From: Methylophaga nitratireducenticrescens
GTDB taxonomy: Bacteria > Pseudomonadota > Gammaproteobacteria > Nitrosococcales > Methylophagaceae
NCBI RefSeq assembly: GCF_000260985.4
Contig: NC_017857.3
Location: 558,001-622,000 of the forward strand
Length of the DNA stretch: 64,000 nt
Direction of reading: 5' to 3'
In this document: in pieces, positions 1-64,000 of the stretch
Layout: each line of letters starts with the position of its first letter
Position numbering within the stretch: the stretch's first letter is position 1
Translations under genes and position numbers: made by a program
The notes under the pieces: model-generated
The model's input: the letters and a program-made list of their open reading frames with translations, nothing else
The model's database searches: none
What the model was told of the DNA's origin: nothing

Positions 1-195
1 ACGGATACCGCCAACGTGATCATTATGATGATGGGTGACTAAGATGGCCGCAGGAAGCAGATCGTTTTTTTCGATAAAGTTAATCACTGGACCCGCATCA
101 CCCGGATCAACAATTAATACGTCCTGATTCCCGGCTGACTGGATCAACCAGATATAATTATCATTAAATGCCTTAACGGCATGAATTTGTAACAT
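1..195 (-). CDS. gloB: Hydroxyacylglutathione hydrolase (glyoxalase II), N-terminal part
   Basis: This is the first 65 residues of a metallo-beta-lactamase-fold protein; the rest runs off the left edge of the window. It begins MLQIHAVKAFNDNYIWLI, as GloB proteins do, and residues 54-60 carry the THHHNDH metal-binding motif of the family. The known role is hydrolysis of S-lactoylglutathione to D-lactate and glutathione in cytosolic methylglyoxal detoxification. It diverges from the methyltransferase gene at 219 with only 23 bases between starts. In E. coli gloB likewise lies next to yafS, rnhA and dnaQ, which supports the call. Confidence 0.93.
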   Translation of the reverse strand, partial: MLQIHAVKAFNDNYIWLIQSAGNQDVLIVDPGDAGPVINFIEKNDLLPAAILVTHHHNDHVGGIR

Positions 196-218
196 TTCTA
201 ACTCCGCCGGAATGGCCT

Positions 219-944
219 ATGTGTAATTATAAAGAGCAAGACCGCGAGATGACACAATGGTGGCAATCTTCGCTTGCCCGTTATATACAAAGCCAGGAAC
301 AACAATGGCTGAAGTATCAACAGGCAAAGTTGCATGGTTTTTTTCAGCTGCAGCTTGGCGGACAAATGCTTATTCTACCGACTTCATTGCGACCTTGTTA
401 TCAGGCTTTAATGGGAAGCAGCGGACAATTTTATGCGCAAAGTGAACAACTGCCATTTAAGTCTGACAGTGTTGATGTGATGCTGTTGCAACATGTGGTG
501 GAATTTTCGCGCCAACCGCATCAATTGTTACGAGAAGCCGACAGAGTGTTAAACGAAGACGGCACAATGGTAATACTATGTTTTAACCCGTTTAGCGTAT
601 GGGGTTTACGTCGATTATTTTCCTGGCAGGATAGTTTGCCGTGGCGGGGACAGTTTTTTTCACGTCAGCGGTTAAAAGATTGGCTGTCATTGTTGGATTT
701 TGATGTAGTGGAAGCCCGATCGATCATTTATTGTCCCCCATGGCAAAATGAACGCTGGATAAAACGCGGTGGTTTTTTAGAAAGATGGGGGCGACGTCTC
801 TGGCCATATCTTGGTGGCGTCACCGCAATTGTCGCTAAAAAGCGCACTTTTCTGGTGACCCCATTACAAAGCCGGTGGCAAAATAGGAAATTATTTCCCA
901 GACCACAACTGGTGAATCCCTCAGCAACACGAAAAGAGCATTAA
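219..944 (+). CDS. Class I SAM-dependent methyltransferase (YafS-like)
   Basis: A 241-residue protein with the layout of a Methyltransf_11 domain: [18 protein letters not shown] at about 79-96 fits motif IV and the post-motif region, followed by [15 protein letters not shown]. The glycine-rich SAM loop is poorly conserved. The substrate is unknown. Its place between gloB and rnhA matches E. coli yafS. The start at 219 is not certain: an ATG at 249 would also give a full domain, and neither has a strong ribosome site. The stop codon overlaps the rnhA start (TAATG), so the two are probably translated together. Confidence 0.8.
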
Positions 945-1387
945 TGGAACACGTTGAAATTTTTACCGATGGTGCCTGCAGTGGTAATCCGGGGCCGGGA
1001 GGTTGGGGAACCATTCTTCGTGCCAAAGATAACGAAAAGGAGTTATCCGGCGGCGAAAAAATGACCACCAATAATCGAATGGAAATGATGGCAGTTATAG
1101 CCGGTCTGGAAGCATTGAAAAGACCCTGTCATGTCACCATTACCACCGATTCACAATATGTGATGAAAGGTATGACGGAATGGTTGAAAGGCTGGAAAGC
1201 CAAAAATTGGCGAACTGCCGGCCGACAACCAGTGAAAAATGCTGATTTATGGCAACGTATGGACGCAGCTTCCCAGCCACATAAATTATCCTGGCAATGG
1301 GTTCGGGGTCATGATGGTCATCCGGAAAATGAACGTGCCGATCAGCTGGCGGTAGCAGCACGTACTCAAATTGCATTACAGGACTAA
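944..1387 (+). CDS. rnhA: Ribonuclease HI
   Basis: A 147-residue RNase HI. It cleaves the RNA strand of RNA-DNA hybrids such as R-loops and primers. All four acidic catalytic residues are visible: D9 in [17 protein letters not shown]47 in NNRMEMMA, D69 in TTDSQYV and D133 in NERADQLA. H123 in RGHDGH is also present, and the basic handle region lies at about 80-100. The length is close to the E. coli enzyme. It overlaps the methyltransferase by one base and is followed after 3 bases by dnaQ in the same direction; in E. coli rnhA and dnaQ are divergent. Confidence 0.97.
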
Positions 1388-1390
1388 CCG

Positions 1391-2122
1391 ATGGCAGAGC
1401 AAACCAGTCAACGACAAATTGTTTTAGATACTGAAACCACCGGCCTCAGTACAGCAGATGATCACCGCATTATTGAAATCGGCTGTGTTGAATTAGTGAA
1501 TCGACGGCTGACTGGTGAGACGTTTCATCAATATATAAATCCACAGCGGGAAATTGATGCCGGGGCGATAGAGGTTCATGGCATTACCAATGAATCATTA
1601 GCCGATAAACCTTTATTTGCAGACATAGCTACAGATTTTCTGCGGTTTATTGAAGGGGCTGAATTGATTATTCATAACGCCGCGTTTGACGTGGGATTCT
1701 TAAATCATGAACTAACCAAGTTAGGCCACACCACCAAAATTGACGATATTTGTTCAGTGATGGACACGCTAAAACTTGCGCGGGATAAACATCCGGGTCA
1801 GAAAAACAACCTGGATGCGTTATGTAAACGCTATGGGGTGGATAATTCCAACCGGGAATTACATGGTGCCTTATTAGATGCCGAGATTCTGGCAGACGTC
1901 TATCTGATGATGACAGGTGGTCAGGTCAGCTTGTCACTGGCAGCCGAGCAATTCGAACCGCAACACGATGCACAGCAAAATGAGCTCACGACAATTGAAC
2001 GTCCTCGTACAGAATTAAAGGTCATTGAGGCCGACGCAGCAGAGTTGGCTGCTCATCAGGCCATGCTGGAAAAATTACAGGCCAGCAGCGATGGAAATTG
2101 TGTCTGGCTTAAGCAAAGTTGA
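1391..2122 (+). CDS. dnaQ: DNA polymerase III epsilon subunit (proofreading 3'-5' exonuclease)
   Basis: 243 residues, the same length as E. coli DnaQ. The ExoI motif is DTETTG with D13 and E15, ExoII is HNAAFDVGFLNHEL, and the ExoIII epsilon motif is HGALLDAEILADVYL. It supplies the proofreading activity of the replicative polymerase core. A charged, less conserved C-terminal tail from about 185 is where the family binds the alpha subunit. It follows rnhA after 3 bases and is probably co-transcribed with it. A heat-shock promoter for the next gene begins about 30 bases after the stop. Confidence 0.97.
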   Translation: MAEQTSQRQIVLDTETTGLSTADDHRIIEIGCVELVNRRLTGETFHQYINPQREIDAGAIEVHGITNESLADKPLFADIATDFLRFIEGAELIIHNAAFDVGFLNHELTKLGHTTKIDDICSVMDTLKLARDKHPGQKNNLDALCKRYGVDNSNRELHGALLDAEILADVYLMMTGGQVSLSLAAEQFEPQHDAQQNELTTIERPRTELKVIEADAAELAAHQAMLEKLQASSDGNCVWLKQS

Positions 2123-2152
2123 AGTTGTTTTAACAAAAAGTTCTGTCCGCCG

Positions 2153-2180
2153 CTTGAAATCAGATTTTTGACCCCCAAGT
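2153..2180 (+). promoter_or_regulatory. Sigma-32 (RpoH) heat-shock promoter for grpE
   Basis: CTTGAAA at 2153-2159 and CCCCAAGT at 2173-2180 are separated by 13 bases. This matches the RpoH consensus CTTGAAA / CCCCATNT at all but one of the conserved positions. It lies 38 bases upstream of the grpE start codon. Confidence 0.85.
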
Positions 2181-2218
2181 AGCAGCTTTGTGTTGAGCAA
2201 AGCGGAATCTGATTAATC

Positions 2219-2776
2219 ATGAGCAACGAAGAAATCGAAAAATCGACGGCGGAATCTGAGCCGGTCGAAACCTCATCCGAAACAGCTGAGTCAGCTCAGC
2301 AAGCGGAATCTGAAGCAGATGTTGTAAAACAGCTGGAAGATGCACGTAACAAAGCCGATGAACATTGGAACGAATTGCTGCGTGCCAGAGCGGATCTGGA
2401 AAATATGCGTCGCAGACACAGTCGTGATCTGGAAAACGCCCACAAACATGCGCTGGACAAGTTCGTAACAGAGCTGTTGCCTATCTGCGACAGCCTGGAA
2501 CTTGGTCTTGACGCAGCAAAAAATGAAGATGCCAAGCTTGAAACTGTTCGGGATGGCATGGAAATGACACTTAAAATGTTCATGAGCTCGATCGGGAAAT
2601 TCGGCCTGGAGCAGCTTGATCCGGAAGGTGAGGCTTTTGATCCTGACCTGCATCAGGCGATGGCGATGCAGCCTGAAGAAGGCGTAGAAGCTAACCATGT
2701 ATTGAAAGTCATGCAGAAAGGTTATCGATTTAATGGGCGTCTGCTACGTCCGGCGATGGTAGTGGTCTCTCAATAA
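2219..2776 (+). CDS. grpE: Nucleotide exchange factor GrpE
   Basis: 185 residues. GrpE dimers release ADP from DnaK. The first 35 residues are acidic and disordered, followed by a long coiled coil ([20 protein letters not shown]) and the C-terminal beta domain with the typical ending [18 protein letters not shown]. It heads the grpE-dnaK-dnaJ chaperone block and has its own sigma-32 promoter. The ribosome site is weak (AAAGCGGAA about 10 bases upstream). Confidence 0.97.
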
Positions 2777-2794
2777 CCTGACGAAATTTAAGGG

Positions 2795-2822
2795 CTTGAA
2801 ATCAAAATTTCCTGCCCCATCT
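2795..2822 (+). promoter_or_regulatory. Sigma-32 (RpoH) heat-shock promoter for dnaK
   Basis: CTTGAAA at 2795-2801, a 13-base spacer and CCCCATCT at 2815-2822 match the RpoH consensus CTTGAAA / CCCCATNT exactly. It lies 54 bases upstream of the dnaK ATG. An in-frame TTG inside this promoter lengthens the dnaK reading frame artificially. Confidence 0.93.
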
Positions 2823-2876
2823 ATTATCACAACGGCTGGAATAGCCAGACGAACTAAGTACGATGGAGAAAAGATT

Positions 2877-4799
2877 ATGGGTAGAATTATTGGTATTGAC
2901 TTGGGTACGACCAACTCATGTGTAGCGGTGATGGAAGACGGTAAAGCCCGTGTCATCGAAAACAGTGAAGGCGATCGCACAACCCCGTCAATTGTTGCAT
3001 TTAACAAAGATAACGAAGTGATGGTAGGTCAATCTGCCAAACGTCAGGCTGTTACTAACGCTAAAAACACGTTGTATGCAATCAAGCGTTTGATTGGCCG
3101 TAAATTCAAAGACGATGTTGTTCAGCGCGATATCGATATGGTGCCGTATAAAATCGTTGAAGCCGATAATGGCGATGCCTGGGTAGAAGCCAACGGCAAA
3201 AAAATGGCGCCACCAGAAATTTCAGCGCGCGTTTTGATGAAAATGAAAAAAACCGCTGAAGAATTTTTGGGTGAAGAAGTCACTCAAGCGGTTGTTACCG
3301 TTCCGGCTTATTTCAATGACTCACAACGTCAAGCCACTAAAGATGCGGGCAAGATTGCCGGTCTGGAAGTCAAACGTATCATCAACGAACCAACCGCTGC
3401 AGCTCTGGCTTATGGCATGGACAAAAAACGTGGTGATTCCACCGTTGTTGTATACGATTTGGGTGGTGGTACGTTTGACGTATCGATCATTGAAATTGCT
3501 GATATTGAAGGTGAGCATCAGTTTGAAGTACTGGCTACCAACGGTGATACATTCCTGGGTGGTGAAGACTTTGACCAACGCATCATTGATTATCTGGTTG
3601 CTGAATTCAAAAAAGACCAGGGCGTTGATCTGAGTAAAGATCCATTGGCCTTGCAACGTTTGAAAGATGCTGCCGAGAAAGCCAAAATTGAGTTGTCTTC
3701 CAGCTCTCAAACGGACATTAATCTGCCTTACATTACTGCAGATGCCAGTGGTCCTAAACATATGGAAATCCGTTTGACCCGTGCCAAGCTGGAATCATTG
3801 GTAGAAGACTTGATTTCACGCAGTATGGAACCATGCAAAATGGCATTGAAAGATGCTGGCCTGAAATTGTCTGACATTAATGATGTCATTCTGGTTGGTG
3901 GTCAGACCCGCATGCCGAAAGTGCAGGAAGCGGTTAAAGAAATGTTTGGTAAAGAACCACGCCGTGACGTGAACCCGGATGAAGCGGTTGCCGTTGGTGC
4001 TGCAATTCAGGCTGCGGTGTTGGCTGGTGATGTGAAAGACGTATTGTTGCTGGACGTTACCCCATTAAGTCTGGGTATCGAAACCATGGGCGGCGTAATG
4101 ACCAAACTGGTTGAGAAAAACACCACCATCCCAACTAAAGCGAATCAGGTGTTTTCGACAGCAGATGATAATCAGCCGGCCGTTACTATCCATGTATTGC
4201 AGGGTGAACGTGAAATTGCCTCAGCCAATAAATCACTGGGACGTTTTGATTTAGCGGATATTCCACCTGCTCCACGTGGTACACCACAAATCGAAGTCAC
4301 CTTTGATATTGACGCTAACGGTATTCTGAACGTGTCTGCTAAAGATAAAGCGACAGGTAAAGAGCAGTCGATTGTGATTAAAGCTTCCAGCGGTCTGTCT
4401 GACGATGAAGTCGAACAAATGGTTAAAGATGCTGAAGCGCATGCTGATGAAGACCGTAAGTTCCATGAACTGGTCACAGTACGCAACCAGGCAGATGGTT
4501 TGATTCATGCGACCAACAAATCACTGACTGATCTGGGTGATAAAGTGGAAGCGGATGAAAAAGCCAAGATTGAAGCGGCCATTGAAGAGTTACAACAGGC
4601 TCTGAAAGGTGAAGATAAAGCGGATATCGAAGCCAAAACTGCTGCGTTGTCAGAAGCTGCCGGCACGCTGGCTGAACGTGCGTATGCTGAAAATGCAGAA
4701 GCAGGTGAAAGTGCCGCAACTGATGACTCAGCAGCACAAAACGATGATGTGGTAGATGCCGAATTTGAAGAAGTCGATGACGGCAATAAAAATTCATAA
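2877..4799 (+). CDS. dnaK: Hsp70 chaperone DnaK
   Basis: 640 residues. It opens [20 protein letters not shown], the phosphate-1 loop of the actin-like ATPase. [14 protein letters not shown] (phosphate 2) and [13 protein letters not shown] follow, then the substrate-binding beta domain, the helical lid and the acidic tail ending [12 protein letters not shown]. The ATG at 2877 is chosen because GGAGA lies 7 bases upstream and the protein then starts exactly at the conserved N-terminus; the longer frame from a TTG at 2796 would begin inside the heat-shock promoter. It works with GrpE and DnaJ, encoded on either side. Confidence 0.98.
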
Positions 4800-4821
4800 T
4801 CTTTCACACAATTAACTAAAA

Positions 4822-4857
4822 ACAGGCGTAGGCATTGAGCTTACGCCTGTCTTGTTT
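4822..4857 (+). terminator. Stem-loop between dnaK and dnaJ
   Basis: ACAGGCGTA at 4822-4830 pairs perfectly with TACGCCTGT at 4842-4850 around an 11-base loop, followed by CTTGTTT. The T tract is weak, so this is more likely a leaky terminator or mRNA-stabilising hairpin that sets the dnaK:dnaJ ratio than a full stop. Confidence 0.6.
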
Positions 4858-4880
4858 AAGAGATACAAGAAAAACACAAC

Positions 4881-5993
4881 ATGGCCAAACAAGACTATTA
4901 CGAACTACTTGGTGTATCGCGCACTGCGACAGAAGCTGAAATCAAAAAAGCCTATCGTCGTATGGCGATGAAATATCATCCTGATCGTAATCCGGATGAT
5001 GCAACTGCTGAAGCCAGGTTTAAAGAGGCTAAAGAAGCTTACGAAATTCTGTCTGATTCCCAAAAACGTGCCGCTTATGATCAATTTGGTCATGCTGGAG
5101 TAGATAACAGTAATGGCGGTGGTGGGTTCAGAAGCTCCGGCGGTTTCAGCGATATTTTTGGCGATGTATTTAATGATATTTTCGGCGGTGGCGGTCCGGG
5201 TGGACAAAGCTTCCGTGGTGCCGATTTACGCTATCGCCTGGATCTGACGCTGGAAGAAGCAGTCGCCGGTACCACAGCAAAAATACGCATTCCGGTGAAT
5301 GTGGAGTGTAAAACCTGTAATGGTTCCGGTGCCAAACCTGGCACACAACCCGTTACCTGTACGACCTGTGGCGGACATGGTCAGGTGCGTATCCAACAAG
5401 GCTTTTTCACTGTTCAGCAAGCCTGTCCACATTGTCGTGGAACGGGTCAGATGATTCAGGATCCTTGTCATGATTGTCATGGTCAAGGCGTCGTACAAGA
5501 GCATAAAACGCTGTCGGTTAAAGTTCCCGCCGGTGTTAATACGGGTGATCGCATTCGTCTTGCTGGTGAAGGTGAAGCCGGAAGCCGTGGTGCCCCAGCC
5601 GGTGATTTATATGTCGAAGTTGCGGTTAAACGTCACGATGTATTTACCCGTGATGGTAATAACCTGTTTGCCGATGTACCAATCAGTTTCACCACCGCCT
5701 GCCTGGGCGGAGAACTGGAAGTTCCCACATTGCAGGGTAAAGCCGTGCTGAAAGTGCCTGAAGGTACGCAAACTGGCCAGCAATTCAAGATGCGCGGTAA
5801 AGGTGTCAAATCAGTCCGTACCGGTGAAGTTGGCGATTTAATGTGTCGCGTGATTATTGAAACGCCGGTTAAATTATCGAAAAAACAAAAAGAGTTGTTG
5901 CAGGAGTTTGCCGAAACAATGGAAGGTTCCGGGGCAACCCACAGTCCAAAACACGAATCGTGGCTTGATGCTGTAAAACGTTTTTTTGAATAA
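4881..5993 (+). CDS. dnaJ: Hsp40 co-chaperone DnaJ
   Basis: 370 residues. The J domain covers about 1-70 with the HPD motif at 33-35. A Gly/Phe-rich linker covers about 76-112. Four CxxCxGxG zinc-binding repeats have cysteines at 143/146, 160/163, 182/185 and 196/199. The C-terminal substrate-binding domain follows. DnaJ stimulates the DnaK ATPase and delivers clients. It is 81 bases downstream of dnaK, behind a stem-loop and without a heat-shock promoter of its own, so expression probably depends on read-through from dnaK. Confidence 0.98.
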
Positions 5994-6010
5994 GATATTT
6001 GCCAATAGGA

Positions 6011-6049
6011 AGCTGACTGGGCTATTTTTGCCAGCCAGCTTTTTATTTT
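6011..6049 (+). terminator. Rho-independent terminator after dnaJ
   Basis: AGCTGACTGG at 6011-6020 pairs with CCAGCCAGCT at 6031-6040 (one mismatch), followed by TTTTATTTT. Confidence 0.8.
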
Positions 6050-6053
6050 CTGA

Positions 6054-6887
<834 letters not shown>

Positions 6888-7460
6888 TTAATAGCGAGCG
6901 GCCTGTTCGCGCGCTGCTTTGGCGCCAGCCTTATCGCCCTTTTTAGTGCGAATATCCGCCAATAATAACCAAAAGCGTTTTTGTTCGGTGTTATCGCCTT
7001 TTGCATATGACACGCCTTTTAAAGCGACTTGTTCCGCCAGGCGAAAATCTTCCAGTTCATAGTGTGCTTTGGCTAACTGATAATAGACTTTTGGATCGCT
7101 GGGGGCGATACGTTGGGCGCGCTGCAACCGTGATTGCGCTGCCGACATATTGCCCTGTTGTTGATATTTTTCTGCATCACTTAATAATGCCAGCACGGCA
7201 GGGTTGGTTGGTGCTGGAGCGGGTTTAGTGGTGGGTATATCAGTGCCTGTCGATTCGCCCGGTGGAAGTGGCATGGCTTGTGGATTAGCCTGCTGGCTTG
7301 GCACAGGACTGGTTTGTGCTGATTCAGTTGTTGGTGACGATGCGGGTACATCTCTGCTCTCTACCGCAGGTCTTTGGCTGACCGGTGTGGTACTACAGGC
7401 AGATAAAAACATGACCAGGCTGGCCATAATAAAAAGCATTTTGTGCATTGTTACTGGCAT
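6888..7460 (-). CDS. TPR-repeat lipoprotein downstream of mrcB
   Basis: 190 residues. A lipoprotein signal (hydrophobic KMLFIMASLVMFLSAC with an LSAC lipobox) is followed by a Pro/Ser/Thr-rich linker and then TPR-like helices (AQSRLQRAQRIAPSDPKVYY, LAKAHYELEDFRLAEQVAL). The start at 7460 is chosen because it yields the signal peptide; the longer frame would overlap mrcB. It lies 7 bases after mrcB on the same strand and is probably co-transcribed. By analogy with lipoprotein partners of class A penicillin-binding proteins it could act with PBP1b, but no LpoB similarity is visible, so that is only an inference. Confidence 0.8.
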   Translation of the reverse strand: MPVTMHKMLFIMASLVMFLSACSTTPVSQRPAVESRDVPASSPTTESAQTSPVPSQQANPQAMPLPPGESTGTDIPTTKPAPAPTNPAVLALLSDAEKYQQQGNMSAAQSRLQRAQRIAPSDPKVYYQLAKAHYELEDFRLAEQVALKGVSYAKGDNTEQKRFWLLLADIRTKKGDKAGAKAAREQAARY

Positions 7461-7467
7461 AACGGAC

Positions 7468-9821
7468 CTATCTGAAAATATCTTTGACCCAATCGATTGA
7501 ACGTTTGATGGGATTTTCGATAAAAGTTTCTTCTGGTGTGGAACAGGCAGCTGTTTCTGTCGGTTGTGTGCCACTGATAAACGGTATTTGTGTGGCATTC
7601 TCGCATAAACCATCGGCAAGTTTTCCGCTTAACGGATCAATCCAGAGCATTTCAATACCTTCAGGCATCGCCGGCTCGTAGGATTGTAATGGTTCCTGTG
7701 CAATATACCGCGTCCAGGCACGTAAGGCCCCACTCGAGCCGGTGATTGGCATCGGACTATTATCATCCAACCCCAGCCAGACTACAGCGAGACGATTGCC
7801 GGTAAACCCGGCAAACCAACTGTCACGCTGTTGATCCGATGTTCCGGTTTTGCCGGCAGTATTGATATTAATCGGCAACTGTTGATAGATGCTACGGCCG
7901 GTACCACTGCGGGTAACCTGCTGCAAATTGTATTGCAGCAAAAACATGGGTTTCTCATCAATACTTTGCTGCAATTGAAATGGATAGCTGGAAAGTGGTT
8001 CACCTGCACTGTCGGTGACAGTACGAATGGTGCGTGGTGGAATCTGAAACCCGGTTGCGGCAATCGTCTGATACATACTGGCAACTTCCAGTGTCGATAA
8101 ACTCTGCGCACCTAATAATAATGACGGATAGGCATCCATAGGCCGATCAACCCCGAGACGTTTCAGGGTGTCGATCACTTTTTCTACTCCCAGCTCCATC
8201 CCCAGTTGCGCGGTCGACAGATTATAGGAATGCGTCAAAGCTTCATGCATAGGGACTATGCCATGGGTTTGGCCATCATAATTTTTGGGGGACCAGGTTT
8301 GCTGGTTGGGTAAGGTCAGGCTGAAAGGTGAATCGTCCAGTTCACTTATCAAGGTATACCCCTGTTCCAAAGCGGTAAGATAAACAGCAGGTTTTACCAG
8401 CGAACCAATCGGCCGACTGGCATCTAAGGCACGGTTGAAACCCTGATAGCGGGTATTGCGATCGCCAATCAACGCCAGTACTTCACCTGTTTGTGGATCC
8501 GTAACCACCATGCTGCCCTGAAGTTTAGCCAGACTTTCACCATAGGTTCTGCCTAAATCTTCAATGGTGCTGACCAGAGAAGCTTCTGCTTTATGCTGAC
8601 TGATAGGATCCAGACTGGTGAAAATCTTTAGTCCTTCTGAGCCAAGATCTTCATCTTTATATTCTCGACGTAATTGCCGTTTTACTAAATCAATATAGGC
8701 CGGATAAGCCTCTTTCATCGAACTGCCTGATGGAACGACATCCAGTTCAGCCGTTGAGGCCAGCATGTATTCTTCATCGGTTATAGAACCTTGCTGATGC
8801 AAAACACTCAGCACCAGATTCCGTCGCGTTTTGGCACGCTCAGGATTACGCCGTGGATCATAATAGGATGGACCTTTTACCAGACCGGCCAATAACGCCA
8901 ATTGATGTAATTTGAGTTCCTGTATTGGCTGGGAAAAATAATGTGCCGCACCCAGACCAAAGCCATGAATGGCACGATTGCCGGATTGGCCCAGGTAGAC
9001 CTCATTCAAATAGGCTTCGAGAATTTCGTCTTTGCTGTAATGAAATTCGAGGAGCATCGCCATTGGCAATTCCAGCATTTTGCGTAGCAAAGTACGATCG
9101 GCTGTCAGATAAAAGTTTTTAATTAATTGCTGGGTTAAGGTGCTGCCTCCCTGCACAAATGCCCCTGCACGAATATTGGCTAAGGTTGCACGAGCAATGC
9201 CTTTAGGTGAAATACCAAAATGATCATAAAAATCCCGATCTTCAATCGCGATTAATGCATCAATAAACGCCTGCGGCGCTTCTTCCAGCTGAATTAAATC
9301 TCTATCTTCATTATTAAGTGGATAAATACCGCCGATTAGGGCGGGTTCAAGACGGATTAATGTGAGTGACTGCTGATCCGCCGAACGGATCTGACTTAAG
9401 CTGTCACCACTGAACTTTAAAATAAGTTGTCTGGCTGGTTCATGTTCGTCTGGGAAGTGAAAACCGCGAGTAGAAAGCGTTGCCCGTGAAGCAGAAAAAG
9501 TGACTTGTCCTGGTGCGCTGACCTTATCAACAAATTGATAGCCCAACGCTTTTAGTTCAATTTTTAAATCATTGAGTGACACTGGTGCGCCAACATATAA
9601 CTCAAGTGGTCTGGCAAAGACTTTAGCGGGTAGAGCCCAGCGTTTGCCCTCAAACTGACTGCGGATTTGCTGATCCAGATACAGTGTTGCCCCACCTAGC
9701 AAAAGCAGAATAATAAACAGCAGCTTGAACAGTGTGCCTTTAGAAATGAAGGCTTTACGGTTTTTTTTAGAGCGAGAATTACGCCGCTGCTGGGATGGAG
9801 TGGGATTTTTTTACTTACCAT
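7468..9821 (-). CDS. mrcB: Penicillin-binding protein 1B, frameshifted near the N-terminus
   Basis: A bifunctional class A peptidoglycan synthase. Numbering as a repaired 784-residue protein: basic cytoplasmic tail 1-28; membrane segment about 30-50; UB2H domain about 75-145; GT51 transglycosylase with catalytic E194 (AIEDRDFYDHFG) and GGSTLTQQLIKN; transpeptidase with S474-LVK, S532-YN and K658-TGT. The natural start is the ATG at 9819-9821 (MVSKK), but the frame breaks in an A7 run (T7 at 9806-9812 on the plus strand); an A8 run would join them. Without that base, only a TTG at 9702 inside the membrane segment remains. Followed after 7 bases by a lipoprotein gene. Confidence 0.93.
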
Positions 9822-9982
9822 AACCTGAGGAGTGAGAGTAGAAAGAATGGCAATCGAAATGTGTCAGGCAAACCATAATGACTTTAGTTTGGCTGGAATA
9901 TCGTCAAGGTGCCGCTTATATTAGCAAAGTCTTTCAATAGTTACTTCTGCAATGATTATTTCTGACTATTTAAAGCGAAAAG

Positions 9983-10011
9983 TTGCTGACAATTCTGCTT
10001 GCTTCTATACT
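9983..10011 (+). promoter_or_regulatory. Possible sigma-70 promoter for the DUF898/M48 pair
   Basis: TTGCTG at 9983-9988, a 17-base spacer and TATACT at 10006-10011 resemble -35 and -10 boxes (3/6 and 5/6 matches). The GTG start is 38 bases further on. It sits in the 227-base divergent gap between mrcB and the DUF898 gene. Confidence 0.5.
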
Positions 10012-10048
10012 TCGGCAAAACTCATTAAAACAGACAAGGAGGTCTAAC

Positions 10049-11365
10049 GTGTCAGAACTACGTTATGACGTGATGCTTAGTGGACAATTATTGGATGGAT
10101 TCAATATTGAGGAAGTGGTACAAAATCTAGCGAGATTGCTTGCCGTAACAGAAAATGCTGTGAGCGAACTGTTTCAGCAGAAAAATGCGATTGTGTTGAA
10201 CGGGGTGGATTACGAGCAAGCTCAGCGACAACAGGAAAAGTTGCAGAGTGCCGGTGCCGAATCCTACTTGATAAGGCATGTTAGAAAAGAACCGCGAATG
10301 CCGGCTATGGATCAGGCTTCAAAAAGCGATGGTTTGCCCCCAACGCAGAATGTTGAGATAGCTGCTGAAATACAGCCTCGACAAAGGGCATTTTTTTTCA
10401 GTGGTCAAGGTGCTGAATATTTCCGGATTTGGATAGTTAATATCGTGCTTACGATTATGACTTTGGGCATATATTCAGCCTGGGCCAAAGTCCGTAATAA
10501 ACAGTACTTCTATGCAAACACCCAGCTTGATGGAGCAAGCTTTAACTATCAAGCCGTTCCATTACAGATTCTCAAAGGGCGACTGATAGCTTTTGCTTTT
10601 TTTGTGGTCTATATCGTTGCCACTTCACTTTTTCCGGCTACAGGCGCGATATTTGGTCTACTGTTTATCGTGTTATTTCCCTGGCTGGTCGTAAAATCAC
10701 TGGCATTCAATGCTTTTTATAGTGAGTATCGCAATGTGCGGTTTGGGTTTGATGGCCAATATAATGAAGCCTTCAAGGTTTATATTCTCTGGCCGATTCT
10801 CGGTTTAGTGACGTTTTCTCTGCTGATGCCCTATGCCATTTATAAACAGCAGTGTTTTCTGGTGAGAAATATGCGCTACGGTGATACGGCATTTGAGTTC
10901 GAACCTCAAGCCAGCGCCTACTATAAAATTGCTTTGGCGATGGTTGGCATCGTTTTCATGACGTTCTTAGGTGTGTTTCTGCTGGCAACGCTTTTAAACC
11001 GCGAAGCCGTGGGAATTCTGACGATGGTGTTAACTGTGATGATGTATCTCACGTTGTTTGTATTTTTCACCGTAAAGACGACGAATTTACGGTTTAACCA
11101 TGCCACACTTTCTTCTCATGCTTTTTCTGCCAACTACACCACACCGTCTTATATGTGGTTGGTTTTGAGTAATACTGTGGCGATTGTGCTCACCTTAGGC
11201 TTGTTTATTCCATGGGCAAAAGTTCGAGTGGCGGCGTATAAGGCAGTACATACTAAGATGCTGGTGGAGGGCGATTTGAATCAGTTTTCCAGTGCCGTCA
11301 GCCAGCGTGTGGGACCGTTGGGCGAAGGTGTCAGCGATGTGTTTGATATGGATGTCGGTTTTTAA
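10049..11365 (+). CDS. DUF898 (YjgN-family) polytopic membrane protein
   Basis: 438 residues from a GTG with a strong AAGGAGGT site 6 bases upstream; the frame stays open further upstream but would begin inside the likely promoter. The first ~75 residues form a small soluble domain (LSGQLLDGFNIEEVVQNLAR, then NGVDYEQAQRQQEKLQSAGA) often seen fused to DUF898. The remainder has repeated membrane segments with the paired motif LGIYSAWAKVRNKQYFY, LMPYAIYKQQCFLVRNMRYG and, near the end, LGLFIPWAKVRVAAYK. Function is unknown. It is followed after 2 bases by an M48 protease gene, a pairing I recognise from other proteobacteria. Confidence 0.85.
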   Translation: MSELRYDVMLSGQLLDGFNIEEVVQNLARLLAVTENAVSELFQQKNAIVLNGVDYEQAQRQQEKLQSAGAESYLIRHVRKEPRMPAMDQASKSDGLPPTQNVEIAAEIQPRQRAFFFSGQGAEYFRIWIVNIVLTIMTLGIYSAWAKVRNKQYFYANTQLDGASFNYQAVPLQILKGRLIAFAFFVVYIVATSLFPATGAIFGLLFIVLFPWLVVKSLAFNAFYSEYRNVRFGFDGQYNEAFKVYILWPILGLVTFSLLMPYAIYKQQCFLVRNMRYGDTAFEFEPQASAYYKIALAMVGIVFMTFLGVFLLATLLNREAVGILTMVLTVMMYLTLFVFFTVKTTNLRFNHATLSSHAFSANYTTPSYMWLVLSNTVAIVLTLGLFIPWAKVRVAAYKAVHTKMLVEGDLNQFSSAVSQRVGPLGEGVSDVFDMDVGF

Positions 11366-11367
11366 TA

Positions 11368-12525
11368 ATGCAACCGCTTTGGCAACGTGTGCGGATCGAT
11401 GGCCTCTGGTATGAAGAAGGTGTTTCCAGACAGCGCGCTGCCTTTTTACGACATATTTCCGAGCAGGATATTGAAGTTGTAGACAGGTCGGATGGCACTC
11501 AGTTGGCTTGCTGTTCACTGAATGACCTGAAAATTTCCTCACGTTTGGGTAACACCAGCCGCCAATTGTATTTTCAGCAGGGCCAGAAATTTGAAAGTCT
11601 GGATAATGAGGCCATCGATCAACTGCTTATTGCCAAAGGTCATGGCTTTTCCCGATTTATTCATCTGCTTGAAAGTCGCTGGCAACTGGTTTTCCTTGCG
11701 CTGATACTGTTTGTCGGGTTTGGCTACGCCATGATGCAGTATGGTGTGCCAGCTGCAGCAAAGAAAATGGCTTTTTGGTTACCCTCAACTATTTCTGATA
11801 AGGCGGCAAATCATACACTTCGTTTGTTGGATGAGACGGTTTTGTCCCCCTCAGAACTTCCTCAACAGCAACAAGACATGCTTTTAGCGAAGTTTCAGTC
11901 GTTTACTGAGCAACCCGATACACCGATAAATATCCAGTTTCGACATGGTGGTAATTTTGGTGCAAATGCGTTTGCTTTGCCGGATGGCACAATAGTATTC
12001 ACGGATGAGCTGGTGAAACTGGCAGAGCGGCCAGAAGAGTTGATGGCGGTATTGCTGCACGAGATTGGCCATGTGGCTCATCGGCACGGAACCCAGTCGG
12101 TGATGCAGAGTTCATTGCTGGTGGTGATGGCAATGGCTTTTGTCGGTGACACATCAGGGATTGCTGAACTCTTTATGGGGATGCCTATTGTGATGATGCA
12201 GAATGCCTATTCAAGAGATTTTGAGCGCGAAGCGGATCGCTTTGCTTTGCGATATATGCACTCCAATCAGATAGCAGGCTTTCATTTGGCTGATCTATTG
12301 GATCGTATTGAACTCAATATCAGATGTCGTGCCTATTTTTCCTTACACGCTGAAGATAACTTGCAATCATCCCTGTGTGAAACTCCTGGAGGTTTACAAC
12401 AGGCTCAACAGAAAGGCTGGCTTATTAGGCAAGCAACTGAGGGAACGGGTTGGCAAAGTTATCTTGATTCTCACCCTGATAATGCTGAGCGCAGAGCAAT
12501 GTTGGTGAATGAAGTTGCTGAATAA
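11368..12525 (+). CDS. Membrane-anchored M48-family metalloprotease
   Basis: 385 residues. The N-terminal ~90 residues form a soluble domain (PLWQRVRIDGLWYEEG), like those ahead of many M48 peptidases. A membrane segment follows at about 107-124 (LVFLALILFVGFGYAMM), then the protease domain with HEIGH at 231-235 and the third zinc ligand E288 in FEREADRFAL. A second hydrophobic stretch lies at 248-260. The family degrades damaged or misfolded membrane and periplasmic proteins. It is probably translated with the DUF898 gene 2 bases upstream, suggesting that the two act together at the membrane. Confidence 0.88.
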   Translation: MQPLWQRVRIDGLWYEEGVSRQRAAFLRHISEQDIEVVDRSDGTQLACCSLNDLKISSRLGNTSRQLYFQQGQKFESLDNEAIDQLLIAKGHGFSRFIHLLESRWQLVFLALILFVGFGYAMMQYGVPAAAKKMAFWLPSTISDKAANHTLRLLDETVLSPSELPQQQQDMLLAKFQSFTEQPDTPINIQFRHGGNFGANAFALPDGTIVFTDELVKLAERPEELMAVLLHEIGHVAHRHGTQSVMQSSLLVVMAMAFVGDTSGIAELFMGMPIVMMQNAYSRDFEREADRFALRYMHSNQIAGFHLADLLDRIELNIRCRAYFSLHAEDNLQSSLCETPGGLQQAQQKGWLIRQATEGTGWQSYLDSHPDNAERRAMLVNEVAE

Positions 12526-12720
12526 GCTGTACTGACTAAAACAAGTGCTGCGAATATATCGGTTTTGTCTCAATATACAAAAACCTAGCGAACATATTCT
12601 GGCGAAGTGGCTTATTTCGCATTATCTAAATTGTCTGGTAATATGCTGAACTCCAAATTGGTTTCGTGTGGTTAAAGATCACCGAAATTGCCTAAAAACA
12701 GGAACTAAAGTGAGATCTTA

Positions 12721-13275
12721 ATGGCTTTAGAGACACCCGTCTGTGACTTTGGCCAAGCGGCTATAGACTTTGCCCTGCCGGGCACAGATAACAAAATCTG
12801 GACACTGGAAGACTGTCGTGGTGAGAATGGCTTATTAATCATGTTCATCTGTAATCATTGTCCTTATGTCAAAGCCATAATGGATAGACTGATCCGTGAT
12901 ACCAACGAACTCAAACAGCTGGGCATCAATTCTGTGGCAATATCTGCCAATGATGTCGCTGATTACCCAGAAGACTCTTTTGACAACATGAAAACGGTTG
13001 CCGAACAAAACGGGTTTTCTTTCCCTTATCTGTATGACGAAAGCCAAGAGGTTGCTCAAGCCTATGGCGCGGTGTGTACTCCTGATTTTTTTGGTTACAA
13101 CAAAGATTTGAAGTTGCAATACCGTGGTCGCCTTGATGCCAGCCGCAAAGAAGCCGCTCCAGCGGACGTACGCCGTGATTTATTTGAAGCAATGAAACAA
13201 GTCGCACAAACCGGTCATGGTCCAGAACAACAGATACCCAGTATGGGCTGCTCCATCAAATGGCGGGCAGCTTAA
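12721..13275 (+). CDS. Thioredoxin-like redoxin (AhpC/TSA-type)
   Basis: 184 residues with a thioredoxin fold of the redoxin type. It opens with FALPGTDNKIWTLEDCRG, has a CNHC motif in MFICNHCPYVKAIMDRLI at about 42-59, and YGAVCTPDFFGYNKDLKLQY near 117-136, which contains the cis-Pro region. No signal peptide is seen, so it should be cytoplasmic. The family is usually annotated as a thioredoxin family protein; the substrate is unknown. The transketolase gene follows after 26 bases, so the two may be co-transcribed. The 195 bases upstream hold no recognised feature. Confidence 0.8.
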   Translation: MALETPVCDFGQAAIDFALPGTDNKIWTLEDCRGENGLLIMFICNHCPYVKAIMDRLIRDTNELKQLGINSVAISANDVADYPEDSFDNMKTVAEQNGFSFPYLYDESQEVAQAYGAVCTPDFFGYNKDLKLQYRGRLDASRKEAAPADVRRDLFEAMKQVAQTGHGPEQQIPSMGCSIKWRAA

Positions 13276-13301
13276 TTTTTTTTAATAGGAGAACGTAGAT
13301 A

Positions 13302-15290
13302 ATGGCTACACGTAGACATTTAGCAAATGCAATCCGTGCGTTGAGCATGGATGCAGTGCAAAAAGCGAATTCCGGCCATCCGGGTGCACCAATGGGGATG
13401 GCGGATATCGCTGAAGTACTGTGGAACGACCACATGAAACACAATCCGAACAACCCGAAATGGGCTGATCGTGACCGTTTCATTTTGTCTAACGGCCACG
13501 GTTCTATGCTGATTTACTCATTGCTGCATTTGAGTGGCTATGATTTACCGATGGAATCCCTCAGCACATTCCGTCAACTGCATTCACAATGTGCGGGTCA
13601 CCCTGAATACGGTTATGCACCAGGCATAGAAACAACGACTGGTCCATTAGGCCAAGGTATTACCAACGGTGTTGGTTTTGCAATGGCTGAAAAATTAATG
13701 GCTGATCAGTTCAACAAACCAGGTCATGACATCGTTAACCACCACACCTATGTCTTTATGGGCGATGGCTGTTTAATGGAAGGTGTTTCTCATGAAGCAT
13801 GTGCTTTAGCTGGCACGTGGGGCCTGGGCAACCTGGTCGCATTCTGGGATGACAACAATATCTCTATCGACGGTCACATCGATGGCTGGTACACCGATGA
13901 CACTGTTAAGCGTTTTGAAGCTTACGGCTGGCATGTTCAATCTGTCGATGGTCATGATGCTGATGCAATCAACAAAGCCATTGCAGAAGCGAAGAAAGTC
14001 ACTGATAAACCATCATTGATCTGCTGTAAAACCATCATTGGTTACGGTTCACCAAACAAATGTGCAAGCCATGATTGCCATGGTGCAGCATTGGGTGAAG
14101 AAGAAGTTGAATTGACCCGTAAGCAACTGGGTTGGGAATACGAGCCATTTGTTATTCCTGAAGATGTTTATGCCGGTTGGAATGCAAAAGATAAAGGCGA
14201 TGCTGCAGAAGCAGCATGGAACGAAAAATTTGCTGCTTATGAAAAAGAATATCCAGAATTAGCGGCAGAGTTCAAACGCCGTATGGCAGGTGATTTACCG
14301 GCTAACTGGAAAGAAGTCACCGAAAAACTGTTTGCAGAAACCAATGAAAAAGCAGAGAGCGTTGCGTCACGTAAAGCGTCACAAAATGTGATTGCTGCTC
14401 TGGCTCCAACGCTGCCTGAATATCTGGGTGGTTCTGCTGACTTGACCGGGTCTAACCTGACCAGCTGTTCAAGCTTCAAGCACGTTTCAGGTAAAGAGCC
14501 TGGTAACTACATCTCTTACGGTGTACGTGAGTTCGGCATGTTTGCAATCATGAACGGTATGGCGCTGCATGGCGGTTTACTGCCTTACGGTGGTACGTTC
14601 CATATGTTCTCTGACTATGCGAAATCAGCTTTGCGTATGTCAGCGTTGATGAAGCTGCGTACTATCGCGGTTCTGACGCATGACTCAATCGGTCAGGGGG
14701 AAGATGGTCCAACTCACCAACCAATCGAAAACACCGCTGGCCTGCGTTACATTCCTAATATGGATGTATGGCGTCCTGCAGATTCAGTCGAAGTTGCTGT
14801 GGCTTGGGTTGCTGCTATTGAACGTCAAGATGGCCCAACCAGCCTGGTATTAAGTCGCCAAGGTATTCCGGGTCGCAAGCATGATGCTGCTGACTTTGAA
14901 GGAATGCGTAAAGGTGCTTATATCCTGTCTGAAGCCAAAGGTGGCAAAGCGGATGTTATCCTGATTGCAACCGGTTCAGAAGTGGATCTGGCAGCAAAAG
15001 CACAGGAAGCATTGGCTGAAGATGGTATCAATGCACGTGTTGTTTCTATGCCTTCAACGAACGTCTTTGATCGTCAGGATCAGGCTTATAAAGACAGCAT
15101 CCTGACTCCTGGCGTTAAACGTGTTTCTGTTGAAGCCGGTGTAACTGACTTCTGGCGTAAATACGTTGGTCTGGAAGGCGGCACTGTCGGTATCGATACC
15201 TTCGGTGAATCTGCACCAGGTGGTGTTTTGATGAAACACTTCGGCTTTACTGTCGAAAACGTTGTTAAAACTGTTAAATCAGTTCTGTAA
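13302..15290 (+). CDS. tkt: Transketolase
   Basis: 662 residues, the usual length. It opens [20 protein letters not shown] with [19 protein letters not shown]. The thiamine-diphosphate motif is [13 protein letters not shown]...[10 protein letters not shown], and the pyrimidine domain contains [17 protein letters not shown]. It transfers two-carbon ketol units between sugar phosphates in the pentose phosphate pathway and in Calvin or RuMP regeneration. AGGAG at 13287-13291 lies 10 bases before the ATG. It leads the tkt-gap-pgk-pyk-fba block but ends in a strong terminator, so gap needs its own promoter. Confidence 0.97.
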
Positions 15291-15322
15291 TTAAAGAGCT
15301 GTTTTTAGCGAGCTAAAAGGAG

Positions 15323-15356
15323 ATGACCAGTAGATGCAAATCTACTGGTCATTTTT
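15323..15356 (+). terminator. Strong rho-independent terminator after tkt
   Basis: A perfect 13-bp stem, ATGACCAGTAGAT (15323-15335) with ATCTACTGGTCAT (15340-15352), closes a GCAA loop and is followed by a T tract. Confidence 0.92.
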
Positions 15357-15369
15357 CTAAATAACGTAA

Positions 15370-15423
15370 GAGACTGTTTATCTCTCATCGCACCACTGCT
15401 GGGAGCCATGAAAGATAAACAGT
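15370..15423 (+). repeat. Second long hairpin between tkt and gap
   Basis: ACTGTTTATCTCTCAT at 15373-15388 and ATGAAAGATAAACAGT at 15408-15423 pair at 15 of 16 positions around a 19-base loop, with GAGAC/GTCTC further out. No T tract follows. It lies about 80 bases before the gap start. The right arm resembles the 3' end of the 104-bp dispersed repeat described at 27587 and 44224, so it may be a remnant of that family or a leader structure. Confidence 0.5.
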
Positions 15424-15468
15424 TTCAAGGTCTCATAACTGCAGTTTTTATTAAGATTTCAGCTCTGA

Positions 15469-16500
<1,032 letters not shown>

Positions 16501-16529
16501 TTCATTTTAGCCATTTAACCATTAATTCA

Positions 16530-16558
16530 AGGCTTCCTGTGAAGGAGGCCTTTTTTTA
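16530..16558 (+). terminator. Rho-independent terminator after gap
   Basis: GGCTTCCT pairs with AGGAGGCC (one mismatch) around a short TGTGA loop, followed by seven T residues. Confidence 0.82.
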
Positions 16559-16572
16559 TGTATTTTGAAGGC

Positions 16573-16578
16573 TATAAT
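16573..16578 (+). promoter_or_regulatory. Likely -10 box for pgk
   Basis: A perfect TATAAT lies 41 bases before the pgk start, just after the gap terminator. No good -35 box is visible at the right spacing. Confidence 0.45.
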
Positions 16579-16619
16579 CAGAACGGGTTCACAAAATTTA
16601 CACAAGAGGGCAATACCTT

Positions 16620-17804
16620 ATGTCAGTAATAAAAATGGCCGATTTGGACTTGGCTGGAAAACGTGTGTTGATCCGACAAGATTTGAATGTTCCACTCAAA
16701 TCAGGTGTTGTTGCAGATGGCACTCGTATCCACGCTTCTTTAGCGACCATAAATCTGGCATTGGAGAAAGGTGCCAAAGTTATGATTATGTCTCATCTCG
16801 GACGTCCGACTGAGGGAGAATATGAACATAAATATTCATTAGCACCGGTTGCCAATTATCTCTCGGCCCTCTTGGAAAAACCGGTACGTCTGGAACAGAA
16901 CTGGCTGGAACCCGATTTTATTCCAGTCGAAGTGGGCGAAGTTGTTTTGTGTGAAAACGTACGCTTTAACATTGGTGAAAAAGCCAATAATGATGATCTG
17001 GCAAAACGTATGGCCAAGATGTGTGATGTGTTTGTTATGGATGCCTTTGGCACCGCGCATCGTGCTCAGGCTTCAACGCACGGTATTGCCAAATATGCCA
17101 CGACTGTCTGTGCCGGGCCTTTATTATCTGCGGAACTGGAAGCATTATCTAAAGCACTGGATAATCCTGCCAGACCAATGGTTGCTATCGTAGGTGGCTC
17201 AAAAGTTTCTACCAAACTTACCGTGCTGGAAACCCTGTCGAAGAAAGTGGACCAATTGATCGTGGGCGGTGGTATTGCCAATACGTTTATTGCAGCAGCG
17301 GGACATAACGTGGGTAAATCGCTCTATGAGCCGGATTTAATCGACACATGTAAAAAACTTTCAGCAGAAGCGGTCAGTCGTGGTGGCAATATACCAGTGC
17401 CCAAAGACGTGGTCTGCGGTAAACATTTTGCTGAAAATGCGGAAGCGGAATTAAAAGCGGTAGATAAAGTAACGGATGACGATATGATTTTTGATATCGG
17501 TCCAAAATCCGCGGCGGAGCTGGTTGAAATTATTAAACAAGCTGGTACGGTTGTATGGAATGGTCCGCTAGGTGTTTTTGAATTCAGCCAGTTTGGTGAA
17601 GGCACCAAAGAAATAGCGATGGCAATAGCGGAATCAGATGCTTTCTCGATTGCTGGTGGCGGAGATACGCTGGCAGCAGTGTCTAAATACAAAATTTGTG
17701 ATGATGTTTCTTATATTTCTACCGGTGGTGGTGCTTTTCTGGAATTCCTTGAAGGTAAGAAGTTACCTGCAGTGGAAATTCTTGAGCAACGTGCCCTCGA
17801 GTAA
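16620..17804 (+). CDS. pgk: Phosphoglycerate kinase
   Basis: 394 residues. It opens [20 protein letters not shown], matching the E. coli start, and GAGGG lies about 10 bases upstream. Substrate motifs are [16 protein letters not shown] and [10 protein letters not shown]. The nucleotide side has [10 protein letters not shown] and WNGPLGVFE, with the C-terminal [14 protein letters not shown] and [14 protein letters not shown]. It makes ATP from 1,3-bisphosphoglycerate. Separated from pyk by 18 bases, so the two are probably co-transcribed. Confidence 0.97.
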
Positions 17805-17822
17805 ATTAATGAGTAACTAATT

Positions 17823-19288
17823 ATGGCTGCCCGTCGAAGAACGAAAATTGTTGCAACCCTGGGGCCTGCGACAAAAGATCATGCCGTTCTTGACGCGATG
17901 ATATCGGCAGGCATGGATGTTGTGCGGCTTAATTTCTCGCATGGGTCATCACAGTCGCATATTGATATGGCTGACAGGGTGCGTAACCGTGCCAGCGACT
18001 TTGGACGTGAGGTTGGCGTATTAGTTGATTTGCAGGGACCGAAAATTCGCATCTCTCGGTTCAAAAACGGTGGTGTGGAACTTGTTGAAAATGAGGCTTT
18101 TATCTTGGATGCGGCCCTGGCCGATGATGAAGGTGATGACACTCAGGTAGGCGTTGACTACAAATCACTTCCCCATGATGTAAAACGTGGTGACACGCTG
18201 TTATTGGATGATGGCCGCATTGTTTTGTGGGTTGAATCGGTTATCGATCAACAGATTCACTGCCGGATCTCCGTGGGCGGAATGCTTACCGACAATAAAG
18301 GTATTAACCGGCAGGGCGGCGGATTATCGGCATCTGCGCTGACAATCAAAGATATGGCCGATATAAAAACCGCTGCTGAAATACAGGCTGATTACCTCGC
18401 CGTTTCTTTCCCACGAAGTGCTGAAGACATTCATCTGGCCCGTCGCCTGTTGCGTGAAGCCGGTGGCTATGGCGGTATTATTGCCAAAATTGAACGTGCT
18501 GAAGCGCTGGATGATATTGATGCGATTATTGAAGCATCGGAAGGCATAATGATTGCCCGAGGTGATTTAGGCGTGGAAATGGGAGATGCCGCATTACCGC
18601 CAATTCAAAAACAGCTAATTGCCAAAGCCAGACGCATGAATCGATTAACTATCACTGCAACGCAAATGATGGAATCAATGATTGAAAGTCCTCTCCCAAC
18701 CCGTGCCGAGGTATTTGATGTAGCGAATGCTGTATTGGACGGCTCTGATGCGGTGATGCTTTCAGGAGAAACCGCAGTCGGGCATTATCCGGTTAAAGTC
18801 ATTGAAGCAATGGACCGTATTTGTCTTCAGGCGGAGCAACAGCGTGAAATACGTGTTTCTCGTCATCGAGTGGATTCAAAATTTGAACGAATTGATGAAG
18901 CCATTGCAATGGCGGCGATGTATACCGCTAATCATCTTGATGTCAAAGCAATTGCAGCGATGACTGAATCAGGTTCATCACCCTTGTGGATGTCACGTAT
19001 CAGCTCCGGAATTCCCATTTTTGCGTTAACCCCCATGTTGCGACTCGGCGGAGAGTGACTTTGTATCGTGGGGTGTATCCCGTGAGTTTTGTTGTAGACC
19101 ATACTGATCATGCCTCATTGAATAAAGAAGCGATTGATGAATTGCAGCGTCGCGGAGTAGTCAAAGAGGGGGATGTTGTTATTATTACCAAAGGTGATCT
19201 CGAGGTGCAGGGCAGCACCAATATGATAAAGATTGTGAAAGTGGGCGAGCTGGTTGAACCTCTTTCCCAAGGTAATAGTTGTGAATAA
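17823..19288 (+). CDS. pyk: Pyruvate kinase, frameshifted near the C-terminus
   Basis: As read, the frame stops at 19058 after 411 residues, but the missing C-terminal domain continues in the next frame to 19288. Adding one C to the C5 run at 19030-19034 joins PIFALTP to [19 protein letters not shown], exactly the expected order, and gives 488 residues, the normal length. Active-site motifs in the first part are [46 protein letters not shown] and TQMMESMI. It makes pyruvate and ATP from phosphoenolpyruvate. A sequencing error in the C run is the simplest explanation. Confidence 0.93.
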
Positions 19289-19312
19289 ACAGGCTCAATT
19301 GGAGATGATCAT

Positions 19313-20383
19313 ATGGCATTAGTTTCAATGCGACAATTATTGGATTATGCAGCAGAACATCAGTTCGCCATCCCCGCATTCAATGTCAATAATATGGAAC
19401 AGATACATGCCATTATGCGGGCGGCTGATGCTGTTGACAGCCCGGTAATTATGCAAGGCAGTGCCGGGGCACGTGACTACGCTGGGGAGCCCTTTCTACG
19501 GCATTTGATTCTGGCCGCGATTGAAGCCTATCCACATATTCCTTTGGTAATGCATCAGGATCATGGTGCTAATCCGGCTATTTGTGCGCGTTCTATTCAA
19601 TCCGGCTTCAGCTCGGTGATGATGGATGGCTCTCTGCTGGAAGATATGAAAACACCTTCAGACTTTGACTACAACGTAAACGTGACCAGCAAAGTCAGTG
19701 AAATGGCTCATGCCTGTGGTGTTTCAGTCGAAGGTGAGCTTGGCTGTCTTGGATCGCTGGAAACCGGCAAGATGGGGGATGAGGATGGCCATGGTGCTGA
19801 AGGTAAATTAGACCATGGTCATTTGTTAACCGATCCCGATGAAGCCGTTGAGTTTGTCAGGCAGACCCAGGTAGATGCGTTGGCTGTTGCCATTGGTACC
19901 AGTCATGGTGCTTATAAATTTACCCAGCCACCCACCGGAGAAGTGCTGGCAATCAGTCATTTGAAAACCTTGCAACAACGTTTGCCCAACACCCATTTTG
20001 TGATGCATGGCTCCAGTTCAGTGCCACAGGACTGGTTGGAAATCATCAATGCCCATGGCGGAAATATCGGTCAAACCTATGGTGTGCCAGTGGAAGAAAT
20101 TGTTGAAGGCATAAAATTCGGTGTGCGTAAGGTAAATATTGATACTGATTTACGGTTGGCTTCGACCGGTTCTATCCGCCAGTTTTTGACCGATGAAAAA
20201 AATGCAGCGGTGTTCGACCCGCGTAAATTTTATAAAGAAGCGACCAAAGCGATGCAGACGATCTGTCAGGCACGTTATGAAGCATTTGGCAGTGCTGGAC
20301 ATGCCAGTAAAATCAAACCTATTTCATTACAAAGCATGGTAGATCGTTATCGTAGTGGTGAACTTACCCCTAAGTTAAATTAA
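19313..20383 (+). CDS. fba: Class II fructose-bisphosphate aldolase (Calvin-cycle subtype)
   Basis: 356 residues. It starts [20 protein letters not shown], with [16 protein letters not shown] as in the FruBisAldo_II_B subtype. Zinc-ligand regions are visible in [25 protein letters not shown] and [10 protein letters not shown]. The C-terminal RVxxDTDLRLA-type motif appears as [14 protein letters not shown]. It interconverts fructose-1,6-bisphosphate with two trioses; this subtype is common in autotrophs and methylotrophs, where it can also act on sedoheptulose-1,7-bisphosphate. GGAG lies 8 bases before the ATG. It ends the carbon block, 24 bases after pyk. Confidence 0.95.
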
Positions 20384-20525
20384 CGGTAATTTGTGACGGG
20401 TGAGCAATATTGCAGGATTTTGTGAAATTAGTTAAAGCTGGATAAACGTGTCTTCTGACATTCGCTGCCAGTCTTTGCCGTGATTCAGGTAAAATAACAC
20501 ACTTGCTAATTACAGGGCATATCCC

Positions 20526-20896
20526 GTGTTGCAACTTTTTGCTATCGCTGTAGGTGGCGCAGTTGGCGCAATATTGCGTTTTGCCATGTCTAACGGTGTT
20601 TATAAACTATTTGGTCGTGACTTTCCCTATGGTACGTTAGCCGTGAATGTCCTGGGTTCTTTGCTTATCGGGGTGCTGTTTATCCTGCTGATTGAAAAAC
20701 TTGCCGTCGCGGCGGAATGGCGAGCTGGTTTGCTGGTTGGATTGCTCGGGGCATTTACTACCTTTTCAACATTTTCACTGGAAACCTTTACGTTGATGGA
20801 AAATGGAGCCTTTATCAAAGCGGGATTAAATGTGTTTTTAAGCGTTGTATTATGTCTGGCGGCCACCTGGTTGGGTATTAGTCTTGGAAGACAGCT

Positions 20897-20900
<4 letters not shown>
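20526..20900 (+). CDS. crcB: Fluoride channel CrcB/Fluc
   Basis: 124 residues from a GTG, with four membrane helices. GGAVGAILRFAMS, YGTLAVNVLGSLLIGVL (the NxxG helix) and GLLGAFTTFSTFSLET (the TFSTF signature) are all present. The protein exports fluoride as a dual-topology dimer. It overlaps the DUF190 gene by 4 bases. No fluoride riboswitch signature was found in the 142 bases upstream. Confidence 0.95.
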
Positions 20901-23136
<2,236 letters not shown>

Positions 23137-23171
23137 AACACTGAATTGAGCAAGCTCATCAGGAGATTATT

Positions 23172-24389
23172 TTGGACACGGTAGCGTATCAGTCACGTCG
23201 TATTGTTTCAGGCATGCGCCCGACAGGGCAATTGCATTTGGGGCATTATCATGGAGTGCTGAAAAATTGGATTAAATTACAACACGAATTTGATTGCTTC
23301 TTTTTCGTTGCTGATTGGCATGCGTTGACAACTCACTATGAAGATAGTCGGGTGATTGAAGACAGTGTATGGGAAATGGTCATTGATTGGCTGGCTGCCG
23401 GAATTGAGCCATCTTCTGCTTCATTATTCCTGCAATCACGTGTGCCAGAGCATGCTGAGCTGCATTTGTTATTATCGATGATCACGCCTTTATCCTGGCT
23501 GGAACGCGTACCGACTTACAAAGATCAACAGGAAAAGCTTAAAGAAAAAGATTTATCGACCTATGGCTTTTTAGGTTATCCGTTGCTGCAAAGTGCTGAT
23601 ATTTTGATTTATCGGGCAGGTCAGGTACCGGTTGGTGAAGATCAGGTGGTGCATGTTGAGTTAACTCGGGAGGTTGCCCGTCGTTTTAATCATATTTATG
23701 GCCGTGAAGCGGACTTTGAAGAAAAAGCCGAAGCTGCCGTTAAAAAAATGGGTAAGAAAAACGCGAAATTATATAACCATTTGCGTAAAGCTTATCAGGA
23801 GCAGGGTGATGCAGAAGCATTGCAGACCGCTCGTGAACTCTTAAAAAATCAGCAAAGCTTAGCGCTTGGTGATATGGAGCGTTTGTTTGGTTTTCTGGAA
23901 GGTGGCGGTAAAGTCATTCTCCCCGAACCTAAAGCGCTGTTGACACCGGCTCCTAAAATGCCAGGTCTGGATGGACAAAAAATGTCCAAATCCTATGGTA
24001 ATACAATTTCATTACGTGAGTCAGATCAATCAGTAGCCGAAAAAATTAAACGCATGCCAACCGATCCAAATCGGGTACGACGTACTGATCCGGGTGACCC
24101 CGATATATGTCCGGTTTGGCAATTACATGAAGTGTATTCTGATGATGATCAGAAGCAGTGGGTTCAGCAGGGCTGTCGTTCGGCTGGAATCGGTTGCCTT
24201 GATTGCAAAGGTCCTTTGATCGACTCGGTTATTGGCGAGCTCAAACCTATCCGTGAACGTGCGGATGATTTCAGCCGACATCCAGAAGATGTACGACGTA
24301 TTATTGATGATGGCAGTGCAGCAGCAAGAGAAGTGGCTCAGGAAACATTGAGCGAAGTTCGTGCAGCAATGGGTCTGGCTTATAAATAG
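23172..24389 (+). CDS. trpS: Tryptophanyl-tRNA synthetase (long form)
   Basis: 405 residues. The probable start is a TTG with AGGAG 6 bases upstream. SGMRPTGQLHLGHYHGVLKN holds the HIGH-like motif, ERVPTYKDQQEKL the tryptophan pocket region, and DGQKMSKSYGNTI the KMSKS loop. An insert of about 70 residues with charged helices (EAAVKKMGKKNAKLYNHLRK) precedes KMSKS and accounts for the extra length over E. coli TrpS. It charges tRNA-Trp. rluB follows after 17 bases. Confidence 0.95.
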   Translation: MDTVAYQSRRIVSGMRPTGQLHLGHYHGVLKNWIKLQHEFDCFFFVADWHALTTHYEDSRVIEDSVWEMVIDWLAAGIEPSSASLFLQSRVPEHAELHLLLSMITPLSWLERVPTYKDQQEKLKEKDLSTYGFLGYPLLQSADILIYRAGQVPVGEDQVVHVELTREVARRFNHIYGREADFEEKAEAAVKKMGKKNAKLYNHLRKAYQEQGDAEALQTARELLKNQQSLALGDMERLFGFLEGGGKVILPEPKALLTPAPKMPGLDGQKMSKSYGNTISLRESDQSVAEKIKRMPTDPNRVRRTDPGDPDICPVWQLHEVYSDDDQKQWVQQGCRSAGIGCLDCKGPLIDSVIGELKPIRERADDFSRHPEDVRRIIDDGSAAAREVAQETLSEVRAAMGLAYK

Positions 24390-24406
24390 CCCAAGGAAAA
24401 ATAATT

Positions 24407-25327
24407 ATGGCTGAAAGAATACAAAAAGTACTGGCTCGTGCCGGTTATGGCTCACGTCGCTTGATAGAGAGCTGGATCAAAGAAGGTAAATTACAAGTTA
24501 ATGGTGTGTCAGCCACGCTGGGTGATCAGATAACTGAAAAGGATAGAGTCACCCTTGAAGGGCGACCTTTATCCTCCAAGCGCATCTGGCAACAAAGCAT
24601 GCCGCAGGTTTTGCTGTATCACAAACCGGTAGGTGAAGTGTGTACCCGTAATGATCCGGAAGGTCGCAGAACTATCTATCAATCATTACCGGCACCGGAA
24701 GATGGCCGCTGGGTCAGTGTAGGACGACTTGATTTGAATACCAGTGGGTTGATCATTCTGACCACCGATGGTGAACTGGCTAATCAGTTAATGCACCCAT
24801 CCAATGAAATGGATCGTGAGTACGCTGTGCGTGTCCTGGGGGAGGTCACTTCCGAGATGATGCAAACCTTACGCGATGGGGTTGAGCTAGAAGATGGCAA
24901 AGCCCATTTTTCTGATATTCAGCCAGGTGGTGGTGAAGGCGCAAACAGCTGGTTTCATGTGGTGATTCAGGAAGGACGTAACCGTGAAGTCCGACGGCTG
25001 TGGGAAAGCCAGGGCGTGCAGGTAAGCCGTTTGGTTCGTCTGCGTTATGGTCCGGTCATCATGCCAAATAAACTCAAGCCTGGCCGCTGGATGATGCTGG
25101 AAGGCAAAGAGTTGGAATTTCTATACGAAGAAGCGGGTTTAAAAACAAAAACCACTAAACGTGGTAGTGTGGAAAAAGTGGCTGCAGTCAAGGATGTGGA
25201 ATTAGAAAAAGCGCCAAAATCCAAGTGGCCAGATAAAGCGGCAAAAAAGGCTGCACCTAGATCCAGAAAAGCTGATGATCAACCGGCTAAACGAGGTCCA
25301 CGGATTCGTGGACGCAATGATCGTTAA
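24407..25327 (+). CDS. rluB: 23S rRNA pseudouridine synthase B
   Basis: 306 residues. An S4 RNA-binding domain (ERIQKVLARAGYGSRRLIES) is followed by the RsuA-type catalytic domain with GRLDLNTSGLIILTTDGELA, which contains the catalytic Asp. NREVRRLWESQGVQVSRLVR follows. The last 60 residues are a Lys/Arg-rich tail (APRSRKADDQPAKRGPRIRG). It modifies position 2605 (E. coli numbering) of 23S rRNA. It overlaps the convergent diguanylate cyclase gene by 4 bases. Confidence 0.93.
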   Translation: MAERIQKVLARAGYGSRRLIESWIKEGKLQVNGVSATLGDQITEKDRVTLEGRPLSSKRIWQQSMPQVLLYHKPVGEVCTRNDPEGRRTIYQSLPAPEDGRWVSVGRLDLNTSGLIILTTDGELANQLMHPSNEMDREYAVRVLGEVTSEMMQTLRDGVELEDGKAHFSDIQPGGGEGANSWFHVVIQEGRNREVRRLWESQGVQVSRLVRLRYGPVIMPNKLKPGRWMMLEGKELEFLYEEAGLKTKTTKRGSVEKVAAVKDVELEKAPKSKWPDKAAKKAAPRSRKADDQPAKRGPRIRGRNDR

Positions 25328-26262
25328 AATATCTCGCGGGAAGATATGACCTGATTGCGACCAGCAAATTTTGCCTGATATAAAGCCTCATCTGCTTTAA
25401 GAAACAAGCTATCAGCTGATTCGCCGACACACAAATCTGCCAGACCAATACTGATTGAAATGGGAAATTTCTGTTCGGCATGGGTTTGATTTAGGTCATC
25501 AATCGCCGCCCGTAATCTTTCAGCTACCTGCAGAGCAGCACCATGATTGCTATGGCTGAGCACAATGGCAAATTCTTCGCCTCCTATACGAAACAATGCA
25601 TCACTGCGGCGTAAGCTGTGTAGTAAGGTATCCGCAACTCGGCATAACGTATCATCACCGACCTGATGTCCAAAACTGTCATTAATCTTCTTGAAGTAAT
25701 CAATATCAAGCACCATCAGTGAAAGGGGCAGTTTTAGTCGATGTGCCAGATCTATTTCACGTTCAAGGGTATTTTTATAGGCCTGTCTGTTGGGAAGTTG
25801 CGTTAACATATCCGTTAATGCTGCATCTAGCGCACGAGCGTACTGCAGGCTGTTTCTCAGTGGATAAACCAGTTTGCATAATAAATCTTCTATCAGATTT
25901 ATTTCGTTCTCGGAAAAGCGGGAGGCACGACTCACTGTTAATCGTCCAAGGTATTCATGATCAATTTCCAGCTGGTAGTTACATTTATGATGACGCGAAG
26001 CCCCTAATCTGAACTCAAATTTATTATCAGGGTGGGTAAACTGAAGGCCGTTGTGGGCGAGTAGTGGTTTGATTTTCTCGTCAAACAATCTGAGTATCTG
26101 TCTGGTATCCAGTGAGGTTTGCAGAATTAAAGGTAGTTTTGCCAATACATCTTCGCATTCCACTGACACAGGAGGGGTTTGTACAACTGAAACAGTATTC
26201 TGTTCCAGGCGACGCAAATTTGTAGTATCTGAAGGCAGTGAATGGATCATGGGCACGCTCAT
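25324..26262 (-). CDS. Diguanylate cyclase with N-terminal sensor region
   Basis: 312 residues. The C-terminal half is a GGDEF domain: LTDMLTQLPNRQAYKNTLER, DIDYFKKINDSFGHQVGDD, and the active-site GGEEF preceded by an RRSD I-site with the right 5-residue spacing. The enzyme should therefore make cyclic di-GMP and be product-inhibited. The N-terminal ~140 residues look GAF-like (LGASRHHKCNYQLEIDHEYL) and have no membrane segment. No strong ribosome site is seen; an ATG at 26250 is an alternative start. Its 3' end overlaps rluB by 4 bases on the other strand. Confidence 0.9.
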   Translation of the reverse strand: MSVPMIHSLPSDTTNLRRLEQNTVSVVQTPPVSVECEDVLAKLPLILQTSLDTRQILRLFDEKIKPLLAHNGLQFTHPDNKFEFRLGASRHHKCNYQLEIDHEYLGRLTVSRASRFSENEINLIEDLLCKLVYPLRNSLQYARALDAALTDMLTQLPNRQAYKNTLEREIDLAHRLKLPLSLMVLDIDYFKKINDSFGHQVGDDTLCRVADTLLHSLRRSDALFRIGGEEFAIVLSHSNHGAALQVAERLRAAIDDLNQTHAEQKFPISISIGLADLCVGESADSLFLKADEALYQAKFAGRNQVISSREIF

Positions 26263-26339
26263 AAATTGGATAATTTACATTAACCATGCTAAATATATGC
26301 CATGGTTAAATATATCAATAAATACAACGTGTTATAGTG

Positions 26340-27101
26340 TTATGCCAAAACTTTGACAGGTAGATCCTGCTGTGCATTTAGACATTGACCATGTAAATGG
26401 CCGCTTTGCTCACTGGCAAGATAAAGAAATGCCGGAATGACGGCACTGGGTTCTGGAAGGTGTTGAGGATCCGCTGCAGGAAAAACCCGTGCATGCAATT
26501 TGGTTTTCACTTGACCGGGATCAATGCAATTTACCCTGATTTTAGCGGCAGCTTTCGTTTCCAGAGCTAACTGGTGGCAGAAACACTCTATGGCAGCTTT
26601 GCTCAATCCATAGGCGCCACGATAGGCTTTATCATGCTGACGATCAGTCGTGAAAATAATAAAACTTTGTTGCTTAGTGGCTTGCATCAGAGGAAGACAG
26701 GCATGTGTAAGCAAAAATGTTGCTGTCAAGTTAACCTGCAGCGTTTCAGACCATTGCTTGATCTCCTGATTAGCTGTCGGGGCAAGCTGTCCTACATCGG
26801 CTGCACAATGAACTAATCCATCGAGCTGACCAAAAGTCTCTTTGATGGTCTGTGCAAGTTGCTGGTAGTCTTCTGCTTTTGCGCCTTTAAAATCCACTGG
26901 AAATATTGCGGGCTCAATACCGCTTTCTTGTAGAATGACATCGTACAATTTTTCTAGCTGGGTAATATTTTTATCGAGCAGAATAATCGTCGCACCTTGT
27001 CTGGCATAGGCTAAAGCGACTTCGCTACCGATGCCGCCGAGAGCACCGGTAACAAGCACAATTTTATCGCGGAGTAGCAATGGTTCAGACTGAGACAACA
27101 T
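26340..27101 (-). CDS. Short-chain dehydrogenase (YciK-like)
   Basis: 253 residues. The Rossmann motif is VTGALGGIGSEVALAYARQG at about 16-35 and the active site is YGLSKAAIE (YxxxK). RDKIVLVTGA and ATIILLDKN near the N-terminus resemble YciK, whose substrate is not established. It is 9 bases downstream of the lipoprotein gene at 27111 and probably shares its transcript. Confidence 0.85.
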   Translation of the reverse strand: MLSQSEPLLLRDKIVLVTGALGGIGSEVALAYARQGATIILLDKNITQLEKLYDVILQESGIEPAIFPVDFKGAKAEDYQQLAQTIKETFGQLDGLVHCAADVGQLAPTANQEIKQWSETLQVNLTATFLLTHACLPLMQATKQQSFIIFTTDRQHDKAYRGAYGLSKAAIECFCHQLALETKAAAKIRVNCIDPGQVKTKLHARVFPAADPQHLPEPSAVIPAFLYLASEQSGHLHGQCLNAQQDLPVKVLA

Positions 27102-27110
27102 AAAAAAACT

Positions 27111-27476
27111 TTATTCAGCTTTAGGGACAATACGTCCGTAGGTAACTTTACCATCAACTAATTGAGCAGTAATTAACGCATCATCGTTGTGCCATTCAAG
27201 AATTTCGATATTCATTTGATCTAATGTGCTTTCTTGAGCGATATCAGGTTCGCCGTAGGCTTCAACAAGTTCGGCTTTGGACATGCCTGATTCAATGCCA
27301 TTTTCACTACCTCCAGTTGTAGCTTCAGCAGTTTCTGGTGCAGATTCAACTGTTGCAGGAGCTGATGTCTCAGTTTCGCTACTATCGGTGATAGCAGTGT
27401 CACTCTCATCGCTACAGGCAATCAGGGCCAGACTTAAAAAAAGACCGGTAAAAATTAAACGCATACGATTTAACAT
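27111..27476 (-). CDS. Small lipoprotein with a BamE/SmpA-like domain
   Basis: 121 residues. A lipoprotein signal (LIFTGLFLSLALIAC) ends in the LIAC lipobox. A Thr/Glu/Ala-rich linker of about 45 residues follows. The C-terminal ~55 residues (GMSKAELVEAYGEPDIAQES) have the small alpha/beta pattern seen in SmpA/OmlA/BamE-like proteins. The role is unknown; outer membrane anchoring is inferred, because no Asp follows the lipobox Cys at position +2 (it is Ser). Confidence 0.75.
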   Translation of the reverse strand: MLNRMRLIFTGLFLSLALIACSDESDTAITDSSETETSAPATVESAPETAEATTGGSENGIESGMSKAELVEAYGEPDIAQESTLDQMNIEILEWHNDDALITAQLVDGKVTYGRIVPKAE

Positions 27477-27586
27477 GACATCCCCTCATTAGGTTTAAAA
27501 ACTAATCTCGGAGTATAACAAGCAATCGCAAGGATATCGACAGGTTGTTAGGACTTATTTATTTTTTTTCATATCCACCACTCTGC

Positions 27587-27690
27587 GTTGTTCGTTTGTT
27601 TGTTTAGAATGACTAAACTGCTCTTCTCGCGCCTTGATTGGCGATCTTTTAGCTCAAAACAGAGGCGGAGATGAAAGATAAACAAGCCCT
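27587..27690 (+). repeat. Dispersed 104-bp repeat, copy A
   Basis: Starts GTTGTTCGTTTG and ends ATGAAAGATAAACAAGCCCT. It aligns with 44224-44326 along nearly its whole length; the last 80 bases align without a gap at about 70% identity by eye. It fills most of the gap between the lipoprotein and hpnE genes and runs two bases into the hpnE stop codon. Confidence 0.7.
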
Positions 27691-28971
27691 ATGGGACTTT
27701 TCCCGTTAAAACTTTTTCAGCTGCCCGAAAGCCATTCATAACAGCACTCTCCAGAGTTGCTGGATAAGGATTTTCAGCGTAATCACCCGCAATCCAAAGG
27801 CCATTAATGGTTGTTTTACAGCTTGGTCTTTGGTTATTTTCAACTACTCCGCAACGAAAAGTAGCTCTTTTTTCACGAATTACATGTGCGGTGTCATAGT
27901 TAGCCGGTAAATCCGGTAAAAGCTCTGTTAACGCTAAAACGACCTGTTCAGTCAGCTGCTGTTTAGTCAGTGATTCATGCTCTCCAGGACCGCTGATAAC
28001 GACGGCAATTAATCCCGGAGACTGGTCTGATCGATCAAACACCCATTGGGGCAAGGAGCTGCTCAATCCGATAATAGGTGCCTTGAGCCGAAATTGCGGT
28101 GAATACTGCAGATAGACGGTGCTTATTGGATACTCAGAGACTTTTGGAAGATTAAGCTGCTCACCTAAAAGTTTATAGAGAATACTGGGGGATACGGCGA
28201 CAATAATATTATCTGTAGCAAAGTATTCTTTGTTACCAGTAATAACTCCAACCACTTTGCGATTTTCAATAACAATTTTTTCAATACGACTTTGTGACTT
28301 AATTTCTCCGCCATGCTCTGTAATGAAATGTCTCGCAGGCTCAGGTAATATATTGCCCAGCGGCTTTTTCGGGATCAGCAAATCAGCCGATTTTCTTTTT
28401 GCAGTAAGACTATCCCGGAGAGTTGCAGCAAAAACACTGGCTGAAGCCTGTTCTATCGGTGTGTTCAAAATCGCCAGACATAATGGAATCCACAACTGTG
28501 TGATAAGTCTTGTCGATTGGCCTGTCTGTCGGCACCACTGCTCAACAGTAATATTTTGTGTAAAAGAGGGAGCGTTAAGTTGACGCGCTAGTCGCAAAAA
28601 AAACCTTAATTCTTGCCAGCCGAGACAGGAGATAAGCTTGGGTAAAAGGGCAAGTTGCCAGGGTAAAAGTGGATGTGCAGATAAATGTAATGAAGGGTAC
28701 TTCGGATCAAGGATGTGTAGATCCAATGCTGTACGTTGAAAAACGCTGTTTTCTTCAATACCGATTCGCTTAAGCAGATCGAGCATGTTTTGGTAAGCAC
28801 CAATCATCAGATGCTGACCATTATCTATTTCGAGATCTTGCCATTTGACGGTGCGGGCACGCCCCCAAGTTGTTTTGCTGCTTCAAACAAGATGGGCTTT
28901 TGTCCCGCTTCTGCCAAATGAACAGTTGCCGCAAGACCACTCCAGCCACCACCAACAATGATGGGTTGCAT
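27689..28971 (-). CDS. hpnE: HpnE, hydroxysqualene-dehydroxylating FAD protein, frameshifted near the N-terminus
   Basis: The first 40 or so codons from the ATG at 28971 read MQPIIVGGGWSGLAATVHLA, the FAD-binding loop. The frame then breaks at a G5 run (C5 at 28862-28866 on the plus strand). With one more G the frame gives QLGGRARTVKW and continues as GQHLMIGAYQNMLDLL to a normal C-terminus near 427 residues. The end FRCGVVENNQRPSCKTTING...GLWIAGDYAENPYPATLESA is typical of the family. HpnE converts hydroxysqualene to squalene. It starts 1 base after the hpnD stop. A sequencing error in the run is likely. Confidence 0.88.
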
Positions 28972-28972
28972 A

Positions 28973-29830
28973 TTATTTATGGTTTTTAGCGAGCTTTTTT
29001 TCACGTCGGAAAGTGCGCCATGCCAGCCATAATTTACGAATTGGGGTAAGCGAGACTCGTTGTTTCATTACCTGAAAATTATCAACAGCAATTTCCTGCA
29101 AAGTAGTGCGATAGATTTCAGCCATAATCAATGCGGTGCATTGATGATAGCGATCTTGATTGGGCAGTAACTGCATGGCTTCCTGATAAAATCCTTCTGC
29201 ACGTTTAGCCTGAAACTCGAGTATTTTGGTCAATTCACTGGTTTGCTGCAAAGACAGAATAGTCTGTTCTGTAACACCAAATTGTTGCATTTCATCCAAC
29301 GGCAGATATATACGACCGCGGCCAGCATCTTCGCGAACATCCCGGATGATATTGGTGAGTTGAAACGCCAGCCCCAGTTTTTCGGCAAACTTTAATGTGT
29401 TGCGATCGGAATAACCGAATATCTGTGCTGACAATAAACCCACAACACTGGCCACACGATGACAATATAAGGCCAGGTTTTTATAGGATGGATAACGATG
29501 CTGAGTTAAATCCATTTCCATGCCATCAATGATCTCGTGAAAATATTCTTCATGCAGATCGAAATCCTGCAGTATATCAGCGAGGGCTTTTCCAACGGGG
29601 TGAGTGGCTTGGTCGAAAAAGGTATTTGCTACTTCCTGACGCCACCAGGCGAGAGTTTGTGCTGCAACTAACGGATCGCTTATCTCGTCAACGGCATCGT
29701 CAACTTCCCGGCAGAACGCATACAAGGCCATGATGGCATCTCGTTTTTTGGCGGGTAAAAACAGAAAACTGTAATAGAAACTGGAACCACTTTTCGCCGC
29801 TTTGTCCCGACAATATTGCTGTGGTGTCAT
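28973..29830 (-). CDS. hpnD: Presqualene diphosphate synthase HpnD
   Basis: 285 residues. It opens TPQQYCRDKAAKSGSSFYYS as HpnD proteins do. The two Asp-rich prenyltransferase motifs are FCREVDDAVDE and NIIRDVREDAGRGRIYLP. The enzyme joins two farnesyl diphosphates head-to-head to presqualene diphosphate, the first step of the HpnCDE route to squalene; related enzymes make C30 carotenoid precursors. It overlaps the ferredoxin gene upstream by 4 bases and hpnE follows immediately. No hpnC is visible in the window. Confidence 0.92.
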   Translation of the reverse strand: MTPQQYCRDKAAKSGSSFYYSFLFLPAKKRDAIMALYAFCREVDDAVDEISDPLVAAQTLAWWRQEVANTFFDQATHPVGKALADILQDFDLHEEYFHEIIDGMEMDLTQHRYPSYKNLALYCHRVASVVGLLSAQIFGYSDRNTLKFAEKLGLAFQLTNIIRDVREDAGRGRIYLPLDEMQQFGVTEQTILSLQQTSELTKILEFQAKRAEGFYQEAMQLLPNQDRYHQCTALIMAEIYRTTLQEIAVDNFQVMKQRVSLTPIRKLWLAWRTFRREKKLAKNHK

Positions 29831-30129
29831 TTTAAAAGCCGTTCGACAATTTTGCCGTTCATCAGGTGTGTGTCGATGATTTCATCGATATCAGCTTTAT
29901 CATGATATTGATACCAAACGCCTTCCGGATAAATCACCATTATCGGACCCAATTTGCAGCGATTCAGACAGCCTGAATTGTTAACCCGGACTTTTTTTAA
30001 ATTGAGTTCTTTCACTTGCTGTTTTGCATAATCACGGAGTGACTGCGCTCCGTGCTCCTCACAGCAATCGGTGCCATCATCACGTTGATGCGTGCAAATG
30101 AACATATGATATTTATATATTTCAGTCAT
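29827..30129 (-). CDS. Thioredoxin-like [2Fe-2S] ferredoxin
   Basis: 100 residues. Cysteines at 12, 22/23, 54 and 58 fit the C-x10-C...C-x3-C pattern of the thioredoxin-fold [2Fe-2S] ferredoxins: HMFICTHQRDDGTDCCEEHG, then NNSGCLNRCKLGPIMVIYPE. It should carry single electrons in the cytosol. Its stop overlaps the hpnD start (ATGA), so it is translated together with the squalene genes, and it could supply electrons to HpnE; that is inference. Alternative: an unrelated housekeeping ferredoxin that happens to lead the operon. Confidence 0.9.
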   Translation of the reverse strand: MTEIYKYHMFICTHQRDDGTDCCEEHGAQSLRDYAKQQVKELNLKKVRVNNSGCLNRCKLGPIMVIYPEGVWYQYHDKADIDEIIDTHLMNGKIVERLLK

Positions 30130-30184
30130 AGTTTTTCAGCCTAATCAAGCCGTATTTAAGACACAAAACAGATAAAAACATAAA

Positions 30185-31153
30185 TTAAAAATGACGGGAA
30201 ATCGCAAAATCAGCCAGTCCAATTAAGGCTGCTTTATATTCCGAATCGGGAACAATTTCGAGATTAGCCTTAGCCTGCTCAACTTCCCTGTGTGCTGCAG
30301 CGGCAGTGTAATCAATGGCGCCGGAACTGTGGATAATCTTAATAATTTCATTAATTTTATCACGCTGGCCTTTTTCAATTGCTTCACGGATGATCGCTGA
30401 TTGCTCAGTAGATCCCATTTGCATGGCATAAATAAGCGGCAAAGTTGGTTTGCCTTCAGCCAAATCATCACCGATATTTTTGCCAATGGTCTCACTGGAT
30501 GCACTGTAATCCAGTAAATCATCCACCAGTTGGAAGGCACTGCCAAGATGCATAGCATATTGCGCTAATGCAGTTTCAATTTCAGCGGAAGCATTACTGA
30601 TTAATGCACCTAACTGCCCAGCTGCTTCAAATAACTTGGCGGTTTTATGATGAATGACCTGCAGATAACTTTCTTCTGTGGTGTCTGCATTATGCACATT
30701 AAGTAATTGTAAGACTTCACCCTCGGCAATTACATTGGTGGTATGCGAGAGGATTTGCATCAATCGCATCGAATCAAGTTCTACCATCATTTCAAACGCT
30801 CGGGTATAGAGAAAATCACCCACCAATACACTGGCTTCATTTCCCCAGACACTGTTGGCGGTTTCCTGACCTCGACGCATTGATGAGTTGTCGACCACAT
30901 CATCATGTAACAATGTCGCGGTATGAATGAACTCGATAATCGTTGCAAGATTGATATGTGCAGTTGCCTGATGATTGCAGGTGCGGGCACTTAACAAAGC
31001 AATAGCGGGCCGCAAACGCTTGCCACCACTATTGATGATGTAATGTCCGAGTTGATTGATCAATACAACCTCAGAGTGCAGCCGATGTTGTATCATTGCG
31101 TCAACCGCATCCATATCCTGCTGGATAAGTGCGTAAATGGATTGTATATCCAC
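30185..31153 (-). CDS. ispB: Octaprenyl diphosphate synthase
   Basis: 322 residues. Trans-prenyltransferase with the first Asp-rich motif in LLHDDVVDNSSMRRG and the second in QLVDDLLDYSA; GGKRLRP lies near residue 47. It makes the polyprenyl side chain of ubiquinone. The start is a GTG at 31153, which aligns the protein with E. coli IspB; the ribosome site is weak. It diverges from rplU across 167 bases, the arrangement found throughout gammaproteobacteria. It lies 55 bases upstream of the ferredoxin-hpnDE genes on the same strand, so the prenyl genes may share a transcript. Confidence 0.95.
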   Translation of the reverse strand: MDIQSIYALIQQDMDAVDAMIQHRLHSEVVLINQLGHYIINSGGKRLRPAIALLSARTCNHQATAHINLATIIEFIHTATLLHDDVVDNSSMRRGQETANSVWGNEASVLVGDFLYTRAFEMMVELDSMRLMQILSHTTNVIAEGEVLQLLNVHNADTTEESYLQVIHHKTAKLFEAAGQLGALISNASAEIETALAQYAMHLGSAFQLVDDLLDYSASSETIGKNIGDDLAEGKPTLPLIYAMQMGSTEQSAIIREAIEKGQRDKINEIIKIIHSSGAIDYTAAAAHREVEQAKANLEIVPDSEYKAALIGLADFAISRHF

Positions 31154-31236
31154 GGGGCTTGTGTCTGCCTGTCTAGATTAATTAAACGCGTACTTTCTCA
31201 TGGGTTATCAGGATTCGCAAATAATTCAATTTGCAT

Positions 31237-31265
31237 TTGATCTGTATGTAGAAAGCGGTTAAAAT
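31237..31265 (+). promoter_or_regulatory. Probable sigma-70 promoter for rplU
   Basis: TTGATC at 31237-31242 and TAAAAT at 31260-31265 are separated by exactly 17 bases. It lies 55 bases upstream of the rplU ATG. Confidence 0.65.
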
Positions 31266-31320
31266 TCTCGGTCTTTTGTTGGGTTACCTACAATAACATT
31301 TTATTTTTTTGGAGAAAGCG

Positions 31321-31632
31321 ATGTACGCTATTGTCGCGACAGGTGGTAAGCAGTACCGGGTTAAAGAGGGCGAAAAGCTCCGTATTGAAAAATTATCCGC
31401 AGAAGCCGGAGATACGGTTGAGCTGGATAAAGTTCTGTTGGTAGGTGAAGGCGATGACATTAAAGTCGGCGCTCCTTACCTGGAAGGTGCCAAAGTCACT
31501 GCAACTGTGTCCGCGAATGGCCGTGGCGATAAAGTCAAAATCATCAAATTCCGTCGTCGTAAGCACCATCGTAAACAGATGGGACATCGCCAATCTTATA
31601 CAGAAATCGAAATCACTGGCATCACTGCCTAA
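31321..31632 (+). CDS. rplU: 50S ribosomal protein L21
   Basis: 103 residues, the family length. It starts [20 protein letters not shown] and carries [20 protein letters not shown] near the end. The ATG at 31321 has GGAG 7 bases upstream; an in-frame TTG 12 bases earlier is not the start. It leads rplU-rpmA. Confidence 0.98.
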
Positions 31633-31660
31633 GATTTGACAAATTTAAAGAGGATTTAAC

Positions 31661-31918
31661 ATGGCTCATAAGAAAGCTGGTGGTAGTACCCGCAACGGTC
31701 GCGATTCCGAGTCGAAACGCCTAGGTGTTAAACGCTTCGGTGGTGAAGCGGTTTTAGGTGGTAATATTCTGGTTCGTCAACGTGGTACGCGTTACCATGC
31801 AGGTCGCAATGTTGGTATCGGTAGAGACCATACGTTATTCGCGACAGCCAATGGTAAGGTTGTATTCGAAACCAAAGGTGCCAATAATCGCATGTTTGTC
31901 AGCGTTATCGCTGAATAA
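31661..31918 (+). CDS. rpmA: 50S ribosomal protein L27
   Basis: 85 residues. [20 protein letters not shown] and [12 protein letters not shown]-type sequence ([20 protein letters not shown]) are diagnostic. The N-terminal tail reaches the peptidyl transferase centre. A strong terminator follows. Confidence 0.98.
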
Positions 31919-31953
31919 AGATTTTGTTAGCCCGTTGGGGCAAACAGCTGAAA

Positions 31954-33064
<1,111 letters not shown>

Positions 33065-33066
33065 CT

Positions 33067-34197
33067 GTGGAAAATCCGCATCAGCAACTTTTATCAACCA
33101 AACGTTGGGTGATTAAAATTGGGAGTGCTTTATTAACCAAGCCCGGAGAAGGCCTGGATGTGGATCGTATTCGCTGGCTGAGTGGAGAGATTGCCGAGTT
33201 GAGAAGTCAGGGGAAAGAGATCGTTCTGGTCACTTCAGGATCGGTTGCAGCCGGGATGCAAAGGCTGGGCTGGCGTCGCCGACCCCATGCCTTGCATCAA
33301 TTACAAGCCGCAGCCAGTGTGGGTCAGATGGGGCTTATCCATGCCTATGCTACGGCTTGTGAACAGCATGGTATTCATACCGCCCAAATTCTACTGACTC
33401 ACTCTGATTTGGCCGACCGTGGACGTCATCTTAATGCTCGCAGTGCTTTACATACCTTGCTGGAGATGGGGGTTCTGCCAGTGGTTAATGAAAATGATGC
33501 CATCGCCACCGATGAAATCCGTTTTGGTGATAATGATACCCTGGCCGCAATGACCGCCAATCTGGTTGAGGCTGATGTTTTGGTTATCTTGACCGATCAA
33601 GATGGTCTATTCGATAGCGATCCACGATTAAATCCTAATGCCAGAATGCTGGCCGCTTCAGCTGCAAGTAATCCCAATCTGGACGATATGGCTGGTGACA
33701 GTAAAGGCGAATTAGGTCGTGGCGGTATGGCCACCAAACTGGCGGCGGCCAGACGTGCGGCAAGATCCGGCGCGACTACGGTGATTCTATCTGGTAAACA
33801 TCCATTGAATTTACGTCATCTGGCGGCTGGCCAGGGCGTAGGCACATTATTATGGCCGGATATGAAACCGATTAAAGCTCGTCAACAATGGCTTGCTGGA
33901 CATTTAATTCCTAAAGGAAGATTAATGCTTGATGATGGTGCTGTAGCAGTGATCAAACAGCAGGGTAGAAGTATTTTACCCGTTGGTGTGCGGCAAGTGG
34001 ATGGGCAGTTTACTCGTGGTGAACTGGTATTATGCACCGATTTGCAGGGGCACGAAGTAGCTCGCGGCTTGGTGAATTACAGTGCTGATGAGGCTGTAAG
34101 GATCATGGGCCAGCCCAGTCAGGCGATTCAAAGCTTATTGGGATACGTTGATGAACCGGAGTTAATTCATCGGGACAATCTGGTCGTCACTGGATAA
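33067..34197 (+). CDS. proB: Glutamate 5-kinase
   Basis: 376 residues from a GTG. An amino-acid kinase domain ([50 protein letters not shown]) is followed by a C-terminal PUA domain from about 280. It makes gamma-glutamyl phosphate in proline synthesis. It is 2 bases after obgE; obgE-proB adjacency is common in gammaproteobacteria. Confidence 0.96.
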
Positions 34198-34213
34198 ATG
34201 AAAGATATAAAAG

Positions 34214-34236
34214 AACCGGCGCGTGCCGGTTTTTTT
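34214..34236. terminator. Bidirectional terminator between proB and rpsT
   Basis: AACCGGC at 34214-34220 and GCCGGTT at 34225-34231 form a stem with a GCGT loop. A T run follows on the plus strand and TCTTTTAT on the minus strand, so it can serve both convergent genes. Confidence 0.85.
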
Positions 34237-34259
34237 AGCTGATTCTATAGAACAGTCAA

Positions 34260-34520
34260 TTACATTGCGCGGATAGCGTTGTTTAAACGGCTTTTGCCAC
34301 GGGCAGCAGTGTTTTTGTGAATCAGGCCTTTACGAGCCATGCGATCCAGAACTGGCACTGCAGCTTGAAATGCAGCAACGGCTTGTTCTTTATCACCAAC
34401 AGCAATCGCTTTTCTGAGTGCTTTTACTTTAGTACGCATCGCAGAACGCTGACTAGCGTTTAATTGACGGTGAGTTTCCGCCTGACGGGCGCGTTTTTTT
34501 GCTTGTGCTGAGTTTGCCAA
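34260..34520 (-). CDS. rpsT: 30S ribosomal protein S20
   Basis: 86 residues ([20 protein letters not shown]). The start is a TTG with GGAG 10 bases upstream. E. coli rpsT also starts with UUG, which is tied to its translational autoregulation, so the rare start is probably conserved for the same reason. Confidence 0.97.
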
Positions 34521-34624
34521 AGTGTTTCTCCTAAGAATCAGCTATTTGTATATGAACCGGCCATTATCCTGATTTTGCTTCCATTTGTAAATGGTATGAT
34601 GCTGTCTTTTTTAAGCACGAGTGA

Positions 34625-35407
34625 ATGATGCGAATTATAACAGCGAATTTGAACGGGATCCGAGCCGCTGCGCGAAAAGGATTTTTTGACTGGTTAAAAA
34701 AACAAGATGCCGATGTGGTGTGTATTCAGGAAACAAAAGCGCAAGTACATCAGCTGGAAGACAAGATTTTCACTCCTGAAGGCTACCACTGCTATTACCA
34801 CGACGCAGTCAAAAAAGGTTACAGCGGCGTAGCAATCTACAGCCGTCTTCAGCCAGATGAAGTTATTACCGGTATGGGTAATGCCGAATTTGATATTGAA
34901 GGCCGTTATATTGAAGCCAAATTCGGCAAACTCAGTGTGATCTCCTTGTATCTGCCATCAGGCACTTCTGGTGATGAACGCCAACAGGTTAAGTATCGCT
35001 GCATGGAGTTTTTTGAAAATAAAATGCTGGAAATGAAACAATCTGGTCGTGATTACATTATTTGCGGCGATTGGAATATTGCTCATAAAAATGAAGATAT
35101 TCGTAACTGGAAAGGCAATCAGAAAAACTCCGGCTTTTTACCCGAAGAACGTGCCTGGCTGGACAAACTGTTTTATGAGATGAATTTTGTCGATGCTTTC
35201 CGCGAGTTACCACAGGCAGAGCATGAGTACACCTGGTGGTCTAACCGTGGTCAGGCCTGGGCCAATAACACCGGATGGCGCATTGACTACCATATTCTGA
35301 GCCCGAGCCTGAGAGGCAAAGTCAAAGCCACCGATATTTACCGCGATGAACGTTTCTCGGATCATGCGCCGTTGACCATTGATTATGATTACCAGCTAAA
35401 TGATTAA
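34625..35407 (+). CDS. xth: Exonuclease III family AP endonuclease
   Basis: 260 residues. MRIITANLNGIRAAARKGFF, QETKAQ (metal-binding Glu), YSGVAIYSR, GDWNIAHKNEDIRN (Asp/Asn of the active site), GWRIDYHIL and the terminal SDHAPLTIDY are all present. It repairs abasic sites and has 3'-5' exonuclease activity. Two ATGs in tandem (34625, 34628) are both possible starts. The sequence resembles the ExoA-like branch (WWSNRGQAWANNTGWRIDYH) rather than E. coli XthA. Confidence 0.92.
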   Translation: MMRIITANLNGIRAAARKGFFDWLKKQDADVVCIQETKAQVHQLEDKIFTPEGYHCYYHDAVKKGYSGVAIYSRLQPDEVITGMGNAEFDIEGRYIEAKFGKLSVISLYLPSGTSGDERQQVKYRCMEFFENKMLEMKQSGRDYIICGDWNIAHKNEDIRNWKGNQKNSGFLPEERAWLDKLFYEMNFVDAFRELPQAEHEYTWWSNRGQAWANNTGWRIDYHILSPSLRGKVKATDIYRDERFSDHAPLTIDYDYQLND

Positions 35408-35419
35408 TGAACTTTCAGT

Positions 35420-35461
35420 GTTTGTTTCTCTCTGATTAGCACCTATCTGAGAGAAACAAAC
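35420..35461 (+). repeat. Perfect hairpin abutting the DUF6435 start codon
   Basis: GTTTGTTTCTCTC at 35420-35432 and GAGAGAAACAAAC at 35449-35461 are exact complements around a 16-base loop. The ATG of the next gene begins 2 bases after the right arm, so its ribosome-binding region (GAGAGAAA) lies inside the stem. No T tract follows, which argues against a simple terminator for xth. Confidence 0.8.
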
Positions 35462-35462
35462 C

Positions 35463-35630
35463 ATGTTTTCATTATTTAAGTCGGACCCTGCCAAAAAGTT
35501 AAAAAAGCAGCTTGCTCAAAAGCAGGAGCAAGCCATGCTCGCACAGCGCAGTGGTGATATACGGAAATTTGCTACGCTTACCGAGGAGTCTCAAGTGTTG
35601 GCTGATGAAATCAAGCGGCTTGAATCTTAA
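35463..35630 (+). CDS. Small DUF6435-type protein
   Basis: A 55-residue protein: MFSLFKSDPAKKLKKQLAQK at the start, then QAMLAQRSGDIRKFATLTEE, ending EIKRLES. I recognise it as the small FxLFKSDPxKKLxK family annotated DUF6435, found in many marine and soil gammaproteobacteria. It is predicted to be two charged helices, cytoplasmic. Function is unknown. A hairpin covers its ribosome site. It lies 55 bases after xth. Confidence 0.8.
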   Translation: MFSLFKSDPAKKLKKQLAQKQEQAMLAQRSGDIRKFATLTEESQVLADEIKRLES

Positions 35631-35690
35631 TCCAGGGTAGGTTTTGGTTGAGGAACGAACCCCAACAATCAGAACCATCTCCGAATTCTA

Positions 35691-36390
35691 TCGCTGCCGT
35701 TGGGCATTCACTTATTTTGCTTGCCCACAAATTCATCATGAATGAATTTGGATGCCGGAGGCACCCGTAGGGTGAGCGAGACGGACGTCGCGAATCAAAA
35801 TAAACGAACCAAACAAAAAGAAAGTTTAGGATTCACATACATCGGTAACAGTTTAATTCAACTACATGGGTTACCCCGATCGCTCAATAACTTGTATTGT
35901 GACTTTCAACTTAGCAATTTCGGACTAAAGCCCGAGTTCATTTCTTTTGTTTGCCCAAAAGAAACGAACCAAAGAAAAGGGCAGCCCATGCTCGCCCTAC
36001 GGGTACCCTGCGCTTCTCGATCTGGTCGGGCATGACGGAAACTCCCTTCGGTCAAACAACCGTCATGCTGATCCGACCAGCTCTGCGATGCTCGGCTTCG
36101 CATAAGGGCATTGAGGGAAGGCCCCAAAACTTGAGGATAACGGATCCCCCTTTTGTGCTGCCGGTAAAAATGGTTAACTCAGGATAAGAAATCGGAATGT
36201 TTGAGCGCAGCGAGTTTTTTCGATTTCCCTGAGATAACCATTTTTATCGGGGAGCCGCAGGCCAGCACAAGGGGTGCCTTTTCTTTTGGTTCGTTTTCTT
36301 TGGGCAAACAAAGAAAATGAACTCGTCCAATAGGGCGAAACCTTCAAAGCCAAACTTATTCAATTGTTAGGCTTCATTGAATTCAATCCC
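35691..36390 (+). repeat. Long inverted repeat, left copy
   Basis: This stretch matches the reverse complement of 41272-41802 at about 90% identity by eye over most of its length. The left copy carries about 160 extra bases at roughly 35819-35977. The extra segment is bounded by AAACGAACCAAA-type direct repeats at about 35803 and 35963, so the right copy may have lost it by recombination. The outer end GGCTTCATTGAATTCAA is related to other short copies at 40296, 41272 and 41826. Confidence 0.85.
35933..36325 (+). mobile_element. MITE-like element with about 50-bp terminal inverted repeats
   Basis: The left end starts CGAGTTCATTTCTTTTGTTT, then GCCCAAAAGAAACGAACCAA. The right end, read in reverse, starts CGAGTTCATTTTCTTTGTTT, then GCCCAAAGAAAACGAACCAA. 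The pair gives about 50-bp imperfect terminal inverted repeats around a 393-bp unit with no transposase. Inside, 36149-36277 can fold into a second long hairpin (TTGTGCTG...AAAAATGGTTAACTCAGG against CTGAGATAACCATTTTT...CCAGCACAA). No clear target duplication is seen. Confidence 0.6.
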
Positions 36391-36469
36391 ACCTACGGAA
36401 AACGTTGATAACGCCAAGTGGTAGCGTATGTGAAAACTCAGAATCTAAACAACTTTAGCATTGAAAATG

Positions 36470-38596
36470 CTAATAAATCGAAGCCCTGACACACCGAATC
36501 ACCCCATAATCATAGGCTTCATCCAACGCTTCAAAAACGTTTTTTAAGCTATCAGCTTCATCGCCAAGTGACTCAATGGTCGAGATGATTTCATTAAATT
36601 CATTATCAGCCAGATCAAGCACTTTTTTAACATCCAGCAAACCAGCTTCAATACCATCTGACAGATGACTGTATATCGTGCTGACTTTCAACTCACGCTG
36701 TTTCGCTATTTGATCAGGGCTCAATCCCTGTTCATGCAACATCAACGTCTGATTCACCGTGTCACGTAAGCCATTATTTAATAATTCTGATAATGGAAAC
36801 TGCTGAATAACCGTTAAAAACCGTTGACCGTAATGTTCCAGTTTCTGAGCGCCGACACCGGAAATACGTGCCATGGCTTGCATATCGTTAGGTCTGGTCT
36901 GACACATTTCCTGCAACGTTGAATCATGAAAGATCACAAAAGGCGGCACGCCATTTTGTTGGGCAATCTCGGTTCGTAACTGGCGTAACGCTTCCCATAG
37001 CTCCTGATCCTGAGGACGCACAGTAGATTGTTTTTTATCCTTTTTGCTCAGCGTTTGTTTGGCTTGCTGTTTGCGCAGCAGCAATTTTTGCTCACCGCGT
37101 AAAATCGCCCGGCATTTTTCTGTAAGGCGTAAAGCACCGTAGCGATTGATATCAATATCAAGATAGCCTGTGGCGATAAGCTGGCGGAATATACCGCGCC
37201 ACTGGGTGGCGGTCAGATCTGAGCCAATGCCGAACGTACTGAGCTGATCATGCTGGTTAGTTTTAATGCGTTCATCATCGCTACCTACCAACACATCAAT
37301 TAAATAATTCACCCCAAAGCGCTGGTCGGTGCGATACACACACGACAAGGCTTTTTGGGCAACTTCGGTGGCATCAAAATGCTCTGGCGGGTTCTGACAG
37401 TTATCACACTGGGCACAGGTTTCCGGTGACGTTTCATCAAAATAGGCGAGCAGGGCATGCCGCCGGCAACTGATGGATTCGCATAAACCCAACATGGCAT
37501 CCAGCTTATGATGTTCAACACGTTTGATGATGTCAGGAGCATCAGAGTTCTGCATAAACTGACGCAGGGTGATGACATCCTGCAGTCCATAAGCCATCCA
37601 GGCATTAGCCGGTAGACCATCACGACCAGCGCGGCCAGTTTCCTGATAATAGGCTTCGATATTTTTTGGCAGATTTAAATGCGCGACAAAGCGCACATCA
37701 GGTTTATCTATCCCCATACCAAAAGCAATGGTAGCGACAATAATCACGCCCTCTTCGCGTAAAAACCGTTGCTGATGCTTAGCACGCATTTCTGATGATA
37801 AACCGGCGTGATAGGGCAAAGCGACCCGACCCTGATCGGTCAGCCATTCAGCAATTGCCTCGACCTTTTTACGCGACAGGCAATAAACAATCCCGGCATC
37901 ATTGGCATGTTGGGTTTCAATAAACTGCCAAAGCTGCTGCTTGGCCTGATTGGCCTCGGCAATGGCATAAAAAATATTGCTTCGGTCAAAACTGTTCAGA
38001 TACACATTGGCATCATGCAGATTGAGCTGCTCAATAATCTCAATGCGGGTACGTTTATCGGCGGTGGCGGTCAGGGCAACACGCGGAATATCCGGAAAGC
38101 GTTCATGCAACATCCGCAACTGTTGATATTCCGGACGAAAATCATGGCCCCATTGGGATACACAATGCGCTTCATCAATGGCAAACAGTGAAACCTGAAT
38201 CCGCAACAACATCGCCAGCGTGCGTTCGTTTAATAAACGCTCGGGTGCCACATACAGCAAATCTATCTGACCGGCTTCAAGCTGTGTCTCAACAGCATTG
38301 GCTTCAGCAGCGGATAAACTGGAATTGAGGAATGCCGCGTTCACGCCCAGTTGTTGCAACGCCATCACCTGATCCTGCATCAAGGCAATCAACGGTGAAA
38401 CCACCACTCCTGTTCCCTGGCGAATCAGCGCTGGGAGTTGATAACACAATGATTTACCACCACCGGTCGGCATTAACACCAAGGCATCGCCACCGGCAAT
38501 CACATGGTCAACGATAGTTTGCTGATTATGACGAAAAGCGCTGTAACCAAAAACGTTTTGTAACACTTCCAGCGCGGGTTGCCCGACATGCTGCAT
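36470..38596 (-). CDS. recQ: ATP-dependent DNA helicase RecQ
   Basis: 708 residues, longer than the usual 600-610. The helicase core has [18 protein letters not shown], the DEAH box in [19 protein letters not shown], and GRAGRDG. Zinc cysteines are in [12 protein letters not shown] and [10 protein letters not shown], then an RQC winged helix and an HRDC domain ([20 protein letters not shown]). About 95 further residues follow with a helix-turn-helix-like stretch ([20 protein letters not shown]), which resembles the extra C-terminal domain of some RecQ proteins. It unwinds DNA in RecF-type repair. No SOS box was seen upstream. Confidence 0.95.
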
Positions 38597-38823
38597 AAAA
38601 AATCAGTGATTAAAGGAAAGGAGCATTATGGCAAATCAAGCCTGATTATGCATAACGAGTTCAGAATATTACGAATATCAAGGGTTGGATGAGTTTCGTT
38701 ATACCCCAACCATTGGGTGCTCGCATTTACGTAATATAACTTGTTGCCCCAAGCGTATACTCATTTTAACCATGGGCAGTAAATCGGATGTCATAGATAT
38801 TTCCTCTTTTCGATAGAGACAAC

Positions 38824-39180
38824 ATGATGAAAAAGTTCATTACAATTATATATATAACGGCTTTAGCTGTTTTCTCGGTAAGCAGTTTTGCTGATGAAGG
38901 CCCGGGAAATGCCCAGGATAAGGGCAAAAAACAGCATGAACAGCACGACCAGAAGCATCACAACGATGATGAAAAACATCGTAATTACGAGCATGATTCG
39001 AAACACATGGACAAGCATCATGACAAGAAAATGGATAAAGAGCGCAAGGAGCTCGGAAAAGGCTCAGAACAAGGTCAGGAATCCAGAGAAGAACATAGCC
39101 AGAAATGGTCGAATTTTGAGGATGATGATAAGAGTGATGAAGCCCGTAGACCATGGTGGAAGTTTTGGGGGAATGATTGA
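38824..39180 (+). CDS. Secreted His/Asp/Lys-rich protein
   Basis: 118 residues. A Sec signal peptide (FITIIYITALAVFSVSSFA, likely cut before DEGP) is followed by about 70 very hydrophilic residues rich in His, Asp, Lys and Glu (QHEQHDQKHHNDDEKHRNYE), and a short aromatic end RRPWWKFWGND. About 13 histidines in the mature part suggest periplasmic metal binding; that is inference. I do not recognise a named family. Two ATGs in tandem start it, with GAGA about 8 bases upstream. Confidence 0.75.
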   Translation: MMKKFITIIYITALAVFSVSSFADEGPGNAQDKGKKQHEQHDQKHHNDDEKHRNYEHDSKHMDKHHDKKMDKERKELGKGSEQGQESREEHSQKWSNFEDDDKSDEARRPWWKFWGND

Positions 39181-39229
39181 TTAAGCGCCACTCAGCTTAC
39201 TATTGATTCCACCGCTGCAAGATAATGAA

Positions 39230-39271
39230 CTAAGCAGCCATTCGCTCTAGCGAACGGCTGCTTTTTTGTGA
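39230..39271 (+). terminator. Rho-independent terminator after the His-rich gene
   Basis: AAGCAGCCATTCGCT pairs with AGCGAACGGCTGCTT (one mismatch) around a short CTAG loop, followed by a T run. Confidence 0.8.
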
Positions 39272-39423
39272 GCTTCACGTGTTTAAACAAGACGCTGTTT
39301 ATTGTTGTGCAAGTGTTTATAAATTATTTAAATGCGATAAGCTGATCGGTAAGTTGGGTTGAGTGCAATGAAACCTAACAATCGGCATGGTCATATTTAA
39401 ACCGGTTTGATGTTTAATAAGAT

Positions 39424-39627
39424 TGTTTCGACTAAATGCCGAGTCAGAGGAATGCGTGCCCATTCCCCTAACAACCCCAGGGCACCCTTTGTGTTGGCCT
39501 GCGGCTTCACTGCGTTGCGTTTTTTGTCAGGGAGACTCACCAAACTCGCTGCGCTCACAAATTTGTCTGGAACAAATTTGGACGCCGGAGGCGCCCGAAG
39601 GGTGAGTGGCATGGATGCCACGAATCA
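39424..39627 (+). repeat. 204-bp repeat, copy 1
   Basis: Starts TGTTTCGACTAAATGCCGAG and ends GGATGCCACGAATCA. It aligns with 41036-41239 in the same orientation with equal length and about 90% identity by eye. The final 50 bases (GGACGCCGGAGGCGCCCGAA) are also related to 35750-35797 in the long inverted repeat, so the families share modules. Confidence 0.85.
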
Positions 39628-39916
39628 GACAGGTAAGTCTCTAATCCTGACAAAAAGCCGCTACTCGTCAACACAAAAAAAAGGGGGGTAGGCTGCATGA
39701 AATTAAGCCCAATAATTCATCGAAATTATTTAAAAACGCTGTCTTCACTTCACATGCTCGGCACAAACCTACGAGATCCCCCATGACCTAACAAGGGATG
39801 TGCACGATAAATTCGGTTTATCGTTAAAAGACAGGCAAAATAACGCATGCAAATCACCAGCGTCCATCCAAAAGCATTCTGCTGTTGGGGATAAATCTAA
39901 AATTTTAGGAAGGTAA

Positions 39917-40264
39917 ATGAAAGAAATTACAGTTGATAGCAATCCCAGCGAAGCCATTTTAAAAAACTTGGGCGTTGCTCACTGGCCAACATGGGAAAAA
40001 GGCGTATCTGTCTTCCCATGGTCGTTTGTCACTACAGAAATCGCTTATATCGTTGAAGGTGAATGTGTCATGACGCCTAACGATGGTGGCCCGCCAACCA
40101 CCTTTAAAGCGGGTGATTTAGTGGTTTTCCCGAATGGTTACAAAGGCACCTGGGAAGTTAAAAAAGCTTTGAAAAAGCAATTCAAACATAAAGACGGCAA
40201 TTTTGTGAAATGTGCTCTCAGTCGTTTTAAAATATTAAAAAATAAATTAAAATCAAATGGTTAG
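39917..40264 (+). CDS. Small cupin-domain protein (Cupin_3 type)
   Basis: 115 residues. A single cupin barrel: SVFPWSFVTTEIAYIVEGEC, then TFKAGDLVVFPNGYKGTWEV (the G(X)5HXH and G(X)5PXG regions in degenerate form). AKKALKKQFKH-like endings are normal for the family, but here about 25 extra Lys-rich residues follow (SRFKILKNKLKSNG). The substrate is unknown. AGGAAGG lies 5 bases before the ATG. It stands alone, between repeats. Confidence 0.82.
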   Translation: MKEITVDSNPSEAILKNLGVAHWPTWEKGVSVFPWSFVTTEIAYIVEGECVMTPNDGGPPTTFKAGDLVVFPNGYKGTWEVKKALKKQFKHKDGNFVKCALSRFKILKNKLKSNG

Positions 40265-40365
40265 GGTGTGGCGTGTTGCCGGTTAAATTGGGCTAAATGC
40301 AATGAAGCCCAACAATGTTAAGCCCTTCTTCCTTGATGGGAGAAGGCTGGGGCGAGGGTAATATT

Positions 40366-40626
40366 TTATGCAGCCGATTCGTGCTCAATATCCCAGCCCG
40401 GAAAAACCAAAACAGCAGGATGACACTGCAGCGCACGGGCCAGAACCTTTGCGCGCTCTACACCCAAACGTACTCGGTTATTTTCAATAGCCGAGATGGT
40501 TGATTGGGGGATGCCGGTGGCTGTTGCCAGTTCATTCTGGCTCATTTCCTGAAGTTCACGCAAAATCCGCACAGATTCGCCGACTGAAACCTCAATCCTT
40601 CTTTTTGCTTTACGATAATCGCTCAT
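40366..40626 (-). CDS. XRE-family antitoxin
   Basis: 86 residues. A helix-turn-helix domain at about 30-70: ELQEMSQNELATATGIPQST then ISAIENNRVRLGVERAKVLA. The start at 40626 has GGAGGAAA 5 bases upstream; a longer frame is rejected. It follows the toxin gene by one base, the toxin-first order used by HigBA-type modules. It should neutralise the toxin and repress the operon through the repeats at 40917-40941. Confidence 0.88.
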   Translation of the reverse strand: MSDYRKAKRRIEVSVGESVRILRELQEMSQNELATATGIPQSTISAIENNRVRLGVERAKVLARALQCHPAVLVFPGWDIEHESAA

Positions 40627-40627
40627 G

Positions 40628-40909
40628 TCATTTCCTCCCATAGTCATGAGGTGTTACTTTTTCGACTTCTACCAATACTTGGTCGTTCTGAACCTTGTAG
40701 ATAACACGATATTGAATATTCAGCCGCGAGGATCTAAACCCCTGCCATTTTCCCAATAATGCTTCATCGTTAAAACCGCGGATTTGTTTCAATCCCTGCG
40801 GCCCTGAAATGGAAACAATATCTTTCCATTTTTCATAGCGTTTCTGTACTTCAGCAGGTGCTGCAGACAGATTCTTAGCCACGCGTTTATGCTCAAATAT
40901 CTCCCACAT
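40628..40909 (-). CDS. RelE/HigB-type mRNA interferase toxin
   Basis: 93 residues. The RelE fold is suggested by FEHKRVAKNLSAAPAEVQKR, LKQIRGFNDEALLGKWQGFR and the C-terminal YRVIYKVQNDQVLVEVEKVT then PHDYGRK. Basic residues in the middle and the terminal HDY motif are the usual catalytic region. It should cut mRNA at the ribosome. It is the first gene of a two-gene module with the XRE antitoxin. Confidence 0.88.
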   Translation of the reverse strand: MWEIFEHKRVAKNLSAAPAEVQKRYEKWKDIVSISGPQGLKQIRGFNDEALLGKWQGFRSSRLNIQYRVIYKVQNDQVLVEVEKVTPHDYGRK

Positions 40910-40916
40910 ACTAAAA

Positions 40917-40941
40917 ATGGTATCTATATCATATATGGTAT
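40917..40941 (-). promoter_or_regulatory. Toxin-antitoxin promoter/operator
   Basis: ATGGTAT occurs twice, at 40917-40923 and 40935-40941, with an AT-rich palindrome-like stretch between. On the minus strand the region reads as a TATGAT/TATAGAT -10 area just ahead of the toxin start, so it is the natural binding site for the antitoxin. Confidence 0.55.
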
Positions 40942-41035
40942 GTCAAATGCAGGTTGATGATTATGATGATGCTTACAGTGTGGGTAGCATGGGAAGGATA
41001 AAGAAAACGATCATAAAGTTGGTGTTGATAATTTC

Positions 41036-41239
41036 TGTTTCGACTTAATGTCGAGTCAGGGAATTGCGTGCCCAATTCCCTAACAACCCAAGGGCACTCC
41101 TTGTATTGGCCTGCAGCTTCACTGCGTTGCGGTTTTTGTCAGGGAGACTCACAAAACTCGCTGCGCTCACAAATTTGTCTGGAACAAATTTGGACGCCGG
41201 AGGCGCCCGGAGGGTGAGTGGCATGGATGCCACGAATCA
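41036..41239 (+). repeat. 204-bp repeat, copy 2
   Basis: Starts TGTTTCGACTTAATGTCGAG and ends GGATGCCACGAATCA. It is a direct repeat of 39424-39627, equal in length and about 90% identical by eye. The two copies flank the cupin gene and the toxin-antitoxin pair, a 1.4-kb unit. Confidence 0.85.
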
Positions 41240-41271
41240 ATTTCCGTCATGCCCCATCATCCTTTAGGTTT

Positions 41272-41802
41272 GGGTTGAATGCAATGAAGCCCAACAATTC
41301 AAGAAGTTTGGGGAAATATTTCGCCCTATTGGGCGAGTTCATTTTCTTTGTTTGCCCAAAGAAAACGAACCAAAAGAAAAGGCACCCCTTGTGCTGGCCT
41401 GCGGCTCCCCGATAAAAATGGTTATCTCAGGAAATCGAAAAAACTCGCTGCGCTCAAACATTCCGATTTCTTATCCTGAGTTAACCATTTTTACCGGCAG
41501 CACAAAAGGGGATTTTATCGCCGACCTCAACGGCTTTCCCTAACGCCCTTATGCGAAGCCGAGCATCGCAGAGCTGGTCGGATCAGCATGACGGCTGTCT
41601 GACCGAAGGAAGTTTCCGTCATGCCCGACCAGATCGAGAAGCGCAGGGAACCCGCAGGGCGAGTATGGGCTGCCCTTTTGTTTGGTTCGTTTATTTTGAT
41701 TCGCGACATCCCTGTCGCTTACCCTTCGGGTGCCTCTGGCATCCAAATTCATTCCTGATGAATTTGTGGGCATGCAAAATAAATGAACGCCCAGCGGCAG
41801 CG
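41272..41802 (-). repeat. Long inverted repeat, right copy
   Basis: Reverse-complement copy of 35691-36390, lacking about 160 bases including most of one terminal repeat of the MITE-like element. The intact terminal repeat lies at 41333-41385 (CGAGTTCATTTTCTTTGTTT). The segment matching 36115-36147 is divergent. Confidence 0.85.
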
Positions 41803-41859
41803 GCAACATCGGGAAAAGGATTCAAATTGTTAGGTTTCAACCTACGAGCTATTAGTTTT

Positions 41860-42309
41860 TTATTCGATTTTATGGACTTCCTGACCCAAGTACCAAATAG
41901 ATGCGAAATTATGTGGGATTAGCTTGCAGGTTTGCTTGATCTGTTCCACGACCATCGAATCAGGAGTACCAAGATAATTTCGATAAATTAGTAGATGTAC
42001 CGGACAGGACACAGCGTAAACTCTTGTTAGTTTTTTGGAGACAATTCCGTAAACTGGGTCTGAGGTACGAGTATATTCAGCATTCTTCGATTCCCACCTC
42101 TTTTTTACTATCATTAGGTTCTCGTCTGTAAGACCGCTCAGCTCGAAAGCAAGCGCTTCGTTATTATAAGTCCTACAAAGAATATCGGGCTCCTCCATTA
42201 TGTGATTCCCATTTATTATGGAGTCTGCGATTATGTCGTAATGGGAGCGAGCAACGAACTCACGAAATACCTCTACCTCATGTTGTTTTTTCTCAGAGTC
42301 GTTACTCAT
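41860..42309 (-). CDS. Orphan protein with a possible PD-(D/E)xK-like core
   Basis: 149 residues, no family recognised. It starts MSNDSEKKQHEVEVFREFVA. EEPDILCRTYNNEALAFELS at about 39-58 recalls the PD...E-x pattern of restriction-endonuclease-like proteins, but the usual Lys is absent (E-L-S instead of E-x-K), so this is weak. The rest (CPVHLLIYRNYLG, ASIWYLGQEVHKIE) looks like a folded cytosolic protein. AT-rich codons relative to neighbours suggest transfer. It sits just outside the right inverted repeat. Confidence 0.6.
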   Translation of the reverse strand: MSNDSEKKQHEVEVFREFVARSHYDIIADSIINGNHIMEEPDILCRTYNNEALAFELSGLTDENLMIVKKRWESKNAEYTRTSDPVYGIVSKKLTRVYAVSCPVHLLIYRNYLGTPDSMVVEQIKQTCKLIPHNFASIWYLGQEVHKIE

Positions 42310-42412
42310 CGCTATTTCCCAATAACTGGCAGCTAGAAAATGGCGTAGCGAAGTGTAAGTAGCTCAATGATAAGGGCGGGGAGATGATTGGCTGCTTGGA
42401 CATTTTTACAAT

Positions 42413-42870
42413 CTACTGAAGTTTTTTCCAAGTAAGAAAGAATCCGACAAGTTTTGAGAATCCTTTTTTTACTTCAGTATCTCGGGATATCTTGTTTTCA
42501 TCACTTATTTTTGTTTCATTAATCTCGATGTCGCGCAATACTGCCTCAATAATAATACTATCGGAGGCCTCATTATGAGTTTTACCCCAGTAATCTAAGC
42601 ATCCTTAAAACCACATTCGTAACCATCAAAAAAGCCAGTATAACTACTGTACCTAGTGCGCATAACTACAAAAGCTGACACAGCTGATATTAGGCCTAAA
42701 TATTTAATATTTGAATAATTACCAGATGAGAAAAACTCAAAATACGCCCATACAGATAATCCAACGAAAAAGACAATTTCAAGAGCCTTATTATTAACAA
42801 GCCAATGTGAAGCTTCTGATTGCAAAAACCTCCATTTAGCAATACCCCATATTTTTTCATCTAATTTCAT
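42413..42870 (-). CDS. Orphan membrane protein, possibly split by a frameshift
   Basis: The first frame (42595-42870) gives 91 residues with two membrane segments (ALEIVFFVGLSVWAYFEFF and IKYLGLISAVSAFVVM) and ends GYECGFKDA. Directly at that stop, another frame is open for 63 codons without a start (LDYWGKTHNEASDSIIIEAV, then LRDIEINETKISDENKIS, ending FFLTWKKLQ, stop at 42413). One extra A near 42606 would join them into about 153 residues. No family recognised. AT-rich. Only the first 91 residues are certain as read. Confidence 0.5.
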
Positions 42871-42946
42871 TGTTTTTCTCTTTTATACAGTCATGTTTTG
42901 TATAGAAAAAACATGTAATTTAAAATGAAAATAGCATATTTATCAG

Positions 42947-44035
42947 TTAAGATTTATGACTTAACATTAAATCCAACTGCGCCAGCCCCTTCTCAACAAC
43001 CGGCAAATCAAACCCACTCAAACTCAACCCCACTAATCTAACCGGTTTGTGCCCAGCTTCAGTCCGAGCCAACAACTTCGGTAACCATTCCTGCAAATCA
43101 GCAAAGCCAATACTGTGATCAAGTGTCTGAGCACGGGTGACTTGCTGAAAGTCAGCGTATTTCACTTTAACGGTAACCGTTCTGCCTTGCATATTGTGTT
43201 TGCTAAGGCTGCCGAGTACTTGTTCGGCGACGTCGAGCAGGATGTTGTTTAGATCCGGTATGGAAAGAATGTCTTCGGCAAAAGTCGTTTCTTTTCCTAG
43301 TGATTTGCGGATGCGTTGACTACGGACCGGGCGGTCATCAATAGCCCGGGCGATGTTGTAATAATACTGACCAGATTTACCGAAGCGTTCGCTCAGTTCG
43401 GTTAAGGATTTCTGCCGTAAGTCATGGCCGGTATGGACGCCGAGGTTTTTCATTTTAATTTCAGTGGCGGGGCCGATGCCGTGAAATTTGCCAATGGGTA
43501 GTTTGTTTACAAATTCCTGGCCCTGTTCTGGGCGGATGAGATACAGGCCATCGGGTTTATCCATATCGGAGGCAATTTTGGCGAGAAATTTATTGTAGGA
43601 GACGCCGGCTGAAGCGGTGAGTCCAGTCTCGGCGAGAATTTCGCTTTTGATGGCTTTGGCGATTAATGTGGCCGAACCGTTGAACGACTCGGTATAAGTC
43701 ACATCCAGATAGGCTTCGTCGAGTGACAGCGGTTCGACTTCCGAAGCATAGCGCCAGAAGATTTCGCGGATTTGGTTGGATACTTCTTTATAGGCATCAA
43801 AACGGGGACGGACAAAAATGGCTTCGGGGCATAATCGATAGGCCCGTGATGAAGCCATTGCAGAATGAATGCCAAATTTGCGCGCTTCATAGCTGCACGC
43901 GGCCACCACGCCACGACTGTCGGGTTGACCACCCACGATTAGTGGTTTGCCTTTCAGTTCGGGAAAGTCACGTTGTTCAACTGAGGCATAAAACGCGTCC
44001 ATATCTACGTGAATGATTTTTCGTTGTTTTGCCAT
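42947..44035 (-). CDS. dinB: DNA polymerase IV
   Basis: 362 residues. Y-family polymerase: KIIHVDMDAFYASVEQRDFP (first metal-binding Asp), GVVAACSYEARKFG, SLDEAYLDVT (catalytic Asp-Glu), then the helix-hairpin-helix GIGPATEIKMKNLGVHTG and the little-finger domain. It carries out error-prone bypass synthesis. No LexA-type CTG-N10-CAG box was seen in the 200 bases upstream. The beta-clamp motif is probably DLPVVEKGLAQLDLML at the C-terminus. Confidence 0.96.
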   Translation of the reverse strand: MAKQRKIIHVDMDAFYASVEQRDFPELKGKPLIVGGQPDSRGVVAACSYEARKFGIHSAMASSRAYRLCPEAIFVRPRFDAYKEVSNQIREIFWRYASEVEPLSLDEAYLDVTYTESFNGSATLIAKAIKSEILAETGLTASAGVSYNKFLAKIASDMDKPDGLYLIRPEQGQEFVNKLPIGKFHGIGPATEIKMKNLGVHTGHDLRQKSLTELSERFGKSGQYYYNIARAIDDRPVRSQRIRKSLGKETTFAEDILSIPDLNNILLDVAEQVLGSLSKHNMQGRTVTVKVKYADFQQVTRAQTLDHSIGFADLQEWLPKLLARTEAGHKPVRLVGLSLSGFDLPVVEKGLAQLDLMLSHKS

Positions 44036-44356
44036 TGAAATATAGGGATGATTGAGTTCTCGCTATTTTCACACAATCAACTCACTGTTGTGGCAAGTGA
44101 GAGCTTTTATCTGAACGGGCATTTATTTCTGAGTGGATTGCCACAAGCGACGATGTTACTTTAGGGGTGATTTATTTTTTTATAATCCAACCATTGATAC
44201 GATTGAAAAAAACGCCACAGCGAGTTGTTCGTCATTCATTTAGAATAGCTAATAATTTTTTCCCGCGCTTTGCGTGACGATTTTTCAATTCACAACAGAA
44301 ACGGTTATGAAAGAGAAACTGGCCCTAACCGATTTAACCTCATCAGTGAGCTCAAT
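44036..44356. other. Gap between dinB and the AmpG-like gene
   Basis: 321 bases. It contains the 104-bp dispersed repeat copy B at 44224-44326. A short frame (ATG at 44308, MKEKLALTDLTSSVSSI, ending at 44361) overlaps the transporter start; whether it is translated is unknown. No other feature is seen. Confidence 0.6.
44224..44326 (+). repeat. Dispersed 104-bp repeat, copy B
   Basis: Starts GTTGTTCGTCATTCATTTAG and ends ATGAAAGAGAAACTGGCCCT. It aligns along its length with 27587-27690 at about 70% identity by eye, with no gap over the last 80 bases. It lies directly upstream of the AmpG-like gene and may supply its leader. Confidence 0.7.
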
Positions 44357-45895
44357 TTGATTGCAAGCATCCGTTCCTGGCAGGAAAGTCTGCGGGCTTT
44401 TTTAACCCCACAAGTCGTCACCATGCTGTTTCTGGGTATTGCGGCAGGGTTGCCGTTATTACTGATTTTTTCCTCACTCAGCCTATGGTTACGTGAAGCT
44501 GGCGTTGATCGCAGCGCAGTCACATATTTCAGTTGGGCGGCGCTGGGTTATTCCTTCAAGTTTGTCTGGGCCCCGCTGCTGGATATTCTGCCGTTACCGA
44601 TTTTGCATCGGCTGTTAGGTCGACGGCGTAGCTGGTTATTTTTATCGCAACTGATGATTATTACTTCAATCATATTGATGGCGATGGTCGATCCGGCAAC
44701 GCATTCTCTGACTTTAATGGCTATCGCGGCGGTGTTACTGGGATTTTCAGCTGCAACGCAGGATGTGGTGATTGATGCCTATCGTATCGAATCTGCCGAT
44801 ACCCGTTTACAGGCATTAATGTCTGCCAGTTATATCGCCGGTTATCGAATTGGCATGTTACTGGCCGGAGCGGGCGCATTGATGCTGGCCAGTTATTTTG
44901 GTTCGGAAGTGGGCGAATATGATTATCGGGCGTGGCGTCAAAGTTATCTGATTATGGCGTCGCTGATGTTGATTGGCGTGGTCACCACGTTATTAAGCCC
45001 CGAGCCTGAAGTTAATAAAAAAATACACGATGATCGCAAACGTGATTATCTGGGTTTGATGCTGACTTTTTCTCTGTCGATCAGTGGTTTTATTGGCTGT
45101 TTTTATCTCACTGGTGACTGGGCGGTTCAAGCGCGGTTGCAAATGCTCAGCTGGGTAAATAATGGCCCATTGGCTGCCATCGGTGTTGAACTGGTGCGAT
45201 TGGTACTGGCCACGATTGTGGCGGTGATTATTGCCAAAGTGTTGATATTAATGGGCTGGGTACAAAAGAACATTGTGCATCGCAGTTATGTTGAGCCTGT
45301 GCAGGACTTCTTCAAACGTTATGGACTGTCGATGGCGTTACTGCTGTTGTCATTGATAGGGCTGTATCGAATCTCCGACATTGTACTGGGCGTGATCGCC
45401 AATATCTTTTATCAGGATATGGGCTTTACCAAGCCCGAGATTGCTACGGTGGTAAAAACGTTTGGCTTGTTTATGACCATTGTTGGTGGTTTTCTTGGCG
45501 GCATCCTGGCATTACGTTTCGGGGTCATGCGGATCCTGTTTTTAGGGGCCGTTTTATCGGCACTGACCAATCTGTTGTTTATGCTGCTTGCTCAAATGGG
45601 CAATGATATCTGGATGCTGTATATCGTGATTTCTGCTGATAATCTGTCCGGCGGTATGGCCAGCGCCGCGTTTATTGCCTTTTTATCCAGCCTAACGAAT
45701 ATATCGTTTACCGCAGTGCAATATGCCATCTTCAGCTCACTGATGACCTTATTGCCAAAAATACTCGGTGGTTATTCCGGGACGATGGTCGAAAGTATGG
45801 GGTATGAGCAGTTCTTTTTGCTGACGGCATTAATGGGAATACCGGTGTTGCTTTTGGTATTCCTGGCTGCTAGACGTTTTCGAATTGATGGTTAG
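44357..45895 (+). CDS. AmpG-like MFS transporter
   Basis: About 512 residues with 12-14 membrane segments. TPQVVTMLFLGIAAGLPLLL then LREAGVDRSAVTYFSWAALG and FVWAPLLDILPLP are characteristic of AmpG, the importer of muropeptides (GlcNAc-anhydroMurNAc peptides) for cell-wall recycling. SADNLSGGMASAAFIAFLSS and ALPKILGG-like TLLPKILGGYSGTMVESMGY near the end fit. The start is unclear: TTG at 44357 is chosen because it gives a normal N-terminus; a frame from 44270 begins inside the repeat. Confidence 0.88.
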   Translation: MIASIRSWQESLRAFLTPQVVTMLFLGIAAGLPLLLIFSSLSLWLREAGVDRSAVTYFSWAALGYSFKFVWAPLLDILPLPILHRLLGRRRSWLFLSQLMIITSIILMAMVDPATHSLTLMAIAAVLLGFSAATQDVVIDAYRIESADTRLQALMSASYIAGYRIGMLLAGAGALMLASYFGSEVGEYDYRAWRQSYLIMASLMLIGVVTTLLSPEPEVNKKIHDDRKRDYLGLMLTFSLSISGFIGCFYLTGDWAVQARLQMLSWVNNGPLAAIGVELVRLVLATIVAVIIAKVLILMGWVQKNIVHRSYVEPVQDFFKRYGLSMALLLLSLIGLYRISDIVLGVIANIFYQDMGFTKPEIATVVKTFGLFMTIVGGFLGGILALRFGVMRILFLGAVLSALTNLLFMLLAQMGNDIWMLYIVISADNLSGGMASAAFIAFLSSLTNISFTAVQYAIFSSLMTLLPKILGGYSGTMVESMGYEQFFLLTALMGIPVLLLVFLAARRFRIDG

Positions 45896-45906
45896 CTGAT
45901 TATCGT

Positions 45907-46497
45907 ATGTGGCGTTGGCTGTTTATTATCGGAGTAATTTTTTTCGGCTGGCGCCATTGTTCGACTGCTGAGATCAACTATGCTGCTCCTCACCAGGTTA
46001 TAGATAACGCACCTCAACAATCCGAGGTGTCAGGCTTGCAGCCTATTCCTTTACAGGCCTATGCAATACAACCCGTGGCGGAATTTAAACTAAAAGCTAG
46101 AGTGTTATCACGCGAAGACTATTGGTTGGGACGTGAAGCCGATTTATCACCTACCGATTTGGTATTGGGCTGGGGCGAAATGGCCAATCCGCAAGTTGTC
46201 AAACAGATCAACATTCGCCAGTCTGGTCGGTGGTATTTCTGGCAAGTAGAGTCATTTCCAATACCGCGCCGGAGTATTGAAACCCAAAGTGCCAATATGC
46301 ATTTGATTCCGGCGAATGATGAAGTCGCCAGAACGCTCAAACAGATCCGTCCGGGTCAATTAATTACGTTGCAAGGTTATTTGGTCAATGTGAGTGCCGA
46401 TGATGGCTGGCGCTGGCGCAGCTCCTTAAGCCGCGAAGATACGGGTGCCAATGCTTGCGAATTGATTTATGTAAAGCAACTGAAACTTATTTTTTGA
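45907..46497 (+). CDS. Conserved hypothetical protein after the AmpG-like gene
   Basis: 196 residues. One N-terminal membrane anchor (LFIIGVIFFGW), then a region with PIPLQAYAIQPVAEFKLKAR, VLSREDYWLGREADLSPTDL and VLGWGEM. The patterns IPRRSIETQSANMHLIPAND and GQLITLQGYLVNVSADDGWR also stand out. I recognise this combination from many proteobacterial proteins without a named function. It probably faces the periplasm. It starts 11 bases after the transporter and is likely co-transcribed. Confidence 0.75.
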   Translation: MWRWLFIIGVIFFGWRHCSTAEINYAAPHQVIDNAPQQSEVSGLQPIPLQAYAIQPVAEFKLKARVLSREDYWLGREADLSPTDLVLGWGEMANPQVVKQINIRQSGRWYFWQVESFPIPRRSIETQSANMHLIPANDEVARTLKQIRPGQLITLQGYLVNVSADDGWRWRSSLSREDTGANACELIYVKQLKLIF

Positions 46498-46583
46498 ATG
46501 TTGTTTTACGCTAACCCAGCGGGAAATTTCCCCGAAAAGGTTATGTTATATTGAACGCTTCAATAAACAGCAAGGGGATCCCC

Positions 46584-46967
46584 ATGTCAAACACCACCGC
46601 TACTTTAATGAGTGATCATGATGCCATCAGTAAGCTGATACAGCACTATATTGATGGTGCCGTTTCTGGACGTGGTGAACTCATGAAGCCAGCCTTTCAC
46701 CAGGACGCCACTATTTATGGTTATGTTGGCCCGGATTTATTTGCTGGTCCTATTCAGGGACTGTATGACTGGAATGATGAAAATGGGCCGGCCAAAGACA
46801 TGAAATCAAAAATTACACATATCGATGTGGTTGGTACGGCAGCCAGCGTCAGACTCGAATCAGATAACTGGACCGGTCATCGATTTACTGACTTTTTCAA
46901 TTTGTTAAAAATTGATGGCAAATGGCAGGTGATGAATAAAGTTTTTCATCTGCATGATGAAGCCTAA
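46584..46967 (+). CDS. NTF2/lumazine-binding-like protein
   Basis: 127 residues from the ATG at 46584, which has AAGGGG about 8 bases upstream. The NTF2-like cone fold is suggested by ISKLIQHYIDGAVSGRGELM then KPAFHQDATIYGY, and SDNWTGHRFTDFFNLLKIDG then KWQVMNKVFHLH. This is the putative lumazine-binding (Lumazine_bd_2) type; no enzyme activity is established. It converges on ppnN with the 36-bp palindrome between the two ends. Confidence 0.82.
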   Translation: MSNTTATLMSDHDAISKLIQHYIDGAVSGRGELMKPAFHQDATIYGYVGPDLFAGPIQGLYDWNDENGPAKDMKSKITHIDVVGTAASVRLESDNWTGHRFTDFFNLLKIDGKWQVMNKVFHLHDEA

Positions 46968-46972
46968 CAATT

Positions 46973-47008
46973 GTTACAAACTGCTGGATTAATCCAGCAG
47001 TTTGTAAC
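46973..47008. repeat. Perfect 36-bp palindrome over the ppnN stop codon
   Basis: GTTACAAACTGCTGGATT at 46973-46990 is followed directly by its exact reverse complement at 46991-47008. The ppnN stop codon (46989-46991) lies at the centre, so the left half is 3' of ppnN and the right half encodes its last residues (CYKLLD). There is no loop and only a weak T run on either side. Confidence 0.9.
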
Positions 47009-48350
47009 ACGGTTTGTAAGCATATTCGTCCTGTCCCAGTTTCATACGTTTTTCACGGACAAAAATACGTAACAAGTCATCGATGGCTTGCATTAAATCC
47101 GGATCGCCGTTGATGATGTAGGGACCATGTTTAGCCACTTCACGGATCCCAAAGGCTTTTACATTACCAGCAACGATGCCGGAAAATGCCGAACGTAAAT
47201 TGCTGGCCAGCTCATGACGTGGCATATCTGGGTATAACCTTAATGACGCCATATTTTCATGAGTGGGGATAAATGGCTGTTGTAGCATCGGATCGATATG
47301 TAATTGCCAGTTATAGTAATAGGCATCCTGAGATTCGCGCCGAGCCTGGTGCACCTGATTAACGGAATCACGAATGATCTGACCTACTGTAGCTGGCTCG
47401 CCAATAATGATTTGATACAGTTCTGCCACAGCATCACCGAGGCAGCGGCGCAGGAATTTGTCCAGCGTCACAAAATAATTACGGCAGGATTCAGGACCAG
47501 CAAAGACTAGTGGAATACCCTGCTTGTTTTCTGGATGTAGCAATATACTTAGTAAATAGAAAATTTCCTCGACAGTTCCTACTCCACCGGGAAAAACAAT
47601 AAAGCTATGACCCAGCCGGACAAAGGCCTCCAGCCGCTTTTCAATATCTGGCATGATTACCAGTTCATTGACAATTGCATTCGGTGATTCTGAGGCAATA
47701 ATACCGGGTTCACTGATACCGATATAACGACCGTTTTTGAATTGTTGCTTGGCATGACCCACCGCCGCACCTTTCATCGGGCCTTTCATTGCACCAATAC
47801 CACAGCCAGTAATGATATCGAGATTTCTCAAGCCCAGTTCATAGCCTACGTGTTTGGCGTAATCATATTCTTCCCGTGGAATCGAATGGCCACCCCAGCA
47901 CACCACCAGATTTGGCGTCATATTGGGTTTAATGGCATCCGCATTACGCAGAATCATAAACACGCTATCGGTAATCTGTTCAGAGGTCGGTGAGGTTTGC
48001 CGGGCAAGAATTTTGAAATCGGTATAGATAATATCGCGCAGCGCTGATGACAAATGCTCCTGTATTCCGCGAATAATTTTGTCATCAACAAAAGACTGTG
48101 CAGGGGCATTTTTGATTTCCAACACGACCCCTCGGGATTGCGGGACCAGTTTGATATCGAAATCCGCATAGGTATGAAAGATCTGTTCTGCATCATCCTG
48201 ATGACTGTCGGTATTTAAAATCGCCAAAGCGCAATCACGAAACAGACGATGCAAATCTTCGCTGGTATTGCTGATGCGTTGAATTTCTTCCTGGGACAGC
48301 AGATTTAAGGTTCTTAACGGGCGAATCGTAGTGTGTTGAATTTTGTTCAT
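46989..48350 (-). CDS. ppnN: Nucleotide 5'-monophosphate nucleosidase PpnN (YgdH)
   Basis: 453 residues, matching E. coli PpnN (454). The Rossmann-like LOG core has WGGHSIPREEYDYAKHVGYE, GIGAMKGPMKGAAVGHA and the catalytic PGGVGTVEE. N-terminal and C-terminal extensions beyond the LOG core are as in PpnN. It hydrolyses purine and pyrimidine nucleoside monophosphates to base and ribose-5-phosphate and is activated by (p)ppGpp in E. coli. Its 3' end is formed by a perfect palindrome. Confidence 0.93.
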   Translation of the reverse strand: MNKIQHTTIRPLRTLNLLSQEEIQRISNTSEDLHRLFRDCALAILNTDSHQDDAEQIFHTYADFDIKLVPQSRGVVLEIKNAPAQSFVDDKIIRGIQEHLSSALRDIIYTDFKILARQTSPTSEQITDSVFMILRNADAIKPNMTPNLVVCWGGHSIPREEYDYAKHVGYELGLRNLDIITGCGIGAMKGPMKGAAVGHAKQQFKNGRYIGISEPGIIASESPNAIVNELVIMPDIEKRLEAFVRLGHSFIVFPGGVGTVEEIFYLLSILLHPENKQGIPLVFAGPESCRNYFVTLDKFLRRCLGDAVAELYQIIIGEPATVGQIIRDSVNQVHQARRESQDAYYYNWQLHIDPMLQQPFIPTHENMASLRLYPDMPRHELASNLRSAFSGIVAGNVKAFGIREVAKHGPYIINGDPDLMQAIDDLLRIFVREKRMKLGQDEYAYKPCYKLLD

Positions 48351-48432
48351 AGACTTCTATTGATAAAAATAGCAATCCGACATACTCCCACTGTTGGGTT
48401 TGGGAATCAATGTAAAAAATATGGCAAACAAT

Positions 48433-48460
48433 ACAAAAAAGCCCCAAATATATGGGGCTT
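48433..48460 (-). terminator. Rho-independent terminator after ssb
   Basis: On the minus strand AAGCCCC pairs with GGGGCTT around an 8-base AT loop (48439-48460), followed by a run of T residues (AAAAAA at 48435-48440 on the plus strand). Confidence 0.88.
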
Positions 48461-48499
48461 AGCAGATTTACTTTACACTTTCACTCTTAGGTGACCTTC

Positions 48500-48997
48500 T
48501 CAGAAAGGAATATCATCATCGTAATAATCAGCATCACCACCTGAACCGTAATCCGGGCCGGCAGAGGCTGAAGCCGGTTGTGGATTGTTGTAATTACCTT
48601 TTGCTGCGGGCTGAGATGGACGACCTTGACCGTAATCCTGACTATCATTACTGCCGCCACCGGCGCCTTTACTGTCCAGCATGGTCATTTCATTGCCAAC
48701 AATTTCGGTGGTGTATTGGTCCTGACCTTGCTGGTTTTGCCATTTACGCGTCTGAATACGGCCTTCAATATAGACTTGCGAGCCTTTACGCAGATATTGC
48801 TGAGCAATTTCCCCCAGTTTATTACGTAATACAACGCGATGCCATTCGGTGCGTTCCTGGCGCTCACCGGTTTGTTTATCACGCCAGCTTTCTGAGGTCG
48901 CAATCCGCAAATTACAGATCGAGCCACCATTAGGAAAAGCCCGGCTTTCAGGATCAACCCCGAGTCTGCCAACCAGAATAACTTTGTTTACTGACAT
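48500..48997 (-). CDS. ssb: Single-stranded DNA-binding protein
   Basis: 165 residues. The OB fold opens [20 protein letters not shown] and has [21 protein letters not shown] Gly/Gln/Pro-rich linker follows, ending in the acidic tip DYYDDDIPF that binds partner proteins. It coats single-stranded DNA in replication and repair. It follows the MFS gene by 39 bases on the same strand. Confidence 0.97.
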
Positions 48998-49036
48998 GGT
49001 GAATTCCTTTACTAATTCAAATTTTGGTTCATTTTA

Positions 49037-50422
49037 CTATGCATAAATCAGACACGCTTCGAGTTCATGCAAATCGACATCATCGGCAAGATATTTAACG
49101 TACGCGATCCGCTCTTCAAGCACAATCACGATCTCAACCACGCCTTTAATAGCATTCAGCCGTTCTACAAATTCATCAGCCGTTTCAGCGGTGACTTCGT
49201 TTAATGGAACAATGCGGCTACTGTAATGTTTTGGTGCCTGCATCGGCAACATCATAATCAACCACCCAGCACTGATCAGTCCTGCAGACCAGAAGATCCA
49301 GCTGATATCACCAATGCTGTAAATAATGCCACCTAATATACCGCCAATAAAAGCACCGATAAACTGCGCGCTGGAATAGATTCCCATCGCTGTGCCTTTG
49401 TTTTTAATCGGACTGAGTTTGGACATCATCGATGGCAGGCTGGCTTCAAGAATATTAAATGCTGTGAAAAATAACCATAAGCAAATCATCAGCATGGCCA
49501 ATGAGCCGGGTAATAGAGCCCAACCGATCTGAGCGACAGCCAGCACGGCAATTGCGCCGGTAAATACCAGTTTCATTTTGCGCTGTTTTTCGGCCAGCAG
49601 AATAAACGGCACCATGCAGATAAACGCCAGTAATAACACTGGTAAATAGGTTAACGCTAAATCCGCTTTGGCGACGCCGGCAAAATCCTGCAAGGCGATT
49701 GGTAGCGCGAAAAAACTTAACGTGAGTAATAAATGGAGAATCAGAATACTGGCGACCAGACGCATAATGGAAATATTCGCCAATACCTCGCCAATTTGTG
49801 CGCGGGCTGGTTTCATATCCTGATGTTGTTTGTGTTTATAAGGAGTGGGAACCCACCAATGCAATACCAACATGCCAAAAACAGCCATTAATGCAGTGGC
49901 CCAGAAGATACCATCCAGTCCAATCCAGCTTTCTAAAGCCGCCCCACTGGCTAATGCCACGGAAAATGATAAGCCAATGCTGATACCGATGGCGGCCATC
50001 GCTTTGGTGCGATGCTGATCGCGGGTAAGGTCTGCGGTTAAGGCCATGACTACGGCGGCAATCGCGCCACTGCCTTGTAATAATCGACCAATAATGACAG
50101 TGTAAATTGAGTCTGCCATGGCGGCTAACAGGCTACCGAGGGCAAACAGGAGCAAACCCAGATAAATGACCTTCTTACGGCCAATTCGGTCGGAGAGCAT
50201 GCCAAATGGAATTTGCAACAGCGCCTGCGTTAAACCATAGGCACCAATCGCGAGACCTATTAATAAAGGCGTGCTGTGTGAATATTGTTGGGCGGAGAGC
50301 GAAAATACCGGCAAAATCATAAACAAACCCAGCATACGCAGGGCGAAGATGACTGATAAACCGGAAATGGTACGTTTCTCCAGCGCACTAAGTGCGTCAG
50401 GTGTGGCTTGCTTTTGCGTCAT
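49037..50422 (-). CDS. YajR-like MFS transporter
   Basis: 461 residues: 12 membrane segments and a C-terminal cytoplasmic domain of about 70 residues (VPLNEVTAETADEFVERLNA then IKGVVEIVIVLEERIAYVKY). This arrangement matches YajR with its ferredoxin-like YAM domain. Motif A is GMLSDRIGRKKVIYLG. The substrate is unknown; drug/H+ antiport is the usual assignment. It diverges from uvrA across 50 bases; the order ssb / MFS / uvrA is common in gammaproteobacteria. Confidence 0.88.
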   Translation of the reverse strand: MTQKQATPDALSALEKRTISGLSVIFALRMLGLFMILPVFSLSAQQYSHSTPLLIGLAIGAYGLTQALLQIPFGMLSDRIGRKKVIYLGLLLFALGSLLAAMADSIYTVIIGRLLQGSGAIAAVVMALTADLTRDQHRTKAMAAIGISIGLSFSVALASGAALESWIGLDGIFWATALMAVFGMLVLHWWVPTPYKHKQHQDMKPARAQIGEVLANISIMRLVASILILHLLLTLSFFALPIALQDFAGVAKADLALTYLPVLLLAFICMVPFILLAEKQRKMKLVFTGAIAVLAVAQIGWALLPGSLAMLMICLWLFFTAFNILEASLPSMMSKLSPIKNKGTAMGIYSSAQFIGAFIGGILGGIIYSIGDISWIFWSAGLISAGWLIMMLPMQAPKHYSSRIVPLNEVTAETADEFVERLNAIKGVVEIVIVLEERIAYVKYLADDVDLHELEACLIYA

Positions 50423-50472
50423 GATAGGGTGACAGAGTATATTGATCCGTTGGATTTTACTACGGAACAGGC

Positions 50473-53292
50473 ATGAAAAAAATCAGTATTCGCGGCGCCC
50501 GTACGCACAACCTTAAAAACATCGATCTGGACCTGCCCAGAGATGCACTGATTGTGATTACCGGCTTGTCCGGATCAGGCAAATCGTCACTGGCTTTTGA
50601 TACCTTATATGCGGAAGGTCAGCGGCGCTATGTGGAATCGCTTTCAGCCTATGCCAGACAGTTTTTATCGATGATGGAAAAACCCGATGTTGACCATATT
50701 GAGGGACTTTCCCCGGCCATTTCGATTGAACAGAAGTCGACATCACATAATCCACGTTCTACTGTCGGTACCATCACTGAAATCTATGATTATTTAAGAT
50801 TGTTGTTGGCCAGAGCCGGTGAACCGCGCTGCCCAACGCATCATCTGCCGCTGGAAGCACAAACCGTGAGTCAGATGGTAGACACCGTATTAGCCATGCC
50901 GGAAGGCAAACGTTTAATGTTATTGGCTCCGGTAATTCAGGATCGCAAGGGCGAACATCTGTCAGTGTTTGAAGGGTTGCGGGCCCAAGGGTTTGTGCGT
51001 GCCAGAGTCAATGGTGAAGTCGTTGAACTGGACGATCCACCAGAGCTTGAATTACGCAAAAAACACACGATAGAAGCCGTGGTTGACCGTTTTAAAGTAC
51101 GCGAAGATCTGCAACAACGTCTGGCGGAATCGTTTGAAACGGCTTTGAAATTAGCCGATGGTGTGGCCAAAGTCGTCTCGATGGATGATGACTCGGATCA
51201 AACATTATTTTCGGCGCGTTTTGCCTGCTCTGAGTGTGGCTATTCAATAGCCGAACTCGAACCGCGCATGTTTTCCTTTAATAATCCGGCCGGTGCCTGC
51301 CCGACCTGTGATGGTTTAGGCATCAAGCAATTTGTTGATCCTTCCCGAGTCGTTGCACACCCTGAACTTAGTTTGGCGGCCGGTGCCATTCGCGGATGGG
51401 ATCGTCGTAATGCCTATTACTACCAAATGATTCTATCGCTAGCCGATCACTTTCAATTTGATATTGATGCGGCATTTGACTCGTTACCTGAAAATGTCCG
51501 CCAAGTGATTTTGTATGGCAGTGGTCGTACCGAAATTGATTTCAGTTATATCAGTGATCGTGGCAAACGAGTAAGCCGAAAACATGCTTTCGAAGGTATT
51601 ATTCCCAACCTGCAACGCCGTTATCATGAGACTGAATCGGGTAGTGTTCGTGATGAACTGGCGAAATTCCATTCAATCAGAGCCTGTCCGGATTGCCATG
51701 GCACCCGCTTACGGGAAGCCTCACGTAATGTATTTATCAATGAAACCAATTTGCCAGAAATAACGGCGATGCCGATTGGTGAAGCCACCGAGTTTTTCCA
51801 GCAACTAGAGCTGCCTGGCAAACGTGGCGAGATAGCCAGCAAGATAGTCAGCGAGATCAGTGCCCGTCTGAGTTTTCTGGTTAATGTCGGGCTGGATTAC
51901 CTGTCGCTGGCGCGCAGTGCAGATACCTTATCCGGTGGTGAAGCTCAGCGTATCCGGCTGGCCAGCCAGATTGGTGCCGGTCTGGTAGGAGTGATGTATA
52001 TCCTTGATGAACCCTCCATCGGTCTGCACCAGCGTGACAATGATCGTCTTTTGGGAACACTGACCCGGCTGCGTGATTTGGGAAATACGGTGATTGTGGT
52101 TGAACATGATGAGGATGCGATTCGCAGTGCCGATTATGTGCTGGATATCGGGCCGGGTGCCGGGGTCCATGGTGGTGCAATTGTGGCGCAGGGCACGCCA
52201 GAAGATATTATGAAAAGTGAGCATTCGCTTACCGGACAATACCTGTCTGGTCGTCGAAAAATTGAAATCCCAGCTAAACGCGAAACCGCCCATGCCGGTA
52301 AATCCATTGGTCTGCGTGGTGCCTGCGGTAATAACCTGAAACATGTCGATGTCGATATTCCGATCGGTCTGATGACTTGTGTTACCGGCGTGTCTGGTTC
52401 AGGAAAGTCCACCTTAATTAACGAAACGCTGCTGAAGCTGACTTCCAAGACATTAAATGGTGCTTCCGAAGAACCCGCACCGCATACCGATATTCTCGGC
52501 CTGGAACAATTAGATAAAGTCGTGGCGATTAATCAAAGCCCGATTGGTCGGACGCCGCGCTCTAATCCTGCTACCTACACCGGTCTTTTCACCCCGATAC
52601 GAGAGCTATTTGCGGGTACTCAGGAAGCACGGGCCAGAGGTTATGGACCTGGAAGATTTAGCTTTAATGTTAAAGGCGGCCGCTGTGAAGCCTGTCAGGG
52701 TGACGGTTTGATTAAGGTCGAAATGCACTTTTTACCCGATATTTATGTGCCTTGTGATGTCTGTAAAGGTAAGCGCTACAATCGTGAAACCCTTGATATT
52801 CGCTATAAAGGTAAAACCATCACTGAAGTGCTGGATATGACTATCGAAGATGCCAATGTGTTTTTTGAAAATATTCCGGTGGTGGCGAAAAAACTGCAAA
52901 CCTTGATTGATGTCGGCCTGACCTATATCAAGCTGGGTCAGAATGCCACGACGCTTTCCGGCGGTGAAGCGCAACGGGTCAAACTGGCCAAAGAATTATC
53001 CAAACGTGATACCGGTAAAACGCTGTATATCCTTGATGAGCCGACCACAGGGCTGCATTTTTACGATATTGAGCAACTGCTGAAAGTCTTGCATCATTTA
53101 CGCGATCGGGGTAACACTATCGTGGTGATTGAGCATAATCTGGATGTGGTAAAAACCGCCGACTGGGTAATTGATATGGGGCCTGAGGGTGGCGCTGGCG
53201 GTGGTGAAGTGATTGCTGTCGGCACGCCGGAGCAAATCACTGAATATCCACGTTCGCATACCGGACATTATCTGAAGCCGTTATTAAAATGA
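50473..53292 (+). CDS. uvrA: Excinuclease ABC subunit A
   Basis: 939 residues, the usual length. Two ABC ATPase modules: Walker [21 protein letters not shown] and [15 protein letters not shown]; signatures [16 protein letters not shown] and [16 protein letters not shown]. Zinc-finger cysteine sets are in [34 protein letters not shown] and CDVCKGKRY. It recognises bulky DNA damage for nucleotide excision repair. No convincing LexA box lies in the 50-base gap upstream. It overlaps the CYTH gene by 4 bases. Confidence 0.97.
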
Positions 53293-53912
53293 GTCTTGAA
53301 CAGGAAATGAAACTTACCGTGAATGGCGAGACCAAACTGAATCTTGCTGATCTGGAATGGCTGCAAGCCATGGTCAGTGAGCGAAAGCAGTTGCATCTGC
53401 GGACGGAGTACTTTGATACCCCGCAACTGAAACTGAAACAGCAGGGCATCGCTTTACGTATGCGACAGATCGACGATCAATGGCTGCAAACCGTTAAAAC
53501 CAGTGGCAAGGTTCAGGATGGTCTGCATCAGCGTGAAGAATGGGAACATCCCATCATGAATGGTGAGTTTGATCTGCCCTTGCTTCGACAAACACCGTTA
53601 GCGCCGATGGTCGATGACAGTGGCAGCTGGAAGCAGTTGCAGCGTCTGTTCTATACCAAATTTAACCGGGATATTCTTATGCTGGAAGCCACCCAGGATA
53701 CCCTGATTGAGCTGGCGTATGATTTTGGTGAGGCCGTTTCGGGTAACAACAAGGCGATTATTCATGAAGTCGAACTGGAGTTACGTCACGGTTCACTGGA
53801 AGTGTTACAGCAAATTGCAGAAAAGCTGAAGTCGGAATTGGCGCTGAGTTATAACAACCGCAGTAAGGCCGAGACGGGTTACCAGTTATATCAACAACAG
53901 AATACTGACTGA
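53289..53912 (+). CDS. CYTH-domain protein (probable inorganic triphosphatase)
   Basis: 207 residues. The EQEMK motif at 4-8 is the ExExK signature of the CYTH tunnel fold, followed by [20 protein letters not shown] and [20 protein letters not shown]. The last third has [11 protein letters not shown]. The family hydrolyses triphosphate compounds; E. coli YgiF has this domain joined to CHAD, which is absent here. It starts at the uvrA stop (ATGA) and converges on tonB with a 4-base gap. Confidence 0.85.
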
Positions 53913-53916
53913 ATAA

Positions 53917-54963
53917 CTAATGGGCCAACAGGCCTCGGGCACTTTCAAACTTCCAGGTACGGATAATGGTAAGCATGTCATTATTTTGCAGAACATCCTC
54001 GGGGATGGCGGCATAGGGAGCACCTAAACGTACAATTCGCACGGCGGCATCATCCAGTACCTTATGCCCGGAAGATCGAGACACTACAATACCATCGGGC
54101 GGCACGCTGCCATCCGGTTTGATATCCACTGATAACATCAAGCTACCGTTAATACCTTTATCCTTGGCTTCCTGGGGATAATTCATATTGCCAATACGTT
54201 CCACTTTCATCTCCCAGGATCGCATATAGGCCGCAGCAGCATATTCTTTGGTGGACGCTGAAATACGGCGTTTTTTTGGGGATTTGCTTAACGCCATACT
54301 GTTATTTTCCAATGTGCTCTGCAGTGATCCGATTTCGCTTCTTGCCCGAGCAACCAGCTCTGCACCAGAAACTTTTGGCGTAATTTCTGCTGTTTCTTCA
54401 ACGGTATCGACGGTCTCTTCAGTGACAATTTCAGAAGTATCTACCTTACGTTCAGCCTTTTCAGCCGTGACTTTTTTGCTGGCGGTTTCGGGGTCGGGTT
54501 TTGTCTCAACCACTGGTTTTTCAGTTGGGGGCTCTGGAACCACCTTTTCAGCTGGCGCCTCTGCTGGAGGAGATGGTTCAACTGGCGGAGCCGGTTCTAC
54601 AAGGGGGGCGGGGATAACCGGTTCTACAGGAACCGGATCCAGTTCCGTAATCGTGGCAGATACGGGGTCTGTTGATGCGGGAGCCTCTTCGGCAATTGGT
54701 ACCGGCAAGTCAAGTGTGGGTTCAGGCGTTTTTTCTTCGGTTTCACCGCCACCTTCATTATTGACCTGAGCAAGGTAACTGGCCTCTTCCGATTGCTGTT
54801 CAGTCTGCTGTTTGACCAGCGTGATATCCAGTTGATTGACGGGTGCATTGGTCGGTGGTGAAAACACGTTAAAACTGATTGAAAACAGCACGATAACATG
54901 CAAAATGACCGACCCGATAAGGGTCAGAATTATCCGATCAGTGGCTCTGCTGGTCGAAATCAT
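53917..54963 (-). CDS. TonB-family energy transducer
   Basis: 348 residues. One N-terminal membrane helix (IILTLIGSVILHVIVLFSIS), a very long Pro/Glu/Ala/Val-rich spacer (about 60-200) that would span the periplasm, and a C-terminal TonB domain (YMRSWEMKVERIGNMNYPQE, then VSRSSGHKVLDDAAVRIVRL). It couples the proton-motive force to outer-membrane receptors together with ExbBD, which is not in the window. It is the last gene of gshB-apbE-tonB. Confidence 0.85.
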   Translation of the reverse strand: MISTSRATDRIILTLIGSVILHVIVLFSISFNVFSPPTNAPVNQLDITLVKQQTEQQSEEASYLAQVNNEGGGETEEKTPEPTLDLPVPIAEEAPASTDPVSATITELDPVPVEPVIPAPLVEPAPPVEPSPPAEAPAEKVVPEPPTEKPVVETKPDPETASKKVTAEKAERKVDTSEIVTEETVDTVEETAEITPKVSGAELVARARSEIGSLQSTLENNSMALSKSPKKRRISASTKEYAAAAYMRSWEMKVERIGNMNYPQEAKDKGINGSLMLSVDIKPDGSVPPDGIVVSRSSGHKVLDDAAVRIVRLGAPYAAIPEDVLQNNDMLTIIRTWKFESARGLLAH

Positions 54964-54967
54964 TCAC

Positions 54968-56014
54968 TCACTCGTGTGGAATTTCGCGAATTACCGGTTC
55001 GGCATCATGTCCGGTTAATCTGACACGTTTCTGCATCGCAGGACTCATTTCTACCTGACCATCTTCAGTGACCAGCATAACCATATCAAGTCCCATTTCG
55101 GCAGCAATGGTTGGCCAGTTACTGCCTGCTACAAAAATCGCTGTTGCTGCAGCATCTGCCAAGGATGCATTCTCGTGAATCACGGTAGAGGACATTGCCT
55201 GATCAGCAGGATAGCCGGTACGTGGATCCAAAATATGCGGGTAACGTTTTCCTTCATAGGTAAAAAAACGTTCGTAATCTCCAGAGCTGAAAACACTTTC
55301 ATCATCACTGACAGCGACCGAGGCTAACACTCTGTCATGTCTGGGGTGGCGAATGCCAATAATCCAGGGACGTTCGCCATGAGTTCCTATGGCACGTAAA
55401 TCGCCACCAATATTGACCACGGCATTTTCAATACCCTGTTGCTGCAGAATTGCGATGGCATTATCAACCGCATAACCTTTGGCAAAACCACCAAAGCCCA
55501 GTCTTACGGTAGAATTTTTACTGGTTAGTTGCCCATTTTCGATAACAATATCATCCATCGTCGGGCTGACGGCCAGCCATGCATCGATATCAGCCTGTGG
55601 GGGAAGTGGACGGGATTCAAACCAGTCATCCTGCTCATATCCCCATAATGCAAATAAATTACCGGCTGCCGGATTAAACAAATGGCCACTGTCTTTCGCC
55701 AGTTTCTGAGCCAGTAAAATCACGCTGGCAACATTGTCATCCACTGCAATGGATTGTTCTGCTGCAATTGCATCATTAATTTTGGTTAACACACTCGGCT
55801 GCCATGCATGCCACAGGTCATTTACTTCTGAAAAGGATTGCTCCAGAGCATCAATAGTTTGAGCTGCCGTTTCTTCATCAACACCGTACAGACTGACGTC
55901 GATTTCGGTGCCAAAAGCATAAAACTTGGCTTGCAGCGCCCTATCCTGATTACCACATGCACTTAATAAACTTAAACCAATTACCAATACAAGGCTGTGT
56001 AAAACAGTCTTCAT
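54968..56014 (-). CDS. apbE: FAD:protein FMN transferase ApbE
   Basis: 348 residues. A lipoprotein signal (VLVIGLSLLSAC) is followed by QAKFYAFGTEIDVSLYG, GHLFNPAAGNLFALWGYEQD, LGFGGFAKGYAVDNAI and GDLRAIG, then KRYPHILDPRTGYPADQAMS then STVIHENASLADAAATA. The enzyme attaches FMN covalently to threonine in NqrB/NqrC, RnfG/D or similar proteins. It overlaps gshB by 4 bases and sits 4 bases before tonB, an operon order I do not recall as standard. Confidence 0.93.
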   Translation of the reverse strand: MKTVLHSLVLVIGLSLLSACGNQDRALQAKFYAFGTEIDVSLYGVDEETAAQTIDALEQSFSEVNDLWHAWQPSVLTKINDAIAAEQSIAVDDNVASVILLAQKLAKDSGHLFNPAAGNLFALWGYEQDDWFESRPLPPQADIDAWLAVSPTMDDIVIENGQLTSKNSTVRLGFGGFAKGYAVDNAIAILQQQGIENAVVNIGGDLRAIGTHGERPWIIGIRHPRHDRVLASVAVSDDESVFSSGDYERFFTYEGKRYPHILDPRTGYPADQAMSSTVIHENASLADAAATAIFVAGSNWPTIAAEMGLDMVMLVTEDGQVEMSPAMQKRVRLTGHDAEPVIREIPHE

Positions 56015-56955
56015 AAATGTGCCTCAATACAATTCATCAAATCACCGGCAATATTCAGGTTGAATTGCCGATCCAGCTCACGAATACAGGTCGGGCTGGT
56101 GACGTTAATCTCAGTCAGATAATCGCCAATCACATCCAGACCAACAAATAACAGACCTTTTTCACGTAATTTTGGCCCAACCTGCTGACAAATCCAGCGA
56201 TCTCTATCTGTGAGTGGTCGGCCTTCACCCCGACCACCCGCTGCCAAATTGCCACGTGTTTCGCCATCCGCAGGGATTCGGGCCAAGGCGAAGGGAACTG
56301 GTTCGCCGTTAATCAGCAGAATACGTTTATCACCGTCTTTAATTGCCGGTAAATACTGCTGCACCATCACCGATTTTTTGCCTTGCTCGGTAAGCGTTTC
56401 GACAATCACCGAAAAATTCGGATCGCCCTGACTGACTTTGAAAATAGAAGCGCCGCCCATGCCATCTAATGGTTTGATAATAATATCGCCATGTTGTTGC
56501 TGAAATTCACGCATCAGTTGTTTTTTCCGGGTGACCAAGGTAGGCGGACAACATTGCGGAAACCAGGCAGTAAACAGTTTTTCGTTGGCATCACGCAGGC
56601 TTTGTGGATGGTTCACCACTAATACGCCCTCAGACTGAGCCTGTTCCAACAGGTATGTGCTGTAGATATATTCCATATCAAATGGGGGATCGATGCGCAT
56701 CAGGATGGCATCAAGTTCGCTAAGCCTGCGGGTTGTTGGTTCGCCTAATTGATACCAATTATTGGCATCTTCAATGACCTGTAAATCCCGCATGCTGGCC
56801 ATCACTTTGCCCTGGCTCAGATACAGATCCTGTTGTTCCATATATTGGATTGTCCAGCCCTTGGCCTGAGCAGCCAATAGCATCGCAAAACTGCTGTCTT
56901 TTTTGATATTGATGGCCGAAATGGGATCCATCACGATGCCGATAAGTCGCGACAT
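56011..56955 (-). CDS. gshB: Glutathione synthetase
   Basis: 314 residues, as in E. coli (316). MSRLIGIVMDPISAINIKKD fixes the start at 56955; an ATG-like extension to 56973 is not used. ATP-grasp features include IIKPLDGMGGASIFKVSQGD and the C-terminal GLDVIGDYLTEINVTSPTCI. It joins glycine to gamma-glutamylcysteine. It diverges from glyQ across 179 bases. Confidence 0.96.
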   Translation of the reverse strand: MSRLIGIVMDPISAINIKKDSSFAMLLAAQAKGWTIQYMEQQDLYLSQGKVMASMRDLQVIEDANNWYQLGEPTTRRLSELDAILMRIDPPFDMEYIYSTYLLEQAQSEGVLVVNHPQSLRDANEKLFTAWFPQCCPPTLVTRKKQLMREFQQQHGDIIIKPLDGMGGASIFKVSQGDPNFSVIVETLTEQGKKSVMVQQYLPAIKDGDKRILLINGEPVPFALARIPADGETRGNLAAGGRGEGRPLTDRDRWICQQVGPKLREKGLLFVGLDVIGDYLTEINVTSPTCIRELDRQFNLNIAGDLMNCIEAHL

Positions 56956-57092
56956 AATTCTGCTCTTTAACACAAATTAAGGTGGCTGCATTGTACCGTA
57001 TCTGTTTCTTTGCGGTGACTGTCGCTTCAGTCAAACCGTCAAGCGCATAAATTCATTACGGAGTTGTCTCTACAAGCCACTGCTTTATTCGC

Positions 57093-57098
57093 TATAAT
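57093..57098 (+). promoter_or_regulatory. Likely -10 box for glyQS
   Basis: A perfect TATAAT lies 36 bases before the glyQ ATG. The surrounding GCTATAATCAG is the same as that upstream of pgk. The best -35 candidate (CTACAA, 17 bases upstream) is poor. Confidence 0.5.
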
Positions 57099-57134
57099 CA
57101 GTACATTTTTAGTCATGCGAAGACAATTTTCTCA

Positions 57135-58064
57135 ATGAGTAATTCTGCGGCAACTGTGGCGGCCACGCCAAAAACTTTTCAGGAACTGATTCTACGTCTG
57201 CAACAATACTGGGCAGAACAAGGCTGTGTGTTATTACAGCCCTATGATATGGAGGTTGGAGCGGGTACCTTCCACCCGGCCACCTTCCTGCGAGCTATTG
57301 GCCCGGAGCCCTGGAGTGCGGCGTATGTGCAGCCCTCCCGTCGTCCGACAGATGGCCGTTATGGCGACAACCCTAACCGTCTCCAGCATTACTATCAGTT
57401 TCAGGTGTTGATCAAACCATCGCCTTTGAATATTCAGGAGCTGTATCTTGGCTCATTAAGAATGCTGGGAATTGATACCACCATCCACGATATACGTTTT
57501 GTAGAAGATAACTGGGAATCACCGACATTAGGTGCCTGGGGGCTGGGTTGGGAAGTCTGGTTGAATGGGATGGAGGTGACACAGTTCACCTATTTCCAGC
57601 AGGTTGGCGGCCTCGAATGTAAACCCGTCAGCGGTGAAATCACTTATGGTCTGGAACGTATCGCCATGTATTTACAAGGCGTAGCCAGTGTTTATGATTT
57701 GGTTTGGGCTGATGGTCCACTCGGCAAAGTGACTTACGGCGATGTGTTTCATCAGAACGAAGTCGAAATGTCGACCTACAACTTTGAACATGCCAATACC
57801 GAACATCTGTTTCAACAGTTCGATACCTGTGAAAAAGAGAGTGAAAGAATGATTGCAGCGGGCTTGCCATTACCTGCTTATGAAATGGTTTTAAAAGCGT
57901 CACATACCTTTAACCTGTTGGATGCACGGAAAGCGATTTCGGTCACTGAAAGACAGCGCTTTATCCTGCGTGTCAGAACATTGGCCAGGGCAGTTGCTCA
58001 GGCTTACTTCGACCGACGTGAATCTCTGGGCTTTCCGATGTTAAGTAAACAGGATGAGGTGTAG
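57135..58064 (+). CDS. glyQ: Glycyl-tRNA synthetase alpha subunit
   Basis: 309 residues. [20 protein letters not shown] then [40 protein letters not shown] and [17 protein letters not shown] form the class II catalytic core. Glycine, ATP and the CCA end bind here; the beta subunit is encoded next, 2 bases downstream. Confidence 0.98.
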
Positions 58065-58066
58065 TC

Positions 58067-60145
58067 ATGAGTGATGTACGTGATTTCCTGCTAGAGCTTG
58101 GCACTGAAGAGTTACCGCCCAAAGCCCTTTCGACTTTAAGTGAAGCTTTACTGAAAGGTGTTGAAAAAGGGTTAACTGAGGCAGAACTCACTTTCTCAAC
58201 GTCAAAAGCCTATGCCAGTCCACGTCGGTTGGCGGTAGTGATTACTGGCCTCCAGACTCACCAGGCCGATCGTGATATCGAAAAGCGTGGCCCTGCCGTT
58301 ACCGCTGGTTTTGATGAAGAAGGCAACCCGACCAAAGCCTTACAGGGATTTGCCCGTTCCTGTGGTGTGGATGTCGATGCACTTGAAACGCTGGAAACGG
58401 ATAAAGGTGCCTGGTTAGTCTACCGCGAAAAACAGACGGGTCAGGCCGCCACAGAGTTACTGCCGGAAATTGTGAAGCAGTCCTTAGCAGCATTGCCAAT
58501 TCCCAAGCGTATGCGTTGGGGCAGTTTATCTGAAGAATTTGTCAGACCGGTGCATTGGCTGGTGTTGATGCTGGGAGATGAGATTATTCCAGCCAGTTTA
58601 CTGGGCGTGCAATCCAATCAACTAAGTTATGGACATCGTTTCCATCATCCCCAGGCGATTCGCATCAGCAGTCCACGAACCTATGCGCCGCAATTGCTTA
58701 GCGAAGGCCATGTGATGGTTGATTTTGCTGAGCGTCGCGAAGCCATTTGCGGACAGGTCAATGAATTGGCCAGCCAACTGGGTGGTCAGGCCATTATTGA
58801 TGATGAATTGCTCAATGAAGTCACCGGTCTGGTGGAATGGCCGGTTGCCTTATCGGGTGAGTTTGAAAAGCGTTTTCTGGAATTACCGTCGCAGGCGTTA
58901 ATCTCCTCAATGCAAGGCCATCAAAAATATTTTCCGGTAAAAGATGCTGCAGGCAAGTTACTGCCATTTTTTATTACCGTTTGTAATATCGAAAGTCGTG
59001 ACCCGGCGCAGGTGATTGCCGGTAATGAACGGGTGATTCTGCCCCGGTTAAGCGATGCGGCGTTTTTCTGGGATACTGATAGAAAACGTCCATTAGCGGA
59101 TCGTCAGGAACAACTGAAAACCATCGTGTTCCAGAATCAACTGGGCACGGTCTTTGATAAATCCCAACGTGTTGCGAAACTGGCTGTTTTTATTGCCGGC
59201 AAAATTGATGGTGATGTAGCACTGGCCGAACGTGCTGCCATGTTGGCCAAATGTGATCTGGTCACTGAAATGGTCGGCGAATTCCCCGAACTGCAAGGCA
59301 TTATGGGCAGCTTCTATGCGCGTCTTGATGGCGAGCAGGAAGAGTTGGCTGCAGCGATGGATGAGCAATATCTGCCACGTTTTGCCGGTGATGCTTTGCC
59401 ACAGGGCAAAACCGGGCAGGCATTAAGTCTTGCTGAAAAAATCGATACCTTGTGCGGTCTGTTTGGTATTGGTCAGCCACCATCAGGTGCCAAAGATCCG
59501 TTTGCCTTACGGCGTGCTGCGTTGGGCGTGCTGAGAATTATAATCGAAAATAATCTGGATTTGGATCTGGCTGAACTTTTACAACAGTCAGTGCAAAGTT
59601 ACGATAAACAGCTTACTGAAACTGAAATCGTGGCTCCGGTGATGCAATATCTGTTTGATCGTTTGCGTGGCTATGCAGCAGATGCAGGTCACCATGGTGA
59701 TGTGTTTGAAGCCGTTTTAGCCTTACAACCCACACGCCCACTGGATTTCATGCAGCGCATGCAGGCGGTATCCGCTTTCCGTGATATGGAACAGGCTGAA
59801 GCGCTGGCGGCAGGTAATAAACGCATTGATAATATCCTACGTAAAAATGGTGCCTATGAAGCGGATCATCAGTTAAATCCCGCCTTACTGGAAGCAACAG
59901 CTGAACAACAACTCGCGGAAACTTTAAAACGTGTATCTGCAGATGTTGAACCGTTGATGCAGCAGGCTGACTACACCGGCGTGTTGCGTCGACTAGCCGA
60001 TATGCGAGACAGTATTGATGCGTTTTTTGACGAAGTCATGGTTATGGCAGAAGATGAAGCCATTCGTCATAATCGCTTGGCGTTGTTGAATCAGACTCGG
60101 GCTTTATTTATGGGTGTGGCAGATATTTCCCGGTTACAAAATTAG
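58067..60145 (+). CDS. glyS: Glycyl-tRNA synthetase beta subunit
   Basis: 692 residues, the usual length. It opens VRDFLLELGTEELPPKALST, with ISSMQGHQKYFPVKDAAGKL, FFWDTDRKRPLADRQEQLKT and AKCDLVTEMVGEFPELQGIM. The C-terminal anticodon-binding region ends the protein. It recognises tRNA-Gly in the alpha2beta2 enzyme. Confidence 0.97.
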   Translation: MSDVRDFLLELGTEELPPKALSTLSEALLKGVEKGLTEAELTFSTSKAYASPRRLAVVITGLQTHQADRDIEKRGPAVTAGFDEEGNPTKALQGFARSCGVDVDALETLETDKGAWLVYREKQTGQAATELLPEIVKQSLAALPIPKRMRWGSLSEEFVRPVHWLVLMLGDEIIPASLLGVQSNQLSYGHRFHHPQAIRISSPRTYAPQLLSEGHVMVDFAERREAICGQVNELASQLGGQAIIDDELLNEVTGLVEWPVALSGEFEKRFLELPSQALISSMQGHQKYFPVKDAAGKLLPFFITVCNIESRDPAQVIAGNERVILPRLSDAAFFWDTDRKRPLADRQEQLKTIVFQNQLGTVFDKSQRVAKLAVFIAGKIDGDVALAERAAMLAKCDLVTEMVGEFPELQGIMGSFYARLDGEQEELAAAMDEQYLPRFAGDALPQGKTGQALSLAEKIDTLCGLFGIGQPPSGAKDPFALRRAALGVLRIIIENNLDLDLAELLQQSVQSYDKQLTETEIVAPVMQYLFDRLRGYAADAGHHGDVFEAVLALQPTRPLDFMQRMQAVSAFRDMEQAEALAAGNKRIDNILRKNGAYEADHQLNPALLEATAEQQLAETLKRVSADVEPLMQQADYTGVLRRLADMRDSIDAFFDEVMVMAEDEAIRHNRLALLNQTRALFMGVADISRLQN

Positions 60146-60154
60146 GATGCGTAT

Positions 60155-60694
60155 ATGTCGCTGATAATTCTTGATCGTGATGGTGTGATAAACCATGATT
60201 CGGATGATTTTATTAAATCGCCGTCAGAATGGGGACCTATTGAAGGTAGTCTGGAAGCCATTGCGAGATTGAATTATGCAGGTTATCGGGTGGTGATTAT
60301 CACCAATCAGTCTGGTATTGCCAGAGGTTTTCTGGATGTGGAAACTCTCAACCGTATCCACAGCAAAATGCGACGAATGCTGGCACAAGTTGGTGGACGC
60401 ATCGAAGCCATTTTTTTCTGCCCACATGGTCCCGATGATAATTGTGAGTGCCGAAAACCTAAAGATGCGGCATTTAAAGAACTTGCTCACCGGTTACGAG
60501 TGAACCTGGACCATGTTCCTGCGGTAGGGGATTCTCTACGCGATATCCAGGCGGCACAATCTGCAGGAGCCAAACCCATACTGGTACGCACCGGAAAAGG
60601 TGAAAAGACTCTGAAGAAAGGCATTCCCAAGGATGTGCCGATATATGACAATCTGGCTGCAGTAGCCGATGCATTGTTGGAAATCGTAATTTGA
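60155..60694 (+). CDS. gmhB: D-glycero-beta-D-manno-heptose 1,7-bisphosphate 7-phosphatase
   Basis: 179 residues. HAD-superfamily phosphatase with LDRDGVIN (nucleophile D7, acid D9), IITNQSGIARGF, the zinc loop CPHGPDDNCECRKP and VGDSLRDIQAA. It acts in ADP-heptose synthesis for LPS. It is 9 bases after glyS and overlaps plsC by one base (TGATG). The glyS-gmhB-plsC order is widespread in gammaproteobacteria. Confidence 0.94.
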   Translation: MSLIILDRDGVINHDSDDFIKSPSEWGPIEGSLEAIARLNYAGYRVVIITNQSGIARGFLDVETLNRIHSKMRRMLAQVGGRIEAIFFCPHGPDDNCECRKPKDAAFKELAHRLRVNLDHVPAVGDSLRDIQAAQSAGAKPILVRTGKGEKTLKKGIPKDVPIYDNLAAVADALLEIVI

Positions 60695-61446
60695 TGCAAA
60701 TTTTCCGTTCATTCATCTTTCTGATCATTTACGCAATAACAGCCATTCTATTCTCGGTAATTGGCGTGCTAATCTGGCCATTACCGTTTAAACAACGCTA
60801 CTGGGTGGTCAGCCGGTGGGCGGTCATGAATATCTGGCTGTTAAAAATTATTTGTGGATTAAGGCTTGAAGTCGAAGGGCGCGAAAATATTCCGACAGAG
60901 CCTTGTGTGATTTTATGCAAACATCAATCAGCTTGGGAAACACTGGCTTTACAGGCTGTGTTTCCTCCTCAGGTATGGGTGCTAAAACGTGAATTATTAT
61001 GGATTCCTTTTTTTGGTTGGGGACTGGCGTCGTTACGGCCAATTGCTATTGATCGTAATGCTGGCCGTAAAGCTTTGCATCAAGTAATAGAGCAGGGTAA
61101 AGAGCGATTGCAATCAGGTGCAATGGTGGTGGTGTTTCCTGAAGGGACTCGTTTGCCTCCAGGAGCCATAGGTCGATTCGGTATTGGTGGAGCACGTTTA
61201 GCAGTGAATACTGCCGTTCCAGTCATACCTGTGGCACATAATGCTGGAAGCTTTTGGGCAAAAAGGGGATTCCTGAAACGACCTGGAGTGATCAAAATGG
61301 TGATAGGCACTAAGATAGACACTCATGATTTGTCGGCAACTGCCGTTAACCAGCACGCGTATGATTGGATGACAATAACCATGACCCAACTGGAAGGGAA
61401 AACACCGGTGGAAATTACTAAAGGTGAACAGCGTGGCGAGAGCTGA
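60694..61446 (+). CDS. plsC: 1-acyl-glycerol-3-phosphate acyltransferase family protein
   Basis: 250 residues. An N-terminal membrane helix (IYAITAILFSVIGVLIW) is followed by the acyltransferase block: CKHQSAWETLALQ (Glu instead of the usual Asp at the HX4D position, as in this subfamily), PIAIDR, and VVFPEGTRLPPG. The family makes phosphatidic acid from lysophosphatidic acid. E. coli PlsC is not adjacent to gmhB, so this may be a second, specialised acyltransferase. It overlaps the FimX-like gene by 14 bases. Confidence 0.87.
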   Translation: MQIFRSFIFLIIYAITAILFSVIGVLIWPLPFKQRYWVVSRWAVMNIWLLKIICGLRLEVEGRENIPTEPCVILCKHQSAWETLALQAVFPPQVWVLKRELLWIPFFGWGLASLRPIAIDRNAGRKALHQVIEQGKERLQSGAMVVVFPEGTRLPPGAIGRFGIGGARLAVNTAVPVIPVAHNAGSFWAKRGFLKRPGVIKMVIGTKIDTHDLSATAVNQHAYDWMTITMTQLEGKTPVEITKGEQRGES

Positions 61447-63514
61447 AGGTATTTTACGGTTATTAATTGTTGATGATTCTCTTACTGAGGCAGATGCAGT
61501 CATTAATACGCTGCGTAGTGCTGGGCATGCTGTCAGAGCTGGACGAGAAGATGATTTTGATGCATTAGAACAGTCTTTATGTAAACAAAGCTGGGACCTT
61601 CTTGTTTGCCGGGATCATTTACCAACCTTGGCGCCTGTTGAAATTGTTAACTTGATCAAACGTCTGGGTAAAGATCTTCCGTGTGTCGTCATTACCGAAC
61701 ATAAAGAAGCAGAAAAAGAGCTGTTTCGAACGGGTGTTCAAGATGTTGTCTTAAAAGATGATGTTGAACGGTTGCAGTTTGTCGCAGAGCGCGAGTTGGA
61801 TAATTTATTTATGCGGCGTCTGGGACGGCGTAATGAACGGGCGCTTCGCGAAAGTGAAAAACGTTCTCGTGCGCTGCTGGAAAGTTCGCGAGATGCTGTC
61901 GCCTATATGCACGAGGGTATGCATTTATATGTTAATCATGCCTACCTCACTTTGTTTGGTTATGAAGAGCAGGAAGAAATTGATGGTTTGCCTATCCTGG
62001 ATCTGGTTAACGGTGAAGACCATGCAAAATTCAAAATGGTTTTCCGGCAGTTCACTGAACAAAATGATGCAAAACCAGCAACAGTAACGGTTCAATGCCT
62101 GAGAAACGATGGGTTTGTGTTTGATGCCGATATTGAATTCAGCCATGCTCAAGTGGAGGGAGAAGATTGTACTCAAGTCGTGGTTCGTGACCGAAGTTCA
62201 ACCATTACCGACGATAATGAACAATTTATTTTATTGCGTGATTTTGATCTACTGACAGGCCTATATAATCGGAGCCGGTTTGTGGATGAGTTACAGCAAA
62301 CCGTTAATCAGGCAGCTGAAAACCAAAAAGATTCTGCATTACTGTATATGGTGCTTGATGATTTCCAGCAGATAAAAGAAATGGTTGGCTTGGCAACCAG
62401 TGATATGGTTATTAAAAGCGTTGCTGAATTGTTACGCAAAACGGCACAGGATGGAGAAACATTAGGACGTTACGGTGACCAGATTTTTACCATAGTCATC
62501 CCTGACGCAGATGAAAATGTCGTAAACCAGCGCGCAGAAGCTTTTCTGAAAAGCGTTGATGAATTTGTTTCTCATGCCAACGGTAAAATTATTGATCTGC
62601 ATTGCAGTATCGGCATTGCTCGCATCAGTGAAAATATGGCGTCAGCCCAGACTGCTCTGGAAAATGCTGATAAGGCCTGTACGATCGCTCAGCATGCTGG
62701 CGGTAATCAAACAGCCCGGTTCCAGGACAAAATGACACAAGCTGATACCACTGATCTTTCAGCTTGGCAGGCAATATTACAAAATGCGCTGAAAAAAGAT
62801 TTATTCAGTATTCACTTTCAGCCTATAGTCGGTTTACACGGTCCGCAGCAAGAACTTTATGACATTTTGTTGAGACTCCAAGACAGTGACAAAACTTTGC
62901 GAGCGGAAGAATTTATTCAATATGCCGTCAAATTACAAATGATGACGGAAGTCGATAAATGGGTAATTCGTACGGCACTGAAAAAACTTGCAGAACATCA
63001 CCAGACCCACCCAAAAACTCGTTTTTTTATAAAACTTTCCGAACAAACGTTGCACGAAAAAGATTATGTAGACTGGCTATCGGCAACTCTGGCAGCACAC
63101 AATCTGACCGGCCAGGCGTTGATTTTTGAAATCAGTGAAACTGCTGCATTGGATAATCTTGAAGATACCAAAAATACCATTGCCAAGTTGAAGGCTATCG
63201 GTTGTGAATTTGGTCTTGAGCACTTCGGTTCCGGTATTGATTTCTCACATAGCCTGAGCGTGCTGGATGTTGATTATCTGAAAATTAATGGCAATTTTGT
63301 TGAGAATATGGCGCATGATGCCGAAAATCAGGCAGCAATCAAAGCCATCGTCGAAATGGCAAAACATGCTGATAAACGCACTATTGCCGAATTTGTCTCA
63401 GATGCTGTCAGCATGGCTCTGCTATGGCGATTAGGTGTCGATTATGCTCAGGGATTTTATATTCATAAACCTTCGGATCGGCTTGATTACAACTTTGAAG
63501 AAGAAGATCTTTAG
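61433..63514 (+). CDS. FimX-like REC-PAS-GGDEF-EAL protein with degenerate catalytic motifs
   Basis: 693 residues. In order: a receiver-like domain about 7-122 (LLIVDDSLTEADAVINTLRS), a PAS domain about 142-252 (SRDAVAYMHEGMHLYVNHAY), a GGDEF domain with YGDQI in place of GG[D/E]EF, and an EAL domain in which the EAL position reads DIL. It is thus probably a c-di-GMP receptor rather than an enzyme. Domain order, length and PAS sequence match FimX, which governs type IV pilus assembly and twitching in Pseudomonas and Xanthomonas. A GTG at 61433 with AAAGGTG 6 bases upstream is preferred; a GTG at 61424 is an alternative. Confidence 0.87.
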   Translation: MARAEGILRLLIVDDSLTEADAVINTLRSAGHAVRAGREDDFDALEQSLCKQSWDLLVCRDHLPTLAPVEIVNLIKRLGKDLPCVVITEHKEAEKELFRTGVQDVVLKDDVERLQFVAERELDNLFMRRLGRRNERALRESEKRSRALLESSRDAVAYMHEGMHLYVNHAYLTLFGYEEQEEIDGLPILDLVNGEDHAKFKMVFRQFTEQNDAKPATVTVQCLRNDGFVFDADIEFSHAQVEGEDCTQVVVRDRSSTITDDNEQFILLRDFDLLTGLYNRSRFVDELQQTVNQAAENQKDSALLYMVLDDFQQIKEMVGLATSDMVIKSVAELLRKTAQDGETLGRYGDQIFTIVIPDADENVVNQRAEAFLKSVDEFVSHANGKIIDLHCSIGIARISENMASAQTALENADKACTIAQHAGGNQTARFQDKMTQADTTDLSAWQAILQNALKKDLFSIHFQPIVGLHGPQQELYDILLRLQDSDKTLRAEEFIQYAVKLQMMTEVDKWVIRTALKKLAEHHQTHPKTRFFIKLSEQTLHEKDYVDWLSATLAAHNLTGQALIFEISETAALDNLEDTKNTIAKLKAIGCEFGLEHFGSGIDFSHSLSVLDVDYLKINGNFVENMAHDAENQAAIKAIVEMAKHADKRTIAEFVSDAVSMALLWRLGVDYAQGFYIHKPSDRLDYNFEEEDL

Positions 63515-63533
63515 TGTTTTTCTGCTGTGACCC

Positions 63534-63560
63534 AAAAGCCGGTTTTTATAACCGGCTTTT
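63534..63560. terminator. Bidirectional terminator between the FimX-like gene and htpX
   Basis: AAAAGCCGGTT and AACCGGCTTTT form a perfect 11-bp stem around TTTAT, with T runs on both strands. It can serve both convergent genes. Confidence 0.9.
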
Positions 63561-63566
63561 TATTGC

Positions 63567-64000
63567 TTAGCGACGTCCTGTGCGTAATGCCTCAATACGT
63601 TTTTCAAGTGAAGGGTGAGTCATAAATAACGCTGATATACCTGCTCGGCCACCGGAAATACCAAACGCATGTAATTGATCCGGTAAAGGTTCATCGGCAG
63701 TTCCGGCCAAACGTTGTAATGCAGCAATCATTTTACCTGAGCCAACCAGTCTTGCTGCACCGGCATCAGCACGAAACTCACGCTGACGACTGAACCACAT
63801 CACGATAATACTGGCGAGAATACCCAGCACTAATTCTGCAATGATTGAGGTAATCCAAAAAGCTGGACCATGACCTCGTTCGGTTTTGAAAACTGTCCGG
63901 TCCACTAAATGACCAATGACTCTTGATAATACAATAACGAATGTATTGACTACCCCTTGGATTAACGCCATGGTGACCATGTCTCCATTCGCAACATGGC
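63567..64000 (-). CDS. htpX: Heat-shock protease HtpX, C-terminal part
   Basis: The last ~144 residues of an M48 membrane protease; the HExxH part lies beyond the right edge. From the window edge it reads [20 protein letters not shown], which matches the region just after the zinc motif in Htp[21 protein letters not shown] contains the third zinc ligand, and it ends [20 protein letters not shown]. HtpX removes damaged inner-membrane proteins with FtsH. Confidence 0.95.

Follow-up and report, generated by a model that had tools for sequence, protein, structure and literature searches.

In the genome of Methylophaga nitratireducenticrescens, a gene for a [2Fe-2S] ferredoxin directly precedes hpnD and hpnE, two of the genes for the three-enzyme bacterial squalene pathway. 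Is this ferredoxin the electron donor of HpnE, as a sequence-only reading of the locus proposed, and what does the absence of hpnC from the cluster mean? These questions were addressed by analyzing the window, i.e. the whole stretch of 64,000 nucleotides around the locus, and by comparing it with the remainder of the genome (G000), with 34 further genomes of the Methylophagaceae and with a sample of 276 genomes of the class Gammaproteobacteria. The narG1 qPCR primers published for M. nitratireducenticrescens JAM1/GP59 (PMC5918138) match this genome exactly and give the published product length of 149 bases. Coordinates refer to the window unless a genome position is given.

Gene order around hpnD

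All genes of the run lie on the minus strand and are transcribed in the order ispB, ferredoxin, hpnD, hpnE. The run is headed by ispB (30185..31153), encoding an octaprenyl diphosphate synthase (429.8 bits with NF008140, cut-off 412). The following gene (29827..30129) codes for a protein of 100 amino acids whose match to 1f37, the thioredoxin-like [2Fe-2S] ferredoxin of Aquifex, has an E value of 6e-17. Its four cluster cysteines all align, and together with the match to solved members they place the protein in the thioredoxin-like [2Fe-2S] family, to which FeSI of Azotobacter also belongs (PMC8561814). By sequence, the Methylophaga ferredoxin thus shares the fold family of 1f37 and FeSI. It lies outside any nif region and remained below the cut-offs for both the Clostridium (NF041612, 76.7 versus 150 bits) and the Azotobacter equivalog of NCBIfam (NF041613, 64.1 versus 195 bits).

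The presqualene diphosphate synthase gene hpnD (28973..29830) clearly belongs to its family. It exceeded the curated TIGR03465 cut-off (370.4 versus 278.6 bits), and a motif alignment revealed both Asp-rich motifs (DDAVDE and DVRED) to be intact. The four-base overlap between the ferredoxin gene and hpnD and the single base separating hpnD from hpnE, both described before, were confirmed: the shared bases are ATGA, and the start codon of hpnE is located at 28971. Probably, the ferredoxin gene is co-transcribed with hpnD, and the two are translationally coupled.

The frame break in hpnE

The gene behind hpnD had been read as hpnE, its frame break going unnoticed. Start and position of the gene are correct, but it does not form one open frame. 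The N-terminal frame (28825..28971), recognized by translation and alignment to relatives, contains the FAD-binding motif GGGWSG and stops at 28825 after 48 amino acids. Most of the protein lies in a second frame, in which the longest ATG-started ORF (27689..28807) comprises 372 amino acids. The two are separated at a run of five G (28862..28866), a site that relatives read in a single frame. The remainder still reached 296.3 bits with TIGR03467 (cut-off 283), a score that rose to 336 bits when the genome scan read through the break, although one continuous frame including the FAD-binding N-terminus does not exist because of this break, which may be a sequence error. The scan of whole genomes showed one internal stop in this hpnE and none in 30 other Methylophagaceae copies over the cut-off. 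A second HpnE copy was not found in the genome. The next match (genome position 1494903, 53 bits) was rejected, as it belongs to an oxidoreductase of 421 amino acids adjoining a fatty-acid-desaturase-like gene. Programmed frameshifting was ruled out because hpnE forms a single frame in the relatives, which lack this G run.

Whether hpnE is a real pseudogene or the victim of a sequence error is a matter of near even chances. If the mutation is real, a reading that we place somewhat short of an even bet, the strain would get no further than hydroxysqualene, and decay of the run would be under way. This would agree with the lack of any frame linking the FAD motif to the remainder and with the quality of the sequence: the JAM1 genome of this species was resequenced by PacBio with over 260-fold coverage and its pseudogenes were checked manually (PMC5918138). 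Moreover, the sequence shows no shortage of six-base runs of G or C, so no general under-calling was seen; a systematic fault of this kind was dropped as a candidate, and the run-length counts leave the decision between error and real frameshift unsettled. On the other hand, the pyruvate kinase gene, 10 kb off, shows a break of the same kind where five C follow one another, and the reverse comparison yielded no broken gene in four close relatives; the coincidence of two such breaks here with none in the relatives suggests a sequencing error. Nor has the remainder of hpnE changed at an accelerated rate (dN/dS 0.17 to the relative G017, versus 0.19 between two intact copies).

Two further observations were made on this part of the window. 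The pyruvate kinase gene (17823-19285, plus strand) is interrupted near 19019-19034 and is either a pseudogene or affected by a sequence error; in the four close relatives it is intact and encodes 480-497 amino acids. For hpnE (27689-28807), the dS value to G017 was 0.34, while adjacent genes gave values about twice as high (0.68 to 0.85); this difference suggests that hpnE has been exchanged between lineages by recombination.

Location of hpnC

No hpnC gene is present within the window. A search of the genome detected a copy over the cut-off (285 versus 250 bits, TIGR03464) at G000:C1:963685-964599, directly after ubiG-gph-rmuC and approximately 376 kb from hpnD-hpnE, so that the three genes do not form a contiguous operon. 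Hence, the description of hpnC as missing holds for the cluster and fails for the genome, and the suspicion that it lies elsewhere was right. In other Gammaproteobacteria, the order gph-rmuC-hpnC-hpnD-hpnE-SDR is unbroken and often ends with a GGDEF gene (e.g. loci L184, L187, L196 and L204). In the window, hpnD-hpnE are followed on the same strand by a small lipoprotein gene (27111..27476), which part of the Methylophagaceae possess, then by the same SDR gene (26340..27101) and a GGDEF-domain gene (25324..26262). The SDR is YciK-like (NF006509, 242.6 bits, below the cut-off of 269) and follows hpnE in many Gammaproteobacteria, whereas the GGDEF gene, its domain named from the sequence and its role from gene order, closes the conserved block. 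Since hpnC has remained beside ubiG-gph-rmuC and hpnD-hpnE beside SDR and GGDEF, the break is placed between hpnC and hpnD, and this one break accounts for the absence of hpnC from the cluster.

The best explanation, and in our judgement a fairly probable one, is that a squalene operon was broken and its rear part came to stand here behind ispB and a general-purpose ferredoxin. An ancestral operon ubiG-gph-rmuC-hpnC-hpnD-hpnE-SDR would have been split between hpnC and hpnD, leaving the rear half hpnD-hpnE-SDR-GGDEF in its present place behind ispB and the ferredoxin gene. The ferredoxin would have reached the side of hpnD in an ancestor of Methylophagaceae and Nitrosococcaceae. HpnD would form presqualene diphosphate, HpnC, encoded elsewhere, would convert it to hydroxysqualene, and HpnE would yield squalene, this last step being the one that the frame break near the N-terminus would affect in the present assembly. 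We infer both the order of the rearrangements and the activities of the three enzymes from comparison of sequences. In the HpnCDE squalene pathway of Pan et al. (2015), as outlined in PMC6439483 and PMC7839719, the same three enzymes act together, and homologues of all three over or at the cut-offs occur here in one genome, too. What separates Methylophaga from the pathway outlined there is the distant hpnC, the frameshifted hpnE and the ferredoxin preceding hpnD.

The fate of squalene

A hopene cyclase over the cut-off was detected neither in this genome nor in any of the 35 Methylophagaceae genomes. The best match to squalene-hopene cyclase (19 bits, genome position 171961) was discarded, as it is part of a TonB-receptor-like ORF. 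Desaturases of the CrtI/CrtN family were likewise not found: the best TIGR02734 match in the genome scored 21 bits (cut-off 238), and none over the cut-off occurred in 20 congeners searched. The suggestion that the product is a C30 carotenoid precursor could therefore not be upheld, as no desaturase of this family was found in the genome. Where C30 carotenoids are made by the squalene route (Santana-Molina et al. 2022, as mentioned in PMC10448405), HpnCDE supplies the C30 precursor; the present case differs in that the desaturase was not found in this genome, nor over the cut-off in the 20 congeners. The hpnCDE genes are nevertheless conserved in the Methylophagaceae (G000 and 34 genomes), without a hopene cyclase and, in those searched, without a CrtI/CrtN-family desaturase.

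Distribution of the ferredoxin

Within the Methylophagaceae, the ferredoxin is present in 29 of 35 genomes and touches hpnD in every one of them; the ATGA overlap was found in all 25 genomes readable by script. Since the contact is kept in each ferredoxin-bearing genome of the family, it is not due to chance. The coupling of the two genes was thus borne out at family level, and their adjacency is genuine and to some degree constrained. The ferredoxins of close relatives are 91-94% identical, and conservation of the protein far exceeds that of HpnE (93% versus 69% to G020). Three genomes (the complete G009, G025 and G027) contain no ferredoxin either at the locus or elsewhere, and yet possess intact hpnD and hpnE. 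On an HpnD tree, based on this one gene and weak at some nodes, these genomes are placed apart, which therefore indicates about three losses of the ferredoxin. In NORP53 (locus L179), the ferredoxin was not found beside hpnD, while G002 was left unjudged for an N run at the site.

Outside the family, the survey of the class, in which some contigs end close to the locus, revealed HpnE in 59 of the 276 sampled genomes and the ferredoxin in 156 of them; both occurred in 54, a number tallied by hand on comparing the two lists of genomes. The ferredoxin is thus carried by 54 of the 59 HpnE-bearing genomes, compared to 102 of the 217 genomes without HpnE (Fisher p 1e-10, relatedness ignored). Within the flanks taken, the ferredoxin gene was not located near hpnE in any of 69 named loci or 30 class loci outside the Methylophagaceae. 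Ferredoxin neighbours in 48 loci outside the order were rplM (38), rpsI (38), coq7 (33) and a GlcF-like gene (23); coq7 was named by Pfam, the GlcF-like gene by NCBIfam, and the two ribosomal genes were read from the sequence. Across the class, the ferredoxin keeps this conserved home by rplM-rpsI, coq7 and the GlcF-like gene (loci L049-L056 and L133-L172). It is a widespread protein whose usual home in most of the Gammaproteobacteria surveyed is beside rplM-rpsI and coq7.

A second contact with an hpnD-like gene was found in genomes G035-G040, to which the name Nitrosococcaceae was given because of their order-level kinship. In these genomes the ferredoxin adjoins an HpnD relative, a hopene cyclase is present, and HpnE yielded no match at E 1e-20. 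In the three HpnD relatives aligned (G035, G037 and G040), the catalytic motifs are altered, DDAVDE being replaced by, e.g., VGIVAE or SDIVIE. HpnD-like genes of this group (L058:4778-5638, L059:3776-4636 and L060:3447-4307), which have the ferredoxin gene and an ErpA-like gene as neighbours, are still conserved although both catalytic motifs are altered. It is possible that these HpnD relatives are pseudoenzymes.

What the ferredoxin may do

A dedicated partner of HpnE should be present wherever HpnE is. The ferredoxin fails in this respect, as it is absent from G009, G025 and G027 and from five of the 59 HpnE-bearing genomes of the class. The ferredoxin is neither necessary for the retention of hpnDE nor dependent on HpnE. 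The persistence of hpnDE without the ferredoxin and of the ferredoxin without HpnE, its slower evolution and the reported formation of squalene by hpnCDE in E. coli together lead us to regard it as a ferredoxin of general use, brought into one run with hpnD by a rearrangement. It would serve a wider redox or Fe-S role. Two findings count against this explanation. The overlap with hpnD in every ferredoxin-bearing genome of the family, across deep divergence, goes beyond what is expected of a passive neighbour, and the ferredoxin is commoner in genomes with HpnE than in those without it, relatedness being ignored in this comparison.

A more specific function in ubiquinone synthesis or Fe-S assembly, with the moves of the gene among coq7, erpA and ispB neighbourhoods following that role, is a tentative and rather unlikely alternative. 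It could explain why 33 of the 48 loci have coq7 at a distance of a few kb, why an ErpA-like Fe-S gene is situated directly upstream of the ferredoxin in the Nitrosococcaceae, and why ispB, which makes a quinone side chain, is its upstream neighbour in this genome. However, rplM-rpsI are equally constant neighbours, so that the link to coq7 may be one of position only, and some complete genomes, G009 among them, do without the ferredoxin although quinone must still be made there.

If the FAD of HpnE received its electrons physiologically from the ferredoxin, at least in the Methylophagaceae, the position of the ferredoxin gene beside hpnD would have a functional meaning, and ferredoxin-less relatives would have to use a substitute carrier. 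The strict order ferredoxin-hpnD-hpnE with its ATGA overlap and the high share of HpnE-bearing genomes with the ferredoxin (54 of 59) are in line with this proposal, which we nonetheless consider improbable. It conflicts with some three losses of the ferredoxin in genomes with intact hpnDE, with its retention in the Nitrosococcaceae next to a motif-altered HpnD and without HpnE, and with its occurrence in 102 of 217 HpnE-less genomes of the class. It also conflicts with its absence from the flanks of hpnE at all 69 named and 30 class loci elsewhere, and with the report, as given in the review PMC6439483, that hpnC, hpnD and hpnE of Zymomonas or Rhodopseudomonas produce squalene in E. coli (Pan et al. 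2015). For the hpnDE neighbourhoods as a whole, the sequence-only reading had held that absence of the ferredoxin next to these genes in most relatives would refute its donor idea; this absence was observed at the level of the class but not at that of the family. Inspection of four long-frame loci revealed no fusion of HpnE to a redox domain, and among the open papers searched no relevant one linking HpnE with a ferredoxin was found. The idea of a dedicated HpnE donor is not supported.

A donor role restricted to this clade is possible. In a fuller and improbable version, hpnD gained the ferredoxin as its neighbour in the ancestor of Methylophagaceae and Nitrosococcaceae because the protein served as a clade-specific triterpenoid redox partner feeding HpnE or a later step, and the Methylophaga pathway would end in squalene or in an unrecognised C30 product formed without hopene cyclase or carotenoid desaturase.

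Most likely, the arrangement is the result of a family-specific gene shuffle, and the adjacency is not evidence that the ferredoxin powers a squalene enzyme. The present evidence thus discourages conclusions on function from the neighbourhood of ferredoxin and hpnDE. Natural test cases are provided by the ferredoxin-less relatives with intact hpnDE and by the present genome with its broken hpnE and intact ferredoxin. The locus also draws attention to the conservation of squalene genes in a genus for which no enzyme using squalene is recognised. If the ferredoxin were the donor of HpnE after all, a cultivable methylotroph would allow a direct test of where the three-enzyme bacterial squalene pathway obtains its electrons.
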